Below, piece after piece: positions 1 to 64,000 of a stretch of DNA of 64,000 nucleotides. Under the pieces are notes generated by a model. That model ran no database searches. It had not been told where the DNA came from and saw only the letters and a program-made list of their open reading frames with translations. The DNA comes from Micromonospora kangleipakensis. GTDB taxonomy: Bacteria; Actinomycetota; Actinomycetes; Mycobacteriales; Micromonosporaceae. Positions within the stretch are counted from its first letter, which is position 1; every line of letters begins with the position of its first letter. The translations under genes were made by a program, and so were the position numbers. The stretch is from assembly GCF_004217615.1 (NCBI RefSeq), contig NZ_SHLD01000001.1:5394001-5458000 (forward strand). Reading direction: 5' to 3'.

Positions 1-440
1 GCGAGCATCTGCCGTTCCCCGCCGGAGAGCTGGTGGCCGGCGTGCCGCCGGCGCCGGGCCAGCGGCTCGAAGAGCTGGTACACCTCATCCTGCGCCCGGC
101 GGGCGTCGGCCCGGTCCCGGCGCCACAGGCCGCCGAGGCGCAGGTTCTCCTCGACGGTCAGCTCGGCGACGATGCCACGCCCCTCGGGCACGTGCGCCAG
201 GCCGCGCCGCACCAGGCGTTCCACCCGTACGCCGCGCAGGTCCGCGCCGTCGTAGCGGACCCGCCCGCCGGTGGGTCGGAGCAGGCCGGAGAGGGTGCGC
301 AGCAAGGTGGTCTTGCCCGCGCCGTTGGCGCCGAGCAGGGCGGCGACGGTCCCGGCGGGCACGCTGAGCGTGACGTCGCGCAGCACCGGGACCGGGCCGT
401 AGCCGGAGCTGAGTGCCTCCACCTCCAGCAGGGCGCTCAC
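1..440 (-). CDS. livF: Branched-chain amino-acid ABC transporter ATP-binding protein LivF (3' end outside window)
   Basis: This is the second ATPase of a branched-chain amino-acid (HAAT) importer; it would dimerise with LivG under the LivHM permeases. The N-terminal 146 codons are present. They include Walker A (LGANGAGKTTLL) near residue 40, and the window edge cuts directly after the ABC signature LSGGERQMLA. The GTG start at 438-440 overlaps the livG stop by 4 bp (GTGA), so the two are translationally coupled. The liv permease and binding-protein genes are not seen and should lie beyond the left edge. Family assignment is firm; the substrate (Leu/Ile/Val or another amide or short acid carried by HAAT systems) is inferred. 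Confidence 0.9.
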   Translation of the reverse strand, partial: MSALLEVEALSSGYGPVPVLRDVTLSVPAGTVAALLGANGAGKTTLLRTLSGLLRPTGGRVRYDGADLRGVRVERLVRRGLAHVPEGRGIVAELTVEENLRLGGLWRRDRADARRAQDEVYQLFEPLARRRRHAGHQLSGGERQML

Positions 441-1264
441 GAGGAGGCCCCCGCGCCCGGCGCCGCGGCCCCGGCCGGGACGTCGGCGCCGAGGTACGCC
501 TCGGTCACCAGCGGGTCGTCCCGCACCTGCTCGGGTGTGCCGGCGGCGATGACCCGGCCGAAGTCGAGCACCACGATCTCGTGGCAGACGGACATCACCA
601 GGTCCATGTGGTGCTCGACGAGCATGATCGAGCAGGCCCCGCCCGCCCGGCCGGGCAGCGCCGTGACGAGCTCGCCCAGCTCGGTGATGTCCTCGGCGCT
701 CAGGCCGCCGGCCGGCTCGTCGAGCAGCAGCAGGCGGGGCCGGGCGATCAGCGCTCGGGCGAGGGCGACCCGCTTGCGGACGGCGTACGGCAGGGCGGCG
801 GGGGCCGCCGCGGCGTGCTCCGCGACGCCCAGCTCGGCCAGCAGGTCGTGGGCCACGTCCCGCAGCCGCCGCTCGTCGCGGTCGCTGCGCGGCAGGCCGA
901 ACAGGGCGGCGGCGAAGCCGGCCCGGGCGGCGTGGCTGGCGCCGGCCATCACGTTCTCGACGACGCTGAGACCCGGGAAGAGGCCGACGCCCTGGAGCGT
1001 ACGGGCGATGCCGAGGCGGGTGAGCCGGTGCGGGCGCGGCCGGAACGGCCGGCCGTCGAGGGTGAGCGCACCGCTGGTCGGCGGGACGAACCCGCAGACC
1101 ACGTTGAACAGGGTGGTCTTGCCGGCGCCGTTGGGGCCGATCACGCCGACGATCCGGCCGGGCGGCACCCGCAGGGAGACGTCGTCGAGGGCGACCAGCC
1201 CGCCGAAGCGCACGCCGACGTGCTGAAGGGCCAGATCGATTCCGTCGGTGGGTGGAGGGCTCAT
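437..1264 (-). CDS. livG: Branched-chain amino-acid ABC transporter ATP-binding protein LivG
   Basis: This 275-residue ATPase energises a HAAT-family importer. Walker A (GPNGAGKT) is at residues 43-50, a Q-loop (RTLQGVG) follows near 90, the signature region is the degenerate LPYAVRKRVALARAL usual for LivG, Walker B is LLLLDEP and the switch His lies in VEHHMD. The ATG at 1264 was chosen because AGAGGTG lies 4-5 nt upstream; an in-frame start at 1423 would add about 53 low-complexity residues and run through the promoter. It is the first gene of the operon visible here, 4 bp overlapped with livF. Confidence 0.93.
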   Translation of the reverse strand: MSPPPTDGIDLALQHVGVRFGGLVALDDVSLRVPPGRIVGVIGPNGAGKTTLFNVVCGFVPPTSGALTLDGRPFRPRPHRLTRLGIARTLQGVGLFPGLSVVENVMAGASHAARAGFAAALFGLPRSDRDERRLRDVAHDLLAELGVAEHAAAAPAALPYAVRKRVALARALIARPRLLLLDEPAGGLSAEDITELGELVTALPGRAGGACSIMLVEHHMDLVMSVCHEIVVLDFGRVIAAGTPEQVRDDPLVTEAYLGADVPAGAAAPGAGASS

Positions 1265-1334
1265 CTTCACCTCTTGCAAAGACGCGGCGACGGGGGATGC
1301 GCTGGGCGGCTCGGGCGAAGCATGGGGCTGGTTA

Positions 1335-1372
1335 TTACACCGGGAGTGTAACTTTCGAGCGGAGCTCGTCAA
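1335..1372 (-). promoter_or_regulatory. livG promoter with palindromic operator
   Basis: On the minus strand a -35 TTGACG (1367-1372) is followed after 16 bp by a -10 TACACT (1345-1350). A perfect inverted repeat, TTACAC-N5-GTGTAA (1335-1351), covers the -10 and the likely transcription start, the position expected for a repressor site. The regulator is not identifiable in the window. The palindrome is seen; its role as an operator is inferred. Confidence 0.6.
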
Positions 1373-1507
1373 TGCTGCGTTACGACGCTGTGACGTCGGC
1401 GTGCCCTGCCGGGACGCTCGCACCCCGCCGGCCGGTGACCACAGCGCGTGGCGATGTGACCCTCGGTGGCTACCGGGGTACCGGTGGTCAGCCCACGCCC
1501 TGACTCG

Positions 1508-1927
1508 TTACGTCGCCTCGCCGCCGGCCTTTAGAACGCGGGCGAGCGCTCGCTGGCCGCCATCGAGGACTTCTGGTGCTCGTGCCTGGAGTGCCTGCAC
1601 GATGCGTTCGAGGCGGCGTTGCAGCGCGCCGCGCGTCGCGTCACGGGGCAGCCGCAGGAGTCCGTGCAGCTCGGGAATGAGGTTTTCGACAGGCATGGGG
1701 CGCGCTCCGACGACGTGCACCCACACCGCCAACTCGCGTTCCAACCAGTCCGCCGCCACCGCGATAGTGACAGTCTCGCTGGCCACGACGACGTCAGCGC
1801 CTCGCCAGGCATCCAGGTGCGGCTCACATACCCGAACGCCGAATCCATCCAGGACCGCGAACGCCGTGACAGTCGCGTTCCAGAGCCGCTGGCCCTGGTG
1901 GTTACCGACGTCCGCCACGCCTGTCAT
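1508..1927 (-). CDS. Hypothetical protein, 139 aa
   Basis: I do not recognise a family. The translation has actinobacterial composition with a hydrophobic beta-like first half (residues 15-70, rich in V and A) and an arginine- and leucine-rich helical C-terminus (about 90-135), and no cysteines beyond one near residue 34. No signal peptide or membrane segment is seen. It is transcribed away from the GNAT gene at 2274-2840 and stands alone, with no convincing Shine-Dalgarno sequence before the ATG. The absence of a better reading frame on either strand supports it as a real gene. Confidence 0.55.
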   Translation of the reverse strand: MTGVADVGNHQGQRLWNATVTAFAVLDGFGVRVCEPHLDAWRGADVVVASETVTIAVAADWLERELAVWVHVVGARPMPVENLIPELHGLLRLPRDATRGALQRRLERIVQALQARAPEVLDGGQRALARVLKAGGEAT

Positions 1928-2273
1928 CGTGTCGTAGCTTCGCCACCAGGAACGACCTCACATGCCGTTGGCAGCGCAGCCGAGACGACCAAATCTGCCG
2001 AGCTGAGTGCGTTGGCGTTCAGCGCGAGTAGTGGGAGTTCTCCCGGCTGCGATCGTCGGTTCTGACAACTGCGAATCCGGCCAGCTGATCCACGCAGTTT
2101 GCGCCGAACTGTTCGATCGTGGCCAGCCGGACCGTTCGTGCAAGGCAGCGTGGAGTGCGGTACGTCGAGCACTCGGCTGCCGCCGGTCGCGCGGTCATGC
2201 CGATGACAGTGCGCTTCCCGATTGCCTCATACTGCTTCGGAATGAGTAGCGGGGCAAGCTATGTCCAGCGTGT
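1928..2273. other. 346-bp gap without a supported gene
   Basis: Open frames exist on both strands but none shows a recognisable domain, a ribosome-binding site or consistent third-position G/C bias. The base composition is visibly lower in G+C than the flanking operons. I see nothing functional in it beyond the presumed upstream region of the gene at 1508-1927. Confidence 0.4.
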
Positions 2274-2840
2274 TCAGCGCTCGGTCAGAGCAGTCACGGC
2301 TTCCTGGGACAGCTGCCGATCGCTGTAGAGCAGTCGAACGGCCGAGGCGTCGGGATTCCCCGCGTCCGCGCCGCGCCAGGCCAGCCTGAGCCCGGTACGC
2401 TCGACAACCCGCCGAGACCGTTCGTTGCCCTCCAACAGGTAAGCGGTCATTGGCAGGTCGGCGCGAAGAACTCGCGCCGCCGTCGTCGCTGCTGCGCTGA
2501 TCTCTTGCGCATAGCCCTGTCCCCAGAACCCTGGAAGAAGGCGGAAGCCGAGATTCCACGCGACGCCGTAGCGGACGAAGCAGCCCCCAATGCCGACGAA
2601 GGTGTTGTCCGCACCGTAAGCGGTCCACATTCCCAGGCCATCACGCCGCCAAGCCGCACACCAGTTATCGACCATCCTGTCGGTCTGCTCGATCGTATCG
2701 TGGCGACTCAGCGGGTCGGGCCCCCACACTCGTGGGTCGGCGTACAGCACGAACAGCTCCGGTACGTCCGCCCGCCTCGGCTTTCGAAGGATCAAGCGGT
2801 CAGTCGCGACGGCATCAGCCGCACCCTCGGGATCAGACAT
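2274..2840 (-). CDS. GNAT family N-acetyltransferase (RimJ/RimL type)
   Basis: The 188-residue product would transfer an acetyl group from acetyl-CoA to an amine, possibly a protein N-terminus or a small amine. It opens with TDRLILRKPRRAD, the usual beta1 start of RimJ/L acetyltransferases, and carries the acetyl-CoA-binding stretch LLPGFWGQGYAQE followed by the NERSRRVVERTGLR helix near the C-terminus. The ATG at 2840 was preferred over one at 2870 because the family begins near this point; neither has a strong ribosome-binding site. Standalone gene; substrate unknown. Confidence 0.8.
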   Translation of the reverse strand: MSDPEGAADAVATDRLILRKPRRADVPELFVLYADPRVWGPDPLSRHDTIEQTDRMVDNWCAAWRRDGLGMWTAYGADNTFVGIGGCFVRYGVAWNLGFRLLPGFWGQGYAQEISAAATTAARVLRADLPMTAYLLEGNERSRRVVERTGLRLAWRGADAGNPDASAVRLLYSDRQLSQEAVTALTER

Positions 2841-3012
2841 GCGCTCATCGTGAGCCAAGCGAGGAGGCATTCCAAGCCATATACCGGGCCCCGTCCGGCG
2901 CCTGCGTCCTCACTTACCCGGCCGCGACCGAACTCTCCTGTCGCCGTCCGGGCGTTACTTGGGCGTCGCCTATGTGGCCTGTTTTCGTTAGACGTGTTCC
3001 GTGTCCGCTGGA

Positions 3013-3018
3013 TACTGT
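3013..3018 (+). promoter_or_regulatory. -10 box of a probable leaderless promoter
   Basis: TACTGT lies 6 nt before the GTG at 3025, the spacing at which the transcription start coincides with the start codon. A loose TTAGAC-like -35 is at 2988-2993 (19-bp spacer). Inference from spacing only. Confidence 0.4.
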
Positions 3019-3024
3019 CGCGCG

Positions 3025-3540
3025 GTGGCGCAGACCATGCGGTACCGCTATGTCGGTCCGGCGGAGCTACGCGATCAGGTGGTCGCGGTGGACGCTGTTG
3101 CCGCCATCGATACGCCTGCCTCGCTCGACGCCCGGCTCGCCAGGCGGGACCGCGGGGACCTCGTCGAACCCCTTACGTTCGTCGTTGCTCTTGACGGCAT
3201 GCTCAGGCTGGCGCCCCGTCGCAGTGAACACGTCGCTCTCGCGGGCGGGACGGACGTCCTCGCCGCCGGGGAGATGACGTTCGCTTCTGCCGAGACCGGC
3301 TGGTGCGTGGCCGAGGTGACCAATCAGTCGACCGGATACTGCCCTGATCCGGACTCCTGGCCTGCCGTGGCTGGGGCGCTCGACCACGTGGGCGTACGCC
3401 ATCCCGGCAACTTCACCGACAAGGTTGTCTTCCGTCGTTGTCCCACCTGCATCGAGCGCAACATCGTGCGGGACGACGACTTCACCTGCGCCCTCTGCAA
3501 CAGCGCCCTGCCCGCGCGGTGGAACTTCATGACGGACTGA
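3025..3540 (+). CDS. Conserved hypothetical protein with C-terminal zinc-ribbon-like cysteines
   Basis: The 171-residue protein has no named function that I know. Its C-terminus carries two CxxC knuckles (CPTC and CALC, roughly residues 140-160) that would bind one zinc ion. The central part contains the conserved-looking blocks RLAPRRSEHVA and VTNQSTGYCPD, a third cysteine site. Start options are GTG 3001, GTG 3025 and ATG 3037. GTG 3025 was chosen because of the TACTGT box 6 nt upstream; the family-like region begins at the ATG (MRYRYVGP). No neighbour gives a functional hint. Confidence 0.7.
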   Translation: MAQTMRYRYVGPAELRDQVVAVDAVAAIDTPASLDARLARRDRGDLVEPLTFVVALDGMLRLAPRRSEHVALAGGTDVLAAGEMTFASAETGWCVAEVTNQSTGYCPDPDSWPAVAGALDHVGVRHPGNFTDKVVFRRCPTCIERNIVRDDDFTCALCNSALPARWNFMTD

Positions 3541-3634
3541 TCAACACCAACCGGCAACATCCGGATTTGCCGCCGATCGCGCGCCCGTCAGGCACTGCGG
3601 TGACGCTCGAGGGGCAGTCTTGCCAAAGTCAGTG

Positions 3635-3682
3635 CACTATGCGGGCCTGTCCACCCCGGCGGCGCTGGGTGCGGCATAGTGT
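3635..3682 (+). promoter_or_regulatory. Leaderless promoter with paired inverted half-sites
   Basis: CACTATGC (3635-3642) and its exact reverse complement GCATAGTG (3674-3681) are 39 bp apart. The second one contains the -10 box TAGTGT (3677-3682), which ends 6 nt before the ATG at 3689. This arrangement would let a DNA-bending or dimeric repressor block a leaderless promoter. The repeats are seen; regulation is inferred. Confidence 0.45.
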
Positions 3683-3688
3683 CGGATC

Positions 3689-4081
3689 ATGGATCTACCC
3701 GAGGACCTGGTCGACCTGCTCCATAGGCCCAGCATCTGCTTCATCACGACGCTCATGCCCGATGGGTCACCTCAGATCAGCGAGACCTGGGTGGACACCG
3801 ACGGCAAGCACATCGTCATCAACACCGTTCAGGGTTTTCAGAAGGTGCGCAACGTCGTACGCGACCCGCGCGTCGCGGTAGCGATCGCCGACCCGGAGGA
3901 CCCGAGTCGCTACATCGCGGTACGCGGCCGGGTCCTCGACCTGACCGAGCACGGCGCCGTCGAGCACATCGACCGCCTGTCCCAGAAGTACCTCGGCCGC
4001 CCCTATCCGTGGTTCGGTGGCCGTGATCAGACTCGCGTGATCATGACGATTGAGGCGGAGAAGATCAGTTCTCCGGGTTGA
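3689..4081 (+). CDS. PPOX-class (split beta-barrel) oxidoreductase, probably F420-dependent
   Basis: The 130-residue protein belongs to the pyridoxamine-5'-phosphate-oxidase-like split-barrel family; the actinobacterial branch with this length commonly uses coenzyme F420. Visible hallmarks are SICFITTLMPDGSPQISETWVD at residues 14-35 (the first two barrel strands) and KVRNVVRDPRVAVAIADP at about 52-69, then a RYIAVRGRV strand. The reaction is likely reduction of an unknown small molecule. It is monocistronic, and its mRNA is predicted to begin at the ATG. Confidence 0.8.
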   Translation: MDLPEDLVDLLHRPSICFITTLMPDGSPQISETWVDTDGKHIVINTVQGFQKVRNVVRDPRVAVAIADPEDPSRYIAVRGRVLDLTEHGAVEHIDRLSQKYLGRPYPWFGGRDQTRVIMTIEAEKISSPG

Positions 4082-4338
4082 CCGTCCGGGACAGCGCTCC
4101 GCGGGGTACGACCATCGTCTTGCCAATGCAGGTGGCGCACTCAACTGCCGCGGACCGCGCTCCCGGCTGCCCGGCGGTAGCCGCTCACCTCCAATGTCGG
4201 GCGCGTCGCTTGGGTGCGGCTGAGGCGGTTCCGATGCTCATCGAGACCGGCCGGTCTTGTCGCGGAGGCGGCACGAGGTGCAACGGCAGGAGGTCGAGCG
4301 GGATGAAGCCGGCCACGATTCGTGTTCGGCCAGGCCGG

Positions 4339-4743
4339 TCAGGCGAAATCGGCCGCCGTCATGCCGGCCGGATGATCGGGTGGCCATTGCACGAGCTCGA
4401 TCCTGTAGCCGTCGGGATCGGTGAGCCATGACGTCCGCATCCCCGGCCCCAGCTCCGTCGGCGGCTCGGCCATGACGCCCCTGGTTGCCAGATCGGCGAT
4501 CGTGGCGCTGAGGTCGTCCACCTGGACGACGAGGTGGTTGACGGCGCCGATGTCCTCAACCGGTCTCGCGGGGTCGTACACGAGCTCGAGACTGGCGAAC
4601 GGATCGTCGGGAAGCTGAAGCATGGTCAGGCTGCCGAACTCTGTCTCGGGGACACCGCCGATCCTGGCGTACCCGACCGCTGTGTAGAAGGCGAGCGAGC
4701 GCTCCAGGTTGGTGACCCGCAGCCCGAGGTGCAACATGCGCAT
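4339..4743 (-). CDS. VOC family (glyoxalase-like) protein
   Basis: This 134-residue protein has two beta-alpha-beta-beta-beta modules of the vicinal-oxygen-chelate fold. The first begins MLHLGLRVTNLERSLAFYTA, with His at residue 5 as a potential metal ligand, and the second starts near NHLVVQVDDL and ends in DPDGYRIELVQW with a ligand-position Glu. This is the layout of lactoylglutathione-lyase-like enzymes and antibiotic-binding relatives. The ATG at 4743 gives the canonical N-terminus; longer in-frame starts only add proline/arginine-rich sequence. It converges with the gene at 3689-4081 across a 257-bp gap. Confidence 0.82.
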   Translation of the reverse strand: MRMLHLGLRVTNLERSLAFYTAVGYARIGGVPETEFGSLTMLQLPDDPFASLELVYDPARPVEDIGAVNHLVVQVDDLSATIADLATRGVMAEPPTELGPGMRTSWLTDPDGYRIELVQWPPDHPAGMTAADFA

Positions 4744-4965
4744 GCTCGGCAGATTAGTGCCATCCGGGCGAGGGGGACGACACCTCCGCCAGCGGGCCTG
4801 GCGGCTGCGAGCAGATGCGAGCACAGCAAGCCGCCGTGATCACGTGCACTGTCATGTCAGCCGCTGTGAATGTCGTACGGCTGGCTCGCCGGGAGTAGGA
4901 GTGGGCCTGTCGCGTTCAGGCGCCGGGTCACCGAGGACGTGCCTAGCAAGGTAGATGATGGCGGT

Positions 4966-5964
4966 GTGGACATTGTCAGCTTCGGCTCAGACAAGCCCCG
5001 GCGGCCGCTACCGCGGTGGCTGGTCGTGATCGGGGTTGTCTTGTCGTCTGCCGCTGTTCTCGCTGTGACCGTCGTTGACTCCGGCGATAGTGGGGTGCGG
5101 CGGGTGACCATTGTGAGCCCGAGCCCCAGCCCGAGCCCGGTGCCGGTGGACACCTCAGCGGGCCCGGCGTGCGTGCCGGTCGGTTGGGCCCAGAGCCCTG
5201 CGGCGGTGGACCCGGTGGCCGGCCTGCTCATCGCTCGGGTCTCGGCCGGGCGCGGTTCAACGCTGGAGAGCTGTGACCGCACGGCGGTGAATGACCCGTG
5301 GACTCTGGTTGTGCGTCGACCAGACGGCTCACTCGGGAGAAACGGGGCGGTTGTGACGTTTCCGGTTGGCGCCCCGAGGGTGGGCCGCAGCGTCGATGTG
5401 GGCGGGGTGATCGGCAGGGCGGAAGGCGGTACGGTCATTTGGCCGGTTGCCGAGGCCTACGCTCGAATCCGTGGTGACCTGAGCGAGGTCGAGCTGATTG
5501 CCATCGCTGCCCGCACCACCGTCGTGGCCGGCCGGCCCATCATGCACCAACCAGTCGGGTATGTGGTGTTGTCTAGGGGTCCGTACCGGCCGCCCACCAT
5601 CCACGAGATCCGCTACGGCAGCGCTGAGGTTGGAGAGCAAGAGGCGCTCGGCAGCGGTCTGACCTTCACCGGGGTGACCAGCGGCGGCGGGTTCGAAGAT
5701 CAGCTCTACGCCGCGCGAGCCGACGACGGAGGGCTGGTCCACGGTAGACCGGCTGTCGTCTCGCACATATCCGGCGGCAACGCCACGCTCGCCTGGGAGC
5801 CAGCACAGGGGATCGTGGCCTACGTCGGCTACAGCGGCTCGCAGCTGGACAAGGAGGCGATAGCAGCCCTTCGTCGGTTGGCCGAACGAGCCCGCGCCCT
5901 CACAAGTAGCGAGTGGCGGGCCACCAACCCGCAGATCATCGACCAGATCAACGAACCCGGCTGA
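4966..5964 (+). CDS. Membrane-anchored hypothetical protein with Ser-Pro linker
   Basis: The 332-residue protein has a short basic cytoplasmic tail (KPRRPLPRW), one transmembrane helix at about residues 18-37, then an SPSPSPSP linker and a roughly 270-residue extracytoplasmic domain of no recognised family. That topology suits a cell-surface sensor, stress or adhesion protein. An in-frame ATG at 4870 would add 32 unremarkable residues; GTG 4966 was preferred because it puts the basic tail directly before the helix. No operon partner. G+C is lower than the window average. Confidence 0.6.
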   Translation: MDIVSFGSDKPRRPLPRWLVVIGVVLSSAAVLAVTVVDSGDSGVRRVTIVSPSPSPSPVPVDTSAGPACVPVGWAQSPAAVDPVAGLLIARVSAGRGSTLESCDRTAVNDPWTLVVRRPDGSLGRNGAVVTFPVGAPRVGRSVDVGGVIGRAEGGTVIWPVAEAYARIRGDLSEVELIAIAARTTVVAGRPIMHQPVGYVVLSRGPYRPPTIHEIRYGSAEVGEQEALGSGLTFTGVTSGGGFEDQLYAARADDGGLVHGRPAVVSHISGGNATLAWEPAQGIVAYVGYSGSQLDKEAIAALRRLAERARALTSSEWRATNPQIIDQINEPG

Positions 5965-6078
5965 CCAAGCATGTGGCATGCGCCGGCGAGCTGGCCAAAC
6001 GACGGGATCCTCCGACGTCCGCAATTGCCGCCGACTGAGCATGGCCTCTTCCGTCGACGAGCCCGACCCCGGTGCCAC

Positions 6079-6092
6079 CCCCCAAACGGGGG
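6079..6092. terminator. Short bidirectional hairpin between convergent genes
   Basis: CCCCC-AAAC-GGGGG followed by ATTT lies in the 148-bp gap between the convergent genes ending at 5964 and 6113. Five G:C pairs with a tetraloop are a plausible intrinsic terminator, though the U tract is poor. Confidence 0.4.
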
Positions 6093-6112
6093 ATTTGGGC
6101 GGGTCGCGGCGG

Positions 6113-6763
6113 TTAGCGGGTCGCGGCGGCTACCCGTAGCCCCAGGGCGATGAGCACGGTGCCGCTGACCGCTTCCAGTCGACGGCGGATCACCGGTCTG
6201 CGGAACCACGCGCCCGCTCGCCCGACCACGGCCGCCAGACCGAGGTACAGGACGATCTCGACAGTTACCTGGAGCAGTGCAAGGAGGGCGGTGGTCGCGA
6301 ACAACGGCCGGTCGGCCGGCACGAACTGGGGGTAGAACGCGATCATGAACACGGCGGCCTTCGGGTTGGCGAGCATCACCAACGCACCCTCGCCGAAGGG
6401 CTTCCACCAGCCCCGCTTCGGGTTGGACAGCAGGTTCTCGGTCGGCTCCTGGACCGACCCCAGCTTCCGGCTCTGCCAGGCGGTCCGCCACGCCTTGACT
6501 CCTAGATAGATCAGGAATCCCGCGCCGATCACCCGGAGGACAATGAAGGCTGCTTCCGAAGCGGCAACCATGGCTGCCAGACCTGCGGCGGCGAACAACG
6601 CCCAGAGGTAGAGACCGGCCTCCAGTCCCAGTACGGTCGGCACCGCTCCGGCGAATCCGCGCAGCGCGGCCCGACGCATGATCAGCGCCATCGCAGGACC
6701 TGGAGATGCCGAGATCAGCACAACGGCAACAACGAAGGCAGGTAGCGAGGCGACGAGATCCAT
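6113..6763 (-). CDS. LysE/RhtB family amino-acid exporter
   Basis: The 216-residue inner-membrane protein is predicted to export amino acids or their analogues by proton antiport. It shows the family start FVVAVVLISASPGPAMALIMRRA (residues 9-31) with the SPGP motif, and about six hydrophobic segments (near 5-25, 38-65, 70-90, 120-140, 150-175, 190-212). The conserved ANPKAAVF block is at roughly 133-140. Upstream in-frame sequence to 7063 is not LysE-like, so ATG 6763 was chosen. Substrate unknown. Confidence 0.87.
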   Translation of the reverse strand: MDLVASLPAFVVAVVLISASPGPAMALIMRRAALRGFAGAVPTVLGLEAGLYLWALFAAAGLAAMVAASEAAFIVLRVIGAGFLIYLGVKAWRTAWQSRKLGSVQEPTENLLSNPKRGWWKPFGEGALVMLANPKAAVFMIAFYPQFVPADRPLFATTALLALLQVTVEIVLYLGLAAVVGRAGAWFRRPVIRRRLEAVSGTVLIALGLRVAAATR

Positions 6764-6794
6764 TAGTGGATCATTCCGGCTGGCGCCGCCCCGC

Positions 6795-7042
6795 TCAACC
6801 CCTCTCCCAAGCCAGCCGACTACCGCTGAGGACCAGGGCGCGGGCGAAGAAGACCACGTTCGAGGCGCGCTCGGCGAGCCGGCGCATCGGGTAGTCGTAG
6901 CAGTCGCTGTCGTAGGGCAGGTAGGTCCGGAAACTTTGGCCCTGGCCGCGGCCGGCCGGGCCCGCTCCTCTGGGCGACTGCCGTAGGGCATCTGGAACTC
7001 GAACTCGTCCAATGAGCGGTCGAACCAGCCGGCGGAGGTCAT
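6795..7042 (-). pseudogene. Frameshifted remnant of a small unrecognised gene
   Basis: From an ATG at 7042 one frame reads MTSAGWFDRSLDEFEF, then a second frame continues with FRTYLPYDSDCYDYPMRRLA and ends at a TGA at 6795-6797. Both halves look like coding sequence, and together they would make one protein of about 80 residues if one frameshift near 6940-6990 were undone. I do not recognise the family. It lies directly upstream of the LysE gene on the same strand. A sequencing error could also explain the frameshift. Confidence 0.4.
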
Positions 7043-7176
7043 CCTAAAGGTCAGGAAATGCACTGCCTACCCTGCCCAGGCTGCCCCACGTCGACGTCCG
7101 CACATGCCGCTTTTTCCGCGCGCCTGCCGGTGCCGGCATGGTGATTCGCGGTTACCGGCGGTGAGACACTGCTCGG

Positions 7177-7599
7177 ATGGAGGGCTCAGCTGAGTGGGCG
7201 CGGTCCGACGCGTGGGTCCTGGCCGCCATCATGGTGCTCGACGGAGATGAGGGTTCCTCCCTCACTGAGGTGGTCGCCGCCGGGGACGCCATCAACCACG
7301 CGATCCTGTTGGAGAACGAGATTGAGCAAGCCGTGCGTCGGCTGCGGGGCGTCGATCTCATCTCGACATCGCAGCGGCGGTTCTTCCTGACCGACTCGGG
7401 CCGGACCATGGCGGCCAGGAGGCGCGGCGGCATGATCGGCCAGGTCGACCACCTCCTGACAACGCTGCGACGGTTGCCGGTGCGGGAGCAGGAGTGGCAT
7501 CTGGAGCCGGGTGAGCTGCGGGAAGCGGTCGATGGGTGGCACCGGCGCGCCGAGGCGATCGCGAAGGGCGGTCGCAGACGAAGGTCCGCCACCGGATGA
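7177..7599 (+). CDS. Hypothetical protein with winged-helix-like fold
   Basis: The 140-residue protein has a pattern typical of a small winged-helix domain: SLTEVVAAGDAINHAILLENE, then IEQAVRRLRGVDLIS as a candidate recognition helix and RRFFLTDSGRTMAARR as the wing and following helix, the style of MarR/PadR-like DNA-binding proteins that sense little on their own. The C-terminal third is basic. No signal peptide. The ATG at 7177 is preceded by a weak GACACT box at leaderless distance. Family assignment is uncertain. Confidence 0.6.
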   Translation: MEGSAEWARSDAWVLAAIMVLDGDEGSSLTEVVAAGDAINHAILLENEIEQAVRRLRGVDLISTSQRRFFLTDSGRTMAARRRGGMIGQVDHLLTTLRRLPVREQEWHLEPGELREAVDGWHRRAEAIAKGGRRRRSATG

Positions 7600-7661
7600 C
7601 CCGGTTCTAATGGTCCGGCCCGGCTGGTGCGGATGCTGTGCGGCTGACGTCGTCGGGTCGG

Positions 7662-8200
7662 TCAGCGCAGCGAGACGATGGCGTCGACGTCCACCCCGGG
7701 ATCGCCCGCTCGTTCCCGCCACCGAGATGACGACGGTGTGGGTGCCGGTCGACGCCGACGAGTACGCGTAGACCACCGTCGCCGGCTGGACCGTCGCGGC
7801 GTACAGGTCCACCGTCGCCACCGCGGTTCCGTCGACGTACACGATCGCCCTGCCGCGGCCGGGGCCGCGACCCCACCGACGGCGCGGGTGCTGGCGGTGA
7901 ACGTCGCGCGGGCGCCGGCCCGGGTGGAGTACCGGACGTGGCCGCCGCAGGCGCCGGTCAGCGCCGTCCGGGTCCAGGTCCCGGACCAGGTCAGCGAGGT
8001 GGAGGTCTTTGGTGGAGGGCCGGTGTCAGCACCGGGCCGTACTGCCAGCCGCTTCACAGGCCGGCGTGGTCGCTCGACCGGGCCCGGAAGCGGTAGGTGT
8101 GACCGGGAGCCAATGTCCGGACGACGGTGGTGGTGAGGGTCGCCGGGAGGGAGATGCTCGTCCATGTTCCGCCGTTCAGGCTCTGCTTGCCGCCGCGGCA
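7662..8200 (-). pseudogene. Decayed C-terminus of a secreted multidomain protein (FnIII-like plus beta-sandwich domain)
   Basis: Three minus-strand frames must be joined to read a typical actinobacterial secreted-protein tail. Around 8190-8010 one frame gives GGTWTSISLPATLTTT and TYRFRARSSDHAGL, interrupted by a TGA (8054-8056) before SGWQYGPVLTPALHQ. A second frame gives LTWSGTWTRTALTGACGG and VRYSTRAGARATFTASTRA. A third gives YVDGTAVATVDLYAA and SSASTGTHTVVISVAGT, and the second frame resumes with VDVDAIVSLR and stops at 7662. At least three frameshifts plus one stop mean the copy is dead. The catalytic or N-terminal part is absent; the 200 bp up to 8407 show nothing recognisable. Confidence 0.7.
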
Positions 8201-8407
8201 CGAAGGCGGGGCCAATCCAGACAACAGCCAGGTCAGAGCCGCGTTGAGAAGATATCGAGCGCCACGAGAACCTGGTCGCCGGCGAGCTGCGGCGTCCTCG
8301 TCACCGCAACCCTGCCGACCACGGTTATTGCACTCGCTGTGCAGGGTTCGTGCCGCGTGGCTGCGGCGCCAACCGGTCCGGACCCTGCTGACCGGTGGCG
8401 ACCTGGC

Positions 8408-9940
8408 TCACCCGGGCAGCTCCCCCTTCAGCTCCCGCTTGAGGAGCTTGCCGGTCGGTCCCTTCGGCAGTTCCGCGACGATGCGGACCTGCCGCGGGTA
8501 CTTGTACGCCGCGAGCCGCTCCCTGCAGTACGCCACGAGGTCGTCGGGCGTCACCTCGGCGTCCGGCTTGACGCTGAGCACCGCCACGACCTCCTCGCCC
8601 AGCTTCTCGTCGGGGCGGCCGATCACCGCGGCCTCGACCACGGCCGGATGGGCGTACAGCACCTCCTCGATCTCCCGCGGATAGACGTTGAACCCGCCCC
8701 GGATGATCATGTCCTTCTTCCGGTCGACGATGAACAGGTAGCCGTCGGCATCGGCGTACGCCAGGTCCCCGGTGTGGAACCAGCCGCCGCGGAATGCCTC
8801 GGCCGTCGCCTCCGGGTTCTTGTAGTAGCCCTTCATGACGTTGTGGCCGCGCACCACGATCTCGCCGACGTGCTCGGGCCCGGGTGGGAGCGGGCGGTCG
8901 AGGTCGTCCACGATCCGGGTCTCCACCCCCCAGATCGGCTTGCCGATCGAGAGCACCTTGCGCTGCTCGGCGCTGATGTTGAAGGTCGTGGTGCTGGCCG
9001 TCTCCGACAGCCCGTACCCCTCGAGGATCACCACGCCGGGGAACTTCTCCTCGAAGGCCCGGATCACCTCGCCGGGGATCGCCGCGCCACCGGAGACACC
9101 GACCCGCAGCGAGGAGAGGTCCCGACCGGTGAGGTCGGCCTGGATCAGCGCGAAGTACATGGTCGGGACGCCGGAGAAGATCGTGCAGCGGTGCCGCTCG
9201 ATGGCCTCGACGACCGGCTCCACCTCGAAGCGCGGCACGAGCACGATGGTGCCGCCGTAGCGGACGGCGACGTTGAGCACGCTGGAGAGCCCGAACACGT
9301 GGAACAGCGGCAGGACGGCCAGGCCGATGTCGTCGTCGGCGAAGCCGAACAGGTCGCCGCCGACCGTGCAGTTCATGTAGAGCTGGAAGTGGGTCAACTC
9401 GGCGCCCTTGGGCCGGCCGGTGGTGCCGCTGGTGTAGAGCAGCACCGCGGTGTCGTCGGCGTTCGTCGGCGTGATCTCGGCGCTGTCCTCGGCGGCGTAC
9501 AACTCGTCGTAGTGTCGGGTGCCCTCGGGCCGCCGGTCGCTGCCCGGCAGGTTCACCACGTACGTCGTCACGCTGTCGACCTCGGCCGCCCCCTTGGCCG
9601 CCTCCGCCGCGAACAGCTCGAAGGTGATGAAGACCTTCGTGTCGGAGTCCGCCAGGTGGTAGGCCACCTCGCCGGCGCGCAGCAGCGGGTTGAGCGGCAC
9701 CATGACCAGGCCCGCCTTGAGGATGGCGAAGTAGGTGAAAAGGAACTGCGGCAGGTTGGGCAGTTGCACGGCCACCTTGTCGCCGCGCCGCAGCCCGAGC
9801 CCCAGCAGAGCCGCCGCGACCCGCCCGGACATCTCGTCGACCTGGGCGTAGGTGAAGGTCAGGTCGTTGAGGTGGCACAACGGTTTGTCGGGGTGCTCCC
9901 GGCGGGGCTCCCGGAGGATGGTGGCGAGGTTGAAGCTCAT
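8408..9940 (-). CDS. fadD: Long-chain fatty-acid--CoA ligase (acyl-CoA synthetase)
   Basis: This 510-residue ANL-superfamily enzyme activates a carboxylic acid to its acyl-CoA with ATP. The P-loop motif YTSGTTGRPKGAELTH is near residue 173, the A5 motif EGYGLSETAS near 310, HTGD near 395, the hinge DRKKDMIIRGGFNVYP near 412-427, and the catalytic lysine lies in GPTGKLLKREL close to the C-terminus. The ATG at 9940 has a strong AGGAGGTG ribosome-binding site. It follows the SDR gene by 62 bp on the same strand and faces the acyl-CoA dehydrogenase module, so a joint role in acyl-CoA catabolism is likely; chain length cannot be told. Confidence 0.92.
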   Translation of the reverse strand: MSFNLATILREPRREHPDKPLCHLNDLTFTYAQVDEMSGRVAAALLGLGLRRGDKVAVQLPNLPQFLFTYFAILKAGLVMVPLNPLLRAGEVAYHLADSDTKVFITFELFAAEAAKGAAEVDSVTTYVVNLPGSDRRPEGTRHYDELYAAEDSAEITPTNADDTAVLLYTSGTTGRPKGAELTHFQLYMNCTVGGDLFGFADDDIGLAVLPLFHVFGLSSVLNVAVRYGGTIVLVPRFEVEPVVEAIERHRCTIFSGVPTMYFALIQADLTGRDLSSLRVGVSGGAAIPGEVIRAFEEKFPGVVILEGYGLSETASTTTFNISAEQRKVLSIGKPIWGVETRIVDDLDRPLPPGPEHVGEIVVRGHNVMKGYYKNPEATAEAFRGGWFHTGDLAYADADGYLFIVDRKKDMIIRGGFNVYPREIEEVLYAHPAVVEAAVIGRPDEKLGEEVVAVLSVKPDAEVTPDDLVAYCRERLAAYKYPRQVRIVAELPKGPTGKLLKRELKGELPG

Positions 9941-10002
9941 GCGGCACCTCCTGTGCGGCGGGTGGCTCCCGGTCCGGGCACCGGCCGACCGGGGGTGGGG
10001 GG

Positions 10003-10764
10003 TCACGGCATGACGAGGCCGCCGTCGACGGGCACGGTCGCTCCGGTCACGTACGACGAGGCGTCGCTGACCAACCAGATCAGCGTGGCGGCGAGCTCCT
10101 CGTGCTCGCCGAGGCGGCCGGCCGGCGCCAGCGCCTTGACCATCTCGAAGGTGCCCGGCTCCAGCTGGTCGCTCATCTCCGACTGGAAGAAGCCGGGGGC
10201 GATGCAGTTGACCCGGATGCCCTTGCGGCCGGTCCACTGGGCGGCCAGGTCGCGGGTCAGGCCGATGACGCCGGCCTTGCTGGAGGCGTACGCGGCCTGC
10301 GGGATGCCGCCGGGGCGCAGGCCGATGACGCTGGAGATGTTGACGATCGCCCCGCCGTTGGTGGCGGCCCGGGCGAAGGCCTGCGCCATCCAGTAGCTGC
10401 CCATCAGGTTGACGTCGACGACGGCGCGGAACTGGTCCGGCGTCTCCCGGGTCGCGGGAACGGCGGTGCCGACCCCCGCGTTGTTGACCAGCACGTCCAC
10501 CCGCCCGAAGTGCTCGACGGCGGTGGCGATCAGCGCTTCGCAGTCCTCGGGCCGGCTGACGTCGGTGGCGCGGGCCGCGTACCGGCGGCCGGCCGCCTCG
10601 ACCAGCGCGCCCGTCTCCGGCAGTCGCTCGGCCCGGCGGGCGCCGAGCACCACGTCGGCGCCGGCCTCGGCGAGCGCGCGGGCGAACGACACCCCCAGGC
10701 CGGAGGAGGCGCCGGTCACCACGGCGACCTTCCCGTCGAGGCGGAACCGGTCCATCACGCTCAC
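10003..10764 (-). CDS. Short-chain dehydrogenase/reductase (FabG-like)
   Basis: The 253-residue protein is a classical SDR. The cofactor motif TGASSGLGVSFA (TGxxxGxG) is near residues 18-26, NNAG near 95, the catalytic Ser in NISSVIG near 145 and YASSK (YxxxK) near 160. A C-terminal VDGGLVMP is the usual FabG-like ending. It probably oxidises a 3-hydroxyacyl-CoA or similar alcohol in the acyl-CoA pathway. The GTG at 10764 lies 7 nt after GAGGAG; an ATG three codons later (10755) is equally possible. First gene of the SDR-fadD operon; the divergent partner starts at 10881. Confidence 0.9.
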   Translation of the reverse strand: MSVMDRFRLDGKVAVVTGASSGLGVSFARALAEAGADVVLGARRAERLPETGALVEAAGRRYAARATDVSRPEDCEALIATAVEHFGRVDVLVNNAGVGTAVPATRETPDQFRAVVDVNLMGSYWMAQAFARAATNGGAIVNISSVIGLRPGGIPQAAYASSKAGVIGLTRDLAAQWTGRKGIRVNCIAPGFFQSEMSDQLEPGTFEMVKALAPAGRLGEHEELAATLIWLVSDASSYVTGATVPVDGGLVMP

Positions 10765-10803
10765 CTGGGACTCCTCACGTTCGCTGCGCCGCACCCTGGA
10801 CGG

Positions 10804-10823
10804 CATACCGACCAGCCGGTATG
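10804..10823. promoter_or_regulatory. Palindromic operator between divergent acyl-CoA genes, probable TetR site
   Basis: CATACCG-N6-CGGTATG is a perfect inverted repeat in the 116-bp space between the SDR gene (minus) and the acyl-CoA dehydrogenase gene (plus). Its size and form fit TetR-family operators, and a TetR gene is the second gene of the plus-strand operon (12092). A single site could control both directions. Repeat seen; binding inferred. Confidence 0.6.
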
Positions 10824-10880
10824 TTCGGCGTCCGGCGACGGTAGCGAGCCGCCGACATGCGCGTCAATGGGAAGGCAGCC

Positions 10881-12095
10881 ATGGACTTCGAACCGACCGC
10901 ACGCGGTGCCGAGCACCTGAAGCGACTCCAGGAGTTCATGGACGACCACGTCTACCCGGCCGAGCCGGTCTACGCGGCGCAGCGGGCCGAGCTCGCGGCG
11001 GCCGGCAAGCTGCACCACCTGCCCGCCGTCGTCGAGGACCTGAAGGCCGAGGCCCGCCGCCGGGGGTTGTGGAACCTCTTCCTGCCCGCTGTCTCCGGGC
11101 TGACCAATCTGGAGTACGCCCCGCTCGCCGAGCTGACGGGCCGCTCCATCGAGCTCGCCCCCGAGGCCATCAACTGCGCGGCGCCGGACACCGGCAACAT
11201 GGAGATCCTGCACATGTTCGGCACCGCCGAGCAGCAGGAACGCTGGCTGCGCCCGCTGCTCGACGGCGAGATCCGGTCCGCCTTCGCGATGACCGAGCCG
11301 GACGTAGCCTCCAGCGACGCCACCAACATCTCCACCCGGATCGAACGCGACGGCGACTCGTACGTCATCAACGGCCGCAAGTGGTGGACCACCGGGATCG
11401 CCGACCCGCGCTGCCGGATCATGATCGTGATGGGCAAGACCGACCCGACGGCCGACACCCACCGCCAGCAGTCGATGATCCTGGTGCCGGTGGACACCCC
11501 CGGCGTCGAGGTGGTCCGCTCGCTGCCGGTCTTCGGCTACCACGACCAGCACGGCCACGGCGAGGTCGTCTTCACCGACGTCCGGGTGCCGGCGTCGCAC
11601 CTGCTCGGCGAGGAGGGCGGCGGCTTCGCCCTCGCCCAGGCCCGGCTCGGACCCGGTCGCATCCACCACTGCATGCGGGCCATCGGCCTGGCCGAGCGCG
11701 CGCTCGCGCTGACGGTGCACCGCGCCGCCTCCCGGGTCGCCTTCGGTCGGAAGCTGGCCGAGCAGGGCGTGGTGCAGCAGCAGATCGCCGAGTCCCGGAT
11801 GGCGATCGAGCAGGCCCGGCTGCTCACCCTCAAGGCCGCTTGGATGATCGACCGGTACGGCGCCAAGGCCGCGCGGACCGAAATCGCCGCCATCAAGGTG
11901 ATCGCTCCCCGGGTCGCCCTCGAGGTGCTCGACCGGGCGATCCAGGTGCACGGCGGCGCCGGGGTCTCCGACGACGTCCCGCTCGCCTCGATGTACGCCG
12001 GCGCCCGCACGCTGCGCATCGCCGACGGCCCCGACGAGGTGCACGTACGCGACGTCGCCCGGCGCGAGATCCGCCGGCAGCTGGAGTCGCGATGA
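10881..12095 (+). CDS. Acyl-CoA dehydrogenase
   Basis: The 404-residue flavoenzyme introduces a trans-2 double bond in an acyl-CoA. It has the N-terminal helical domain (1-130), the central FAD region with [16 protein letters not shown] near 135-150 and GRKWWTTG near 170, and the C-terminal helical domain with [12 protein letters not shown] near 290. [23 protein letters not shown] holds the FAD-contact region. It resembles the ACAD10/11-like C-terminal type (FadE of actinobacteria). ATG 10881 follows GGGAAGG by 5 nt. It overlaps the tetR gene by 4 bp. Confidence 0.92.
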
Positions 12096-12817
12096 CCGTG
12101 GCGACCACCGAGCCGCCCGCCGCGGCCGGGCGCCGGCGGGCGCCGCGCGGCTCGGCCCGGCGCAGCATCGTCGCGGCCGCCACCGAACTCTTCGCCCGAC
12201 GCGGCTACGAGGCGACGAGCGTGCAGGACATCGTGGCCGCGGCCGAGGTCACCAAGGGCGCCCTGTACCACTGGTTCGGGTCCAAGTCCGAGCTGCTCAC
12301 CAGCATCTACCGGGAGCTGCTCGCCGAGCAGACCCAGCGGCTGCGGGAGATCGCCGACGGCGCCGGACCGGTCGAGGAGCGGCTGCGCGCGGCCGCCCTC
12401 GACGTCGTGGAGCACACCGCCGAGCACGCCGACGAGCTCACCGTCTGGGCCCGATCGGCGCACCTGCTCGACGACGAGCAGGCCGAGGCGACCCGCCGGG
12501 AGCGGCGCCGCTACCACGACCTGTTCCGCGACCTGGTGCGCGAGGGGCAGGCCAGCGGCGTGGTGCGTACCGACCTCTCCGCCACCGTGATCACCCACGC
12601 GTTCCTCAGCGCCCTGGGCAACACGCACACCTGGTTCCACCCCGACGGGCCGCTGACCTTCGCGGAGGTCGGTCACCAGCTCGTCGCGCTCTTCCTCGGC
12701 GGCCTGCGCCCGCCGGGACCGGAGCCGGTCGCGCCGCACCCCGCCGAGCCCGGGCGGCGCCCGGCCGGCAGCGACGCCCAGCGGTGCGGGCCGAGCCCGG
12801 CCAGCAAGAACCCGTGA
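12092..12817 (+). CDS. TetR family transcriptional regulator
   Basis: The 241-residue protein has a TetR N-terminal [22 protein letters not shown], then [20 protein letters not shown] (about residues 23-65), and a ligand-binding helical C-terminus (TetR_C). The proline-rich last 30 residues are unusual and overlap the next gene. The ATG overlaps the dehydrogenase stop (ATGA) and the GTGA junction couples it to the carboxyltransferase. It most likely represses the module from the palindrome at 10804-10823 and is relieved by an acyl-CoA; this is inference from position. Confidence 0.9.
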
Positions 12818-14340
12818 GCGACGAGGAGCCGCCCCCGGGATCCGGGACGGCGGAGCCTGGGGAACCCGTCCGCGCCGAGCTGGCCGAGGTGCTCCAGCGC
12901 CAGGCCGGGCTGCGCGACGAGGCCCGCGCCGAGGCGACGGCCAAGCGGCACGCGGCCGGGCGGCGCACCGTACGGGAGAATCTCGCGGACCTGATCGACG
13001 ACGGCAGCTGGCTGGAGTACGGCGGCCTGGCCGTGGCGGCGCAGCGGTCCCGGCGGCCGCTCGCGGAGCTCGCCGCGGCGACCCCCGCCGACGGCGTCCT
13101 CGTCGGCGTCGGCCGGGTCGGCGGTGCGCGCGTGGCCGCGGTGGCGTACGACTACACCGTCCTCGCCGGCACCCAGGGCGTCACCGGTCACCGCAAGACC
13201 GACCGGCTCCTCGACGTCGCCGCCCGGGACGGGCTGCCGGTCGTCGTCCTCACCGAGGGTGGCGGCGGCCGCCCGAGCGACACCGACCACCCGACTGTGG
13301 CCGGTCTGGAGCTGACGACCTTCGCGTCGCTGGCCCGGCTGCGCTCGCTGCGGGTCGGGGTCGCGGCCGGGTACTGCTTCGCCGGCAACGCGGCACTGCT
13401 GGGCATCTGCGACGTCACCATCGGCGTCGCGGGGGCCAGCATCGGCATGGGCGGACCGGCCATGGTGGAGGCCGCCGGGCTCGGCGTGGTCGCGGCGCGG
13501 GACGTCGGCCCGCTCGACGCGCACCTGGCCAGCGGCGTCGTCGACCTCGCCGCCGCCGACGACGCCGACGCGGTCCGCCTGGCCCGGCGCGTCCTCGGCC
13601 ACGCGGACGGCACCCCGACCGACGGGCGCCGCGCGGACCAGCGCGGGCTGCGCGACGTCCTGCCGGAGAACCGGCGCCGAGCCTACGACGTCCGCGGCGT
13701 CCTGCGCCTGCTCTTCGACGTCGACTCGGTGCTCGAACTGCGGGAGCGGCACGGCCGGTCCCTGGTGACGGCCCTCGCCCGGCTCGACGGGCGTCCGGTG
13801 GGGGTGATCGCCAACAACCCGATGCACCGGGCCGGGGCCATCGACGCCACCGCCGCCGGCAAGGCCACCCGGTTCCTGCGGCTCTGCGACCGGATCGGCC
13901 TGCCCGTGGTGAGCCTCTGCGACACCCCGGGAATCATGGTCGGCCCCGACGCCGAGCGGACCGGGCTGGTGCGCGCGGTCGGCGACCTGTTCACCGCCGG
14001 CGCGTCGCTGCGTACCCCGCTGGTGGCCGTGGTGCTGCGCAAGGCGTACGGCCTCGGCGCGATGGCGATGGCCGGCGGGAGCTTCCACACCACCCGCCTC
14101 ACCCTGGCCTGGCCGACCGGCGAGGTCGGCGCGATGGGCCTGGAGGGCGCGGTGCGCCTCGGTCATCGCCGGGAACTGGCCGCGATCGCCGACGAGGACG
14201 AGCGCCGACGCCGATACGACGAGCTGGTCGCCGACGCCTACGACCGGGGCCGGGCGCTCTCCGCCGCGGCGAGCTTCGAACTCGACGACGTCGTCGACCC
14301 GGCGGACACCCGGGACCGGCTCATCGCCGCGCTCTGCTGA
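12814..14340 (+). CDS. Acyl-CoA carboxylase carboxyltransferase (beta) subunit-like protein
   Basis: The 508-residue protein has the two crotonase-fold halves of biotin-dependent carboxyltransferases: the first with VLAGTQGVTGHRKTDRLLD and VLTEGGGGRPSDTD, the second with LCDTPGIMVGPDAERTGLVR and RKAYGLGAMAMAGGSFH. It would move CO2 from carboxybiotin to an acyl-CoA, as in propionyl- or methylcrotonyl-CoA carboxylase. No biotin carboxylase/BCCP alpha subunit is encoded nearby, so it must share one from elsewhere. GTG 12814 overlaps the tetR stop by 4 bp; a GTG at 12784 is a weaker alternative. Confidence 0.88.
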   Translation: MSDEEPPPGSGTAEPGEPVRAELAEVLQRQAGLRDEARAEATAKRHAAGRRTVRENLADLIDDGSWLEYGGLAVAAQRSRRPLAELAAATPADGVLVGVGRVGGARVAAVAYDYTVLAGTQGVTGHRKTDRLLDVAARDGLPVVVLTEGGGGRPSDTDHPTVAGLELTTFASLARLRSLRVGVAAGYCFAGNAALLGICDVTIGVAGASIGMGGPAMVEAAGLGVVAARDVGPLDAHLASGVVDLAAADDADAVRLARRVLGHADGTPTDGRRADQRGLRDVLPENRRRAYDVRGVLRLLFDVDSVLELRERHGRSLVTALARLDGRPVGVIANNPMHRAGAIDATAAGKATRFLRLCDRIGLPVVSLCDTPGIMVGPDAERTGLVRAVGDLFTAGASLRTPLVAVVLRKAYGLGAMAMAGGSFHTTRLTLAWPTGEVGAMGLEGAVRLGHRRELAAIADEDERRRRYDELVADAYDRGRALSAAASFELDDVVDPADTRDRLIAALC

Positions 14341-14354
14341 CCGTCGCCGCATGT

Positions 14355-15191
14355 TCAGCCGGCCGCCGGGGCGGGGGCGGTCAGGGTGCGGACCTGACCG
14401 GTGCGGGGGCCGCCGGCCAACGCCCGCGGGGACCACTCGGTGACCACCAGGAACAGCGTCCGGCCGTCCGGCCCGCCGAGGGCGCAGGCGAAGCAGCCCC
14501 GGTCCAGGTCGATCCGGTCCCGCACCCGGCCGCCCTCGGCCACCCGCACCGCGCAGCGGTTCGGCACGTCGCCGTACCAGACGGCGCCCTCGGCATCGAG
14601 GCAGATGCCGTCCGGCGCGGCACCGGAGATCTCCGCCCACACCCGCCGACCGGTCAGCGAGGCGTCGGCGGCGACGTCGTACGCGGTGAGCCGGGCGGCG
14701 TACGACTCGGCGACGATCAGCGTGCCGCCGTCCGGGGTGAGCGCCATGCCGTTGGGGAAGGCGAGACCGTCGGCCACCAGCCGGGGCGGCCCGTCGGGCG
14801 GGACCAGGGCGATCGCGCCCGGCGCGAACTCGCCCGCGGGGAAGTCGAACCCGATGGTGTTGACGTACGCGTTGCCCCGCGCGTCCGTCACCACCTCGTT
14901 CCACGGGTGCGCCACCAGCGACCGCAGGTCGGCGTACGGGGTCAGCACGCCGTCCGGCTCCCGGCGCAGCAGCCGCCCCGCGCCGCCGGCGACGACCAGC
15001 AGCCGCCCGTCGGGCAGCCGGTCCAGGCAGATCGGCAGGCCGTCGACCCGGGCGACCACCTCGGTCCCGCCGTCGGCGTCGACCGTCAGCACCTCCCCGG
15101 CGCCCCAGTCGGCCAGCCAGAGCCGCCCGTCGTGCCAGCGCGGCGACTCCCCGAAGGCCAGTCCGTCCACCAGTACGCGTGGTGCCGTCAT
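14355..15191 (-). CDS. SMP-30/gluconolactonase/LRE family protein
   Basis: The 278-residue six-bladed beta-propeller is predicted to hydrolyse a lactone or similar ester with one bound metal ion. [20 protein letters not shown] (residues 8-27) supplies the Glu ligand, [10 protein letters not shown] the Asn, and [16 protein letters not shown] the Asp of the family metal site. The ATG at 15191 overlaps the sigma-factor stop by 4 bp (ATGA), so it is the last gene of the DGPF-sigma-SMP-30 operon. Substrate unknown. Confidence 0.88.
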
Positions 15192-16408
15192 CGGTGCCTC
15201 CCCATCCGGTCGCGGGCCCGCCGCAGGTGCTCCCGCTCGGGGGTGTTGTCGGTATGCGCGATCGCCGCCTCGTACGCCCGGGCGGCCTCCCCGGTGCGGC
15301 CCAGCCGGCGCAGCAGGTCGGCGCGCACGGCGTGGAAGACGTGGTAGCCGGCCAGGTCGAGCTCGTCGACCAGGGCGAGCGCGGCGGCCGGCCCGGCCAC
15401 CTCGGCCACCGCGACCGCCCGGTTCAGCGCGACCACCGGGCCGGGGGCGACCGTCATGAGCTGGTCGTAGAGCGCGACGATCTGACCCCAGTCGGTCTCC
15501 GCGGCGGTCGCCGCGTCGCTGTGCACCGCGGTGATCGCCGCCTGGATCTGGTACGGCCCGGGCCGGCCCCGCCGCAGGCAGCGGCGGACCAGCGCGTGCC
15601 CCTCGGCGATCAGCTCGCGGTCCCAGCGGCCCCGGTTCTGCTCGGCCAGCGGCACCAGAGCGCCGTCCGGTCCGGTGCGGGCGGGCCGGCGCGCCTCGGT
15701 GAGCAGCAGCAACGCGAGCAGCCCGAGCACCTCCGGCTCGTCCGGCATCAGCTCGGCGAGCAGCCGGGCGAGCCGGAGCGCCTCGGCGCACAGCTCGTCG
15801 CGGACCAGCCGCTCCCCCGAGCTGGCGGTGTACCCCTCGTTGAAGATCAGATAGACGACGGCCAGCACCGCCCGGAGCCGGTCGGGCAGGTCCGCGTCGC
15901 GGGGCACCCGGTACGGGATCCCGGCGTCCCGAATCTTCGCCTTGGCCCGGACCAGGCGCTGGGCCATGGTCGGCTCCGGCACCAGGAAGGCGCGGGCGAT
16001 CTCGGCGGTGCTCAGCCCGCCGAGCAGCCGCAGGGTCAGCGCGACCCGGGCGACGGCGCCCAGCGCCGGGTGACAGCAGGTGAAGATCAGGCGGAGCCGG
16101 TCGTCGCGCACGGGTCCCTCCTCCGCCGGTGCGTCGCGGGCGTACAGGAGCGCGGCCTGCGCGTGCCGGTCGGCCCGGGTGGCCTCGCGACGCAGCCGGT
16201 CGATCGCCCGGTTCCGGGCGGTCGTGATGATCCAGCCGGCGGGACTCGGCGGCACCCCGTCGACCGGCCAGCGGCCGACCGCCGTGGTGAACGCCTCCTG
16301 GACCGCCTCCTCGGCGAGGTCGATGTCGCCGAGGACGCGGACCAGGACGGCGACCGCGCGGCCGTACTCCGCGCGGAACACCCGCTCGACGTCGGTCAGC
16401 TCGGGCAT
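15188..16408 (-). CDS. ECF-type RNA polymerase sigma factor with large C-terminal extension (ECF42-like)
   Basis: The 406-residue protein starts with sigma2 ([20 protein letters not shown], and [14 protein letters not shown] near 30-43) and sigma4 ([20 protein letters not shown] near 135-155). A C-terminal half of about 220 residues follows, carrying the hallmark [10 protein letters not shown] and TPR-like helices ([32 protein letters not shown]). This length and the adjacent DGPF/YCII gene match the ECF42 group, whose members are controlled through the extension rather than an anti-sigma factor (family knowledge). No anti-sigma gene is present here. Confidence 0.9.
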
Positions 16409-16417
16409 CGGCGACGG

Positions 16418-16768
16418 TCAGACCTCGCCCTGGAACGGGCGCACCTCGATCGGCAGGGTGGTCGCCAGGGCGTACCGGCGGCCCCACTCCAGGGCGGCGT
16501 CCAGGTCGGGCGCGGTGATGATGGTGAAACCGCCGAGGTACTCCTTGCCCTCGAGGTAGGGCCCGTCGGTGACCAGCACCTCCTCCCCCTTCGGACGCAG
16601 CACGGTGGCGGTCTCCGGGGCGTGCAGCCCGTTGCCGAAGACCCACGACCCGGCCTCGACCAGCTCGTCGTGGATGGCGTCGACCTTGCGCATCACCTCG
16701 GCCAGGAACTCCGGCTCGGGCATCGCCTCGCCCGTCGGCTGGTACATGCTGATCAGGTACTGCTTCAC
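16418..16768 (-). CDS. YciI/DGPF-domain protein
   Basis: The 116-residue protein has the YCII fold with VTDGPYLEGKEYLGGF at residues 66-81, the motif that names the DGPF family (here DGPY). Such proteins are the regular genomic partner of ECF42 sigma factors and are assumed to be part of, or targets of, that response; no enzymatic activity is established. The GTG start at 16768 sits just after GAGGAGGAGA. The sigma-factor gene follows after 9 bp, so the two are co-transcribed. Confidence 0.88.
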   Translation of the reverse strand: MKQYLISMYQPTGEAMPEPEFLAEVMRKVDAIHDELVEAGSWVFGNGLHAPETATVLRPKGEEVLVTDGPYLEGKEYLGGFTIITAPDLDAALEWGRRYALATTLPIEVRPFQGEV

Positions 16769-16940
16769 GGTCTCCTCCTCGCCCGGCGGCCGGTCCGTCG
16801 CCGGCCCCTTCACCCTCCACACGAACGGGCCACCGCCGGATCGACACGCCGGCCGGGATGATTTCCGCGGACGTGCTCGCCGCCCTCGCCGGCTGAGCCG
16901 CGACCCGCCGCATCGTAGAGAAAATCTTCCATGTATCTAT

Positions 16941-16955
16941 TGAAGTTAATCTTCA
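16941..16955. promoter_or_regulatory. AT-rich palindrome upstream of the lysozyme gene
   Basis: The 259-bp space between the divergent DGPF and lysozyme genes is unusually AT-rich at 16915-16980. It holds the near-palindrome TGAAG-TTAAT-CTTCA, a direct repeat of AATCTTC (16923-16929 and 16948-16954) and a TAATAC box near 16967 that could serve as the -10 of the lysozyme promoter. I take it as a regulator-binding region; the regulator is unknown. Confidence 0.4.
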
Positions 16956-17027
16956 CCTTGTGACCTAATACTGACAGTTCCTTTCGCCACTCCCGCCGCG
17001 TGCTGCGGCATCCCCCCGGGAGGAAAG

Positions 17028-17774
17028 ATGAACCGTCCCCTCAGATCGGCGCTGCGGGCCGCCGCGGCCGCCCTGCTCGCCACGGTCACCCTGGCCGCCT
17101 CGGCCACCCTCGGCGCCACCCCGGCCAGCGCCGCCCCGGCCGGCCTGCCCGGCATGGACGTCTCCAGCCACCAGGGCAACGTCAACTGGTCCGCCGCCTG
17201 GAACAACGGCGCCCGGTTCGCGTACGTCAAGGCCACCGAGGGCACGTACTACACCAACCCGTACTTCGCCCAGCAGTACAACGGCTCCTACAACGTCGGG
17301 ATGATCCGGGGCTCGTACCACTTCGCCCGTCCGGACACCACCAGCGGCGCCACCCAGGCCAACTACTTCGTCGACCACGGCGGCGGCTGGTCCAAGGACG
17401 GCAAGACGCTGCCCGGCGCGCTCGACATCGAGTACAACCCGTACGGCTCGACCTGCTACGGGCTGAGCCAGTCCGCGATGCGCAGCTGGATCGCCTCCTT
17501 CGTCAACCAGTACCACTCCCGCACCGGCCGGTGGGCGACCATCTACACCACCACCGACTGGTGGACCACCTGCACCGGCAACTACAGCGGCTTCGCCGCC
17601 AACAACCCGCTCTGGATCGCCCGGTACTCCAGCACCGTCGGCACCCTGCCGGCCGGCTGGTCGACGTACTCCTTCTGGCAGTGGGCCTCCTCCGGCACCT
17701 TCCCCGGCGACCAGAACGTCTGGAACGGCACCTGGGACCGGCTCAAGGTGCTGGCCTGCAACGGACCCTGCTGA
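17028..17774 (+). CDS. Secreted GH25 lysozyme (N-acetylmuramidase)
   Basis: The 248-residue protein cleaves the MurNAc-GlcNAc bond of peptidoglycan outside the cell. A Sec signal peptide (basic start, hydrophobic 10-28) ends at ASA near residue 35. The GH25 fold begins GMDVSSHQG (Asp44), and the catalytic pair lies in ALDIEY (Asp133, Glu135). The final strand has YSFWQWASSG. The start follows GGAGGAAAG. It probably works with the amidase encoded 60 bp downstream in wall remodelling or attack on other cells. Confidence 0.93.
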   Translation: MNRPLRSALRAAAAALLATVTLAASATLGATPASAAPAGLPGMDVSSHQGNVNWSAAWNNGARFAYVKATEGTYYTNPYFAQQYNGSYNVGMIRGSYHFARPDTTSGATQANYFVDHGGGWSKDGKTLPGALDIEYNPYGSTCYGLSQSAMRSWIASFVNQYHSRTGRWATIYTTTDWWTTCTGNYSGFAANNPLWIARYSSTVGTLPAGWSTYSFWQWASSGTFPGDQNVWNGTWDRLKVLACNGPC

Positions 17775-17834
17775 CCGCCGCCGGTGGCGGGCCGCCCCGG
17801 CCCGCCACCGGACCGTCCCCTCGAGGAGGTCCCG

Positions 17835-18506
17835 ATGTCCGTCCCCGTACCCCGGCGGACCATGCTGCGCGGCGCCGTCCTGCTCGGCGCCGCCGCCGGC
17901 GTCACCGCCCTCGGCCAGCTCACCGGCGACCGGAGCGCCCGGGCGCTCGCCACCCGCGTCGACCAGCCGGTGATCGCCAACTGCGCCACCTGGGGCGCCC
18001 GGCCGCCGTCGTCGGCGGTGACCGTGGTCCAGAGCCGCCCCAACAAGATCATCGTCCACCACACGGCGTTCCCCAACTCGACCGACTACAGCCTGGCCCA
18101 CGCGTACGCCAACTCCCGCGACATCCAGAACCTGCACATGGACGCCAACGGCTGGCTCGACTCCGGGCAGCACTTCACTAACAGCCGCGGCGGGTACCTC
18201 ACCGAGGGCCGGCACGGCAGCCTCTACGCGCTGCTGCACGGGCAGACCATGGTCCAGGGCGCACACTGCGTCGGGCAGAACAGCCAGGCCATCGGCATCG
18301 AGAACGAGGGCATCTACCTCGACGTGCAGCCGCCGCAGGCGCTCTGGGACAGCCTGGTGCTCTTCTGCGCGTTCACCTGCCAGCAGTACGCCATCCCGGC
18401 CACCGAGATCTACGGCCACAAGGACTTCAACAACACCCAGTGCCCGGGGCTGCTGCACGACCGGCTCCCCGAGCTGCGCAGCGCGGTGGCCGCCCGGCTC
18501 GGCTGA
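17835..18506 (+). CDS. Secreted N-acetylmuramoyl-L-alanine amidase (PGRP/Amidase_2)
   Basis: The 223-residue zinc amidase cuts the bond between MurNAc and L-Ala of peptidoglycan. A twin-arginine-like leader ([14 protein letters not shown], residues 5-18) suggests Tat export. The PGRP domain has [11 protein letters not shown] (His75/76), a [15 protein letters not shown] core with GIENEG, and [12 protein letters not shown] supplying the last His and Cys zinc ligands. The ATG at 17835 is 4 nt after GAGGAGGT. Same strand as the lysozyme and likely co-transcribed. Confidence 0.92.
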
Positions 18507-18625
18507 CCAGGAGCGGCCCGGAAACCCCAGCCCGGCGTCGTCAACACCCCGGTCACGGGATCCGGTCGGCCGGTCGTGGCGCCGGGCTGGTGGCGGTTCA
18601 CCGCAACCACCGAGCGGGTCCGGTC

Positions 18626-21379
18626 ATGGAAACCCCGAACCGGGCCCGCCGGGGCCGGACCGTGCCGCAGCCTGGGACCGTGGCGGAGAAGCAGGCGGCG
18701 ACCGGCGGGCCGGACCCGCGGGCGCCGCTGGCAGAGCTGTACCGGGCCCTCTCCGCCGGCCCGGAGGGGCTGGAGACCGCCGAGGCCCGGCGGCGGCTGA
18801 CCACGTACGGGCCGAACGAGCTGCGACGGCAGCGGCGGCGGAGCTGGTGGCGGGAGCTGGGACGGCAGGTCGTCCACCCGTTGGCGTTGCTGCTCTGGGT
18901 GGCCGCGGCCCTGGCCTGGGTGGCCGGCACGGCCGTGCTGGCCGTGGCGATCCTGGTGGTGATCGCGCTGAACGCCCTCTTCGCCTCCGCGCAGGAACGC
19001 CAGGCCGAACGGGCGGTGGAGGCGCTCACCCGCTACCTGCCCCGGCACGCCCGGGTCCGACGGGACGGACGCTGGCAGGAGATCCTGGCGGCAGAGCTGG
19101 TCCCCGGCGACGTGCTGGCCGTCGCCGAGGGGGACCGGATCTCCGCCGACGCCCGCCTGATCGACGGCTTGGTGGAGGTCGACCTCTCCGCCCTCACCGG
19201 CGAGTCCCAGCCGGTCTACCGCTCGGCCGACGCGCCGTCGTCCGCCGGCGGGCCGACCGAGGCCGCCAATCTGGTCTTCAGCGGCACCAACTGTCTGAGC
19301 GGGGAGGCCCGGGCGCTGGTGCACGCCACCGGGATGCGGACCGAGCTGGGCCGGATCGCCGCCCTGTCGCAGCGGGTGGGGCGCGAGGAGAGCCCGCTGG
19401 AGAAGCAGGTCCGCCGGGTCGCCTGGCTGATCGCCGCGGTGGCGGTCGGCGCCGGGCTGGTCTTCTTCCCGATCGGCGTGTTCGTCGCCGGAATGTCGAT
19501 CTCCGACGCCTTCACCTTCGCCATCGGTCTGCTGGTCGCCAACGTGCCGGAGGGGCTGCTGCCCACCATCACGCTCGCGCTGGCCGTCGGCGTCCGCAGC
19601 CTGGCCCGGGTGGGCGCCGTGGTGAAGCGGCTCAGCGCGGTGGAGACGCTCGGCTCGACCGACGTGATCTGCACCGACAAGACCGGAACCCTGACCGAGA
19701 ACAAGATGCGGGTCGTGGCGGTCCGGGCCGCCGACACGCTGCTCGACCCGGCTCCCGGTCCCGGCACCCGACCGGACGCGGCGCTGTGCGCGCTGGCCGT
19801 CGCGGTGACGGCCTGCAACAACGCCCACGTGGACAGCGGCGACCCGACCGAGGTGGCGCCGCTCCGGTTCGCCGCCGACCTCGGGGTGACGGACCCCGAC
19901 CATGCCGGGCGGCGGGCGCAGTTCCGCTTCGATCCGAAGCTGCGGCTGATGTCCACCGTCGACGAGGAGGCCGGGCAGCTCTGGCTGCACACCAAGGGCG
20001 CGCCGGAGGAGGTGCTGCGCCGGTGCACCAGCGTGATCCGGGCGGACGGGTCCGAACGGCCGCTCGACGAGGCGTACCGGAAGGAGCTGGACGCGGCGGT
20101 GACCGCGCAGGCCGGGCAGGGCCGGCGGGTCCTCGGCGTGGCCCGACGCCGGCTGACGACGGTGCCGGCGGGGCGCGCGGACGCCGAGCGGGAGCTGACC
20201 TTCCTCGGGTTCGTCGCGATGGTCGACCCGCCCCGACCGGAGGTGCCGGAGGCGGTCGCCCGCTGCCACACCGCGGGCATCCGGATCATCATGGTCACCG
20301 GCGACCACGGGTTGACCGCCGCGGCGATCGCCCGGCAGGTCGGCATCACCCGGGGCGAGCCGACCGTGATCACCGGCGCGCAGCTCGACCGGATGGCCGC
20401 CAATGAGCTGCGCCACCTGCTCGGCGAGCGGCGGGATGTGGTCTTCGCCCGGGTCTCCCCCGAGGCGAAGCTGCACATCGCCGAGGCGCTGCGGGCCAAC
20501 CACGAGGTGGTGGCGATGACCGGTGACGGGGTCAACGACGCGCCGGCGCTGCGGCGGGCGGACATCGGGGTGGCGATGGGCCGGACCGGCACCGACGTCA
20601 CCCGGGAGGCCGCCACGATGATCCTCACCGACGACAACTTCGCCACCATCGTCGCCGCCGTCGCCGCCGGTCGCCGGGTCTACGACAACGTCCGCAAGTT
20701 CATCGTCTACATCTTCGCGCACCTCACGCCGGAGGTCGTGCCCTTCCTGATCTTCGCGCTCTCTGCCGGTACAGTGCCGCTGCCGCTGACCGTCCTGCAG
20801 ATCCTCGCCATCGATCTGGGCACCGATACGCTGCCCGCCCTCGCACTCGGCCGGGAGCCCGCCGAGCCGGGGCTGATGAACCGGCCGCCCCGGCGGCGCA
20901 GCGACAAGGTGGTGAACGCCCCAATGGTGATCCGGGGCTGGGGTTTCCTCGGGCTGATCGCGACGGTTCTGGTGCTGAGCGGGTTCTTCACACTGTTGCT
21001 GCGGGCGGGCTGGACGCCCGGCGCGCCGACCGGACCGGGCACTCCGCTGCACGACGCGTACCGGGAGGCGACCACCATGACCTTCCTCGGCATCGTCTCC
21101 TGTCAGATCGGCACGGCCTTCGCGGTCCGCACCGAACACGCCTCGCTGCGGTCCGTGGGGGTGTTCAGCAACCGGCTGTTGCTCCGGGGCATCGCCTTCG
21201 AGATCGTCTTCGCCGCGCTGATCGTCACTGTTCCGCCGGTGCAGGACGTCTTCGGCACCCGGCCGCCCGAGCCGGCCATGCTGGCGCTGCTGCTGGCGTT
21301 CCCGCCGATCGTCTGGGGCGCCGACGAGCTACGCCGGGCGGCGCGCCGACACCGGCACCAACGCCGCTCGCTTATATAA
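18626..21379 (+). CDS. P-type cation-transporting ATPase (type II-like)
   Basis: The 917-residue membrane pump has the cation-ATPase N-terminal domain (35-85), TGES at 191-194 (actuator), PEGLLP at 308-313 in M4, the phosphorylated DKTGT at 351-355, KGAPEEVL in the nucleotide domain and GDGVNDAP in the hinge. About ten hydrophobic helices follow the type II pattern. The PEGLL motif is the one seen in Ca2+ and Na+/K+-type pumps, so the ion is probably Ca2+, Na+ or K+ rather than a heavy metal. Its stop codon lies inside the palindrome shared with the arsR gene. Confidence 0.9.
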
Positions 21380-21384
21380 GCGAG
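21367..21384. promoter_or_regulatory. Perfect 18-bp palindrome at the ATPase/arsR junction, probable ArsR operator
   Basis: CTCGCTTATATAAGCGAG is a perfect palindrome that contains the stop codon of the ATPase gene (21377-21379) and lies 18 bp before the arsR start. AT-centred palindromes of this size are typical ArsR/SmtB sites, and the sequence is far more AT-rich than its surroundings. Autorepression of the arsR operon is inferred. Confidence 0.6.
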
Positions 21385-21402
21385 ATCTGATAGAAAGGGT
21401 CC

Positions 21403-21765
21403 GTGCACGCCTTCGACGTCCTCGGGGACCCGATCCGCCGCCGGATCCTGGAACTCCTCGCCGAGGGCGAGCAGACCGCCGGCAGCCTCTGCGCGGCGGT
21501 CCAACAGGAATTCGGCATCTCCCAACCGGCCGTGTCGCAGCACCTCAGGGTGCTGCGCGACAACGGCTTCGCGACCGTACGGCCCGAGGGCACCCGCCGC
21601 CTCTACGCGGTGGACCCGCAGCCGCTCCGCCAGGTCGACGCCTGGCTGGACCACTTCCGCCGCTTCTGGACCCCGCCGCTGGAGGCCCTCGCCACCGAAC
21701 TGGCCCGCGGCCGGCGGGAGCGGCGGCTGCGCGAGGCCGGCCCCGACGAGAGGAGAACACCATGA
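21403..21765 (+). CDS. ArsR family transcriptional regulator
   Basis: The 120-residue winged-helix protein starts FDVLGDPIRRRILELLAEGE and has the HTH GSLCAAVQQEFGISQPAVSQHLRVL at about residues 28-52 followed by the wing GFATVRPEGTRRLYAV. No cysteine metal motif is present (a single Cys near residue 30), so it is the metal-independent type commonly paired with SRPBCC proteins. The GTG start follows GAAAGGG. It overlaps the SRPBCC gene by 4 bp (ATGA). Confidence 0.92.
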   Translation: MHAFDVLGDPIRRRILELLAEGEQTAGSLCAAVQQEFGISQPAVSQHLRVLRDNGFATVRPEGTRRLYAVDPQPLRQVDAWLDHFRRFWTPPLEALATELARGRRERRLREAGPDERRTP

Positions 21766-22403
21766 TCGACGTGATCGGACAGATCAGCTCCGTCGAGCGC
21801 ACCGTCGGCAGCCGCACGCTGCCCGCCGGGCAGGCGCGCGTGAGCATCATCAGTCAGACGTACGACGCGCCGCTGGAGGACGTCTGGGACGCCTGCACCA
21901 GCGCCGACCGCATCCCCCGCTGGTTCCTGCCGATCTCCGGCGAGCTGCGGCTGGGCGGCCGCTACCAGCTGGAGGGCAACGCGGGCGGCACCGTCGAGCG
22001 CTGCGACCCGCCGCACGGCTTCGCCGCGACCTGGGAGTACGGCGGCGAGGTGAGCTGGATCGAGGTGCGGCTCAGCCCGGCGGGCGAGGGACGTACCCGG
22101 TTCGAGCTGGAGCACGTCGCGCACGTGGACGACCAGCGCTGGGCCGAGTTCGGACCGGGCGCCACCGGCGTCGGCTGGGACATGGGGCTGCTCGGCCTGG
22201 CCTCGCACCTGGCGGCCGACGGCAGCGGGGTCGCCCCGGCGGAGGCCGCCGCCTGGATGGGCTCCGACGAGGGCCGCCAGTTCATGACGCTGAGCAGCGA
22301 GCGCTGGTGCGAGGCGAGCGTGGCGGCCGGCACCCCGGCCGACGAGGCCCGGGCGGCGGCGCAGCGGACCACCGCCGCGTACACCGGGGTGCCGGCCTCC
22401 TGA
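21762..22403 (+). CDS. SRPBCC (AHSA1-like) family protein
   Basis: The 213-residue protein contains one START/AHSA1-type hydrophobic pocket domain: SIISQTYDAPLEDVWDACTS (about 28-48), RWFLPISGELRLGGRY, and the FELEHVAHVDD strand near 110. Such proteins bind small hydrophobic ligands. In actinobacteria they are frequently translated with an ArsR regulator as here, and the pair is thought to form a regulatory unit, though ligands are unknown. A strong terminator follows. Confidence 0.88.
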   Translation: MIDVIGQISSVERTVGSRTLPAGQARVSIISQTYDAPLEDVWDACTSADRIPRWFLPISGELRLGGRYQLEGNAGGTVERCDPPHGFAATWEYGGEVSWIEVRLSPAGEGRTRFELEHVAHVDDQRWAEFGPGATGVGWDMGLLGLASHLAADGSGVAPAEAAAWMGSDEGRQFMTLSSERWCEASVAAGTPADEARAAAQRTTAAYTGVPAS

Positions 22404-22411
22404 CCCGCGGC

Positions 22412-22441
22412 GCGGGGCGCCCGGCTAGCCGGGCGCCCCGC
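22412..22441 (+). terminator. Perfect 30-bp palindromic terminator
   Basis: GCGGGGCGCCCGGC, a central TA and the exact complement form a perfect 14-bp-arm palindrome beginning 9 bp after the SRPBCC stop. It should terminate the arsR operon; no U tract follows, as is common in this group. Confidence 0.6.
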
Positions 22442-22517
22442 TCAGCCGGCCGTGCGGCTTCGCGCTGATGGAGGCCCGCGCCGTCCTGCGCGACCGACAC
22501 GGCCGGGAGTGATCGGC

Positions 22518-22523
22518 TAGGGT
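22518..22523 (+). promoter_or_regulatory. -10 box of a probable leaderless promoter
   Basis: TAGGGT ends 7 nt before the GTG at 22531, which has no Shine-Dalgarno sequence. The spacing predicts a transcript that starts at the start codon. Confidence 0.55.
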
Positions 22524-22530
22524 CGGGCCG

Positions 22531-23061
22531 GTGCGCGACACTCCGGGATACACCTGCGTCACCTGCGGCCGGCGGCACGACGAGCTGCCGCTCTCCTACC
22601 GCACCCAGGCGCCCGCCTTCTGGTCCGAGGAGCTGGCGGCGGCCGACGACAGCGAGCTGACCCCCGACCTCTGCGTCATCCGGGGCGAGCACTTCTTCGT
22701 CCAGGGCAACCTCGAGATCCCCCTGCGGGACGCGGAGGGGACGTTCTCCTGGGGAGTCTGGGTCTCGCTGAGCGCCGCCAACTTCGGCCGCACGGTGCAG
22801 CTGTGGGAAACCCCGGGCCGGGAGTCGGAGCCGCCCTACTTCGGCTGGCTCTCCACCGAGCTGCCGCTCTACGGGGTGAGCACCCTGGAGCTCAAGACCC
22901 ACGTGCACACCCGGCCGGTGGGCGAGAAGCCGGCGGTGGAGGTCGAGCCCACCGACCACCCGCTCGCGGTGGCGCAGCGGACCGGCATGACCATGGCGGA
23001 CGTCCAGCGGATCGCCGAGCAGCTCCGGCACCCGGAGACGCGCCCCGAGCCGGCCGGGTGA
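22531..23061 (+). CDS. DUF2199 domain-containing protein
   Basis: The 176-residue protein matches the DUF2199 pattern: an N-terminal knuckle CVTCGRRHDELPLSY (residues 8-22), DLCVIRGEHFFVQGNLEIPL near 50-70 and WGVWVSLS near 80. The two cysteines may bind zinc. Function is unknown for the family. The transcript is predicted to be leaderless, and the NUDIX gene starts 40 bp downstream with its own TAACGT box. Confidence 0.82.
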   Translation: MRDTPGYTCVTCGRRHDELPLSYRTQAPAFWSEELAAADDSELTPDLCVIRGEHFFVQGNLEIPLRDAEGTFSWGVWVSLSAANFGRTVQLWETPGRESEPPYFGWLSTELPLYGVSTLELKTHVHTRPVGEKPAVEVEPTDHPLAVAQRTGMTMADVQRIAEQLRHPETRPEPAG

Positions 23062-23101
23062 CGGGAGCGCTCCGCCGGCCCGGCGGGTAACGTGCTGCGG
23101 C

Positions 23102-23617
23102 GTGACCGGCGCACCGTACTCGCACTGCTCGTACTGCGGCACGGCCTACCCGGCCGGAGCCGGCTGGCCGCGCGTCTGCGCGGACTGCGGCCAGACCGTC
23201 TGGCGCAACCCACTGCCGGTCGCGGTGGCGATTCTGCCGGTACGCACGGCGACCGGCCTGGGGGTGGTGGTGGTCCGCCGCGACATCGAGCCGGCCCGTG
23301 GCCAGCTCGCGCTGCCCGGCGGGTTCATCGAGTACGGCGAGGAGTGGTCGGAGGCGCTGGTCCGGGAGCTGCGCGAGGAGACCGGCCTGCTGGCCGAGCC
23401 CGAACAGGCGCGGCTCTTCGCGGTGCACGGGGCGCCCGCCGGCGGCACCATGATGGTCTTCGGCGTACTGCCCGAGCGGGCGGCCGGGGAGCTGCCGCCG
23501 TCCGCGCCGACCGAGGAGGCCACGGAGTGGCTGGTCCTCACCGAGCCGGTCGAGCTGGCCTTCTCCACCCACACCCGGGCGCTGGCCGACTTCTTCGCCG
23601 GCCAGCGCACGGTCTGA
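23102..23617 (+). CDS. NUDIX hydrolase with N-terminal zinc ribbon
   Basis: The 171-residue enzyme has a four-cysteine zinc ribbon (CSYCGTAY and CADCG, residues 9-30) and a full Nudix box GGFIEYGEEWSEALVREL followed by REETG at about 75-97. It hydrolyses a nucleoside diphosphate linked to another group; NADH, ADP-ribose or mRNA caps are known substrates of zinc-ribbon Nudix proteins, but it is shorter than NudC. TAACGT (23088-23093) lies 8 nt before the GTG start, consistent with a leaderless mRNA. Confidence 0.9.
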   Translation: MTGAPYSHCSYCGTAYPAGAGWPRVCADCGQTVWRNPLPVAVAILPVRTATGLGVVVVRRDIEPARGQLALPGGFIEYGEEWSEALVRELREETGLLAEPEQARLFAVHGAPAGGTMMVFGVLPERAAGELPPSAPTEEATEWLVLTEPVELAFSTHTRALADFFAGQRTV

Positions 23618-23718
23618 TCCCCGCCGTGCCGCGGCCAGCCGCGCCACCACCGGCTCCGATCGACGGCTATTTCCACTGATTGAATAGGAATGCTGCGTCG
23701 CCGAGCTCGGAGGTCACC

Positions 23719-25020
23719 GTGTCACGCCCGCTTTCCCAGGACGAAGTCGAGCACGACGCCCACCGGACCCGGCAGTGGCTCGCCGGGGGGGCCCGCTGCG
23801 ACGGGGTGTCCCGCCAGGAGCTGCTGGAGCTGGGCGTGGCCATGGCCGCCGTCACCGCCGCCGCCGAGGAGCGGGAACCGGTCGCCGTCACCCGCGCCCC
23901 GGTCGGCGTCGACCCCGGAGCCGGTGCCGTCGCGGCGCCCATCGCCAAGCCGCTGCCGCCGCAGCTGTTCCGGCGGCTGGAGAGCAACGCCGAGATGCGG
24001 TGGGAGGCGATGGCCGGGCAGGGGCATGTCGTCCCCAACGACCGGTTCTTCGTCCGCAACCACACCGTGACGCCCCGGCTGGACGCCGAGACCTGGCAAC
24101 TGCGCCTCTTCGGCACCGGGCTGCGCGGCACGCCGACCCGGCGGGACCCGGTCGAGTTCAGCCTCTCCGACCTGCGGAGACTGCCCGCCGAGGAGGGATC
24201 CGCGCTGGTCGAGTGCGCCGGCAACGGGCGCCGCTTCTTCATCGAGCAGCAGGGCGCCGCCTCCCCCGGCGTGGCCTGGGGCCTCGGCGGGGTCGGCGTC
24301 GCGCGCTGGCGGGGCGTACGGCTGGGCACCGTGCTCCGGCTGGCCGGCCTCACCGACGCGGCGGTCGACGTGATGCCGGAGGGGCTGGACCCGGAGTACG
24401 TCACCGGCGGGGTGAACCTCGGCCGGGTACGCCGGCCGCTGCCGGTCGGCAAGGCCCTCGACGACGTGCTGCTGGCGTACGAGATGAACGGCGAGCCGCT
24501 CCCCGCCGACCACGGCTTCCCCGTGCGGGTGGTGGTGCCCGGCTGGATCGGCATCTCCTCGATCAAGTGGGTGGGAGCCGTCGAGGTCTCCGCCACTCCC
24601 CTCTTCTCCCCCTGGAACACCCAGCTCTACCGGATGTTCGGCCCCGGGCATCCGGGCGGCGGCGGGGAGCTGGCCGCCCAGTCGGTGAAGAGCGCCTTCG
24701 AGCTGGCCTGGGACGCCCGCATCCCGGCCGGCACCGAGGTGCTGCTGCGCGGCCGGTCCTGGTCCGGCAACGGGCCGATCGCCCGGGTCGAGGTCAGCAC
24801 AGGCGACGAGGACTGGCGCCCCGCCGAGCTGGTCGCCGCCGACCGGGGCGGGGCGTGGCAGCGCTGGACCACCGTCTGGCGGCCGCCCGCCCCCGGCCGG
24901 TGGACGCTGCGCGCCCGCGCCACCGACGTGACCGGGGCCGGCCAGCCCGACACCGCCGCTCACAACGACTTCGGGTACCTCTTCGACGGCGTGGTCCGGC
25001 ACCCGGTGACCGTGGCCTGA
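23719..25020 (+). CDS. Sulfite-oxidase-family molybdopterin enzyme
   Basis: The 433-residue protein has the Mo-cofactor domain of the sulfite oxidase family, with NDRFFVRNHTVTPRLDAETW (near 100-120) and the molybdenum-ligating cysteine in ALVECAGNGRRFF. The C-terminal dimerisation domain has SWSGNGPIARVEVSTGDEDW. There is no cytochrome b5 domain and no obvious signal peptide, so it resembles YedY/SorA-like cytoplasmic members; the substrate need not be sulfite. GTG 23719 follows GGAGGT; a TTG at 23680 is less likely. It depends on the molybdate supplied by the mod operon at 57.4-60.5 kb. Confidence 0.87.
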   Translation: MSRPLSQDEVEHDAHRTRQWLAGGARCDGVSRQELLELGVAMAAVTAAAEEREPVAVTRAPVGVDPGAGAVAAPIAKPLPPQLFRRLESNAEMRWEAMAGQGHVVPNDRFFVRNHTVTPRLDAETWQLRLFGTGLRGTPTRRDPVEFSLSDLRRLPAEEGSALVECAGNGRRFFIEQQGAASPGVAWGLGGVGVARWRGVRLGTVLRLAGLTDAAVDVMPEGLDPEYVTGGVNLGRVRRPLPVGKALDDVLLAYEMNGEPLPADHGFPVRVVVPGWIGISSIKWVGAVEVSATPLFSPWNTQLYRMFGPGHPGGGGELAAQSVKSAFELAWDARIPAGTEVLLRGRSWSGNGPIARVEVSTGDEDWRPAELVAADRGGAWQRWTTVWRPPAPGRWTLRARATDVTGAGQPDTAAHNDFGYLFDGVVRHPVTVA

Positions 25021-25048
25021 CCTCGCGACCCGTTGCCCGTCCGGCACA

Positions 25049-25068
25049 CCGCCGCGCGGACGCGGCGG
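25049..25068. terminator. Bidirectional terminator hairpin
   Basis: CCGCCGCG-CGGA-CGCGGCGG forms an 8-bp perfect stem with a tetraloop in the 73-bp space between the convergent genes ending at 25020 and 25094. Confidence 0.55.
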
Positions 25069-25093
25069 GCGGCGTCGTGGCGGCGGGGCGAGG

Positions 25094-25633
25094 TCAGGCG
25101 GTCAGGTAGGCGGCGGGGACGGCGTCGGCGAGCCAGACGCCGTTCGCGCTGCGGTAGAAGAGGTGACCGTCCCGGGCCATCGCCGCCGCGTCGACGATGA
25201 GGATCGCCACCTGGCCGCCCCGCCGGGCGCCCACCCGGCGGGCGGTCTCCACGTCGGGCGAGAGGTGGACGTGGTGCCGGCCGCCGCGACGCAGGCCCTC
25301 GGCCATGATGGACGGCACGACCGCGGCGCTGGTGCCGTGGTAGAGCCGGTCCGGCGGTGGCGTCGGGGCCAGGCCGAGGTCGACCGGGATGGAGTGCCCC
25401 TGGCTGGCCCGGACGCGGTCGACGCCGTCGGCGCCCCGCTCGACGGCGAAGCGCTGCTTGTCGTTCCCGGCCACCACCTCGTCGACGACGGTGCGGCTGA
25501 TCCGCAGCGCGGCGAGCAGGTCGGTGACCGGCACCCAGCCGGCCGGGTCCGGCGTCAGCCCGAACCGGTCCGGCCGGTGCCGCAGCGCCAGGGACATCTT
25601 CTTGCTCACCCGGACCAGGTCGCGATGATCCAC
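25094..25633 (-). CDS. kptA: RNA 2'-phosphotransferase KptA/Tpt1
   Basis: The 179-residue enzyme removes an internal RNA 2'-phosphate and transfers it to NAD+, giving ADP-ribose 1'',2''-cyclic phosphate. Family marks are SKKMSLALRHRPDRFGL near the N-terminus (catalytic Arg-His), GHSIPVD near 83, LYHGTSAAVV near 97 and HVHLSPDVETARRVGARR near 119. In eukaryotes it finishes tRNA splicing; bacteria lack that substrate and the bacterial role is unsettled. GTG 25633 was chosen; ATG 25651 adds six residues. No RNA ligase gene adjoins it. Confidence 0.9.
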   Translation of the reverse strand: MDHRDLVRVSKKMSLALRHRPDRFGLTPDPAGWVPVTDLLAALRISRTVVDEVVAGNDKQRFAVERGADGVDRVRASQGHSIPVDLGLAPTPPPDRLYHGTSAAVVPSIMAEGLRRGGRHHVHLSPDVETARRVGARRGGQVAILIVDAAAMARDGHLFYRSANGVWLADAVPAAYLTA

Positions 25634-25681
25634 GGCGACAGTGTGGCCCACACGGTGGCACCCGTCGACGGATATCGCCGG

Positions 25682-26755
25682 TCAGCGGGTGGCGCCCGAG
25701 GTGGGTCCGACCATCAGCCCGGACGCGTCGACCACCTCGAAGTCGCTGCCGCGCAGGCCGCCCAGCGTCCGCAGCGCGTCGTTGTCCCACCGCTCGTCCG
25801 GCGCGCCGGAGAGGAACCACGCGGAGCCGTGGTCGGCGACGATCAGGCCGTACCGCTGCATGGCCTCGGCGACGATCCGGGCCTGCCGGGGCAGCCGGGA
25901 GACGTCCACCGACCGCTTGAGCCGCAGCCGCTGGCCGAGCTGCGGCAGCGCCGGGTCGGACGCGTCCGAGGCGGAGTGGGTCGCCGGCCAGGTCCAGCCG
26001 GTGCGGGTACGCGGCACGGTGACCCGGATGGCGTGGTCGATCCGGCCGGCGGCGACCTCGTCGTACCGGACCAGACCCGCGAGGATCGACAGACCGGCCG
26101 CGTCGGCGGAGGTCCAGCCCGCCCGGCGCAGCCGGTTCGACCGGAGGTCGACGACCGCCCCGGAGCCGGCCCACCAACCGCCGCCGGCCGGGTGCGCGTC
26201 GAAGAGCTCGTACGCCCGGCAGGCCGCCCGGTCCCAGACGATCACGTGCCGGTCGCCGTCGCCGCGCGGCCCGCCCTCGATCGCCGCGTCGGGCGGGATC
26301 GGGTACGGCCCCGGGTCGCTCTCGGCCGCGTAGGAGAAGGTGACCGGGACCCGCCGCTGCCCGGCGGGGACGACGGTGACCGGGATGCCGATCGGCGCCC
26401 CGGCCCAGGTGCCCGCGCCGAAGTCGGGATGGACGGTGGCGCCGGCACCGATCGCGCCGACCATCGCCGCTGACCGGGTATGCACGGGCAGCCGGGAGAC
26501 GTCGGCGTGCCAGACGTTGTCAGCCGGCAGCACCGGGCAGGCCCGGGCCACCGGACGCGGCCGGCTGCCGAAGCCGACCCGACCGGAGGCGGCCGGGCTC
26601 GGCGCGACCGGCGTGCCGGTCACCGCCCCGGTCGGAGCCGGGGTGACCGTCCCGGGCGCGGCGACGGGCGTACGGTCCGGCGTCGTGCAGCCGGCGGCGA
26701 GCACGACCAACGCGGCCAGGACGACGCCCGCGCGGCGGAACGTCGGCTGCGGCAT
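25682..26755 (-). CDS. Conserved lipoprotein of unknown function
   Basis: The 357-residue protein has a lipoprotein signal (hydrophobic 9-22, lipobox LAAGC, Cys23), a Thr/Pro/Ala-rich linker to about residue 65, and an extracytoplasmic domain with FWxx-type surface motifs such as CPVLPADNVWHADVSRLPVH and RHVIVWDRAACRAYELFDAH. I recognise it as an actinobacterial conserved hypothetical but know no function; two cysteines in the domain may pair. It lies 48 bp upstream of the kptA gene on the same strand and may share its transcript. Confidence 0.75.
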   Translation of the reverse strand: MPQPTFRRAGVVLAALVVLAAGCTTPDRTPVAAPGTVTPAPTGAVTGTPVAPSPAASGRVGFGSRPRPVARACPVLPADNVWHADVSRLPVHTRSAAMVGAIGAGATVHPDFGAGTWAGAPIGIPVTVVPAGQRRVPVTFSYAAESDPGPYPIPPDAAIEGGPRGDGDRHVIVWDRAACRAYELFDAHPAGGGWWAGSGAVVDLRSNRLRRAGWTSADAAGLSILAGLVRYDEVAAGRIDHAIRVTVPRTRTGWTWPATHSASDASDPALPQLGQRLRLKRSVDVSRLPRQARIVAEAMQRYGLIVADHGSAWFLSGAPDERWDNDALRTLGGLRGSDFEVVDASGLMVGPTSGATR

Positions 26756-26831
26756 CCCCGGGATCCTGCCCGAGGACCGGCCGCGGCGTCCAGCGGCCCG
26801 CGCGACCCGACGGCCTGCGCGTCCGGCCGGC

Positions 26832-27881
26832 TCAGGCGGCCGCGCGGTCCGGCAGCGGACGCCGCCGACGGGCCGGGTCGGTGAGCACCCCCGGCGCCCA
26901 GGCCCCGTCCGGCTGGTAGAGGTTCACCCCAGGCGGGACGATCTCGTCGATCCGGTCGAGGACGGCGTCGTCGACGGTGAGCGAAGCCCCCTTGAGCAGC
27001 CCCTCCAGCTGCTCCATGGTGCGCGGGCCGAGGATCGCCGAGGTGACCGCCGGGTGCGCCACGGTGAACGCCACCGCCAGCTCGGGCAGGGTGCAGCCGA
27101 CCTCGTCGGCGAGCGCTAGCAGCTCCTCCACCGCGGCGTACTTCGCGGCGTTGCCGGCGATCGCCGGGTCGAACCGGGCCGGGGTGAGGGCCGCCCGGCC
27201 GGCGGTGAGGTCGACCGCCCGGCCGGGACGGTACCGGCCGGAGAGGAAGCCCGACGCGAGCGGACTCCAGACCAGGACCCCCATGCCGTACCGCTGGCAG
27301 ACCGGCAGGACCGCGCTCTCGATCCCCCGGGCCAGGATCGAGTACGGCGGCTGCTCGGTGCGGAACCGCCCGAGCGCCCGCCGCTCGGCGACGTGATGCG
27401 ACTCCACGATCTCCTCGGCCGGGAAGGTCGAGCAGCCGAAGGCCCGGATCTTGCCGGCCCGGACGAGATCGCTGAGCACGCCCAAGGTCTCCTCGACGTC
27501 CGTGGTGTGGTCCGGGCGGTGCACCTGGTAGAGGTCGATCCAGTCGGTGTCCAGGCGGCGCAGACTCTCCTCGACCTCTCGGACGATCCAGCGCCGGGAG
27601 TTGCCACCGCGGTTGGGGCCCTCCCCCATCGGGAAGTGCACCTTGGTCGCGAGCACCACCTCGTCCCGCCGGCCGCGCAGCGCCCGGCCGACGATCGCCT
27701 CCGACTCGCCGGCGGAGTACATGTCGGCCGTGTCCACGAAGTTGATCCCCTGGTCGAGGGCGGCGTGGACGATCCGGACGCAGTCGTCGTGGTCGGGGTT
27801 GCCGACCGCGCCGAACATCATCGTGCCGAGACAGTGGACGCTCACCTCGATGCCCGTGCCGCCGAGCACGCGGTAACGCAT
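26832..27881 (-). CDS. Aldo/keto reductase
   Basis: The 349-residue NADPH-dependent oxidoreductase has the (beta/alpha)8 AKR fold: GINFVDTADMYSAGESE with catalytic Asp and Tyr near residues 48-62, Lys in LATKVHFPMGEG near 80, and the IRAFGCSTF strand near 150. It resembles the YajO/YghZ-type general stress AKRs. ATG 27881 follows GGGAGG. It is separated by 95 bp from the ABC transporter gene upstream on the same strand and has a free-standing look. Confidence 0.9.
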   Translation of the reverse strand: MRYRVLGGTGIEVSVHCLGTMMFGAVGNPDHDDCVRIVHAALDQGINFVDTADMYSAGESEAIVGRALRGRRDEVVLATKVHFPMGEGPNRGGNSRRWIVREVEESLRRLDTDWIDLYQVHRPDHTTDVEETLGVLSDLVRAGKIRAFGCSTFPAEEIVESHHVAERRALGRFRTEQPPYSILARGIESAVLPVCQRYGMGVLVWSPLASGFLSGRYRPGRAVDLTAGRAALTPARFDPAIAGNAAKYAAVEELLALADEVGCTLPELAVAFTVAHPAVTSAILGPRTMEQLEGLLKGASLTVDDAVLDRIDEIVPPGVNLYQPDGAWAPGVLTDPARRRRPLPDRAAA

Positions 27882-27976
27882 GAGTCCTCCCGAGGGATGC
27901 GCCGCGCTGTCCGGGCGGCGGGGCCGGTCCGACCAACCTAGGAATTCGAGTGCGCTCGAGGTCAAGGCCGCGCCGG

Positions 27977-29920
27977 TCAGCTGGTGCCGTCCCCCGCGCC
28001 CGCCAGGTAGCCTGCGGCCTGCAGCTCGAACAGCTCCCGGTAGGGGCCGTCCTGCGCCATCAGCTCGTCGTGGTCGCCCTGCTGGACGAGCCGGCCGTGG
28101 TCCATGACGAAGATCCGGTCGGCGTGCCGGACGTTGGCGAGCCGGTGGGTGATCAGCACGACCGCCCGCTCGGGGTGCCGGCGCAGGTGCTGGAAGAGCG
28201 CGTGCTCGGCCCGGGCGTCGAGGGCCGCGGAGGGCTCGTCGCAGATCAGCAGCCGGGCGTCCCGGTAGAGGCCGCGGGCGGCGACCAGCCGCTGCCACTG
28301 GCCGCCGGAGAGGTCCTGGCCGTCCTTGAACTGCCGGTCGAGGAGGGTGTCGTAGCCGTACGGCAGGCCGGTGATCATGTCGTGCGCGGCGGCGCCGCGG
28401 GCGGCGTCCTCGACGCTCGGTCCGGGCCGGTCGGCCGGCCGGTCGTGCCGGCCGATCCGGATGTTCTGCCCGGCGGTGAACGGGAACTTCCACCAGTCCT
28501 GGGTCATCACCGCGACCTGGGCGCCGGTCTGCCGCGGGTCCAGCTCGGCGGTGTCCGTGCCGTCCCAGCGGATGACCCCGTCGGTGGGCCGGTAGAGGCC
28601 GGCGATCAGTTTGGCCAGGGTGGTCTTGCCGGAGCCGTTCTCCCCCACCAGGGCGATCACCTCACCACGTCGGATGGTGAGGCTGACCCCGTCCACGGCG
28701 GCCGTCGCGGTGTCCGGGTAGCGCAGGCTCACCCGGTCGAGCTCGATCCGGTCGAAGCCGTCGACGGGCCGGCCGCCGCCGACCGGGACGCGCTGCCGGG
28801 CCCGGTCGAGGAAGTCCCGGTAGTCCTGGTAGTAGAGCGCGTCCTCGTAGAGCGAGTTGGTGGCGAACACGGCGATCCGCAGCGAGGAGCGGGCGGACTG
28901 CAACGCCAGCAGGGCGGTCGCCGCGGCGGCCAGCGCGACCACGTCAACCAGCAGCAGCCCGCCGAGGACCGCGTAGACCCCGAAGGCGGCGATGCCGGTC
29001 GCCGACATGCCGACCGCGCGGGTGGTGCTCTGCGAGCGGGCCAGCCGCAGCTCGGCCCGGGTCTCCGCCGCCATCATCCGGCGGAACTCGGTGAGCAGGA
29101 AGTCCCGCATCTGGTACGCCCGTACCTCGGCGGCCGTGTGCCGGTCCGCCATCAGGTTGGCCAGCATCCACATCCGACGGCGGCGGGTGATCCGGGCCAG
29201 CATGACGAGGTACTGCCGGCGGGCCATCCGCACCGCCGTCACCGCCTCCGGCACCGCGGCGAGCAGCAGGCAGGGCAGCAGCACCGGCTGGACCACCGTC
29301 ACCGCCGCGGCGGTCGCCAGCACCCCCACCACGCCGGTGAGCAGGTTGACGGTGTGGTCGACGATCGACGCCGCCTCGGCCATGCCCCGGTCCCGGGCCC
29401 GGTCCATCTCCTCGGCGAAGCCCGCGTCGTCGAAGGCGGCCAGCTCCACCGTCGTCGTGGTCTCGAAGAGGCGCAGCTCCACCTGGTAGTTGATCTGCGG
29501 GATCAGCCGGGCCTGCGCCCAGCCGGCGGCCACGGTCAGCGCGCCCTTGACCGTCACCGCGAGCCCGGCGAGGGCCAGCGCGGGCAGCGCGGCGCGGATC
29601 CGGTCGGGCGTCGGCCCGGCGGCGAAGAGCTGACGGAGCACGCCGGTCGTGGCGAGCAGGCCCAGCGTGGTCATCACGCCGGCCGCCACGTTGAGCCCGA
29701 TGGAGGCGACGGTGTCCCGGCGACTGGTCCCCCAGGCCAGGACTACCGCCTCGCGAACCAGCGCGGGCAGCCGCCGGGCCACCGCCTGGAAGCTGGTGTG
29801 CGCGAACTCGGTCGCCCGGTGCATCCAGTGGCCGTCCTCCAGCTCGGGCAGGACGGTGGCGTCGTCGTCGGCCGGCTCGTCCGGGTCGGACGGGTGCCGG
29901 GGACCGATCACCGTCGCCAT
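27977..29920 (-). CDS. ABC transporter, fused membrane and ATP-binding domains
   Basis: The 647-residue half-transporter has a six-helix type IV exporter domain (residues about 65-350) and a nucleotide-binding domain with Walker A GENGSGKTT near 437, signature LSGGQWQRL near 545, Walker B LLICDEPSAALD and the switch HR in LITHRLANV. Half-transporters of this type export peptides, lipids or drugs as homodimers. GAGGAG precedes the ATG. There is no adjacent peptide or maturation gene to suggest a cargo. Confidence 0.9.
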   Translation of the reverse strand: MATVIGPRHPSDPDEPADDDATVLPELEDGHWMHRATEFAHTSFQAVARRLPALVREAVVLAWGTSRRDTVASIGLNVAAGVMTTLGLLATTGVLRQLFAAGPTPDRIRAALPALALAGLAVTVKGALTVAAGWAQARLIPQINYQVELRLFETTTTVELAAFDDAGFAEEMDRARDRGMAEAASIVDHTVNLLTGVVGVLATAAAVTVVQPVLLPCLLLAAVPEAVTAVRMARRQYLVMLARITRRRRMWMLANLMADRHTAAEVRAYQMRDFLLTEFRRMMAAETRAELRLARSQSTTRAVGMSATGIAAFGVYAVLGGLLLVDVVALAAAATALLALQSARSSLRIAVFATNSLYEDALYYQDYRDFLDRARQRVPVGGGRPVDGFDRIELDRVSLRYPDTATAAVDGVSLTIRRGEVIALVGENGSGKTTLAKLIAGLYRPTDGVIRWDGTDTAELDPRQTGAQVAVMTQDWWKFPFTAGQNIRIGRHDRPADRPGPSVEDAARGAAAHDMITGLPYGYDTLLDRQFKDGQDLSGGQWQRLVAARGLYRDARLLICDEPSAALDARAEHALFQHLRRHPERAVVLITHRLANVRHADRIFVMDHGRLVQQGDHDELMAQDGPYRELFELQAAGYLAGAGDGTS

Positions 29921-30181
29921 GGCGCCTCCTCACCGGGCCGAACAGCCACGGACCAAGGAGCTTACGTTCCGCGACGGTACGCTGTCCCGAGGTGACCGGC
30001 GTGTCGAACAGGCGTCCCAACCGTGTGTCGCCGGGATACCGGAAGGCGGCGGTTCCACGGGGTGGGCGATGTCGCGTCGCGTCGCGCCGGCCCGCCCCGG
30101 GTGGCAGGCTGGTGGAGTCGCCGGCGGCGGACCCGACTAGTGCCCGCCGACCGACCCGTCGTGAAGGAGAAGATCGACCCG

Positions 30182-31816
30182 ATGGCTGTGGACGTCACCA
30201 CCACGGACGAATGGCAGGCCCTGCGCAAGCACGCCGAGGCGATGCGCGGCACCCACCTGCGGGAGCTGTTCGCCGCCGACGGGCAGCGGGGTGAGCGGCT
30301 CACCGGCGACGTCGCCGACCTGCACGTCGACTACAGCAAGAACCTCGTCACCGACGAGACGCTCACTCTGCTCACCGCCCTCGCCGAGCGGGTCCGGCTG
30401 ACCGACCGGATCGCCGCCATGTTCTCCGGCGAACACATCAACTCCACCGAGGACCGGGCCGTGCTGCACACCGCGCTGCGGCTGCCCCGCGAGGCGAAGC
30501 TGGTGGTGGACGGACAGGATGTGATCGCCGACGTGCACGGCGTGCTCGACCGGATGTCCGCGTTCGCCGAACGGGTCCGCTCCGGCGCCTGGCGCGGGCA
30601 CACCGGTGAGCGGATCAGCACCGTGGTCAACATCGGCATCGGCGGGTCGGACCTCGGGCCGGTGATGGCGTACGAGGCGTTGAAGGCCTACCGGGACGCC
30701 GGCATCACCTGCCGCTTCGTCTCCAACATCGACCCCACCGACATCCACGACAAGACCACCGACCTGGACCCGGCCACCACGCTGTTCATCGTGGTCAGCA
30801 AGACGTTCTCCACCCAGGAGACCCTCGCCAACGCCAACCAGGCGCGGCGCTGGCTGCTCGCCGGACTGGACGCCGACGACTCGGCGATCGCCCGACACTT
30901 CGTCGCCGTCAGCACCAACGAGCAGCGGGTCCGCGACTTCGGCATCGACCCGGCGAACATGTTCGGCTTCTGGGACTGGGTGGGCGGCCGGTACTCGCTG
31001 CCCTCGGCCGTCGGCCTGTCGGTCATGCTGGCGATCGGGCCGGAGCGGTTCCGGGAGATGCTCGCCGGCTACCACGCCGTCGACGAGCACTTCCGCACCA
31101 CGCCGGTGGAGCGGAACCTGCCGGCGCTGCTGGGCCTGCTCAACGTCTGGTACACCGACTTCCTCGGCGCGCAGACCCACGCGGTGCTGCCGTACTCGCA
31201 GTACCTGCACCGGTTCCCGGCGTACCTCCAGCAGCTCACCATGGAAAGCAACGGCAAGTCGGTCACGGTCGACGGCAAGCCGGTCACGTACCCGACCGGG
31301 GAGATCTTCTGGGGCGAGCCCGGCACCAACGGGCAGCACGCCTTCTATCAGCTCATCCACCAGGGGACGCTGCTCATCCCGGCCGACTTCATCGCGTTCA
31401 GCCAGCCCAACCACGACCTGGGTGACATGCACGACCTGTTCATGTCGAACTTCTTCGCACAGACCGCCGCGCTGGCCTTCGGCCGCACCCGCGAGCAGGT
31501 CGAGGCGGAGGGCACCCCGGCCGACGTGGTGCCGCACCGGGTGATGTCGGGCAACCACCCGACCACCTCGATCATCGCGCCGAAGCTCACCCCGGCGACC
31601 CTCGGCCAGCTCATCGCCCTCTACGAGCACATCGTCTTCACCGAGGGCACCGTCTGGGACATCAACCCGTTCGACCAGTGGGGCGTGGAGTTGGGCAAGG
31701 TGATGGCCAACCAGCTCGCGCCGAAGCTCACCGGGACCAAGCCGGACCTCGGCGACGTGGACTCCTCCACCGCCGCGCTGATTCGCCGCTACCGCGCCCA
31801 GCGCGGCCGGGACTGA
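30182..31816 (+). CDS. pgi: Glucose-6-phosphate isomerase
   Basis: The 544-residue glycolytic enzyme interconverts glucose 6-phosphate and fructose 6-phosphate. Both family signatures are visible: [15 protein letters not shown] near 265-279 and [18 protein letters not shown] near 493-510. [16 protein letters not shown] phosphate-binding sequence is at about 140. The ATG at 30182 begins the usual N-terminus; the reading frame is open back to 30023 but that part is not PGI-like. AAGGAG is 12-13 nt upstream, longer than ideal. Single gene, unlike the tal-pgi-zwf clusters of many actinomycetes. Confidence 0.95.
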
Positions 31817-31931
31817 CGACGTACGTGCCGGTGGCGGCGGCCCGCTGACGGGTCGTCGCCATCGTCGGTGTCGCTCCGGACAGCCCGTTCGTTGACCGAC
31901 TCAGGTCTCCGAACTTCTCCGCCGCAGACGC

Positions 31932-32027
31932 TCAGTCTGCGTACCGCCACAGCCCTTCCGAGTCGACGTCCTGCACGAGCCGCTTCGCCAGCGACATCTC
32001 GTCGATCTCAGTGCGCCAGTCGATCAT
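31932..32027 (-). CDS. Possible small ORF or gene remnant, 31 codons
   Basis: In the 287-bp gap between pgi and the Phd-like gene, one short minus-strand frame reads MIDWRTEIDEMSLAKRLVQD and ends GLWRYAD. The acidic, Trp-containing composition looks more protein-like than the surrounding frames, but there is no ribosome-binding site and no known family. It could be the N-terminal stub of a lost gene. The rest of the gap shows nothing. Confidence 0.25.
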   Translation of the reverse strand: MIDWRTEIDEMSLAKRLVQDVDSEGLWRYAD

Positions 32028-32103
32028 CAAACCTCAGTCAATCAGCCGGTCAGCAGCGCCGGACGGTGAATATCGTGGTCGGTGACCGACCAACCGGGCC
32101 GGG

Positions 32104-32514
32104 TCAATCGCGCAGCAGGTCGGCGTGGGCAGCGCGCAACCGGGCCAGCACCGGATCGCCGACGGGTGCCCGGCGATCCAGCTCCGCCCAGACCTCGGCG
32201 AGGGCGTCGGTGAGCGCGCGCAGCTCGGCCGCGTGCCGCCGGCCGCTCTGCCGGTGCAGCTCCTCCAGGCGACGAGACCAGCCGGCGCTGATCGCGGCGA
32301 TACGTTCGGAGTCGGCCCGGGCCTGCGCCGCCGTCCGGGCGGCCGGGGCGGGCACGATCGCGGCGACCGGACGCGGGTCGCCGTCGCGGGTGACGACGGT
32401 GACGGTGTCGGTCAGTTCGGCGAGGGCGACGAGCTGGGTGAGCCGGGTGCGGACCTCACGGAGCGGCAGGGCACGCGGCTGGGGAGGCCGGTCGGCCAGT
32501 GCAGGGGCAGCCAT
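32104..32514 (-). CDS. Phd/YefM-like antitoxin-domain protein without an adjacent toxin
   Basis: The 136-residue protein begins with a Phd-like DNA-binding fold: LPLREVRTRLTQLVALAELT, then VTVVTRDGDPRPVAAIVPA (about residues 15-60), matching the swap-hairpin fold of type II antitoxins. The C-terminal helical half (65-136), where a toxin-binding tail would be, is longer than usual. No RelE, Doc or PIN toxin gene is next to it. The GNAT gene lies 33 bp upstream on the same strand. It may be a solitary regulator. Confidence 0.6.
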   Translation of the reverse strand: MAAPALADRPPQPRALPLREVRTRLTQLVALAELTDTVTVVTRDGDPRPVAAIVPAPAARTAAQARADSERIAAISAGWSRRLEELHRQSGRRHAAELRALTDALAEVWAELDRRAPVGDPVLARLRAAHADLLRD

Positions 32515-32547
32515 GGACACATGGTGATGCCCGGGTACGACAGAACG

Positions 32548-33090
32548 TCAGGCCGTCCACTCCGGGGCCAGCACCGACCAGACCTCCATGTCGGCCCGGC
32601 CGGTGGAGGTCGGGGCTGCCGCACGGAGGACACCGTCGCGGCGCATGCCCAACCGCTGGGCGACGGCGATGCTGCGCTCGTTGCCGGCTTTGGTCACCCA
32701 CTCGACCCGGTGGATGCCGCGTTCCCGGATCGCCCAGTCGATGATCACGCGGGCCGCGCGGGTGACCAGGCCCTGCCCCTCGGCGGCGGGCTCCAGCCAG
32801 CACCCGGCCTCGCAGACGCCCGTGGTGGTGTTGAGCGACACGAACAGCACGCCTCCGACCAGGGTGCCGCGCTGCCAGATGCCCCAGATGCCGCCGTCGT
32901 CGCGCGCCCACCGGTCGGCGTAGTTCTGCAGGACCTTGCGGGCGGAGGCGGCGTCGGTGGCCACGAAGGACGCCCCCACCCAGGGCGAGATGTGCTCCCG
33001 GCACCGGTCGAGGTTGGCGAGGAACTCGTCGGAGTGCCACGGTTCGAGCGGCCGCAGCTCGGCGTCGTCGGTCAGGGGAAGGGCGAACAC
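32548..33090 (-). CDS. GNAT family N-acetyltransferase (RimJ/RimL type)
   Basis: The 180-residue protein aligns with ribosomal-protein-Ser/Ala acetyltransferases: ALPLTDDAELRPLEPWHSDEFL at the start, ISPWVGASF near 42, and the acetyl-CoA site AEGQGLVTRAARVIIDWA near 110-128 followed by HRVEWVTKAGNERSIAVAQRLG. The GTG at 33090 is 7 nt downstream of the -10 box TAGGTT, so a leaderless mRNA is likely. Its promoter abuts the inverted repeat of the tnpB element, and the spacer and any -35 would lie inside that element. Confidence 0.85.
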   Translation of the reverse strand: MFALPLTDDAELRPLEPWHSDEFLANLDRCREHISPWVGASFVATDAASARKVLQNYADRWARDDGGIWGIWQRGTLVGGVLFVSLNTTTGVCEAGCWLEPAAEGQGLVTRAARVIIDWAIRERGIHRVEWVTKAGNERSIAVAQRLGMRRDGVLRAAAPTSTGRADMEVWSVLAPEWTA

Positions 33091-33097
33091 GGGGAGC

Positions 33098-33103
33098 AAC
33101 CTA
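33098..33103 (-). promoter_or_regulatory. -10 box of the GNAT gene at the edge of the tnpB element
   Basis: TAGGTT (minus strand) ends 7 nt before the GTG at 33090. Its outermost base coincides with the first base of the inverted repeat at 33103, so upstream promoter elements come from the inserted element. Confidence 0.45.
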
Positions 33104-33132
33104 GTGCGGTGTCCACTAACGTTCACCGGGTT
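33103..33132 (+). repeat. Left inverted repeat of the tnpB element
   Basis: It begins AGTGCGGTGTCCACTAACG; compared with the reverse complement of the right copy, four mismatches in 30 positions. It contains the TAG stop of the tnpB reading frame (33116-33118). Confidence 0.6.
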
Positions 33133-34546
33133 TTCGGTGGCTGTTGTGGATCCTCGCTTTGGGAGCGAGCGACTCCCCACCGCTGGGTGGTGGGGCGGGC
33201 CTCCGCGGGCCAACTGATCCTCGCGCCGCCCGGTCGTGCGCTGGACGGCGGGGGTCACGTCGGGACCGACCGGCACCGGGAAGGTGCCGGCCGGCTCGAC
33301 GGTGCGTGACCACCTCCGGCAGCACAACAGCTGCCGGGGTGGTAGATCCGCCGCCCGGGATACGGGTGGCGATGATGGCAGCCGCGACCAGGTCGCGGTG
33401 CCCGGAGAATCCGCAGTGCGGGCAGGACAACGTCCTGCCGCGGGGTTTCGGTACCCGCCTTCGGCAGGCGGGGCAGGTGGAGGACGTGCCGCGTTCGTCG
33501 ACCAGCCGAACGCTGATGCCGGCCAGGGTGGCCTTGTCAGTGAGGACCTGCAGGAGCCGGCCGATCTGCCACTGCCGCAACCGCAGGTTGTGCCGCCGGC
33601 CCGCCGGCAGGTCCAACACCCCGCGGGGATCCCCGACGTGCAGCACACCCACCCGCTGACCCACCGCCCACGAAACGACGCTGCGGGCCGCCTCGTGCTG
33701 GGCCTGACGGACCCGCCGGCCATGCCGGCCCTCCACCAGGCGGGCCCGACGCCGGTACTGCCGCCACCGCCGCGACCCCCGCTCACCCGGCTTCGGCGCC
33801 CGACGTGCCACGGCACGGCGGCGGGCTTTCGTGTCGGCCAGGTGCATGCGGTGTTCGGCGCGGATCGCCCGCCCGGACACCAGCAACCCGTCCCCGTCGG
33901 GGCCGGCGACGGCGTAGGGGTGGACGATCCCCAGGTCCACCCCGCCCACCCTGCCGGGGTCCGGTTGTTCACCGGGCGGGTAGACCGCCACCGGAACCTC
34001 GGCGGTCACGTCGAGGAACAGGCGCCCACCTTCGTACAGCAGGGTGACCGACCGGACCTGCTCGACCGGATACGGCACCTCCCGCGCCAGCCGCACCCAC
34101 AACGGCGCACTGCCTTTGGCGGTGGGGATTCGCACCCGGCGCCCGTCGAGGGTGAACGTGCCGTGATACCAGCGCACCGGCACCAACCCCCGCCGCCGAC
34201 GCGGAAACCGCGCCGACACGTCACCCGCGCTGCGGCGCTTCGCCGCCGCGAACCACGCATCCGAAAACCGGCGCAACACCGACCGCGCACCGACGGAATC
34301 CAGTTCCGCGAACGTGCCCGGCCCGGATGCCGCCAACTCGCAGCACAACTGCTGATAGCCGACCAGCGGCGCGTCCCGGCGCCGGCGCCGCCGCCACGCG
34401 TTGACCTCCAACACGCACGCCCACACGTCACCGGCGGAGCGCAGCAGCCCGAAACACCGCCGCCGCTGACCCGGCGTCACCCGCAACGCGACCCGCGCCG
34501 TGCGATGCACGACCCGCGGAGCGGCGGGATCCCGACGGCGAGGCAC
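33116..34546 (-). CDS. tnpB: TnpB-family RNA-guided nuclease (OrfB_Zn_ribbon)
   Basis: The 476-residue reading frame encodes a TnpB protein. RuvC-I is GGVDLGIVHP with Asp204, the zinc ribbon is CPAC...CPHC (358-378) preceded by LVDERGTSST, and RuvC-III is GHRDLVAAA with Asp385. The RuvC-II strand reads VLHVGDPRGV, with Gly305-Asp306 where ordinary TnpB has Glu-Asp. The last 75 residues after 400 are repetitive and probably reflect read-through over the guide-RNA scaffold. GTG start at 34546; no good ribosome-binding site. Known family activity is omega-RNA-guided DNA cleavage. Confidence 0.88.
   Translation of the reverse strand: MPRRRDPAAPRVVHRTARVALRVTPGQRRRCFGLLRSAGDVWACVLEVNAWRRRRRRDAPLVGYQQLCCELAASGPGTFAELDSVGARSVLRRFSDAWFAAAKRRSAGDVSARFPRRRRGLVPVRWYHGTFTLDGRRVRIPTAKGSAPLWVRLAREVPYPVEQVRSVTLLYEGGRLFLDVTAEVPVAVYPPGEQPDPGRVGGVDLGIVHPYAVAGPDGDGLLVSGRAIRAEHRMHLADTKARRRAVARRAPKPGERGSRRWRQYRRRARLVEGRHGRRVRQAQHEAARSVVSWAVGQRVGVLHVGDPRGVLDLPAGRRHNLRLRQWQIGRLLQVLTDKATLAGISVRLVDERGTSSTCPACRRRVPKPRGRTLSCPHCGFSGHRDLVAAAIIATRIPGGGSTTPAAVVLPEVVTHRRAGRHLPGAGRSRRDPRRPAHDRAARGSVGPRRPAPPPSGGESLAPKARIHNSHRKPGER
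33151..33300 (-). ncRNA. Candidate omega-RNA scaffold overlapping the tnpB 3' end
   Basis: In the tnpB sense direction two consecutive hairpins lie near the end of the frame: a 7-bp stem CCCCACC/GGTGGGG (33175-33195) and a 6-bp stem CTCGCT/AGCGAG (33153-33169). In known tnpB elements the guide RNA scaffold overlaps the gene's 3' end and is followed by the guide, which here would begin around 33150 and run towards the GNAT gene. Boundaries are estimates; the exact RNA cannot be determined from sequence alone. Confidence 0.35.
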
Positions 34547-34591
34547 GAACCGAAGCCAACACCACCCCTACGACACTTTCCCACCCCGGCC

Positions 34592-34621
34592 AACCCGGCC
34601 AACGTTTGTGGACACGGCACT
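34592..34621 (-). repeat. Right inverted repeat of the tnpB element
   Basis: Read on the minus strand it begins AGTGCCGTGTCCACAAACG, the partner of the left repeat. It lies 45 bp upstream of the tnpB start, a normal left-end distance for such elements. Confidence 0.6.
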
Positions 34622-34656
34622 CGCAGGCCGAGGGCGGGGATGTCGGTCCGTCGCCC

Positions 34657-34662
34657 TACGGT
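34657..34662 (+). promoter_or_regulatory. -10 box of a probable leaderless promoter for the SWIM operon
   Basis: TACGGT ends 7 nt before the GTG at 34670, with no Shine-Dalgarno sequence in between. Confidence 0.5.
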
Positions 34663-34669
34663 GTGCGCC

Positions 34670-36004
34670 GTGAACGCCGTCCAGACGTACCGATACCGCC
34701 AGCCGTCCGCGCTGCACCCCGCCGGTCTCGACCTGCAGACCTGCGGAGGCCCGGCGGCTAACCCACGGTTCTTCTCCGGGTACCTGACCACCCCCGCGGC
34801 GGCGGCCACGGGGCTGCTCGCCGTCGCCGAGGTGGCCCGTACCCGCTACCACCAGCCGGTCAGCCCGGCGAGCCTGGACCCGGTGGTGACGGGCAGCCGG
34901 GACCGCCTGCGCTTCGAGTCGTTCTCCGGCTGCTGCGGGGTGTACGCCCGGATGGACATCGTGCCGGCCGGCTTCGACGGCGAGATCGTCGGGCACGGCA
35001 CCACCAACGTCGACGTCAACCCGCCGCTGCGGGAGGCGCTGGCCCGGGTCGGCGGCATCGAGCCGCTGCACGTGGCCGTCGGCCCGGACGACCTGACGGT
35101 CTCGACGATGGACGCCGCGGTGGTAGAGCGGAAGGTCCCGCTGCCGGGACGGTGGCTGCGCGGCTTCGCCGAGGTGCAGGTGCTCACCGCGGCGTTCGAG
35201 CCACGCGCCGAGATTCCCGCCGCCGAGGGGGCGGCGTTCCTGCGCCGGCTCCTCGGAGGTGCCGACCGTTCGGTGCTCTGGGCGGTGCCCGCCGGGCGTA
35301 CGCTCCGGCTGACCTCGCGGCCCGCGCCGGGCGCCGTCTGCCTGGCCGGTGCGGGCCGGCTCGCCGCGCTGCGCGGCCTGCTCCGGCACGCGCGCACCCT
35401 GCGGGTGTACGGGCCACCGGTGCGAGCTGGCTCCCCCGCCGTGCCGAGCACCTGGGAGCTCGACACCGGGGCGCTGCGGCTGTCGCTGACCCTCTCCCCC
35501 GAGCCGTACCGGGGGTTCTCCGGCGAGGGCGCGGCCCTGCTCGCACTCGCCGCTGACGAGGTGGTTGACGACGCGGAACTGGTGGCCGCCCTGCTCTCCT
35601 GGGACCCGACGATCGACGTCGCCGCGCTCGCCGACGCGGCCGGTCTGCCCGACGGCCGGGTCCGTGCCGCGCTGGCCCAGCTCGGCACCGCCGGGCGGGT
35701 CGGCTACGACGTGGCCGAGGGCGGGTACTTCCACCGCGTCATGCCCTACGACGCCGGGCGGGCCGAGCGGGACAACCCCCGCCTGGTCGGGGCGCGGGTG
35801 CTGGTCGAGCGCGGCGCGGTGCACCGGGAGGGCGAGCACGCCACGGTACGCAGCGGCGACGAGGTCTACCGGGTGCGGCGGCTGCCGGACGGGGCGTACA
35901 CCTGCTCCTGCCGATGGTGGGGGCGGCACCGCGGGCAGCGCGGGCCCTGCAAGCATGCCCTGGCCGTGTCGATGGTGGCGGCGCCGGCGGAGGTGGGGGC
36001 GTGA
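34670..36004 (+). CDS. SWIM zinc-finger protein
   Basis: The 444-residue protein ends in a SWIM finger, CSC (412-414) and CKH (427-429), the CxC-xn-CxH pattern used for zinc-dependent nucleic-acid or protein binding. The preceding region holds a small winged-helix-like stretch (about 310-360, LAAL-type helices VDVAALADAAGLPDGRVRAALA) and a beta-rich N-terminal domain of no recognised family with GCCGVYARMDI near 88. It overlaps the next gene by 4 bp (GTGA), so the two proteins are made together. Upstream gene order is interrupted by the tnpB element. Confidence 0.85.
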   Translation: MNAVQTYRYRQPSALHPAGLDLQTCGGPAANPRFFSGYLTTPAAAATGLLAVAEVARTRYHQPVSPASLDPVVTGSRDRLRFESFSGCCGVYARMDIVPAGFDGEIVGHGTTNVDVNPPLREALARVGGIEPLHVAVGPDDLTVSTMDAAVVERKVPLPGRWLRGFAEVQVLTAAFEPRAEIPAAEGAAFLRRLLGGADRSVLWAVPAGRTLRLTSRPAPGAVCLAGAGRLAALRGLLRHARTLRVYGPPVRAGSPAVPSTWELDTGALRLSLTLSPEPYRGFSGEGAALLALAADEVVDDAELVAALLSWDPTIDVAALADAAGLPDGRVRAALAQLGTAGRVGYDVAEGGYFHRVMPYDAGRAERDNPRLVGARVLVERGAVHREGEHATVRSGDEVYRVRRLPDGAYTCSCRWWGRHRGQRGPCKHALAVSMVAAPAEVGA

Positions 36005-38544
36005 CGGACTTCTTCGAGTCCCTGATCCGGGGCGACGTGCACGCCGTCCGGTCGGCGCTGAACGGGCTGGACGAGCCGGCCCGCCGGGCGCTCGGCGACG
36101 AACTGGTCGCCCACGTCCGGCGGCGGCGCGACAACTGGTGGTGGGGGAAGGAGGCGACCGCGCTGGCGCTGGCGGCCGTCGGCACGCTCAGCACCGCGAC
36201 GAAGACGGCGGCGCTGCTCGGCCGGCGGTCGGTCATGCTGCGGGACGCCGACCCGGAGCCGGTGGTCGCCATGGCCCGGCAGCGGGGCGTGACCTGGCTG
36301 GCCGACCTGGCGTACAAGCTGGCCGACCGGATGCGCCGCAGCGAGCCGTGGGAAGGCTGGCGCTTCACGGCGGGGCTCCTGCTGGCGGAGAAGGTGCCGC
36401 CGCCGACCGGGGACGCGTTCGTCGCCGGCTGGGCGTACGCGATGTGGTGGCAGCGGCCCTCCGGCCAGCAGCAGCCACCCCTGCTCGACCGGCTGCGCGC
36501 CGACCCGTTCCTGGACGTGCTGCTGCCCCGGCTGTTCGAGGTGGACGGCGTCGGAGCCGACCTGACGTTCGGCGGCGACCGGCAGGCGGCGCCCCGGGCC
36601 CTGGCCGCGCTGGCGGCGGAGGGGCGGGTCGACCGGGCGGTCCTGCTGGACGGGGTCCTCGGTCGGCTGCTGCGCGGGGACCGGCCAGTCGCGCTGCGCC
36701 CGTTCCTGGCCCTGCACGACCTGCTGACGCCGACCCCGGAGGAGGTGGCGGCGCGGGCGAGCGCGTACCTACGGTTGCTCGCCGACGGGCCGGGGCCGGT
36801 CGCCACGACGGCGCTGCGGGCGCTGCGCGACCCGGGTGACGCGGTGGAGCTGGAGTCCCTGCTGGACGCCGCCCGGGCGGTGCTGACCCGGCCGGAGAAG
36901 GCGCTGGTGCGGGCGCAGCTGTCCTGGCTGGACAAGCTCGCCCGGCAGCAGCCGGACCGGGCGGCGGAGATCGCCACCGCGCTCGCGGTGGCCGCCGAAC
37001 ACCCGGCGGCGGACCTGCGGGACCGGGCGATGGCGCTAGCGCAGCGGCACGGGCACCGGCCGGTCCCCGCCGTCGCGGTGACGATGGCCGGCGACGAGCT
37101 GCCTCCCCCGGGCCCGGCGGCGGCCGTCCCGCCCCCGATCGCCGAGGTGGACGAGTTGGTCGAGGAGGTGTCGGCGCTGCTTGGCCGGCGCTGGCCGGCG
37201 CTGGCGGTCGAGCGGGTCCTCGACGGGCTGGTCCGGTTGGGCACCACCGACCGGGACCGGTTGGAGACCGCGCTGCTGCCGGTGCTGCAACGCCACCAGG
37301 TCGGCGCCTTCGACCACCCGTGGGCGGTGTTCAACCTGTCGGCCCAGTTGCACGGGGTCCTGCTGGCCGCCGCCGCCCCGGCCGAGGCGGCCACCCGCCG
37401 CGACCAGTGGGCCGGAATCCTCACCGACTCCCGCCCTCGGGCGCTGCGCCCGTTCCGGGGCCGGCCGGCCGGCGAGCCGCCCCGCCGGTCCGCGTTGGCG
37501 CAGGTGTACTGCGCCCGGCTCGCCGAGATCGGGCAGCGGTTGGACGGGCGGGACGATCCCGGACTGCTCGCCGCGCCCACCTCGGCCGCCGGCGCCGTCG
37601 ACCCGACCGCGCTGTACGACCGGCTGGCCGCCCTCGGCGGCCGCCCGGTCTGGCGGTGGGACATCACCCAGGCGCTGCTGCGGCTGCCCGCCGACGTGGA
37701 CGAGGCGCTGGCGGCGCGGGCGGCGGCGCTCGGTACGCCGGCCGGCGCCGAGCTGGCCGGCTGGCTGCGGGGGGACGTCCTCCCGGCACCGGTCCACCGG
37801 GTGGTGACGGTCGGCCGGCGGGAGCGGATGGGCGACTACGACTTCCGGTACGACCGCATGCCGGAACGGCGGACCGTGGTCGCCACCACCCCACCCGACG
37901 GCGTGGCCGACCCGCTCGGGCTGCTCACCGTGCCGGCGCACCTGGTCGGACGGGGGCACGGCGGCTGGGGCGACCTGTGGCCGGCTCTGCTGCCCGGGCA
38001 CCGGGGGCTGGTCGCCGCGCACCTGCTGGCCGAAGTCGCGAAGGCGGCGCAGGAGGACCTGCGGGAGGGTGCCACGGTCCTGCCGGTGCTGGCCGAGTGC
38101 ACGGGCGCGGGCGGCCCGGCGCTCGACCTGGCGCTGGCGTACGGGCTGTGCGCCCGGCACGAGGTGGACCGTGTCGCCACGCTCGACGCCCTGCTGATGC
38201 TGGCGGCGGCCAGGGACCTGGACGCGCCGGCCGTCGGCGCGCAGCTCGGCGCGCTGGCGGCGGACGGCCAGGTGACGCTCGCCCGGGCGGCGACCCCGCT
38301 GCGCGACGCGGTCGCGGCCGGTGCCCGGCTGAGCACGTGGCGGCTGCTCGCCGCGACGCTGCCGGCGCTGCTGGCCGCGCCGACGCCGCCCCGGGGCACC
38401 CCGGACCTGCTCACCCTGGCCGCGGAGACCGCCACCGCGACCGGGGTACGGATCGAGGTGCCGGGCCTGGCCGACGTGGTGGCACGGGGCGGCGGGAGCC
38501 GGCTGGTGACGGAGGCCCGCCGGCTCACCACCGCGCTGGCCTGA
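36001..38544 (+). CDS. Large helical-repeat protein, DUF6493-like, partner of the SWIM protein
   Basis: The 847-residue protein is almost wholly alpha-helical by composition, rich in Ala, Leu and Arg with recurring helix pairs, which suggests a HEAT/TPR-like solenoid. Recognisable stretches are VRSALNGLDEPARRALGDEL near 16, SLLDAARAVLTRPEKALVRA near 290 and a C-terminal region with GYGLCARHEVD-like helices near 700. The arrangement SWIM followed by a long protein of this kind is one I associate with the DUF6493 family, but that is from memory and not from a profile search. No catalytic motif is seen. A scaffold or effector role is possible. Confidence 0.7.
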   Translation: MTDFFESLIRGDVHAVRSALNGLDEPARRALGDELVAHVRRRRDNWWWGKEATALALAAVGTLSTATKTAALLGRRSVMLRDADPEPVVAMARQRGVTWLADLAYKLADRMRRSEPWEGWRFTAGLLLAEKVPPPTGDAFVAGWAYAMWWQRPSGQQQPPLLDRLRADPFLDVLLPRLFEVDGVGADLTFGGDRQAAPRALAALAAEGRVDRAVLLDGVLGRLLRGDRPVALRPFLALHDLLTPTPEEVAARASAYLRLLADGPGPVATTALRALRDPGDAVELESLLDAARAVLTRPEKALVRAQLSWLDKLARQQPDRAAEIATALAVAAEHPAADLRDRAMALAQRHGHRPVPAVAVTMAGDELPPPGPAAAVPPPIAEVDELVEEVSALLGRRWPALAVERVLDGLVRLGTTDRDRLETALLPVLQRHQVGAFDHPWAVFNLSAQLHGVLLAAAAPAEAATRRDQWAGILTDSRPRALRPFRGRPAGEPPRRSALAQVYCARLAEIGQRLDGRDDPGLLAAPTSAAGAVDPTALYDRLAALGGRPVWRWDITQALLRLPADVDEALAARAAALGTPAGAELAGWLRGDVLPAPVHRVVTVGRRERMGDYDFRYDRMPERRTVVATTPPDGVADPLGLLTVPAHLVGRGHGGWGDLWPALLPGHRGLVAAHLLAEVAKAAQEDLREGATVLPVLAECTGAGGPALDLALAYGLCARHEVDRVATLDALLMLAAARDLDAPAVGAQLGALAADGQVTLARAATPLRDAVAAGARLSTWRLLAATLPALLAAPTPPRGTPDLLTLAAETATATGVRIEVPGLADVVARGGGSRLVTEARRLTTALA

Positions 38545-38648
38545 CGGGGCCGCGACGCGGGCCGGTCCCGCGTGCACTCCCGCGCCGGACCGGAAGAGAG
38601 GGCGCGAAGCGTCGGGGCGGTCGGCCGGGCCGGGCGACCGGATCCCCG

Positions 38649-38726
38649 CTTGTCCCTACGAACTTGACGACGTGAACGGATCGCGCCGAGGTGATCCGTT
38701 CACGTCATCAGGTTTGTAGCGGGAAG
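38649..38726. terminator. Long hairpin (34-nt arms) between convergent genes
   Basis: Two arms, 38649-38682 and 38693-38726, match at 28 of 34 positions, including a perfect 14-bp core (GACGTGAACGGATC and its complement) around a 10-nt loop. It lies between the convergent genes ending at 38544 and 38755 and can terminate transcription in both directions. Its length and AT-containing outer stem are unusual for a terminator and would also fit a miniature inverted-repeat element. Confidence 0.6.
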
Positions 38727-38754
38727 AACAGGGACCCGGCGGTAAGGCGATCGG

Positions 38755-40476
38755 TCAGGGGCGCATCTCGTACGTCCCGGAGAGCGCGGCCACCCGCTCC
38801 CAGACCCGGGCGGTGCGCTCGGCGTCCCGCACCGGGCGCCGGACGTGGGCCAGCGCCCAGGCGGCCTGCTCCTCGGTGGTGGCCGCCTTGCCGTGCAGCT
38901 CGGTGGCGTGCGCGGAGAAGTCGCGGACCAGGAGGTCGAAGATCTCGTCCAGCAGGTCGGCGTCCAGCCCGGTCAGCTCCGCCTGCTCGAGGATGAGGTG
39001 GCCGTAGACGACCAGCGCGAAGAGCTGCCCGAGCGCGAGCAGGAAGTCCAGGTCGCGCTGCTGCGTCTCGTCGGGGGCGTGCGCGGCGAGCAGCGCGCAG
39101 AGCCCGTCGGCCTGCTCCCGGAACCGGGCCACGTTGGGCACCTGCGCGTGCGCGTCGTAGGCAGCACGCCAGTCGTGGAAGCGGATCGCGCCGAGGCCGC
39201 GGGCCGGGCCCTGCCGGAAGAGGAACTCGTCCTCGGCGGCGTCGTGGCGGGTCGGCACCGGCGGGTGGCCGGTCGGCTGGAACAGGTAGTTCGCCATGAA
39301 CTTGAGGATCAGCGCCAGGTTGACGTGCACCGTCCCCTCCAGCTTCGGCAGCCCCCGGATGTCCTTGGCGGCCTTGTCGAAGTAGGTGTCGGCCTCGAAG
39401 CCCTTCGCGGCGATCACGTCCCAGAGCAGGTCGATGACCTTCTCGCCCTCGGTGGTGACCTTCATCTTGGTCATCGGGTTGAACAGCAGGTACCGCCGGT
39501 CGTCCGGGCCGGCCGAGCGGAAGTAGTCGACCGCCCGGTCGCTGAACAGCTTCATCGCGACCAGGCGGGCGTACGCGTCGGTCAGCTCCCGGCGGACGTG
39601 CGGGAAGTCGGTGACCCGCCTGCCGTAGAGGACCCGGTCGTGGGCGTGGGTGACCGCCTCGTACATGGCGTGCTCGCAGATGCCGATGGAGGCGGTGCAG
39701 AGGTTGAACTTGCCGACGTTGACGGTGTTCAGCGCGGCGTCGAAGGCGGCCTTCCCGGTGTGCAGCACGTCCTCGGCGCGCACCGGGTAGTCCTCCAGCC
39801 GGAACTCGCTGACGTACATCTGCGCGTTGACCACGTTGCGCACCAGTCGGTACGCGGGATGCCGGCTGTCGGCGGCGAAGAAGACGTATCCGTCGGGGCC
39901 CTCGACGTCGGCGCGGCGGCCGAAGACGGAGACCAGCCCGGCGACGTTGCCGTTGCCGATGTAGTACTTGCCGCCGGTGGCCCGGAAGCCGCCCGCGCCG
40001 TCCGGGGTGAGCACCATGTCGGTGGAGTAGATGTCGGCGCCGTGCGGGCGCTCGGAGAGGCCGAAGGCCATCACGTGCCCCTGGTCCAGCAGCTCGGCCG
40101 CGCGGGCCCGGGCGGCGGCGTTGCCGCTCTGCCAGACCGGGCCGAGGCCGAGGACGGTGACCTGCCAGGTGTACCAGTAGCCGAGGCCGTAGAAGCCGAG
40201 GATCTCGCTGAGCGCCGCGTTGCGCGCGGTGTCCCAGCGCTTGTCCGGGTCGCCGCCGCCGTCCGCGGCCGGGGTGAGGAAGGTGGCGAAGAGGCCCTCC
40301 TTGGCGGCGAAGTCGAGGAAGTCGCCGTACCAGTCGCGCCGGTTGTAGCTGTCGACGAGCGCCTGCTTGCCGCGCTGCTCGAACCAGTCGACGGTGGCCC
40401 GCAGCAGCCGGCGGGAGGGCTCGTCGAGGTGGGTGGGGTCGTAGGTGCGCGGGTTGAGCAGCAGCGGGTCGGTCAC
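38755..40476 (-). CDS. Acyl-CoA dehydrogenase, long form
   Basis: The 573-residue flavoenzyme has the acyl-CoA dehydrogenase core (AFGLSERPHGADIYSTDM near 137-154, GKYYIGNGN near 168, RVTDFPHVRRELTDAYARL near 300). A C-terminal extension of about 170 residues includes VRDFSAHATELHGKAATTEE, which makes it longer than ordinary FadE proteins and closer to the acyl-CoA oxidase-like or bacterial long ACADs. Start at 40476 overlaps the padR stop by 4 bp, so expression should follow the PadR repressor. Confidence 0.88.
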   Translation of the reverse strand: MTDPLLLNPRTYDPTHLDEPSRRLLRATVDWFEQRGKQALVDSYNRRDWYGDFLDFAAKEGLFATFLTPAADGGGDPDKRWDTARNAALSEILGFYGLGYWYTWQVTVLGLGPVWQSGNAAARARAAELLDQGHVMAFGLSERPHGADIYSTDMVLTPDGAGGFRATGGKYYIGNGNVAGLVSVFGRRADVEGPDGYVFFAADSRHPAYRLVRNVVNAQMYVSEFRLEDYPVRAEDVLHTGKAAFDAALNTVNVGKFNLCTASIGICEHAMYEAVTHAHDRVLYGRRVTDFPHVRRELTDAYARLVAMKLFSDRAVDYFRSAGPDDRRYLLFNPMTKMKVTTEGEKVIDLLWDVIAAKGFEADTYFDKAAKDIRGLPKLEGTVHVNLALILKFMANYLFQPTGHPPVPTRHDAAEDEFLFRQGPARGLGAIRFHDWRAAYDAHAQVPNVARFREQADGLCALLAAHAPDETQQRDLDFLLALGQLFALVVYGHLILEQAELTGLDADLLDEIFDLLVRDFSAHATELHGKAATTEEQAAWALAHVRRPVRDAERTARVWERVAALSGTYEMRP

Positions 40477-41045
40477 GGGGTCGCCTTCCTGGTCGGGGGG
40501 TCGAGGTCGCGGAGGGTGGCGAGGACGTCGTCGAGCCAGGCCAGCACCATCCGCTCGTACGCGATGCCGCCGCGCAGCACGACGTGCTGGAGCGACTCGC
40601 GGGCGTCCAGCACGTCGGGGTCCGGGAAGTCGCCGCGCTCGCCGGCCAGGTAGCCGGCGAGGGTGGCCTCGTGGTCGGCGCGGTACCGCTCGACCTCGGC
40701 GACCAGCGCGGCGCGGCCGGCGGGGTCGTCGAACGCGGCCCCGCGGATCTTGACGGCCAGCTCGTGCCGGACCGCCTCCGGTTGCACCGGGGCGCGCAGC
40801 CAGGCGATCAGCGCGGCCCGGCCGGCCGGGGTCGCCGACCAGACCTTCTTGTCCGGCAGCCCGTCCTGGCCGATCTCCTCGCCGACGATCCAGGCGTCCG
40901 CCGCCATCCGCTTGAGCACCCGGTAGATCTGCTGGTGGGTGGCGGTCCAGAAGCGGCCGATCGAGCGGTCGAAGCGCCGGGCCAGGTCGTACCCGGAGGC
41001 GGGCCGCTCCAGCAGCGAGACCAGGATGGCGTGCTCCAACGACAT
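40473..41045 (-). CDS. PadR family transcriptional regulator
   Basis: The 190-residue repressor has the PadR winged helix: EHAILVSLLERPASGYDLARR (3-23), the recognition region FWTATHQQIYRVLKRMAAD (33-51) and the wing VWSATPAGRAALIAWL. The C-terminal Vir_act_alpha_C-type helices (about 110-170) form the dimer. ATG 41045 was chosen; another at 41054 is possible. A perfect palindrome starts 12 bp upstream. It precedes and overlaps the acyl-CoA dehydrogenase gene it probably controls. Confidence 0.9.
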   Translation of the reverse strand: MSLEHAILVSLLERPASGYDLARRFDRSIGRFWTATHQQIYRVLKRMAADAWIVGEEIGQDGLPDKKVWSATPAGRAALIAWLRAPVQPEAVRHELAVKIRGAAFDDPAGRAALVAEVERYRADHEATLAGYLAGERGDFPDPDVLDARESLQHVVLRGGIAYERMVLAWLDDVLATLRDLDPPTRKATP

Positions 41046-41056
41046 GCCGAGCATCC

Positions 41057-41080
41057 TGCTATGCAACTCGTTGCATAGCA
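41057..41080 (-). promoter_or_regulatory. PadR operator
   Basis: Arms TGCTATGCAA and TTGCATAGCA around CTCG form a perfect 24-bp palindrome between the mannosyltransferase stop and the padR start. The core ATGCAA-N4-TTGCAT is the kind of site bound by PadR dimers. Autoregulation of padR and the dehydrogenase is inferred. Confidence 0.65.
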
Positions 41081-41089
41081 AGACCGGGC

Positions 41090-42367
41090 TCAGATGATGA
41101 AGTGCGTCCAGTAGGTCAGCCAGACCACGAAGAGCGCCCCCTGGAGCACGGCGAGCGCGGCGGTCAGCCAGGTGTCGAGGCTGGCCCGGCGGGTCCAGCG
41201 GGCCAGCACCAGGCCGACCGGGAACGCGGCGAGCAGGTAGCGCAGCAGGCTCTTGTGCACCGGCGGGCCCATCGACAGCGGCACCAGCACCACGATCGCC
41301 GTGTAGACCAGGTACGGCAGCTCGGCCCGGCGCAGTCCGGCCAGGACGACCACCAGGACGGCGACGGCACACCAGACCCGCAGCGCGTCGGCGCTGTTCT
41401 CACCGGTCAGCGCCGCGTACGCCACCCGGAACGGGTTCTGCACCGTGATCCCCCAGCCCCGCTCCTGGGCGTGCTTGTACGCGTACCAGTCGCCGGACTG
41501 CCAGCGACAGAACGCCATGAAGGTCAGCCAGCCGGCCGGCACCAGCAGCAGCGGCCAGCCCCGCCGTAGGTAGCGCCGGAGCGTGCGGGGGTCCAGCCGG
41601 TAGCGGTGCTCGCGCAGCAGGACCAGGGCGAGCGGGACGACCACCAGGAAGCCGACCGAGCGGCTCAGCGCCAGGAAGTAGCCGATGATCCCCACCAGCA
41701 GCCAGCGGCGCTGCTCGGCGTACCAGAAGGCGGCCAGCGCGAGGCAGAGGAAGAGCGACTCGGTCAGCGCCGCCTGGAACAGGAAGGCGGTCGGCAGCAG
41801 CAGCAGGTAACGCACGAACCGCCGACCGCCCGCCGGGTCGTCGCCGCCCGGCGTCCCGGCGCCGAGCAGGCGGGCGCCCAGCTGGTGGGCGTAGTAGAGC
41901 TGGAAGATCAGGGCGAGGTTGCTGATCAGCAGCAGGGTCCACGCGGTGTGCCCGCCGAGCAGCGGCGCGACCGGCCGGGCCAGGAACGGGTAGAGCAGCG
42001 GGAAGCCGAAGTCCCGCCAGGGCCGGTCCAGCGGGAGCCGGGCCAGGTGGTCGTAGAGGAAGGAGTCCCAGGCGAACCAGAGCGAGACCCACCGGTGCGG
42101 CGAGACGGCGTCCTGCTGCTCCCGCATCGTCGTCTCGTCGGCGGGCGGCGTGCCGGGCACGCCGTCCCAGGCGCTCAGCGCGATCACGCCGACCAGGCTG
42201 AGCACGACCTTCGAACCGCCGAAGACCGCCAGCACGAAGCCCCACGGGGCGGGCACCCGGGCGGCGAGCCGGGACAGCCCGCGGCCGGCGCGGCGAACCT
42301 GGACTCGCGGTCCCGGCCGGTCCGTGGCGGGACCGCCGGCCACGCCGGCTGCTCGCCCGTCCACCAT
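41090..42367 (-). CDS. PIG-V-like mannosyltransferase (GT-C fold membrane glycosyltransferase)
   Basis: The 425-residue integral membrane protein has about ten hydrophobic helices and the luminal loop WFAWDSFLYDHLARLPL near residue 95, comparable to the WD motif of GPI mannosyltransferase II (PIG-V). It probably uses a polyprenyl-phosphate sugar on the outer face of the membrane. The ATG at 42367 follows GGGGGACGG. It ends 44 bp before the padR gene on the same strand but the PadR palindrome between them suggests a separate unit. Acceptor unknown. Confidence 0.75.
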   Translation of the reverse strand: MVDGRAAGVAGGPATDRPGPRVQVRRAGRGLSRLAARVPAPWGFVLAVFGGSKVVLSLVGVIALSAWDGVPGTPPADETTMREQQDAVSPHRWVSLWFAWDSFLYDHLARLPLDRPWRDFGFPLLYPFLARPVAPLLGGHTAWTLLLISNLALIFQLYYAHQLGARLLGAGTPGGDDPAGGRRFVRYLLLLPTAFLFQAALTESLFLCLALAAFWYAEQRRWLLVGIIGYFLALSRSVGFLVVVPLALVLLREHRYRLDPRTLRRYLRRGWPLLLVPAGWLTFMAFCRWQSGDWYAYKHAQERGWGITVQNPFRVAYAALTGENSADALRVWCAVAVLVVVLAGLRRAELPYLVYTAIVVLVPLSMGPPVHKSLLRYLLAAFPVGLVLARWTRRASLDTWLTAALAVLQGALFVVWLTYWTHFII

Positions 42368-42695
42368 CCGTCCCCCACGCCTCGCCCCGCCCGCGACCGC
42401 CCCCGGGCGCGAACCGTCGCCCGGCATTCCCGCTCCCCAGCCGTTGACACCTGCCCGCGGGCGGTGATCGTCTGCACGTCGCCGACGTTACGGGGTCCGG
42501 CGGCGCCTGATGGCGCGATGTCGGCGAGCTGGCAACGATCTGGCGCAGGACCGGGACGGGCGCGGGCGGCGGAGGCGGGCGGCGGACCGGCCGGGGAGCG
42601 GCGAGAATCGCGCCGCACGGGAAGGTGAGATCGGGGGCAGACCGGGTAACCGCGCTGCCGCAACTGACCGGACGGCGGCGGAGGGCTCGGAGAGC
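42368..42695. promoter_or_regulatory. 328-bp divergent promoter region
   Basis: This is the shared upstream region of the mannosyltransferase (minus) and FAD oxidoreductase (plus) genes. A good -35 hexamer TTGACA is at 42444-42449 on the plus strand but no matching -10 is clear. No gene, riboswitch or strong palindrome is seen. Confidence 0.35.
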
Positions 42696-44246
42696 ATGGG
42701 CGAGAAGAACGGCACCGTCGTCATCGGCGCCGGGCCGGCGGGACTCACCGCGGCGTACGAGCTGCTCCGGCACGGCGAGCCGGTCCGGGTCTTCGAGGCC
42801 GACGACGTGGTCGGCGGGATCAGCCGCACGGTGGAGCGGGACGGCTGGCGCTTCGACATCGGCGGCCACCGGTTCTTCACCAAGGTGTCCCGGGTCGAGG
42901 ACTTCTGGCACGAGATCCTGCCCGACGAGGACTTCCTGCTCCGGCCGCGGATGAGCCGCATCTACTACCGCGGCGCGCTCTACGACTACCCGCTCAACGC
43001 CGGCAACGCGCTGCGCAACCTCGGCATCGTCGAGGCGTTGCGCTGCGTCGGCTCGTACGGGCAGGCCCGGCTGCGGCCGCCGAAGGACCAGTCGCACTTC
43101 GAGGGCTGGGTGTCGGCCCGGTTCGGCTGGCGCCTCTACTCGATCTTCTTCAAGACGTACACGGAGAAGGTCTGGGGGATGCCGGCCGACCAGTTGCAGG
43201 CCGACTGGGCCGCCCAGCGGATCAAGAACCTGTCGCTGTCCAAGGCGGTGCTCAACGCCCTCCTCCCTAGGCGCAACCGGAAGGACGTCACCAGCCTGAT
43301 CGAGGAGTTCCAGTACCCGAAGCACGGGCCGGGGATGATGTGGGAACGCTGCACCGAGCAGGTGGAGAAGCGGGGCGGCTCGGTGCGTACCGGCACCTGG
43401 GTGAGGGCCGTGCACCGCGACCCGGCGGCCCGGCGCGCCACCGGCGTGACGGTCGCCGACGCGGTCGGTGAGCGGACCGAGCCGGCCGACCACGTCATCT
43501 CCTCGATGCCGATCTCCGCGCTGGTCCGCGCGATGCGCCCGGCCGCCCCGCCGGAGGTGCTCGCCGCCGCCGACGACCTGCGCTACCGGGACTTCCTGAC
43601 CGTCGCGCTGGTCGTCCCGGAGGAGTTCTCGTTCCCGGACAACTGGATCTACGTGCACGACCCGGCGGCGAAGGTGGGGCGGATCCAGAACTTCGGCTCC
43701 TGGTCGCCGTACCTGGTCAAGGACGGGCGGACCTGCCTGGGGCTGGAGTACTTCGTCTTCGAGGACGACGAGATGTGGCGTACCCCGGACCCGGACCTGA
43801 TCGCGCTCGCCACCGCGGAGCTGGAGCGGCTCGGCCTGGTCCGGCCGGGCTGCGTGGAGGCCGGCCACGTCGTCCGGATGCCGAAGGCCTACCCGGTGTA
43901 CGACGAGCGGTACCAGCACAACGTGGACGTCATCCGGGACTGGCTGGCCCGCGAGGTGCCCAACGTGCACCCGGTCGGGCGGAACGGCATGCACCGGTAC
44001 AACAACCAGGACCACTCGATGCTGACCGCGATGCTGACCGCCGAGAACATCGCCCACGGCGCCGGTCACGACGTCTGGACGGTCAACGTGGAGCAGGACT
44101 ACCACGAGCAGAAGACCTCCTCCCCCACCGCGGGCGGGCGGCACGGCACCGGACGGGACGCGCCGATCGTGCCCGCCCACCCGGACGGGCACCGGCGGGT
44201 CACGAAGACCGCGACGGCCACGCCCGCGGCGGCGCGCCGGCCCTGA
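42696..44246 (+). CDS. NAD(P)/FAD-dependent oxidoreductase (amine-oxidase/UGM-like)
   Basis: The 516-residue flavoprotein has an N-terminal dinucleotide-binding site ([17 protein letters not shown], residues 8-24), the GG motif [11 protein letters not shown] near 37-47 and [11 protein letters not shown] near 54-64. The rest resembles the protoporphyrinogen-oxidase/UDP-galactopyranose mutase fold. Similar actinobacterial proteins sit beside cell-envelope glycosyltransferases, as here, so a role in modifying a polyprenyl or sugar intermediate is plausible. GGAG lies 3-4 nt before the ATG. The basic, Thr/Ala-rich tail from about 490 is probably disordered. Confidence 0.85.
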
Positions 44247-44345
44247 GCCGAGGGCGCCGCCGGCGTCCCTTGCCGGGGCTACCTACGTGAGCGTGGTCAT
44301 AACGGCTGGACGATCGGGGCGGCGCTGCTGCTAGCCTTCTCGGCA

Positions 44346-44460
44346 GGTCATGAGCGCCAGCGTCAAGCCCCGGCTCGCTGGCCGGCAACCCTCCTCCGCG
44401 GTGGGGTGCCCCGGGTGAAGACCAGGCACCGGCAGCACGCCGGTGCAAGCGTGGCCTGGT
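44346..44460 (+). ncRNA. SAM-IV riboswitch
   Basis: The sequence closely fits the SAM-IV consensus known from Actinomycetales: GGTCATGAGCGCCAGCGTCA opens it, followed by AAGCCCCGGCTCGCTGGCCG, then GCAACCCTCC, a GGTGGGGTGCC block and GTGAAGACC closing P1. A distal stem ACCGGCAGCACGCCGGT and the outer CCAGGC/GCCTGG pairing follow. It binds S-adenosylmethionine and turns downstream genes off. A -10-like TAGCCT at 44332-44337 precedes it. It lies 30 bp upstream of the leader-peptide gene. Confidence 0.9.
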
Positions 44461-44489
44461 ACCCAGGTCATCACCGACCCGAGGGAACC

Positions 44490-44621
44490 ATGTCTGCTCA
44501 TCTTCGCGCCCCACTCACCGACGATGTCGCGTACCCGGCCGGCTTCGCGCTGGTCAAGCGCCGGCACGTCGACCTGATGCGGGTGTGCAGCGACCGCTGT
44601 CGCCGCGCCGACGCGCGCTGA
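44490..44621 (+). CDS. Leader peptide with RRHVDL motif and two cysteines
   Basis: The 43-residue peptide ends VKRRHVDLMRVCSDRC (Cys33, Cys37). Peptides with RRHVDLxRV followed by cysteines are annotated as putative leader peptides upstream of sulfur-metabolism genes in actinobacteria, where translation of the Cys codons is thought to sense cysteine. GAGGGA lies 4 nt before the ATG. It stands between the riboswitch and the transporter genes, so two signals (SAM and probably cysteinyl-tRNA) converge here. The regulatory role is inferred from family knowledge. Confidence 0.8.
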   Translation: MSAHLRAPLTDDVAYPAGFALVKRRHVDLMRVCSDRCRRADAR

Positions 44622-44681
44622 GCGCCACAACCCCCTTCCTCGAACCACCCACTCCGGCTCGCCCGCCCCGGGCGTGCCGTC

Positions 44682-44703
44682 GGCGGCGTGCGTCCACGCC
44701 GCC
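44682..44703 (+). promoter_or_regulatory. Attenuator-like hairpin between leader peptide and transporter genes
   Basis: GGCGGCGTG-CGTC-CACGCCGCC is a perfect 9-bp stem with a tetraloop located 60 bp after the leader-peptide stop and about 10 bp before the ribosome-binding site GGAGA of the binding-protein gene. It could act as a terminator or hide the ribosome-binding region; no U tract is seen. Confidence 0.5.
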
Positions 44704-44723
44704 ACGCGACCTTGGAGACACCT

Positions 44724-45581
44724 GTGCGATTCCTTCCTGCCCTGACCCGCGTCGCCGCGCTCGGCGCCGCCGCCGTGCTCGCCGCGACCGGCCTCACCGC
44801 CTGCGGCGACGACGCCGCCACCAGCGAGGCCGCCAACCCGTACGGCCTGCTCCAGCCCGGCGTGCTGCGGGCCGGCACGCTCACCGACGCCCCACCGAAC
44901 GTGTACCTGAAGGACGGGAAGTTCACCGGTTTCGACAACGACCTGCTCACCGCGGTCGCCGCCAAGGCGGGCCTGAAGGTGGAGTTCGTCGGCACCGACT
45001 TCTCGGCGCTGCTGTCGCAGGTCAACAACCACAAGTTCGACGTGGGCAGCTCGTCCATCACGATCACCGAGGCGCGGAAGAAGACCGTCGACTTCGGCAA
45101 CGGCTACGACTTCGGCTACTTCGGACTCGACGTGCCGGCCGGCTCGTCGATCACGAGCTTCGACCAGCTCGCCGGCAAGCGGGTGGTGGTCGTGCAGGGC
45201 ACCGTGCAGGACGACTACGCCACCGGCAAGAACCTCAACCCGGTGCGGGTGCCCGACTACAACGGGGCGCTGAACCAGCTCAAGGCGGGCACCGCTGACG
45301 CGTGGATCGCCCCGGCCGAGATCGGCGAGAAGTCCGCCGCCGACAGCGGCGGCAAGATCACGGTTGCCGCCAAGCAGCTCAGCCCCGCGCCGACCGCGTA
45401 CGCGTTCGCCAAGGGCAACGACAAGCTGCGCGAGGCGCTGGACAAGGGCCTGGACGAGGTCATCGCCGACGGCACCTGGACGAAGCTCCAGGCGCAGTAC
45501 TACCCGGGCCGGCCGGTCCCGGCCGACTTCAAGCCGGGCAGCGGCAGCGTCCCGGCGCCGTCGGCCTCGGCGGCTTCCTGA
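44724..45581 (+). CDS. Amino-acid ABC transporter substrate-binding lipoprotein
   Basis: The 285-residue lipoprotein (lipobox LTACG, Cys27) has the type II periplasmic-binding fold of the polar amino-acid family: FTGFDNDLLTAVAAKAGLKVEF near 72-93, VGSSSITITEARKKTVDF near 113-130, GKRVVVVQGTVQDDYA near 157. The sulfur-linked leader region makes cystine, cysteine or methionine the likely ligand rather than glutamine. GGAG lies 5-6 nt before the GTG start. First structural gene of the three-gene operon. Confidence 0.9.
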   Translation: MRFLPALTRVAALGAAAVLAATGLTACGDDAATSEAANPYGLLQPGVLRAGTLTDAPPNVYLKDGKFTGFDNDLLTAVAAKAGLKVEFVGTDFSALLSQVNNHKFDVGSSSITITEARKKTVDFGNGYDFGYFGLDVPAGSSITSFDQLAGKRVVVVQGTVQDDYATGKNLNPVRVPDYNGALNQLKAGTADAWIAPAEIGEKSAADSGGKITVAAKQLSPAPTAYAFAKGNDKLREALDKGLDEVIADGTWTKLQAQYYPGRPVPADFKPGSGSVPAPSASAAS

Positions 45582-45617
45582 TCCCGAGCGACGGAAACGA
45601 GCAGGGCGGACGGTGAC

Positions 45618-46412
45618 ATGGATCCACTGAGCACCCTCTGGGAGACCTTCTTCGACTGGGACTCCATGCGGCAGGCGCTGCCGGAGATGCTGACGGTCGG
45701 GTTGCCCAACACGCTGATCCTGGCGATCACCGCCGCCCTGCTCGGTTCGGTGCTGGGCATGCTGCTGGCCGTCGCCGGCATCTCGCGTACCCGCTGGTTG
45801 CGGTGGCCGGCTCGGGTCTACACGGACGTGTTCCGCGGCCTGCCGGCGGCGGCGACCATCCTGCTGATCGGCGTCGGCCTGGCGCCGCTCGGGATGCAGG
45901 TGTGGGGGCCGAACCCCTATCCCCTGGGGATCCTGGCGCTGTCGCTGATCGCCGCCGCCTACATCGGGGAGATCTTCCGCTCCGGCATTCAGAGCGTCGA
46001 GGCGGCGCAGCTGGAGGGCGCCCGGGCGCTCGGCTTCTCCTGGGGCGAGGCAATGCGGCTGGTGATCATCCCGCAGGGCGTACGCCGGGTCCTGCCGGCC
46101 TGGGTGAACCAGCTGATCGCACTGATCAAGGACTCCAGCCTGGTCTACTTCCTCGGTCTGGTCGCCAGCCAGCGGGAGCTGTTCCGGATCGGACAGGACC
46201 ACGCCGCGACCACCGGCAACGAGTCGGCGCTGCTGCTGGCCGGCCTCTTCTACCTCACCCTGACCATCCCGCTGACCCACGCCGTCAACGCGATCGACCG
46301 GCGACTGCGCCAGGGCCGCGCGGCCGCCGCGCCAGACGCCGAGGACGACGCGGGGCTGGCGCTGGCCGGCGAGGCCGCGCTGCCCACGACCGGACGGAAG
46401 GACCCGCGATGA
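45618..46412 (+). CDS. Amino-acid ABC transporter permease
   Basis: The 264-residue inner-membrane protein is a HisM/GlnP-like permease with helices near 25-50, 60-80, 95-115, 180-200 and 215-235 and the EAA-type loop [20 protein letters not shown] (about 130-150) that docks the ATPase. A single permease gene implies a homodimer. Its stop overlaps the ATPase start by 4 bp. The charged, Ala/Asp-rich tail is typical for actinobacterial members. Confidence 0.9.
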
Positions 46413-47152
46413 GCACCAGCACCGCCACCTCGGTCAGCCTCGGCGTCCGCGACGTCCACCTCGCCTTCGACGCCAACCGGGTGCTGCGCGGCGTCGACCT
46501 GGACGTGCCCCGGGGCGCGACGGCCTGCGTGATCGGGCCGTCCGGCTCCGGAAAGTCCACCCTGCTGCGTACGGTCAACCGGCTGATCGAGCCGGACCGG
46601 GGCGACGTCCTGCTGGACGGGCGCAGCGTGCTGAGCGACGACCCGGACGCCCTGCGGCAGCGGATCGGCATGGTCTTCCAGCAGTTCAACCTCTTCCCGC
46701 ACATGACCGTGCAGCGCAACATCACCCTCGCGCTGCGCCGGCTCAAGAAGCTGCCCGAGGACGAGGCGGTGCAGCTCGCGCGGACCCAGCTGGAGCTGGT
46801 CGGCCTGGCCGGCAAGGCGGACGCCCGGCCGGCGCACCTCTCCGGCGGTCAGCAGCAGCGGGTGGCGATCGCCCGCGCCCTGGCCCTGCAACCGCAGGTG
46901 ATGCTCTTCGACGAGGCGACCTCGGCGCTCGACCCGGAGCTGGTCAAGGGCGTGCTCGGGGTCATGGCGGACCTCTCCGCCGGCGGCATGACGATGGTGG
47001 TGGTGACCCACGAGATGGGCTTCGCCCGCGAGGTCGCCGACACGGTGGCCTTCATGGACGGCGGCGTGGTCCTCGAAGCCGGCGAGCCGGCCGCCATCTT
47101 CGAGTCCCCGGAGCACCCCCGGCTGCGCCGCTTCCTCTCCCAGGTGCTCTGA
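46409..47152 (+). CDS. Amino-acid ABC transporter ATP-binding protein
   Basis: The 247-residue GlnQ/HisP-type ATPase has Walker [10 protein letters not shown] near residue 46, the Q-loop [10 protein letters not shown] near 90, signature LSGGQQQR near 146, Walker [13 protein letters not shown] near 166 and switch His in VVTHEMGFA near 200. It powers the permease encoded by the overlapping gene. No clear terminator follows in the 130 bp before the next gene. Confidence 0.93.
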
Positions 47153-47282
47153 CCCCGCCCTCCACTCGCCGGCTGCGAGAACGGTCTGTCCCGTTACGAC
47201 GATCAACTTCCGGGGTAGAAGCCCGTGCGGCCGGAGTCGTCGGTCCGGTGGTGCGCCGGTCCGCCTAGAGAGGGTGCGGACA

Positions 47283-48392
47283 GTGCGAGGTTGGTGGAAG
47301 GCCGCCGTCGGGCGGCTGCGGGACGGCTGGATCCCGGTCGTCGAGGCCGCGCTCGCCGCGACCGTCGCGTGGCTGATCGCCGCGCGACTCATCGGGCACC
47401 CGGACCCGTTCTTCGCGCCCAGCGCGGCGCTGATCGTCCTCGGCGAGTCCCGGGGGCAGCGGGTCCGGCAGACCGTCGAGCTGATCCTCGGCGTGGCCGG
47501 CGGCGTGCTCATCGCCGACCTGGTGGTGCACGCGCTCGGACCGGGCACCGGGACCATGCTGATCGTGCTGCTGCTGACCCTCGGCATCACGGTGGCCGCC
47601 GGGGCGAGCAGCACGCTGGTCATCCAGACCGCGGTCTCCGCGCTCTACCTGGTCGTGGTGGCCGCCCCGAAGGGCGAGTTCGTGCCGTTCCGCTTCGTCG
47701 ACGCGCTGATCGGCGGCGCGGTGGCGCTCGCCGCGAGCCAGCTCGTGACGGCCCGCGACCCGCTCGCCCCGCTGGTCGCCGAGGCCCGGCAGACCTTCAC
47801 CGACCTGGCCGAGCTGCTCGACCGGATCGACGACGCGCTCGACCGGTGCGACGAGACGGCCGCCCAGGCCGCGCTGGACCGGGCCCGCCAGGTGGACGGC
47901 TGCGTGGAACGCCTGCGCGAGGCCGTCCAGGCCTGCGGCGAGACGCTGCGGCTGCGGGTCCGCCGCCGCCGGCACCTCGGCCAGATCGAGGAGGTCGAGG
48001 CCACCACCCGGCAGCTCGACTACGCCGTACGCAACATCCGGGTGCTGGCCCGCAACGCCAGCACGCTGACCCGGCTGCACACGGCGACGCCGCCGGAGCT
48101 GGGCGCCGCGATCCGCGCGCTCGCCGAGGCGGTACGCGCCGCCGGCGCGGCGCTCGCCACCGACCTGACCGGCCACGACGACGCCGACCGGCACGTCGGC
48201 CGGGCCGACGAGGCGGCCCTGGAGGCGGTCCGCATCGGCGCCGAGCTGCTCGACTCCGACCCACCGCTGCCGGTGGTGATGATCGTCGGGCAGATCCGGG
48301 CGACCGCCATCGACCTGCTGCGCGGTGTGGGCGAGGACGACGTCGCGGTGCTCACCCGGGTCGACGAGGCGCTCGGCCTGCCGGCGGTGTGA
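47283..48392 (+). CDS. FUSC family (aromatic-acid exporter-like) membrane protein
   Basis: The 369-residue protein has an N-terminal hydrophobic block of five to six helices (about 20-165), with LAATVAWLIAARLIG first, and a long cytoplasmic helical domain (about 165-365). This layout is that of FUSC/ArAE-type inner-membrane proteins linked to export of aromatic acids or fusaric acid. GTG 47283 was preferred (GAGAGG upstream), but GTG 47274 is possible. It stands alone downstream of the ABC operon and has no membrane-fusion partner. Confidence 0.8.
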   Translation: MRGWWKAAVGRLRDGWIPVVEAALAATVAWLIAARLIGHPDPFFAPSAALIVLGESRGQRVRQTVELILGVAGGVLIADLVVHALGPGTGTMLIVLLLTLGITVAAGASSTLVIQTAVSALYLVVVAAPKGEFVPFRFVDALIGGAVALAASQLVTARDPLAPLVAEARQTFTDLAELLDRIDDALDRCDETAAQAALDRARQVDGCVERLREAVQACGETLRLRVRRRRHLGQIEEVEATTRQLDYAVRNIRVLARNASTLTRLHTATPPELGAAIRALAEAVRAAGAALATDLTGHDDADRHVGRADEAALEAVRIGAELLDSDPPLPVVMIVGQIRATAIDLLRGVGEDDVAVLTRVDEALGLPAV

Positions 48393-48448
48393 ACGTGGGC
48401 GGGATCGGTTCCCGGCATGTCGCGCCGACCCGACGCATGCCCGGTGAG

Positions 48449-48490
48449 CGATATACCTGAGAGGCATGAATATGACTCTCAGGTATATCG
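48449..48490. repeat. Perfect AT-rich inverted repeat in a convergent gap
   Basis: CGATATACCTGAGAG (48449-48463) and its exact complement (48476-48490) flank a 12-nt spacer, GCATGAATATGA. It lies between the convergent FUSC and RibD-reductase genes. The 15-bp arms could terminate transcription, but the AT-rich sequence stands out and resembles an operator of a PadR- or MarR-like dimer rather than a GC-rich terminator of this genome. Confidence 0.6.
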
Positions 48491-48540
48491 GTCAGGAAGA
48501 CGATGCCGCCCGGGGACGGTTCCCGAGCTGACGTGCCGGG

Positions 48541-49233
48541 TCAGGGCTCCGGGCAGCGGTCGGAGAGGGCGTACCGGGTCAGCACCACGTCGTCGATCTG
48601 GCGGACCTCCAGTACCCGGGCGCGCCGGCCCGGGTGCCAGGGGAATCGGCCGTCACCGACGAAGCGCGGCGCCCGGCCGTCGCCGACGAAGAACGGCGCG
48701 ACCACCAGGTGCAGCTCGTCGGCGAGGCCGGCGCTGAGGAACTGGGCGTGCACGGCGCCGCCGCCCTCGACCATCAGCCGGCGTACGCCCCGGGCGGCCA
48801 GGTCGGCCAGCACCGCGCCCGGGCCGGCCGGCTCGCCGGCGTCGACCACGGTCGCCACCCCGCCCAGCCGCTCCCGGGTCTTCTCCAGCGCGCCGCTCGG
48901 GCAGTACACCAGCTTGGTCGCCTCGCCCATGGCGAAAAAGCGGGCCGTCGGGTCGAGGTCCCCGCTGGCGGTGACCGTGACCTTTACCGGGGACGGCGGC
49001 AGGCCCCGGGCCACCCGCTCGGCCCGGCGCCGGTCGGAGCGCACCAGCAGCCGCGGGTCGTCCAGCCGGACGGTGTTCGCGCCGACCATGATGGCGTCGC
49101 AGCCGGCCCGGACCGCGTCGATCCGGTCCAGGTCGTCGGCGTTGGAGAGCAGCAGCCGCTCGGCCGAGGCGTCGTCGATGTACCCGTCGATCGACATCGC
49201 GCAGCTGAGCAGCACGTACGGCCGGCCGGTCAC
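48541..49233 (-). CDS. RibD C-terminal-domain pyrimidine reductase (dihydrofolate-reductase-like)
   Basis: The 230-residue protein has the RibD reductase fold: SCAMSIDGYIDDAS near 9-22, RAGCDAIMVGANTVRLDDPRL near 42-62 (substrate site) and RRLMVEGGGAVHAQFLSAGL near 155-174 (NADPH loop). In riboflavin synthesis this domain reduces the ribose of a GTP-derived pyrimidine to ribityl. No deaminase domain is fused or adjacent. Its GTG overlaps the stop of the upstream cyclohydrolase gene by 4 bp, so the two probably act in sequence. It is the last gene of the seven-gene operon. Confidence 0.87.
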   Translation of the reverse strand: MTGRPYVLLSCAMSIDGYIDDASAERLLLSNADDLDRIDAVRAGCDAIMVGANTVRLDDPRLLVRSDRRRAERVARGLPPSPVKVTVTASGDLDPTARFFAMGEATKLVYCPSGALEKTRERLGGVATVVDAGEPAGPGAVLADLAARGVRRLMVEGGGAVHAQFLSAGLADELHLVVAPFFVGDGRAPRFVGDGRFPWHPGRRARVLEVRQIDDVVLTRYALSDRCPEP

Positions 49234-49883
49234 GGCACGAACGGGAGGTCGAGGGCGTGGTCGCCGCGGCTGACCTTCGCCGCCAGGTAGCCGGCGTTGG
49301 CCGGAGAGAGGTGCACGCCCGTCGGCATCCGCTCGGCCACCGTCACGCCGAGCCGGTCGAGCTGGTCGGCCTTGTCCGGGTTGTTGCTGAGCAGGGCGAC
49401 CCGGGCCACGCCCAGCGCGGCCAGCATCTGCGCGGCCGCCGTGTAGTCGCGCTCGTCCGCGCCCCGACCCAGCGCCAGGTTCGCCTCGTACGTGTCCAGG
49501 CCGGCGTCCTGCAGGGCGTACGCGTCGAGCTTGGCGTACAGGCCGATGCCGCGCCCCTCCTGGCGCAGGTAGAGCAGGAAGCCGTCGGCCTCGGCGATGC
49601 GCTCGACCGCCTCCCGCAGCTGCGGGCCGCAGTCGCAACGCTGGCTGCCGAAGACGTCCCCGGTCAGGCACTCGCTGTGTGGCCGGACCAGGGGCGGCGG
49701 CCCACCGGTGGCCTGTCCGTCCACGGTCGACGCCCAGTCACCGAGGCCGAACGCGAGATGTTCCCGGCCGTCCGCCAGGCCGTCGAACGAGAAGACCCGG
49801 GCGGTCGTGACGTACCCGTCGGGGAACCGCAGGGGGACCGTGACCTGGTTCCGGACCGTCGCCACCGGCAGCGCTTCGTCCAT
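49230..49883 (-). CDS. ribA: GTP cyclohydrolase II
   Basis: The 217-residue zinc enzyme opens GTP to a diaminopyrimidine with loss of formate and pyrophosphate. Zinc ligands Cys72, Cys83 and Cys85 lie in HSECLTGD and SQRCDCG, and YLRQEGRGIGL (105-115) is the GTP site. Tyr122 in KLDAYALQD occupies the position that in S. coelicolor SCO6655 is Met and diverts the product to the formylamino compound; here the canonical Tyr predicts the normal product. No DHBP-synthase domain is fused, so this is a stand-alone second copy. GAGGAG precedes the ATG. Confidence 0.92.
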   Translation of the reverse strand: MDEALPVATVRNQVTVPLRFPDGYVTTARVFSFDGLADGREHLAFGLGDWASTVDGQATGGPPPLVRPHSECLTGDVFGSQRCDCGPQLREAVERIAEADGFLLYLRQEGRGIGLYAKLDAYALQDAGLDTYEANLALGRGADERDYTAAAQMLAALGVARVALLSNNPDKADQLDRLGVTVAERMPTGVHLSPANAGYLAAKVSRGDHALDLPFVP

Positions 49884-49949
49884 TGCTCTCCTCCGTCCGG
49901 CGCGGCCGGACGCGCCGGCAGCGCATACCAAGGTCCAGGGTAGGCGCGG

Positions 49950-50960
49950 TCAGCGGTCGGTGCTGGCCGCCGTGGTCCGGAACCGGCGCACCACCAGCAC
50001 GGCCGCGCCGGGCAGGCTCGCGACGAGCACCAGCGCGCCGTACACCATGGCGGCGGCGACGCCCTGCGCGGCGGTCAGGCCGGCGGCGGCGAAGGCCCAC
50101 GCGGCGACCCCCTCGCGCGGGCCGAACCCGCCGACGTTGGCCGGCAGCCCCATCGCCAGCAGGGCCAGCAACGTCAGCGGCACCAGCCGGGACAGCGGCG
50201 CGTCGGCGCCCGCGGTGCGCGCCGCGACCACGAAGGTGGCCAGGTGGCCGGCGACCACCACGGCGGAGGCGACCACCACGCCCACCCAGGTGCGCCGGGC
50301 GAGCAGGCCGGACCGGACGTCAGCCACCGCGGTGCGCAGCGCCCGCCCCCACCTGGACGCGCCGGAGCGGGGCGCCGCCCGGGCGAGCAGGGCCAGGCCC
50401 AGCCCGGCGACGAGCAGCGCGCCGGTCACCGCCGGCAGGTACGGCCGGACCGGCGAGGGCAGCGCCGCCAGCACCGCCACGGCGATGACGAGCTGGACGA
50501 CCTGTCCGGCGGTGCGTTCCCAGACCACCGCGCGGATGCCCCGGCTGACATCGCCGGCGTCCCGGCCGTGCCGCACCGCGCGGTGCACGTCGCCCAGCAC
50601 CCCGCCGGGGAGGGTCGAGTTGAGGAAGACCGCGCGGTAGCAGTGCGCCACCGCGGCGCCCATCGGCAGCCGCACGCCGAGGCCGCCCGCGACCAGCGCC
50701 CACCGCCAGGCGCAGCAGACGGTGGTGACCAGGCCGATGGCGAGGGCTGCGGCGAGCGCCGGGCCGTCGATCAGCCGCAGCCCGTCGAGGAACGGGCCGG
50801 TGCCCACCCACCAGACCAGGGCGGCGAGCACCCCGAGCCCACCGAGCGTGCGGACCCAGGCCCACGGCGACCGGGCCGCGGGGCTCGCCGCCGGCGCGGC
50901 CGGGGACGCTGCGGTCACCACCGGGGGTACGACGGGCGCGGCGATGGTCGCGTGCGACAA
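49950..50960 (-). CDS. Lysylphosphatidylglycerol-synthase-like (flippase-like) membrane protein
   Basis: The 336-residue protein has about eight transmembrane helices and the family motifs NSTLPGGVLGDVHRA near 127 and ANVGGFGPREGVAAW near 275 of the LPG_synthase_TM / AglD-like group. Members act as flippases or glycosyl/aminoacyl-lipid transferases; no soluble aminoacyl-transferase domain is fused, so simple flipping or lipid handling is likelier. The TTG start at 50960 follows AGGGAGG. It is in the middle of the operon, 50 bp after the methyltransferase gene. Confidence 0.8.
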   Translation of the reverse strand: MSHATIAAPVVPPVVTAASPAAPAASPAARSPWAWVRTLGGLGVLAALVWWVGTGPFLDGLRLIDGPALAAALAIGLVTTVCCAWRWALVAGGLGVRLPMGAAVAHCYRAVFLNSTLPGGVLGDVHRAVRHGRDAGDVSRGIRAVVWERTAGQVVQLVIAVAVLAALPSPVRPYLPAVTGALLVAGLGLALLARAAPRSGASRWGRALRTAVADVRSGLLARRTWVGVVVASAVVVAGHLATFVVAARTAGADAPLSRLVPLTLLALLAMGLPANVGGFGPREGVAAWAFAAAGLTAAQGVAAAMVYGALVLVASLPGAAVLVVRRFRTTAASTDR

Positions 50961-51010
50961 GCGGTCCTCCCTCAGTCCACCTGGTGTCACGTACGGCGGG
51001 GCGGTCCGGT

Positions 51011-51826
51011 TCACCCGCCGGCCAGCAGGTCGGCATGGTGCAGCAGCACCCGCAGCCGGCCCTGGGCCGCCTCGGCCAGCCTCCGCCGCCGGTACCCCCC
51101 GGCCGGGGCGGCCAGCTCCGGCCGCTGCTCGACGGCCGCGTCGAGCCAGCCGGCCAACCACTCGGCGGTCAGCGCCGCCTGCTCCGGGCCGAGCCGCCAC
51201 GGGCTGGGCCGCACCAGCACCTCGATCCCCCGCCGGGTGAACGCCGCCCGGGTGGCCTCGACCGCGTCCGGCCCGAGCAGGGCGCGGCCGTCGACGGTAC
51301 GGCGCTGGTGCGCGTCGAACGCCGCAGCGAACTCCGCGTCCAGCGGGTCGGCCGGGGTGAACTCGACCCGGCCGACCACGGTGAGCATGAACAGCGTGGG
51401 GTGCCCGGCGCAGGCCGCCACCACCCGCTCGACCTCCTCGGCGGTGAGCATGTCCAGCAGCGCCGACGCGGTGACCAGGCCGGCGCCGGCGAGGTCCGCG
51501 GCGGTCAGCCGGGTGATGTCGGCGCGCCGGGTCTCGACGGTGACCGGGCTGCCGTCGGCGGCGGCGTCGACCAGGTCGGCGGCGGCCCGGTCCAGCAGGC
51601 CGGCGTCCCGGTCGTACAGGATCCAGTGCTGCGGCCCGGAAAGCAGCGGCGCCAGCCAGCGCCCCATCGAGCCGGTCCCGGTGCCCAGGTCGTGCACGAC
51701 CAGCGGCCGGTCACCGGCCAGCCGGCGGCGGACCACGTCGACCAGTCCGGTGGCGCGGGCCGCGGCGTCGGCGGGCTCGCGCAGCCGCAGCCAGTCCGCG
51801 AAGTCGGGCGGGAGTGGGGTGGTCAT
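51011..51826 (-). CDS. Class I SAM-dependent methyltransferase
   Basis: The 271-residue protein has motif I VVHDLGTGTGSMGRWL near residues 42-57, an acidic loop YDRDAGLLD near 70 and ALLDMLTAEEVERVV near 115. It methylates an unknown small molecule, perhaps the pterin, pyrimidine or glycosyl intermediate of this operon. Its ATG overlaps the upstream glycosyltransferase stop by 4 bp. Confidence 0.83.
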   Translation of the reverse strand: MTTPLPPDFADWLRLREPADAAARATGLVDVVRRRLAGDRPLVVHDLGTGTGSMGRWLAPLLSGPQHWILYDRDAGLLDRAAADLVDAAADGSPVTVETRRADITRLTAADLAGAGLVTASALLDMLTAEEVERVVAACAGHPTLFMLTVVGRVEFTPADPLDAEFAAAFDAHQRRTVDGRALLGPDAVEATRAAFTRRGIEVLVRPSPWRLGPEQAALTAEWLAGWLDAAVEQRPELAAPAGGYRRRRLAEAAQGRLRVLLHHADLLAGG

Positions 51827-52860
51827 GCCGCCGTCGCCTCCTTCAGTACGGCCGCCAGGCGGGTCGAGGTGACCGCCCAGTCGGTGAGGGTGTCCCGCCG
51901 GTCCCGGGCGGAGCGGCGCAGCCGGGCCCGCAGCGCGGGGTCGGTGAGCCAGCGGCGGAGCGCGCCGGCCAGCGCGTCCGGGTCGTCGGGCGGCACGAGC
52001 AGGCCGGGCCGGCTGCCGTCAGGGGCGCGCCCGAGCGCCTCGGGCAGCCCGCCGACCTCGGTGCCCAGCACCGGTACGCCCCGGGCCAACGCCTCGGTGA
52101 CCACCATCCCGTACGTCTCCCCCCGCGAGGCGAGCACCAGCAGGTCGGCGCGGGCGTACGCGTCGTGCAGGGCCGCGCCGGTGCGGGCGCCGACCAGGCG
52201 GACCCGGCCGGTGAGTTCGGCGCCGGTGAGCTGCCCGCGCAGCCGGTCGACGAAGTCGGGATCCCGGGTCAGCGCGCCCACGCAGTCGCAGGTCCAGGGC
52301 AGGTCGGCGACCGCGGCCAGCGCCGCGGCGAGCACGTCGTGACCCTTGTGCGCGGTGACCGCCGCGACGCAGAGCAGCGCCGAGCCGGCCGCCGAGCCGG
52401 TGGCCGGCGGCGCCGGGTCGACCCCGGGCGGGGCCGCCCGGACCCGGTCGGCGGGCAGGGCGTACCGGTCGAGCAGCCGGCGGCGGGTCCACTCGCTGGT
52501 GGTGACCACGGCGGTGGCGGCGGCCAGTGCCTCGGCCTCGGCGTCGGTCTCCAGCGGCAGGTGTACGAGCACCACCAGGCGCAGCCGGCGGGCCTGCGGC
52601 GCCAGCACCTCCGGCACGGTCGAGGCGACGAGTCCGTCGAGCAGCACCAGCGCGCGGTCGGGCACCCCCGCGAGCACCCCGGCGAGGGCGGCCCGCTCCC
52701 CCGCCCCCGGTCGCGGCCAGCCGCCGGGCACGGGATGCTCCCGGACGGTCCAGCCGGCCGCGGCGAGTCCCCGGCAGACCCGGCGGTCGTAGCCGTTGCC
52801 GCCGCTGGGGGTGGCCGGATCGTCGATGTCGCCCGGCAGCACCACGTGCACCGTGGTCAT
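51823..52860 (-). CDS. GT4-family glycosyltransferase
   Basis: The 345-residue protein has the GT-B fold: PSGGNGYDRRVCRGL near the N-terminus, LLCVAAVTAHKGHDVLAAAL near 160 and the retaining-enzyme motif RGETYGMVVTEALARGVPVL (E-x7-E) near 255-275 that binds the nucleotide-sugar diphosphate. It transfers a sugar to an unknown acceptor. Operon neighbours make a lipid-linked or pterin-linked glycoside plausible. Confidence 0.87.
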   Translation of the reverse strand: MTTVHVVLPGDIDDPATPSGGNGYDRRVCRGLAAAGWTVREHPVPGGWPRPGAGERAALAGVLAGVPDRALVLLDGLVASTVPEVLAPQARRLRLVVLVHLPLETDAEAEALAAATAVVTTSEWTRRRLLDRYALPADRVRAAPPGVDPAPPATGSAAGSALLCVAAVTAHKGHDVLAAALAAVADLPWTCDCVGALTRDPDFVDRLRGQLTGAELTGRVRLVGARTGAALHDAYARADLLVLASRGETYGMVVTEALARGVPVLGTEVGGLPEALGRAPDGSRPGLLVPPDDPDALAGALRRWLTDPALRARLRRSARDRRDTLTDWAVTSTRLAAVLKEATAA

Positions 52861-52863
52861 CCG

Positions 52864-53262
52864 CTACAGCGGCCGCTCGTAGCTGGCCCAGGCGACGTGC
52901 GACTCGTGCAGGGTGACGGTGATGCCGGCCAGGCCGCGCGCGCCGTCGCCGAGCCGGCCGGCGTGCATCCGCTCGGCGAGCCGGTCGGCGACCGTGCGGG
53001 CCAGCACCTCGGTGGTGGTGTTCACCCCGGCGAAGTCGGGCTCGTCGTCCAGGTTGCGGTAGGTCAGCTCGGCCAGGACGGCCTTGAGCTGCTCGGTCGC
53101 CAGGCCGATGTCGACGACGATCCCGTCGGCGTCGAGGTCGGGGCGGCGGAAGGTGGCGTCGACGACGAAGGTGGCGCCGTGCAGCCGCTGGGCGGGCCCG
53201 AAGACCTCGCCGGTGAAGCTGTGGGCGACCATCATGTGGTCACGGACGGTCACGCTGAACAC
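52864..53262 (-). CDS. 6-pyruvoyltetrahydropterin synthase/QueD homologue lacking usual catalytic residues
   Basis: The 132-residue protein keeps the T-fold layout of PTPS/Que[12 protein letters not shown] with His14, RLHGATFVV with His28, [20 protein letters not shown] and [15 protein letters not shown]. However, residue 24 is Ala where the catalytic Cys belongs (PAQRLHGA against CxRLHGH), residue 30 is Ala where the third zinc-binding His belongs, and the LDH triad residues read LTY. A related protein in S. coelicolor (SCO6650) has been studied. The reaction here is therefore unknown. It lies 3 bp from both neighbours in the operon. Confidence 0.85.
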
Positions 53263-53265
53263 GGA

Positions 53266-54243
53266 TCACTCCCCGTCGTAGGTGATGAGGTGGCAGAGCG
53301 CGGGCAGCCGGCCCGTGCGCAGTCGGTCGAGCACGTCGGGCAGCTCCGCGAAGCGGGACCGGCCGGTGAGCAGCGCGTCGAAGGTCGGCTCGGCGAGCAG
53401 GTCCAGGGCCAGCGCCAGCCGGTCGCGGTAGCTCCGGTCGGCCCGCCGCGGCGACACCGTACCCACCTGGCTGCTCCGGATGCGCAGTCGTCGCGAGTGG
53501 AACGCCCCGCCGAGCGAGAGTGTGACCGGGCGGTCGCCGTACCAGCTCAGCTCCAGCACGGTGCCCTCGGGGCGGAGCAGCTCCAGCGAGCGTTGCAGGC
53601 CGGCGGCGCTGGCGCTGGCGTGCACCACCAGGTCCCGTCCGGCGGCGGCGTCGGCGGGGAGGGCGAAGTCGATGCCGAGCGCGGCGGCCACCGCGGCCCG
53701 CGCGGGGTCGGCGTCGACCAGCTCGGTCCGTACCCCGGGGAAGCGGGCCAGCAGGGCGGCGACGCAGCAGCCGACCATGCCGCCGCCGATCACGGTGACC
53801 CGGTCGCCGACCAGCGGCGCGGCGTCCCAGAGCGCGTTCACCGCGGTCTCCACCGTGCCGGCCAGCACCGCCCGGGCCGCCGGCACCCCCTCCGGTACGA
53901 CCACCACCGCGTCGGCCGGCACGACGTACGCGGTCTGGTGCGGATAGAGGCAGAAGACGGTCCGCCCGCGCAGCGCGTCGGGCCCCTCCTCGACCTCTCC
54001 GACGCTGAGGTAGCCGTACTTCACCGGGGCCGGGAAGTCGCCCTCCTGGAACGGGGCGCGCATGGTGGCGTACTGGTCGGCGGGGACCCGGCCGGCGAAG
54101 ACCAGGGTCTCGGTGCCCCGGCTGACGCCCGAGTAGCGGGTGCGGACGAGAACCTCGTCGGGGCCGGGGGCGGGGAGGGTCACCGACCGGATCTCGCCCT
54201 CGCCGGGGGCGCGGAGCCAGAAGGCGCGGGCGTCGCGGGTCAC
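53266..54243 (-). CDS. Medium-chain (zinc-type) dehydrogenase/reductase
   Basis: The 325-residue MDR protein has the GroES-like domain with VRTRYSGVSRGTETLVFAG near 31-49, in which the catalytic-zinc Cys of classic alcohol dehydrogenases is Ser, and a Rossmann domain with VTVIGGGMVGCCVAALL near 145-161. It resembles the BchC-like branch. It is the first gene of the minus-strand operon; its GTG start is 91 bp from the divergent phosphatidyltransferase. Substrate unknown. Confidence 0.83.
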   Translation of the reverse strand: MTRDARAFWLRAPGEGEIRSVTLPAPGPDEVLVRTRYSGVSRGTETLVFAGRVPADQYATMRAPFQEGDFPAPVKYGYLSVGEVEEGPDALRGRTVFCLYPHQTAYVVPADAVVVVPEGVPAARAVLAGTVETAVNALWDAAPLVGDRVTVIGGGMVGCCVAALLARFPGVRTELVDADPARAAVAAALGIDFALPADAAAGRDLVVHASASAAGLQRSLELLRPEGTVLELSWYGDRPVTLSLGGAFHSRRLRIRSSQVGTVSPRRADRSYRDRLALALDLLAEPTFDALLTGRSRFAELPDVLDRLRTGRLPALCHLITYDGE

Positions 54244-54334
54244 GAATTTCCCTCTTTCCGCATCCGGACCGAACCGGACGGCCGTATTTCCCGTGTTGAG
54301 TGGCAGGGTTGTCGATCATAGACACGGAGGCAGG

Positions 54335-55225
54335 GTGTCCACGGTTCGAAATGGCCCGGTACTCGGGCTGATCGCCCAGTTCGTCCTGCTGGCGGGGCTG
54401 GCCGGCACGGTCGGCCTCGGCGCGGCGGGCTGGCTGGCCGGCCTCGCGTACGGTGCGACCCTGTGCGGCCTGCTGCTGCGCGGCCTGCGGGCGGCCGGGG
54501 CGGACGCGCTCGGCCCGGCGGACCGGGTGACCCTGACCCGGGCGGTCCTGGTCGGCGGCGTGCTGGCCCTGACGGTGGACGCCTGGTCGCGGCCGGCGCC
54601 GGTGGCGGTGCTGGTCCCGCTCACCGCCGTGGCGTTGGCGCTCGACGCGGTCGACGGCCGGGTGGCCCGACGCACCGGGACCGCGAGCGATCTCGGCGCG
54701 CGGTTCGACATGGAGGTCGACGCGTTCCTGATCCTGGTGCTCAGCGTCCACCTGGCGCCGGCCGTCGGCGGCTGGGTGCTGGTCATCGGCGGGATGCGGT
54801 ACGCCTTCGTGGTCGCGAGCTGGCTGCTGCCCTGGATGCGCGGCACGCTGCCGCTGCGGTACTGGCGCAAGGTGGTCGCGGCCGCGCAGGGCGTCGTGCT
54901 GGCCGTCGCGTCCGCCGGCACCCTGCCCCGGGCCGCGACGACCGTGCTGGTGGCGGGCGCGCTGGCGATGCTGGTCGAGTCGTTCGGCCACGACGTCGCC
55001 TGGCTGTGGCGGCACCGCCCCGCCGCCGTCCCCGTCCCGCAGGTCACCGTCCCGGTTCCGCACGTGACCGTGCCGCACGTGCCCGTCCGGCACGTCACCG
55101 TCCGGCACGTGACCGTCCGGCACGTCACCGTTCCGCGCGCCATGCGGGTCACCGTCACCCGCGCCACGCACGCCGCCACCGGCGAGCCGGCCGCGGCCCG
55201 GTGGACGGCCCACCAGCCGGTCTGA
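54335..55225 (+). CDS. CDP-alcohol phosphatidyltransferase
   Basis: The 296-residue membrane enzyme joins a CDP-activated group to an alcohol. The full signature is present: DAVDGRVAR followed by RTGTASDLGARFDMEVD (D-x2-DG-x2-AR-x8-G-x3-D-x3-D, near 108-133). Six or so helices span 10-220. The C-terminal 65 residues are a soluble tail of repeated V-R/P-H-V-T units. GGAGG lies 4 nt before the GTG start. Divergent from the dehydrogenase operon and followed by the sulfatase gene, it may build the lipid part of the same product. Confidence 0.87.
   Translation: MSTVRNGPVLGLIAQFVLLAGLAGTVGLGAAGWLAGLAYGATLCGLLLRGLRAAGADALGPADRVTLTRAVLVGGVLALTVDAWSRPAPVAVLVPLTAVALALDAVDGRVARRTGTASDLGARFDMEVDAFLILVLSVHLAPAVGGWVLVIGGMRYAFVVASWLLPWMRGTLPLRYWRKVVAAAQGVVLAVASAGTLPRAATTVLVAGALAMLVESFGHDVAWLWRHRPAAVPVPQVTVPVPHVTVPHVPVRHVTVRHVTVRHVTVPRAMRVTVTRATHAATGEPAAARWTAHQPV
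55028..55129 (+). repeat. In-frame tandem repeat in the phosphatidyltransferase gene
   Basis: Three 15-bp units GTCCGGCACGTSACC (55085-55099, 55100-55114, 55115-55129) encode VRHVT and follow four degenerate VP(V/H/Q)-type units from 55028. The copies are nearly identical, so the tract can expand or shrink by replication slippage without changing frame. Confidence 0.8.
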
Positions 55226-55276
55226 GCCGACCGCCACGACAGCCCGCACGGCGGACACCGCAGGGAAGGACCGAGA

Positions 55277-56980
55277 TTGTCACTCTTCACGCGCTTCCGC
55301 CGACCGGCAGTGACACCGGCGGACGACGACGGCGCCCCCTCGACGGTGGTCGCAACCCGGGGCCGCCGCGTCGTGGCGGGCGCCCTCACCGGGCTCGCCG
55401 CGGTGCTGGTGCTGGCCGCGCTCGTGGCGCCGGACCAGTTGGGCCGGCTCCGGCCCGGCGCGTTCCTGCGGATCCCGGTGGAGGCGCTGGTCGCCGTCGC
55501 GCTGCTGCTCGTCCTGCCGGCCCGGGCCCGCCGGCCGGTGGCCGTGGCGCTCGGTCTGGCGCTCGGCCTGCTGACCGTGCTCAAGCTGCTCGACATGGGC
55601 TTCTTCGTGGCCCGCGACCGGCCGTTCGACGTGCTGCTCGACTGGGGACTCTTCGACGACGGCTTCGGCTTCCTCACCGACTCGGTCGGCCGGGGCGGCG
55701 CGGTCGCCGCGGCGGCCGGGGTGCTGCTCCTCGCCGCCGCGCTGTTCGTCCTGCTCACCCTGTCGGTGCTGCGGCTGACCCGGCTGATGGTCCGGCACCG
55801 CCCCGCCACGGTCCGCGCCGTCGCGGCGCTGGCCGTGCTCTGGCTGGGCTGCGCCGTGTTCGGGGTGCGGCTCGCCCCCGGCGTGCCGGTCGCGGACCGG
55901 GCGGCGACCACGCTGGTCGCGGCGCACGCCGGCCAGGTGCGGGCCGGCCTCCACGACCGGGAGGCATTCGCCGGCGAGGCGGCCACCGACGCCTTCCGGG
56001 ACGTCCCCGGCGACCGGCTGCTGACCGGGCTGCGCGGCAAGGACGTGCTGGTCGCGTTCGTGGAGAGCTACGGCCGGGACGCGGTCGAGGACCCGGAGTT
56101 CGCCCCGCAGGTCGACGCGGTGCTCGACGACGGCTACCGCCGGCTGCGGGCGGCCGGGTACGACGCCCGCAGCGGCTTCCTCACCTCCCCCACCTTCGGC
56201 GGCGGGAGCTGGCTGGCCCACGCCACGCTGCTCTCCGGGCTCTGGATCGACAACGACCAGCGCCACCGGGACCTGTTGGCCGGGGACCGGCTGACCCTCA
56301 ACGGCGCGTTCCACCGGGCCGGATGGCAGACGGTGGGTGTCATGCCGGCGGCCACCCAGCCCTGGCCGGAGGGGAAGTTCTTCGGCTACGACCGCTACTA
56401 CGACGCCGAGAAGCTGGCCTACCGCGGCCCGAAGTTCAGCTACGCGCCGATGCCCGACCAGTACACCCTCGCCACCTTCCAGCGGCTGGAGCGGGACCGG
56501 CCGCACGCCCCGCTGATGGCGGAGATCCCGCTGGTCTCCAGCCACTCCCCCTGGTCGGCCATCCCGAAGCCGGTCGGCTGGGACGCGGTCGGCGACGGCT
56601 CGATCTTCCACGACGCCGCCACCAGCACGGGCGGCAGCCGGGACGTGGTGCAGCGCGACGCCACGCAGATCCGCGCCGACTACCGGCGTTCCATCGAGTA
56701 CACGCTCGACACCCTGGTCTCCTACGTGCTGACGTACGGCGGGGACGACCTGGTGCTGGTCTTCCTCGGCGACCACCAGCCGGCCGCGGCGGTCACCGGT
56801 GAGGGCGCCAGCCGGGACGTGCCGATCACCGTGGTGGCGCACGACCCGAAGATGTTCGACCGGATCGCCGGCTGGGGCTGGCAGGACGGGCTGCGGCCCG
56901 GGCCGCGGGCCCCGGTGTGGCGGATGGACACCTTCCGGGACCGCTTCCTCACCGCGTTCGGCCCGCAGGGCGCCCGGTGA
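55277..56980 (+). CDS. Membrane-anchored sulfatase/phosphoglycerol-transferase-like protein
   Basis: The 567-residue protein has an N-terminal membrane part of about four helices (36-60, 72-112, 130-160, 175-195) and an extracytoplasmic alkaline-phosphatase-fold domain. Metal-site marks are VAFVESYGRD near 258, the nucleophile region GGGSWLAHATLLSGLW near 305-320 and LGDHQPAAA near 500. LtaS-type enzymes with this layout transfer glycerol phosphate to or from surface polymers. The TTG start follows GGAAGGACCGAGA. It is 51 bp downstream of the phosphatidyltransferase and probably co-transcribed. Confidence 0.82.
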   Translation: MSLFTRFRRPAVTPADDDGAPSTVVATRGRRVVAGALTGLAAVLVLAALVAPDQLGRLRPGAFLRIPVEALVAVALLLVLPARARRPVAVALGLALGLLTVLKLLDMGFFVARDRPFDVLLDWGLFDDGFGFLTDSVGRGGAVAAAAGVLLLAAALFVLLTLSVLRLTRLMVRHRPATVRAVAALAVLWLGCAVFGVRLAPGVPVADRAATTLVAAHAGQVRAGLHDREAFAGEAATDAFRDVPGDRLLTGLRGKDVLVAFVESYGRDAVEDPEFAPQVDAVLDDGYRRLRAAGYDARSGFLTSPTFGGGSWLAHATLLSGLWIDNDQRHRDLLAGDRLTLNGAFHRAGWQTVGVMPAATQPWPEGKFFGYDRYYDAEKLAYRGPKFSYAPMPDQYTLATFQRLERDRPHAPLMAEIPLVSSHSPWSAIPKPVGWDAVGDGSIFHDAATSTGGSRDVVQRDATQIRADYRRSIEYTLDTLVSYVLTYGGDDLVLVFLGDHQPAAAVTGEGASRDVPITVVAHDPKMFDRIAGWGWQDGLRPGPRAPVWRMDTFRDRFLTAFGPQGAR

Positions 56981-56998
56981 CCGGTCCGGCGCCGGTCA
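56978..56998. terminator. Hairpin joining two convergent stop codons
   Basis: TGACCGG-N7-CCGGTCA (7-bp stem) contains the stop codon of the sulfatase gene on the plus strand and that of the small Cys protein on the minus strand. Confidence 0.45.
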
Positions 56999-57283
56999 GG
57001 CCGCCGCGCGGCGGTCCCGCGCCCGCGGCACCGGCGTCTCCCGGGGTTCGGACCCCCGGCCGCCCGACGTGCCGGCGCGAGCCAGGCGCATCGCCCGCCG
57101 GGCGTTGACCATCGGCTCACACGGGGCGCTCTGGTGGCCGCAGAGCAGGCTGGGACACCGGCCCTCCTCGTCCGGCTCGTGCGCGGCGGCGACGTCGTAC
57201 GCCGCCCGCCACAGCAGCGGGTCCGTCACGTCGTCCGGCAGGACGGCCTCGCGGCTGGACCGGGTTTGCGTCGTGTCGGTCAC
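56996..57283 (-). CDS. Small cysteine-containing hypothetical protein
   Basis: The 95-residue protein has CPSLLCGHQSAPCEPM near residues 43-58, three cysteines and a histidine that could bind one metal ion, followed by a basic helix VNARRAMRLARAG and a disordered Arg/Pro-rich tail. It is not WhiB (spacing differs). I know no function. The GTG start is preceded by AGAGGGG. It is downstream of modC on the same strand but 118 bp away, so a separate promoter is likely. Confidence 0.6.
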   Translation of the reverse strand: MTDTTQTRSSREAVLPDDVTDPLLWRAAYDVAAAHEPDEEGRCPSLLCGHQSAPCEPMVNARRAMRLARAGTSGGRGSEPRETPVPRARDRRAAA

Positions 57284-57401
57284 GCCGAACCCCTCTCGTC
57301 GTCGCTCTCTGTCTGACTGACCCGTCAGGGCCAGGTCAAACCTCCCTCAGCGGGGCGGCGGCGTCCACGAGACGGCGGTCACGCCGGGCCGTCGCCCCCG
57401 G

Positions 57402-58463
57402 TCACGCCGGGTAGGCGTGCGTCTCGGCGGCCTTGACCGCCGCCCAGACCGGCTGGCCGGGGACGAGCCGCAGGTGGGCCGCCGCGGCGGGGGTGACGTC
57501 CGCGGCGACCGTGATCGGGCCGTCGAGCTGGACCCGCAGGTTGTCGCCGTGCCGCTGCACCCCGCCGACGGTGGCCGGCCAGACGTTGCGGGGGCTGCCG
57601 TCGGGTCGGGCCGGGTGCAGGGCGACCGCGGCGGGCGGGAAGGCGACGAAGGCATCCCCGACGACCCGGTCCGCCGCGGTGAGGGTCAGCTCGCCGACCT
57701 GGACGGTGTGCCCGTCGGCGCGGCCGCGGTGCAGGTTGAGCCCGACCAGCCGGGCCACGTAGTCGGTGCGCGGCCGGGCGGTGACGCTGGCCGCGTCGCC
57801 CTCCTGGACGACCCGCCCGTGCTCGACGATGAGCAGCCGGTCGGCGAGCACGAAGGCGTCCAGCGGGTCGTGGGTGACCAGCAGCGTCGCGCCGGAGTGG
57901 CCGCCGAGGTGCCGCTGGAGCTCGGCCCGGGTGTCCAGCCGGGTGCCCGCGTCCAGGGCGGCGAGCGGCTCGTCGAGCAGCAGCAGGGTCGGGTCGACGG
58001 CGAGCGCCCGGGCGAGGGCGACCCGCTGGGCCTGCCCACCGGAGAGCTGCCGGGGCCGGCGGCGGGCCTGCTCGCCGAGGCCGACCCGGGCCAGCCAGCC
58101 CTGCGCCCGGTCGCGCGCGGCCCGCCGGTCGGCGCCGTGCCGGCGGGGGCCGAACGCGACGTTGTCCAGCGCGCTGAGGTGCGGAAAGAGCAGGTAGTCC
58201 TGGAACACGACGCCCACCGGGCGCCGCTCGGGCGGAACCCAGCGCCGCCGGTCGGGGCGGTCGAGGTCGACACCGCCGAGGGTGAGGTGGCCGGCGGTGA
58301 GCGGGTGCAGGCCGGCCAGCGCCCGCAGCGCGGTGGTCTTGCCGGCGCCGTTCGGGCCGAGCAGCGCGACGACCTCGCCGGCGGCGATCCGCAGCCGGAC
58401 GTCGAGGTGGAAGGCGCCCCGGTCGGCGACCAGGTGCGCGTCCAGCAGGGGCGGGGCGGTCAC
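57402..58463 (-). CDS. modC: Molybdate ABC transporter ATP-binding protein
   Basis: The 353-residue ATPase has Walker A GPNGAGKTTALRAL near 37, signature LSGGQAQRVALARAL near 138, Walker B LLLLDEPLAALD near 160, and a C-terminal TOBE (Mop-like) domain near 290-350 that senses oxyanion. Operon context gives the substrate. Its GTG overlaps the modB stop by 4 bp. Confidence 0.92.
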   Translation of the reverse strand: MTAPPLLDAHLVADRGAFHLDVRLRIAAGEVVALLGPNGAGKTTALRALAGLHPLTAGHLTLGGVDLDRPDRRRWVPPERRPVGVVFQDYLLFPHLSALDNVAFGPRRHGADRRAARDRAQGWLARVGLGEQARRRPRQLSGGQAQRVALARALAVDPTLLLLDEPLAALDAGTRLDTRAELQRHLGGHSGATLLVTHDPLDAFVLADRLLIVEHGRVVQEGDAASVTARPRTDYVARLVGLNLHRGRADGHTVQVGELTLTAADRVVGDAFVAFPPAAVALHPARPDGSPRNVWPATVGGVQRHGDNLRVQLDGPITVAADVTPAAAAHLRLVPGQPVWAAVKAAETHAYPA

Positions 58464-59290
58464 GGGGCGCCGACCCAGCGGTCCCGCAGCCCGGCCAGGA
58501 TGGCGACGGAGACGGCGAGCAGGATGAGGCTGAGCACGATCGCGGCCGGCAGGTCGGTCTCCAGGGCGAGGTAGACGGCGAGCGGCATGGTCTGCGTCCG
58601 GCCGGGATAGTTGCCGGCGAAGGTGATGGTGGCGCCGAACTCGCCGAGGGCCCGCGCCCAGCAGAGCACCGCCCCGGCGGCGATGCCGGGGGCGACCAGC
58701 GGCAGGGTGACGTGGGTGAACGTGATCCAGCGGCCGGCGCCGAGGGTGGCGGCGGCCTCCTCGTAGCGCGGGTCCGCGCCGCGCAGCGCGCCCTCGACGG
58801 CGATGACCAGGAACGGCATGGCGACGAACGCCTCGGCGAGCACCACCCCGGTGGTGGTGAACGGCAGGGTCACCCCGAAGGTGGCGTCCAGCCAGGAGCC
58901 GAGCAGCCCGCGGCGGCCGAACACCAGCAGCAGCGCCACCCCGCCGACCACCGGGGGCAGCACCAACGGGACGGTGACCAGTGCCCGGACCAGGCGTCGG
59001 CCGGGGAACTCGACCCGGGCCAGCAGCCACGCCAGGGGCACGCCGAGGACGACGCAGAGCAGCGTGGCGAGGGTGGCGGTCTGCAGGGAGAGCCGCAGCG
59101 CGGTGAGGACGCCGGGCTGGGCCAGCCGCTGCGGCAGGGTGGTCCACGGGGCGCGGGCGAGCAGCCCGACCAGCGGCAGGACGAGGAAGAGCAGCCCGAG
59201 CCCGGCGGGCAGGAGCAGCGCGAGGGGCACCCGGCGCCGGGGCCGCCGCATCGGGCGGGCCGCCGGAGCGGCGGTGTCGCGGGCCGGCAC
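58460..59290 (-). CDS. modB: Molybdate ABC transporter permease
   Basis: The 276-residue inner-membrane protein has about six helices and the ATPase-docking loop YEEAAATLGAGRWITFTHVT near 183-202, with CWARALGEFGATITFAGN, characteristic of ModB. The GTG at 59290 is adjacent to the modA stop (59291-59293), a tight junction. It forms the channel of the importer with modC. Confidence 0.92.
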   Translation of the reverse strand: MPARDTAAPAARPMRRPRRRVPLALLLPAGLGLLFLVLPLVGLLARAPWTTLPQRLAQPGVLTALRLSLQTATLATLLCVVLGVPLAWLLARVEFPGRRLVRALVTVPLVLPPVVGGVALLLVFGRRGLLGSWLDATFGVTLPFTTTGVVLAEAFVAMPFLVIAVEGALRGADPRYEEAAATLGAGRWITFTHVTLPLVAPGIAAGAVLCWARALGEFGATITFAGNYPGRTQTMPLAVYLALETDLPAAIVLSLILLAVSVAILAGLRDRWVGAP

Positions 59291-60073
59291 CTACGCCTGC
59301 GGGGGCTGGAATCCGGCGGCGGTGAGCACCGCCCGGCCGGCGTCGGAACGGACGTGGTCGACGAAGGCGCGGGCCGCGGCCGGGTCGCCCGCCCGCTTGA
59401 GCACGACGATCGGGTAGTCGTTGATCGCGCGCGCCGACTCGGCGAACTCGACCGCGTCCACGTCGGACCCGGCGGCGCGGGCGTCGGTGCGGTAGACCAG
59501 CGCGGCGTCGACCTCGCCGAGCTTCAGCTTGGCCAGCGCGCTCTTGACGTCCTGCTCCAGGGTGGCGGGGGTGAACCGGGCGCCGGCCGCGCCGAGCGCC
59601 GTGCGCGCCGCCGCCCCGCACGGCACCTGCTCGGCGCACTGCGCGACCTTCACCCCGGGCCGGGTCAGGTCGGCCAGGCCGCTGATCCCCCGGGGGTTGC
59701 CCCGGGGCACCGCGATGACGAGCTGGTTGCGGGCGAGGGTGACCGGGCTCTCCGCGGCCTCGCCGGCGTCGGTCACGGTCCGCATGGTCGCGGGTGAGGC
59801 GGCGGCGAAGACGTCGGCCGGGGCGCCCTGGGTGATCTGGTTGGCCAGCGCCGAGCTGCCGGCGAAGTTGAAGGTCACCGTCGTACCGGGGTGGGCGGCC
59901 TCGAAGTCCCGGCCGAGCCGGGTGAACGTCTCGGTCAGCGAGGCGGCGGCGAAGACGGTGACCCGCCCGCCGCCGGCCTTTCCGGCGGGCGCGCCGCCGC
60001 CGCCGCAGCCGGCCAGGCCGAGGGTCAGCGCGGCCACTCCGGCGAGGGCGGCACGGATCCACCGTACGGTCAC
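59291..60073 (-). CDS. modA: Molybdate-binding lipoprotein
   Basis: The 260-residue lipoprotein (lipobox LAGC, Cys23) captures molybdate or tungstate outside the cell. VTVFAAASLTETFTRLG near 38-54 and FNFAGSSALANQI near 70 are the usual oxyanion-contact strands, PADVFAAASP and VYRTDARAAGSDV follow. The GTG overlaps the regulator stop. Predicted to feed molybdopterin enzymes such as the one at 23.7-25.0 kb. Confidence 0.92.
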   Translation of the reverse strand: MTVRWIRAALAGVAALTLGLAGCGGGGAPAGKAGGGRVTVFAAASLTETFTRLGRDFEAAHPGTTVTFNFAGSSALANQITQGAPADVFAAASPATMRTVTDAGEAAESPVTLARNQLVIAVPRGNPRGISGLADLTRPGVKVAQCAEQVPCGAAARTALGAAGARFTPATLEQDVKSALAKLKLGEVDAALVYRTDARAAGSDVDAVEFAESARAINDYPIVVLKRAGDPAAARAFVDHVRSDAGRAVLTAAGFQPPQA

Positions 60074-60471
60074 GGGGTGGTCCTTCCCTTGGGCGCGGTG
60101 GCGCGTTCCACCACGACGGTCGTCGACTTGATCACGGCCACCGCCACCGACCCGACCGCCAGGTCGAGGTCGTCGACGGCCTCGCGGCTCATCAGCGACA
60201 CGATGCGGAACGGCCCGGCCTGGATGTCGACCTGCGCCATCACCGTGTCCTTGACGACCGCGGTGACGATCCCGCGCAGCCGGTTGCGGGCGGACGACAG
60301 CTCCGGGTGCCCCGGGGCGCGGACGAACGCGGCCAGGTCGACGCCGTCGATCACCCGGTGACCGTGGTCGTCCCGGCTGGCGGCCAGCCGGCCGGCGTCG
60401 ATCCAGCGGCGGACCGTGTCGGGGCTGACCCCGAGCAGTTCGGCGGCCTCGCCGATCCGGAACACCGTCAC
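60070..60471 (-). CDS. Molybdate-responsive regulator, MerR-like HTH fused to a TOBE/Mop domain
   Basis: The 133-residue protein joins an excisionase/MerR-type helix-turn-helix (RIGEAAELLGVSPDTVRRWI, residues 5-24) to a single molbindin/TOBE domain (SSARNRLRGIVTAVVKDTVM, then AVIKSTTVVVER). It is a compact one-component equivalent of ModE: the TOBE part would bind molybdate and the HTH the mod promoter. It overlaps modA by 4 bp and is first in the operon. TAGGGT sits 6 nt before its GTG. Confidence 0.88.
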   Translation of the reverse strand: MTVFRIGEAAELLGVSPDTVRRWIDAGRLAASRDDHGHRVIDGVDLAAFVRAPGHPELSSARNRLRGIVTAVVKDTVMAQVDIQAGPFRIVSLMSREAVDDLDLAVGSVAVAVIKSTTVVVERATAPKGRTTP

Positions 60472-60477
60472 GCGGTC

Positions 60478-60483
60478 ACCCTA
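60478..60483 (-). promoter_or_regulatory. -10 box of a probable leaderless promoter for the mod operon
   Basis: TAGGGT (minus strand) ends 6 nt before the GTG at 60471, predicting a transcript that begins at the regulator's start codon. No Moco riboswitch is present. No palindrome for the regulator is obvious in the 184 bp up to the copper ATPase. Confidence 0.5.
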
Positions 60484-60667
60484 ACGGGCCGCACCTGCGA
60501 TAGGGAAGCCGTCTGAACCCTGGCATCCTCAAGCCGACAGACTCAAGATGGACCGCGCCTGCGGGCAGCGGCCGAAGTTCCACCGGCGGGTCGGGTCGAC
60601 GACGTGCCGGCCCGAGGGCGACGGGCGGAACCGGCGACGCCGGGACCGGGCCCCGGCGTCTCCGCCG

Positions 60668-62743
60668 TCACTGCGAATCGGGGGTCAGGCGTACCCGGCG
60701 GAGCAGTTGCGCGTTGAGCGCGACCACGATGGTGGAGGCGGACATGAGCACCGCGGCGATCGCCGGGCTGAGCGCTATCCCGGCCCAGGCCAGCACGCCG
60801 GCGGCGAGCGGGATGGCCACCACGTTGTAACCGGCGGCCCAGGCCAGGTTCTGGAGCATCTTCCGGTACGACGCCCGGGACAGCCGGATCACGCCGGTGA
60901 CGGCGCGCGGGTCGGAGGATGCCAGGATCACCCCGGCCGACTCGATCGCCACGTCGGTGCCGGCGCCGATGGCCAGCCCCACGTCGGCGCGGGCCAGCGC
61001 CGGGGCGTCGTTCACGCCGTCGCCGACCATCGCCACGGTGAGGCCACGGGCCTGGAGCTCGGCGACCGCCTTGTCCTTGTCGGCGGGGAGCACCTCGGCG
61101 AAGACCTCGTCCACGCCGGGGCGAAAGCCCAGGTCGGCGGCGACCGCCTCGGCGACCGGCCGGGCGTCTCCGGTGATCATGACGATCTTCTTCACCCCCT
61201 GCTCGCGCAGCTCCGCGATCGCCGCGCGGGCCTCCGGCCGGACCTCGTCCTCAAGGGCGAAGCCGGCGGCCACCTGCGGCCGGCCGCCCTGCGGCAGCCG
61301 GACCAGGTGCAGCACCGCCGCGCCCCGCGCCGACCAGCCCTCCGCGGCCCGGGTCAGCTCGTCGGGGACCGCCACCCCGAGCTCGCGGAGCAGGGCCGGG
61401 CCGCCGACCGCCCAGGTGGTGTCGTCGACGACCGCCTGGACGCCCCGGCCGGTCAGCGACCGGAAGTCCCGGGCCCGGGCCCGCAGGCCGCGGTCCTGCG
61501 CCGCCTGCACCAGCGCCCGGGCCAGCGGGTGCTCGCTGTCGGCCTCGACCGCTCCCGCGATCCGCAGCGCCTCGTCCTCGCCGAGCCCGCCGGCCGCGGC
61601 CACGCCGGTGACGGTGTGCTTGCCCTTGGTCAGGGTGCCGGTCTTGTCGAACAGCACGGTGTCGACCGTCCGCATCCGTTCCAGGGCGAGGCGGTCCTTG
61701 ACCAGGATGCCGGCCCGGGCCGACAGCGCCGTCGACAGGGCGATCACCAGCGGGATGGCCAGCCCGAGGGCGTGCGGGCAGGCGATCACCAGCACGGTGA
61801 CCGTCCGCACCACCGCCTGGCCGAGGTTGCCGGCCACTCCCCAGGCGAGGAACGTGACCACCGCGGCGACCGCGGCGACGTAGAACAGCAGCGCGGCGAA
61901 CCGGTCGGCGAGCACCTGGGCGCGCCCGCTGGAGGCCTGCGCCTGCGCGACCAGCCGACCGATGCCCGCGAGGGCCGTGTCCTCGCCGACGGCCTCGACG
62001 CGTACCCGCAGGGCGGAGTCGGTGGCGACGGTGCCGGCGACCACCCGGTCTCCGACGGCGCGCGACACCGGCCGGGACTCCCCCGTGATCATCGACTCGT
62101 CCAGTGCGGCGGCGCCGTCGACGATGCGGCCGTCGGCGGGGACGCGGCCGCCGGAGCGGACCAGCACCACGTCACCGACCCGCAGCTCGGCGACCGGCAC
62201 CCGCCGGACCTCGCCGTCGTCGACCCGTTCCGCGTCGTCGGGGAGCAGGGCCGCGAGGGCGGCCAGGGCGCCCTGCGCCTGACCGATCGCCTTCATCTCC
62301 TGCCAGTGCCCCAGCAGCATGATGGTCACCAGCGCCGCCAGCTCCCACCAGAAGTCCAGGTCGAAGGCGCCCAGGCTGGTGGCGACGGAGGCGGCGTACG
62401 CCACCACGAGCGCCACCGAGATCAGCAGCATCATGCCGGGCGTGCGGGCCCGCACCTCCCGGACGCCGCCGACGAGGAACGGCCAGCCGCCGTAGCAGAA
62501 GACCACCGAACCGAGGACCGGGCCGACCCACCTGATGCCCGGGAAGTCGATCGAGTAGTCGAACCACTCCATCACCATGTGGCTGGTGGCCACGATCGGC
62601 AGCGTCAACGCCAGGCTCAGCCAGAACTTGCGCCGGAACTGCTCGGGGTCGTGCCCCGCGTGCTTGTCGTGCCCGCCGCCGTGGCCGTGGTGCCCGCCCC
62701 TCACCGCGTCCTGGTGCGCGGGCGGCTGGTGTTCCTGTTCCAT
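60668..62743 (-). CDS. copB: Copper-translocating P1B-type ATPase (CopB-like)
   Basis: The 691-residue pump has a His-rich N-terminus (GGHHGHGGGHDKHAG, residues 17-31) instead of a CxxC metal domain, the transmembrane CPH motif (VLVIACPHALGLA), the phosphorylated DKTGTLT, the HP of the P1B nucleotide domain (DSEHPLARALV) and [14 protein letters not shown] with a His-rich end is typical of CopB/subgroup IB-3 copper pumps. GGAGG and GGTGGAG lie before the ATG. Two CsoR-like boxes overlap its promoter. Confidence 0.92.
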   Translation of the reverse strand: MEQEHQPPAHQDAVRGGHHGHGGGHDKHAGHDPEQFRRKFWLSLALTLPIVATSHMVMEWFDYSIDFPGIRWVGPVLGSVVFCYGGWPFLVGGVREVRARTPGMMLLISVALVVAYAASVATSLGAFDLDFWWELAALVTIMLLGHWQEMKAIGQAQGALAALAALLPDDAERVDDGEVRRVPVAELRVGDVVLVRSGGRVPADGRIVDGAAALDESMITGESRPVSRAVGDRVVAGTVATDSALRVRVEAVGEDTALAGIGRLVAQAQASSGRAQVLADRFAALLFYVAAVAAVVTFLAWGVAGNLGQAVVRTVTVLVIACPHALGLAIPLVIALSTALSARAGILVKDRLALERMRTVDTVLFDKTGTLTKGKHTVTGVAAAGGLGEDEALRIAGAVEADSEHPLARALVQAAQDRGLRARARDFRSLTGRGVQAVVDDTTWAVGGPALLRELGVAVPDELTRAAEGWSARGAAVLHLVRLPQGGRPQVAAGFALEDEVRPEARAAIAELREQGVKKIVMITGDARPVAEAVAADLGFRPGVDEVFAEVLPADKDKAVAELQARGLTVAMVGDGVNDAPALARADVGLAIGAGTDVAIESAGVILASSDPRAVTGVIRLSRASYRKMLQNLAWAAGYNVVAIPLAAGVLAWAGIALSPAIAAVLMSASTIVVALNAQLLRRVRLTPDSQ

Positions 62744-62768
62744 CGAACTCCACCTCCACAAGCACCAT

Positions 62769-62818
62769 ATACCCCCCAGGGGTATGAGACAACGTTCGTG
62801 GCGTACCCCGGAGGGGTA
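62769..62818 (-). promoter_or_regulatory. Copper-responsive promoter with two CsoR-like operators
   Basis: TACCCC-N3-GGGGTA occurs twice: 62769-62785 (as ATACCCC-CCA-GGGGTAT) and 62804-62818, centres 34 bp apart. Minus-strand promoter elements TTGTCT and TATGGT with a 17-bp spacer flank the first box, so repressor binding would block RNA polymerase. The form TACCCC...GGGGTA is that known for CsoR. The csoR gene is not in the window. Confidence 0.75.
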
Positions 62819-62907
62819 GTGACCTTCGACCCCTGGGCAAGGGCCATCCTTCCGTGTCCGACCGGCCCGGACCGGAGCAACGGTCGGGAGCACGGAAGGA
62901 GACGGCG

Positions 62908-63057
62908 ATGGGAGCTCCGCGGGCGGCGTCAACCGGGATCAACCGGCGGCGTTGCGGGCGACCTGGACGCCGACAAGCCCGGGCAGTGGATGACCCACTG
63001 CCACACGCCTACCACGCCGGAACCGGCATGATGGTGGACCTCGCCTACCAGGCCTGA
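62908..63057 (+). pseudogene. Remnant of a multicopper oxidase
   Basis: An ATG at 62908 after AAGGAGA opens a 49-codon frame ending GTGMMVDLAYQA. A second frame just before it reads KPGQWMTHCHT. Joined by a 1-nt shift they give the C-terminal copper site of a multicopper oxidase (HCH...AYHAGTGMM). Most of the gene between start and C-terminus is missing, so this is an internally deleted, frameshifted relic in a copper locus. A 9-bp inverted repeat (62848-62856 and 62891-62899) overlaps the ribosome-binding site. Confidence 0.65.
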
Positions 63058-63139
63058 CCCGGCCGGCCCGGGCCCCGTCGGCGGGACACCGGCGGGCGGT
63101 CCGGGTTAGCCTCGGGGCACGGTCGGCCCGGGGAGCGGC

Positions 63140-64000
63140 ATGAGCAGCCAGACGACGGAGACGGTGATGCCCGCGGCCTTCTTCGGCCACGGCAACCCGA
63201 TGAACGCCCTCGAGGTCAACCGGTACACCACCGCGTGGCGGGACTTCGGGCGGGCGGTGCCGCGACCCCGGGCGATCCTGGTCGTCTCCGCGCACTGGTA
63301 CATCGGCGCCACCGCCGTCACGGCCATGCCGCGACCCCGCACCATCCACGACTTCTACGGCTTCCCGCGGCAACTGTTCGACCTGGAGTACCCGGCGCCG
63401 GGGCTGCCCGAGCTGGCCGAGGAGATCAGCGACGCCGTGCACCCCACCTGGGTCGGCGCCGACGTGGACTCCTGGGGCATCGACCACGGCACCTGGTCGG
63501 TGCTGACGCACGCCTTCCCCGACGCGGACGTCCCGGTGGTGCAGTTGAGCATCAACGCGTTCAAGGGGCTGGACTACCACCTGGACCTGGGGGCCCGGCT
63601 CGCGCCGCTGCGGAAGCGCGGGGTGCTGGTCGTGGCCAGCGGCAACGTGGTGCACAACCTTGGCGGGGTGGACCCGCGGCTGACCGACGAGGGCTTCGAC
63701 TGGGCGCGGCGCTTCGACGACGCGGCCCGGGAGGTCCTGCTCGGCGCGCCGACCGAGGCGGCCCGGCTGGACGGCCACCGCGACTACGACCTGGCCGTCC
63801 CGACGCCGGACCACTTCATCCCGCTGCTGTACCTGGCGGGGCTGGCCGACACCGCCGCGGGCCGCCCGGAGGTGCTGGTCGACGGGTACGCGTACGGATC
63901 GCTCTCGATGACCGCGTACACCCTGGGGCTCAGCTGCCGGCCGGCGGCGCCGGCGACCGGCGCGCCCTCGCTGCCGGCCGACGTGCCGGCGGACTCGGCG
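63140..64000 (+). CDS. LigB/DODA-type extradiol dioxygenase family protein (3' end outside window)
   Basis: The 287 visible codons resemble YgiD/4,5-DOPA extradiol dioxygenase. FFGHGNPMNAL near 13, VVSAHWYIGA near 50, WGIDHGTW near 112 and GNVVHNLGG near 170 supply the conserved histidines of the metal site, and TPDHFIPLLYLAGL near 220 is the family C-terminal motif. It opens a catechol ring with O2 or a close variant. GGGGAGcggc precedes the ATG. The expected full length is about 260-300 residues, so only the end may be missing. Confidence 0.88.
   Translation, partial: MSSQTTETVMPAAFFGHGNPMNALEVNRYTTAWRDFGRAVPRPRAILVVSAHWYIGATAVTAMPRPRTIHDFYGFPRQLFDLEYPAPGLPELAEEISDAVHPTWVGADVDSWGIDHGTWSVLTHAFPDADVPVVQLSINAFKGLDYHLDLGARLAPLRKRGVLVVASGNVVHNLGGVDPRLTDEGFDWARRFDDAAREVLLGAPTEAARLDGHRDYDLAVPTPDHFIPLLYLAGLADTAAGRPEVLVDGYAYGSLSMTAYTLGLSCRPAAPATGAPSLPADVPADSA

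Follow-up and report, generated by a model that had tools for sequence, protein, structure and literature searches.

The cluster described here resembles parts of four known systems. In archaea, reduction of the ribosyl chain precedes deamination. BrbF of Sinorhizobium belongs to the creatininase family, and its FAPy deformylase activity has been measured (PMC9478397). With the route of ArfB (archaea) and BrbF (Sinorhizobium and Brucella) the cluster would share GTP ring opening, deformylation by a creatininase-family protein and then reduction of the ribosyl chain. It differs in that the predicted ring opener is not GTP cyclohydrolase (GCH) III but a GCH II that has lost its active-site tyrosine, that riboflavin-type genes are also present elsewhere in the genome, and that the cluster continues to glycosyl- and phosphatidyl-transferases. 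Furthermore, Spoonamore and Bandarian reportedly found that SCO6655 of Streptomyces coelicolor yields only FAPy owing to a methionine, and that SCO6650 is without zinc and PTPS activity. The PTPS-like protein of our cluster is close to SCO6650, and the locus-tag numbers SCO6650 and SCO6655 agree with the gene order; unlike SCO6655, however, the GCH II of Micromonospora kangleipakensis retains the tyrosine and lacks a creatininase partner. Pterin glycosides such as cyanopterin and limipterin, from cyanobacteria and Chlorobium, presumably also depend on a glycosyltransferase acting after PTPS-fold chemistry, but their routes begin at GCH I and are not known to involve phospholipid enzymes. Finally, lipoteichoic acid synthesis (PgsA, LtaP/LtaS) and the EptA/MCR enzymes have in common with the cluster a CDP-alcohol transferase and an LtaS-fold transferase, which here share one open frame in seven loci and are tied to a GTP-pyrimidine pathway; the sequence similarity is weak. 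New here are a swap between the active-site tyrosine of GCH II and a creatininase-family gene, an archaeal-like RibD reductase in nearly every cluster genome, three types of gene fusion and an LtaS-like gene that is nearly confined to genomes with the cluster.

Layout and conservation of the gene cluster

The window, a stretch of 64,000 nucleotides from M. kangleipakensis, contains nine genes at positions 48541-56980, seven on the minus and two on the plus strand, where the earlier note had placed them. The families it had named were broadly right: Pfam backs RibD_C, GTP_cyclohydro2, LPG_synthase_TM, methyltransferase, GT4, PTPS and CDP-OH_P_transf, but the MDR dehydrogenase matches ADH_zinc_N below the cut-off and for what had been called an LtaS-like sulfatase neither Pfam nor NCBIfam gives a match at the cut-offs applied. 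The genes are tightly spaced as described, while the overlap pattern is present in part. On the minus strand, 4-bp overlaps join the GT4 and methyltransferase (MT) genes and the GCH II and RibD genes; the remaining junctions are gaps, of 3 bp for MDR/PTPS and PTPS/GT4 and of 50 and 66 bp on the two sides of the LPG_synthase_TM gene.

The PTPS-like gene was found in 58 of 394 genomes drawn from the class, belonging to 25 of the 137 genera drawn. Of 102 distinct loci flanked on each side by 8 kb or more (well-flanked loci), 88 keep together the genes for MDR dehydrogenase, PTPS-like protein, GT4, MT, LPG_synthase_TM protein and CDP-alcohol transferase; their linkage therefore exceeds chance, and it is old. 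In 70 of these 88, the commonest form, the gene order shows plain conservation, a point that we counted against the pathway proposed below. GT4 is present in all 102 well-flanked loci and MT in 96. The most conserved unit is MDR-PTPS-GT4, the only part kept, without membrane genes, in three distant loci (L128, L129 and L131), where MT and LPG_synthase_TM are absent. In these counts L096 is excluded, as it is the same locus as L077 (Thermomonospora echinospora), and additional neighbours were accepted only if confirmed by Pfam or tblastn.

We looked for independent scattering of the genes in relatives and did not find it. The genes of the two strands co-occur: the gene for the CDP-alcohol transferase lies with the others in 93 of the 102 well-flanked loci, and the LtaS-like gene occurs in 39 of the 58 cluster genomes as compared to 1 of the 336 others (Fisher tests on such genome counts ignore relatedness). 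The nine genes do not form a constant set: the LtaS-like and RibD genes are often unlinked, and MT and LPG_synthase_TM are missing in some distant relatives. The full nine are present in 27 of 137 loci, laid out in seven different ways. Elsewhere a tenth component, the creatininase-family gene, accompanies GCH II enzymes that lost the tyrosine. It is absent from the M. kangleipakensis locus, and a search of that genome found none.

Fusions in one open frame were observed for GCH II-RibD in seven loci and for the CDP-alcohol transferase and LtaS-like protein in the seven mentioned above (one of each checked by Pfam), and for GT4-MT in L132 (checked by Pfam). A PTPS-GT4 fusion in L130 was not confirmed by an in-frame test, and an apparent GT4-MT fusion in L034, which lies where a contig ends and has a gap of 223 bases, was not counted.

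Predicted GTP ring opening and reduction

The cluster GCH II (49230..49883, minus strand; PDB match 2bz0) has the PF00925 domain (185.6 bits) and, in the motif KLDAYALQD, Tyr122, which we take to align with the active-site Tyr105 of the E. coli enzyme. It falls in a clade apart from the other GCH II of the same genome, a 694-residue open frame, probably RibBA, at 3.41 Mb and at most 3 kb from a RibD_C gene. A dedicated GCH II is not obligatory, because 7 of 14 genomes searched, chosen for little or no GCH II in the locus, show a single one. In L180 a GCH II of the Micromonospora-type clade carries a fused acyl-CoA dehydrogenase domain.

In Streptomyces and relatives the tyrosine of the cluster enzyme is replaced by Met, His, Leu, Cys or Gln and a creatininase-family gene is present in the cluster. 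The position was scored in 114 distinct loci, 24 further loci holding no GCH II. The tyrosine is kept in 46 loci, none of which has the creatininase gene in the locus itself, whereas 66 of the 68 loci with another residue have it. In one of the two misses (L114) the gene lies just beyond the cut piece; L040 has a GCH II with Ser and no cluster-type creatininase. Rugosimonospora keeps the tyrosine, yet has a stand-alone creatininase copy that is 71% alike. A tree of PTPS, MDR and GT4 from 104 of 113 loci, in which L114 was set by hand as creatininase-present and long-branch rows (L130, L132 and L133 above all) are unsafely placed, gave three changes of the tyrosine state and two of the creatininase gene, two of them joint; there were three independent pairs (sign test p 0.5). 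Statistical proof of the swap was thus not reached, the sign test requiring at least six independent swaps. A third case of the swap, L039, lies outside the tree.

From its sequence, the creatininase-family protein of the Streptomyces-type cluster, predicted to be SCO6654 in S. coelicolor, is probably a FAPy deformylase. It matches PF02633 with 216 bits, and E34, H36, D45, H115 and E165, which we assume to be metal ligands, are invariant in nine sequences. Against the NCBIfam ArfB equivalog it reached 36.3 bits, below the cut-off of 180; we therefore do not file it as ArfB but propose an ArfB-like action. The cut-offs of the NCBIfam models for MftE (138 of 172 bits) and creatininase (95 of 235) were likewise missed. 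Identity with MftE of mycofactocin synthesis was rejected: six cluster proteins scored 128-142 against the cut-off of 172, and three MftE proteins taken from cluster genomes of the Tyr type scored 277-309.

The RibD-type reductase (48541..49233, minus strand) has RibD_C as its sole domain (143.7 bits) and no deaminase domain. Its nearest NCBIfam model is TIGR01508, the archaeal 2,5-diamino-6-ribosylamino-pyrimidinone 5'-phosphate reductase (130.9 bits, below the cut-off of 186.45). In the PDB ranking, 5xux ('Conserved protein'), presumably an archaeal enzyme, and 6p8c precede bacterial RibD. This archaeal-like type, linked or unlinked, is found in nearly every cluster genome: where the locus lacks the Micromonospora-type gene (25 genomes), 23 have a stand-alone homologue that is 53-67% alike and the remaining two a divergent one inside the cluster. 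The creatininase and RibD types are not exclusive to the cluster, because they also occur in 10 and 50, respectively, of the 336 genomes without it.

The first two steps of a pathway are predicted with good support from the sequences. The cluster GCH II would open GTP; in the Tyr form of Micromonospora, this one enzyme is predicted to give 2,5-diamino-6-ribosylamino-4(3H)-pyrimidinone 5'-phosphate, whereas the Tyr-less form of the Streptomyces type would stop at the formylated FAPy nucleotide, from which the creatininase-family protein would take off the formyl group. The RibD-type reductase would then convert the ribosyl into a ribityl chain with the 2-amino group kept, yielding 2,5-diamino-6-ribitylamino-pyrimidinone phosphate. 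The swap would account for the reported half-way stop of one S. coelicolor GCH II, and the Tyr-less GCH II is a candidate for the bacterial enzyme that opens the ring ahead of a formamidase. According to the authors of the BrbF study, a partner of this kind still awaits discovery (PMC9478397).

Proposed remodelling and membrane enzymes

The MDR dehydrogenase (53266..54243, minus strand; ADH_zinc_N 26.4 bits, cut-off 31.8) reaches 52.8 bits against NCBIfam bchC (cut-off 291). Its PDB matches cover the coenzyme part of alcohol dehydrogenase and its N-terminal half has no invariant Cys; by sequence, it is probably a distantly BchC-like enzyme without catalytic zinc. The PTPS/QueD-fold protein (52864..53262, minus strand; Pfam PTPS 84 bits) is closely homologous to SCO6650 (PDB 3d7j, phmmer E 3.5e-67). 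In the alignment, with the zinc-histidine and catalytic cysteine positions that we assume for E. coli QueD, the HxH pair is HGA and the cysteine is Ala, while two His and Glu120 are kept. The protein is therefore classed as a T-fold homologue and not as a PTPS. Next to it lie the GT4 glycosyltransferase (51823..52860, minus strand; PF00534 91 bits) and the class I SAM methyltransferase (51011..51826, minus strand; PF13649 28 bits, cut-off 27).

The flippase-like LPG_synthase_TM membrane protein (49950..50960, minus strand, start codon uncertain) matches PF03706 with 100 bits. For the CDP-alcohol phosphatidyltransferase (54335..55225, plus strand; CDP-OH_P_transf 40 bits) the nearest solved fold is PgsA, followed by PIP synthases and PSS. 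It contains D-x2-D-G-x2-A-R-x8-G-x3-D-x3-D, which we take to be the motif of this family, and these residues are invariant in alignments of 10 and of 35 sequences. PgsA and the PIP synthases use phosphorylated polyols as acceptors, an observation that we counted for the pathway.

The last gene (55277..56980, plus strand) encodes a putative phospholipid-headgroup transferase of LtaS/EptA-like type, which has helices at its N terminus. No match was obtained in Pfam (E 0.01) or NCBIfam (E 0.001). A profile of the family found only LtaP (PDB 4uop, E 8e-4), and Foldseek ranked LtaP first for the predicted fold (E 7e-7), with MCR-1 and LtaS next; GacH also matched. The model has a mean pLDDT of 68 and TM values of 0.34-0.45, and residues 306-339, which include the candidate residues S311 and T317, are mostly below pLDDT 50. 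E263, S311, T317, H423, D499 and H500 are invariant in both alignments of the family. The candidate headgroup enzyme pair shares a single open frame in several families.

A proposed pathway and its alternatives

Taken together, we favour, with a probability of roughly 55%, a dedicated biosynthetic route diverging upstream of riboflavin: GTP would be converted to the ribitylamino-pyrimidinone phosphate, which would be remodelled, glycosylated, methylated and given to phospholipid-headgroup enzymes. The odd neighbour genes would thereby become an ordered chemistry, with predicted substrates for the first three enzymes. In the third step the MDR dehydrogenase may oxidise a hydroxyl of the ribityl chain while the PTPS-fold protein grips the pyrimidine through a conserved Glu. 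Should the oxidation fall on C2', the resulting ketone would be the GCH I intermediate and ring closure would give dihydroneopterin phosphate; the two proteins would then constitute a second pterin route that bypasses GCH I. GT4 would glycosylate and the methyltransferase methylate the product. Of the pathway in the earlier note, the GTP-derived pyrimidine precursor is likely, and the pterin product and the attachment to lipid are parts that we continue to infer. The pathway is kept across at least 25 actinomycete genera, and no published product was found in the open-licence literature, in which most subscription papers are missing.

At the membrane end of the favoured pathway, the PgsA-like transferase would couple a phospho-polyol to CDP-diacylglycerol, the LPG_synthase_TM protein would aid the crossing of the membrane by the lipid, and the LtaS-like enzyme would pass the phospho-headgroup to an acceptor outside. 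More tentatively, we suggest a class of actinomycete envelope phospholipid, or a wall decoration, with a glycosylated, methylated ribityl-diaminopyrimidine or pterin from GTP as the headgroup, redox- and light-active, anchored outside the cell and produced chiefly during the sporulation of aerial hyphae; the phospho-polyol would in this case be ribityl phosphate. It appears rather doubtful to us that the cluster makes a glycosylated pterin or pyrimidine that is soluble and secreted, similar to the pterin glycosides of cyanobacteria, with membrane proteins serving export only and the two plus-strand genes belonging to general lipid metabolism nearby. This reading would fit the three distant loci in which the most conserved unit stands without membrane genes, the 19 of 58 cluster genomes in which the LtaS-like gene was sought and not found, and the seven of 47 compared loci that contain an open frame related to an MFS transporter, identified by Pfam in L106; indeed, because of these 19 genomes and three loci, the membrane end is not obligatory. 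Against it stand the frequent linkage of the CDP-alcohol transferase and the distribution of the LtaS-like gene: this gene tracks the cluster even where unlinked (39 of its 40 carriers are cluster genomes). That same distribution, following the GTP-pyrimidine cluster, argues against the plus-strand pair being a phosphatidylglycerol synthase and a glycerophosphate transferase that either decorates the glycoside or builds a polymer resembling lipoteichoic acid, without any joining of the pyrimidine itself to diacylglycerol; we consider this unlikely. A spare riboflavin (or folate) supply beside unrelated envelope genes is very improbable and was rejected although GCH II and RibD are both of riboflavin families, since the genome has the second GCH II/RibD_C pair at 3.41 Mb, none of the nine genes is by Pfam a lumazine or riboflavin synthase (RibH, RibE), RibB or a deaminase, as in a standard riboflavin operon, and the same partner genes adjoin GCH II-RibD pairs that belong to different clades of GCH II.

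With regard to the timing of the favoured pathway, we infer from gene order that the methyltransferase is the orthologue of SCO6652. In S. coelicolor, SCO6652 is reported to rise about 17-20 fold at 48 and 72 h in solid culture (PMC3610822), which indicates when to look. The two strands are separated by a divergent intergenic region of 91 bp (54244..54334). Using promoter consensus patterns as we assume them to be, WhiG, SigB-like and BldD-like matches in the divergent region were not above those in shuffles. A WhiA-like pattern gave 42 as compared to 34.8 in shuffles, and GGAAC-N14-18-[CG]GT in 27 of 95 divergent regions as compared to 7.4 in mononucleotide shuffles.

The gene set and its linkage

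In the window (G000:C1:5394001-5458000, 64 kb of a single-contig genome of 7.27 Mb), seven minus-strand genes are transcribed in the order MDR dehydrogenase (53266-54243), PTPS/QueD-fold protein (PTPS-like, 52864-53262), GT4 (51823-52860), methyltransferase (51011-51826), LPG_synthase_TM membrane protein (LPG-TM, 49950-50960), GTP cyclohydrolase II (GCH II, 49230-49883) and RibD_C-type reductase (RibD-like, 48541-49233). On the plus strand, the CDP-alcohol transferase gene (54335-55225) lies 91 bp from the MDR start and is followed by an LtaS-like gene (55277-56980). The families named in the earlier note were confirmed for the set with Pfam and NCBIfam, except that MDR stayed below the Pfam cut-off and the LtaS-like protein met no family model in either collection. 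By profile the latter resembles LtaP (4uop, E 8e-4); its fold matches LtaP, MCR-1, LtaS and GacH, to be taken with care as the predicted model has a mean pLDDT of 68. In the divergent region (54244-54334 and its counterparts) the pattern GGAAC-N14-18-[CG]GT, which resembles an ECF-sigma promoter, is present in 27 of the 95 loci compared, versus 7.4 in simple shuffles. Beyond the LtaS-like gene, translations read by eye indicate the components of a molybdate-type ABC transporter together with a small HTH-plus-Mop protein (57402-60471, minus strand).

Conservation was surveyed with the PTPS-like protein as query. At least 530 stretches in named genomes encode a relative, and the best 80 of these were taken as loci. 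Among 394 genomes drawn from the class, 58 are carriers (25 of 137 genera), one of them, G051, at E 2e-11 only; this draw gave 58 loci cut from 57 carrier genomes, two from G009, with the window representing its own genome. L096 duplicates L077 and was left out, leaving 137 distinct loci. GT4 is present in 137 of these, MDR in 135, LPG-TM in 125, the methyltransferase in 123, the CDP-alcohol transferase in 118, GCH II in 113, a creatininase-like gene in 67, RibD in 62 and LtaS in 40. The cluster observed in the earlier note was correctly recognized, and its linkage is stronger than could then be known. Of the 102 loci flanked by 8 kb or more on each side, 88 keep MDR, PTPS-like, GT4, methyltransferase, LPG-TM and CDP-alcohol transferase together (70 in window order, 13 with the CDP-alcohol transferase inverted, 5 otherwise). 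Co-occurrence of all nine genes holds for 27 of the 137 loci; 19 of the 27 follow the window order and 8 show six other arrangements, including L110, L111, L113 and L126 from other families. Much of the gene-order conservation is common descent; the sets that are rearranged yet remain linked argue for a common function.

What survives in L128, L129 and L131, which are among the most distant loci, is the MDR-PTPS-GT4 unit, and G009 has two such units on different contigs (L100, L101). A Pseudonocardia MAG has the set divided between two places, the second holding LtaS, GCH II, creatininase, methyltransferase and CDP-alcohol transferase. Only one LtaS-like gene, G239:C1:2217495-2219141, turned up outside the genomes in which a PTPS-like gene was detected; perhaps the rest of the cluster was lost or diverged in this lineage.

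A creatininase-family gene and the GCH II tyrosine

Streptomyces, Amycolatopsis, Actinomadura and others carry an additional creatininase-family gene inside the cluster (PF02633, 216 bits in Pfam), most commonly between LPG-TM and GCH II and facing them; the window's genome has none. GCH II was aligned from 114 distinct loci, window included (in 24 more the cut piece held no GCH II), and scored at the position which we take to be the active-site Tyr105 of E. coli. Tyr is found in 46 of the 114, none of which has a creatininase in the locus. The other 68 carry Met (48), His (11), Leu (6), Cys, Gln or Ser (one each), and 66 of them have the creatininase. Of the two exceptions, L114 carries it beyond the cut piece, at a distance of about 13 kb from the PTPS gene, and L040 (Ser) comes from a genome whose only creatininase is 37% alike. 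Conversely, Rugosimonospora has Tyr in its cluster GCH II and a lone creatininase copy, 71% alike, elsewhere. On the PTPS+MDR+GT4 tree the creatininase state changes twice and the Tyr state three times. A third joint case, outside the tree, is Actinacidiphila glaucinigra, which has a Tyr GCH II away from the cluster, RibD within it and no creatininase of the cluster type in the genome. The pattern is neat, and the evolutionary events are few. Five different residues replace Tyr where the creatininase is present, as would be expected had this site become dispensable.

The S. coelicolor GCH II, SCO6655, reportedly yields the formylated GCH II product (FAPy nucleotide) as its only product, since Met replaces Tyr. 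According to PMC9478397, Sinorhizobium BrbF, of the creatininase family, takes formate off the FAPy nucleotide, and the authors of that paper regard a GTP cyclohydrolase partner as yet to be discovered. Taken together with the Tyr/creatininase swap, this makes the tenth gene a candidate deformylase, probably serving a GCH II that no longer carries out the second half of its reaction.

The reductase and the predicted pathway

In loci not of Micromonospora type the RibD-like gene frequently lies outside the cluster. Among the 25 creatininase-type genomes searched, a homologue 53-67% alike lies elsewhere in the genome in 23; the remaining two, G173 and G182, carry a divergent RibD inside the cluster (L149, L148). 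In the class draw, a match at E 1e-40 was found in 48 of 58 cluster genomes versus 50 of 336 others. Ten cluster genomes miss it: in six of these the cluster itself includes a RibD-type gene (L130, L132, L141, L146, L148, L149), and three have only a 38-39% RibD-type gene near another GCH II; in the last, G362, no RibD-type gene was seen. Judged from this distribution, the reductase is a fixed part of the predicted pathway. It lacks a deaminase domain in Pfam, and its best NCBIfam model, scoring below the cut-off, is an archaeal reductase; the 2-amino group is therefore probably kept.

The early chemistry of the cluster, a GTP-derived pyrimidine or pterin route in the earlier note, is now specific: GTP is predicted to be converted to a 2,5-diamino ribityl-pyrimidine phosphate, either with the help of a separate deformylase or without one. 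In the alignment the PTPS-like protein keeps His14, His28, Asp72 and Glu120 and has Ala at what we take to be the catalytic Cys and the third zinc His of QueD, and is therefore expected to hold a pterin- or pyrimidine-like ring without performing PTPS chemistry. In MDR no Cys is invariant across the N-terminal half of the alignment, and the protein weakly resembles BchC (NCBIfam). From chemistry alone, oxidation of the ribityl C2' would recreate the GCH I intermediate and lead to a pterin. The extra methyltransferases in clusters of other families (L101:7937-8779, minus; L101:7059-7997, minus, a weak match; L107:12530-13228, plus) suggest that decoration may vary between lineages.

Fusions, GCH II recruitment and S. 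coelicolor counterparts

Fusions of the kind seen here usually link consecutive steps. GCH II and RibD share one open frame in seven of 46 same-strand neighbour pairs (L040, L042, L048, L068, L130, L132, L133), CDP-alcohol transferase and LtaS-like in seven of 32 (L099, L101, L102, L107, L111, L122, L125), and GT4 and methyltransferase in L132. Pfam found both fusion domains in L048 and L132 (the methyltransferase part below the cut-off); in the 769-residue frame of L107 it found the CDP-alcohol domain, the LtaS-like part having no model, as in the window. In the GCH II tree the Micromonospora-type Tyr clade has a support of 100, the non-Tyr clade 82 and the RibD-fused Pseudonocardia/L133 group 99; the deep branches are poorly supported, with L130 and L132 placed among RibBA-like rows. 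Two genomes of one distant family have a Micromonospora-type GCH II in long frames (L208:11810-13687, plus, 626 aa; L209:8369-10285, minus, 639 aa); the remainder of the L208 frame, which alone was scanned, is an acyl-CoA dehydrogenase (Pfam).

In S. coelicolor, the PTPS-like gene corresponds to SCO6650 (PDB 3d7j), and SCO6655 is a GCH II according to PMC2853524. The four tags between them fit GT4, methyltransferase, LPG-TM and creatininase, the order found in 39 loci, and on these tag numbers SCO6652 would be the methyltransferase. In a table of PMC3610822, solid cultures aged 24, 48 and 72 h give SCO6652 log2 values of 0.8, 4.3 and 4.1 relative to young mycelium.
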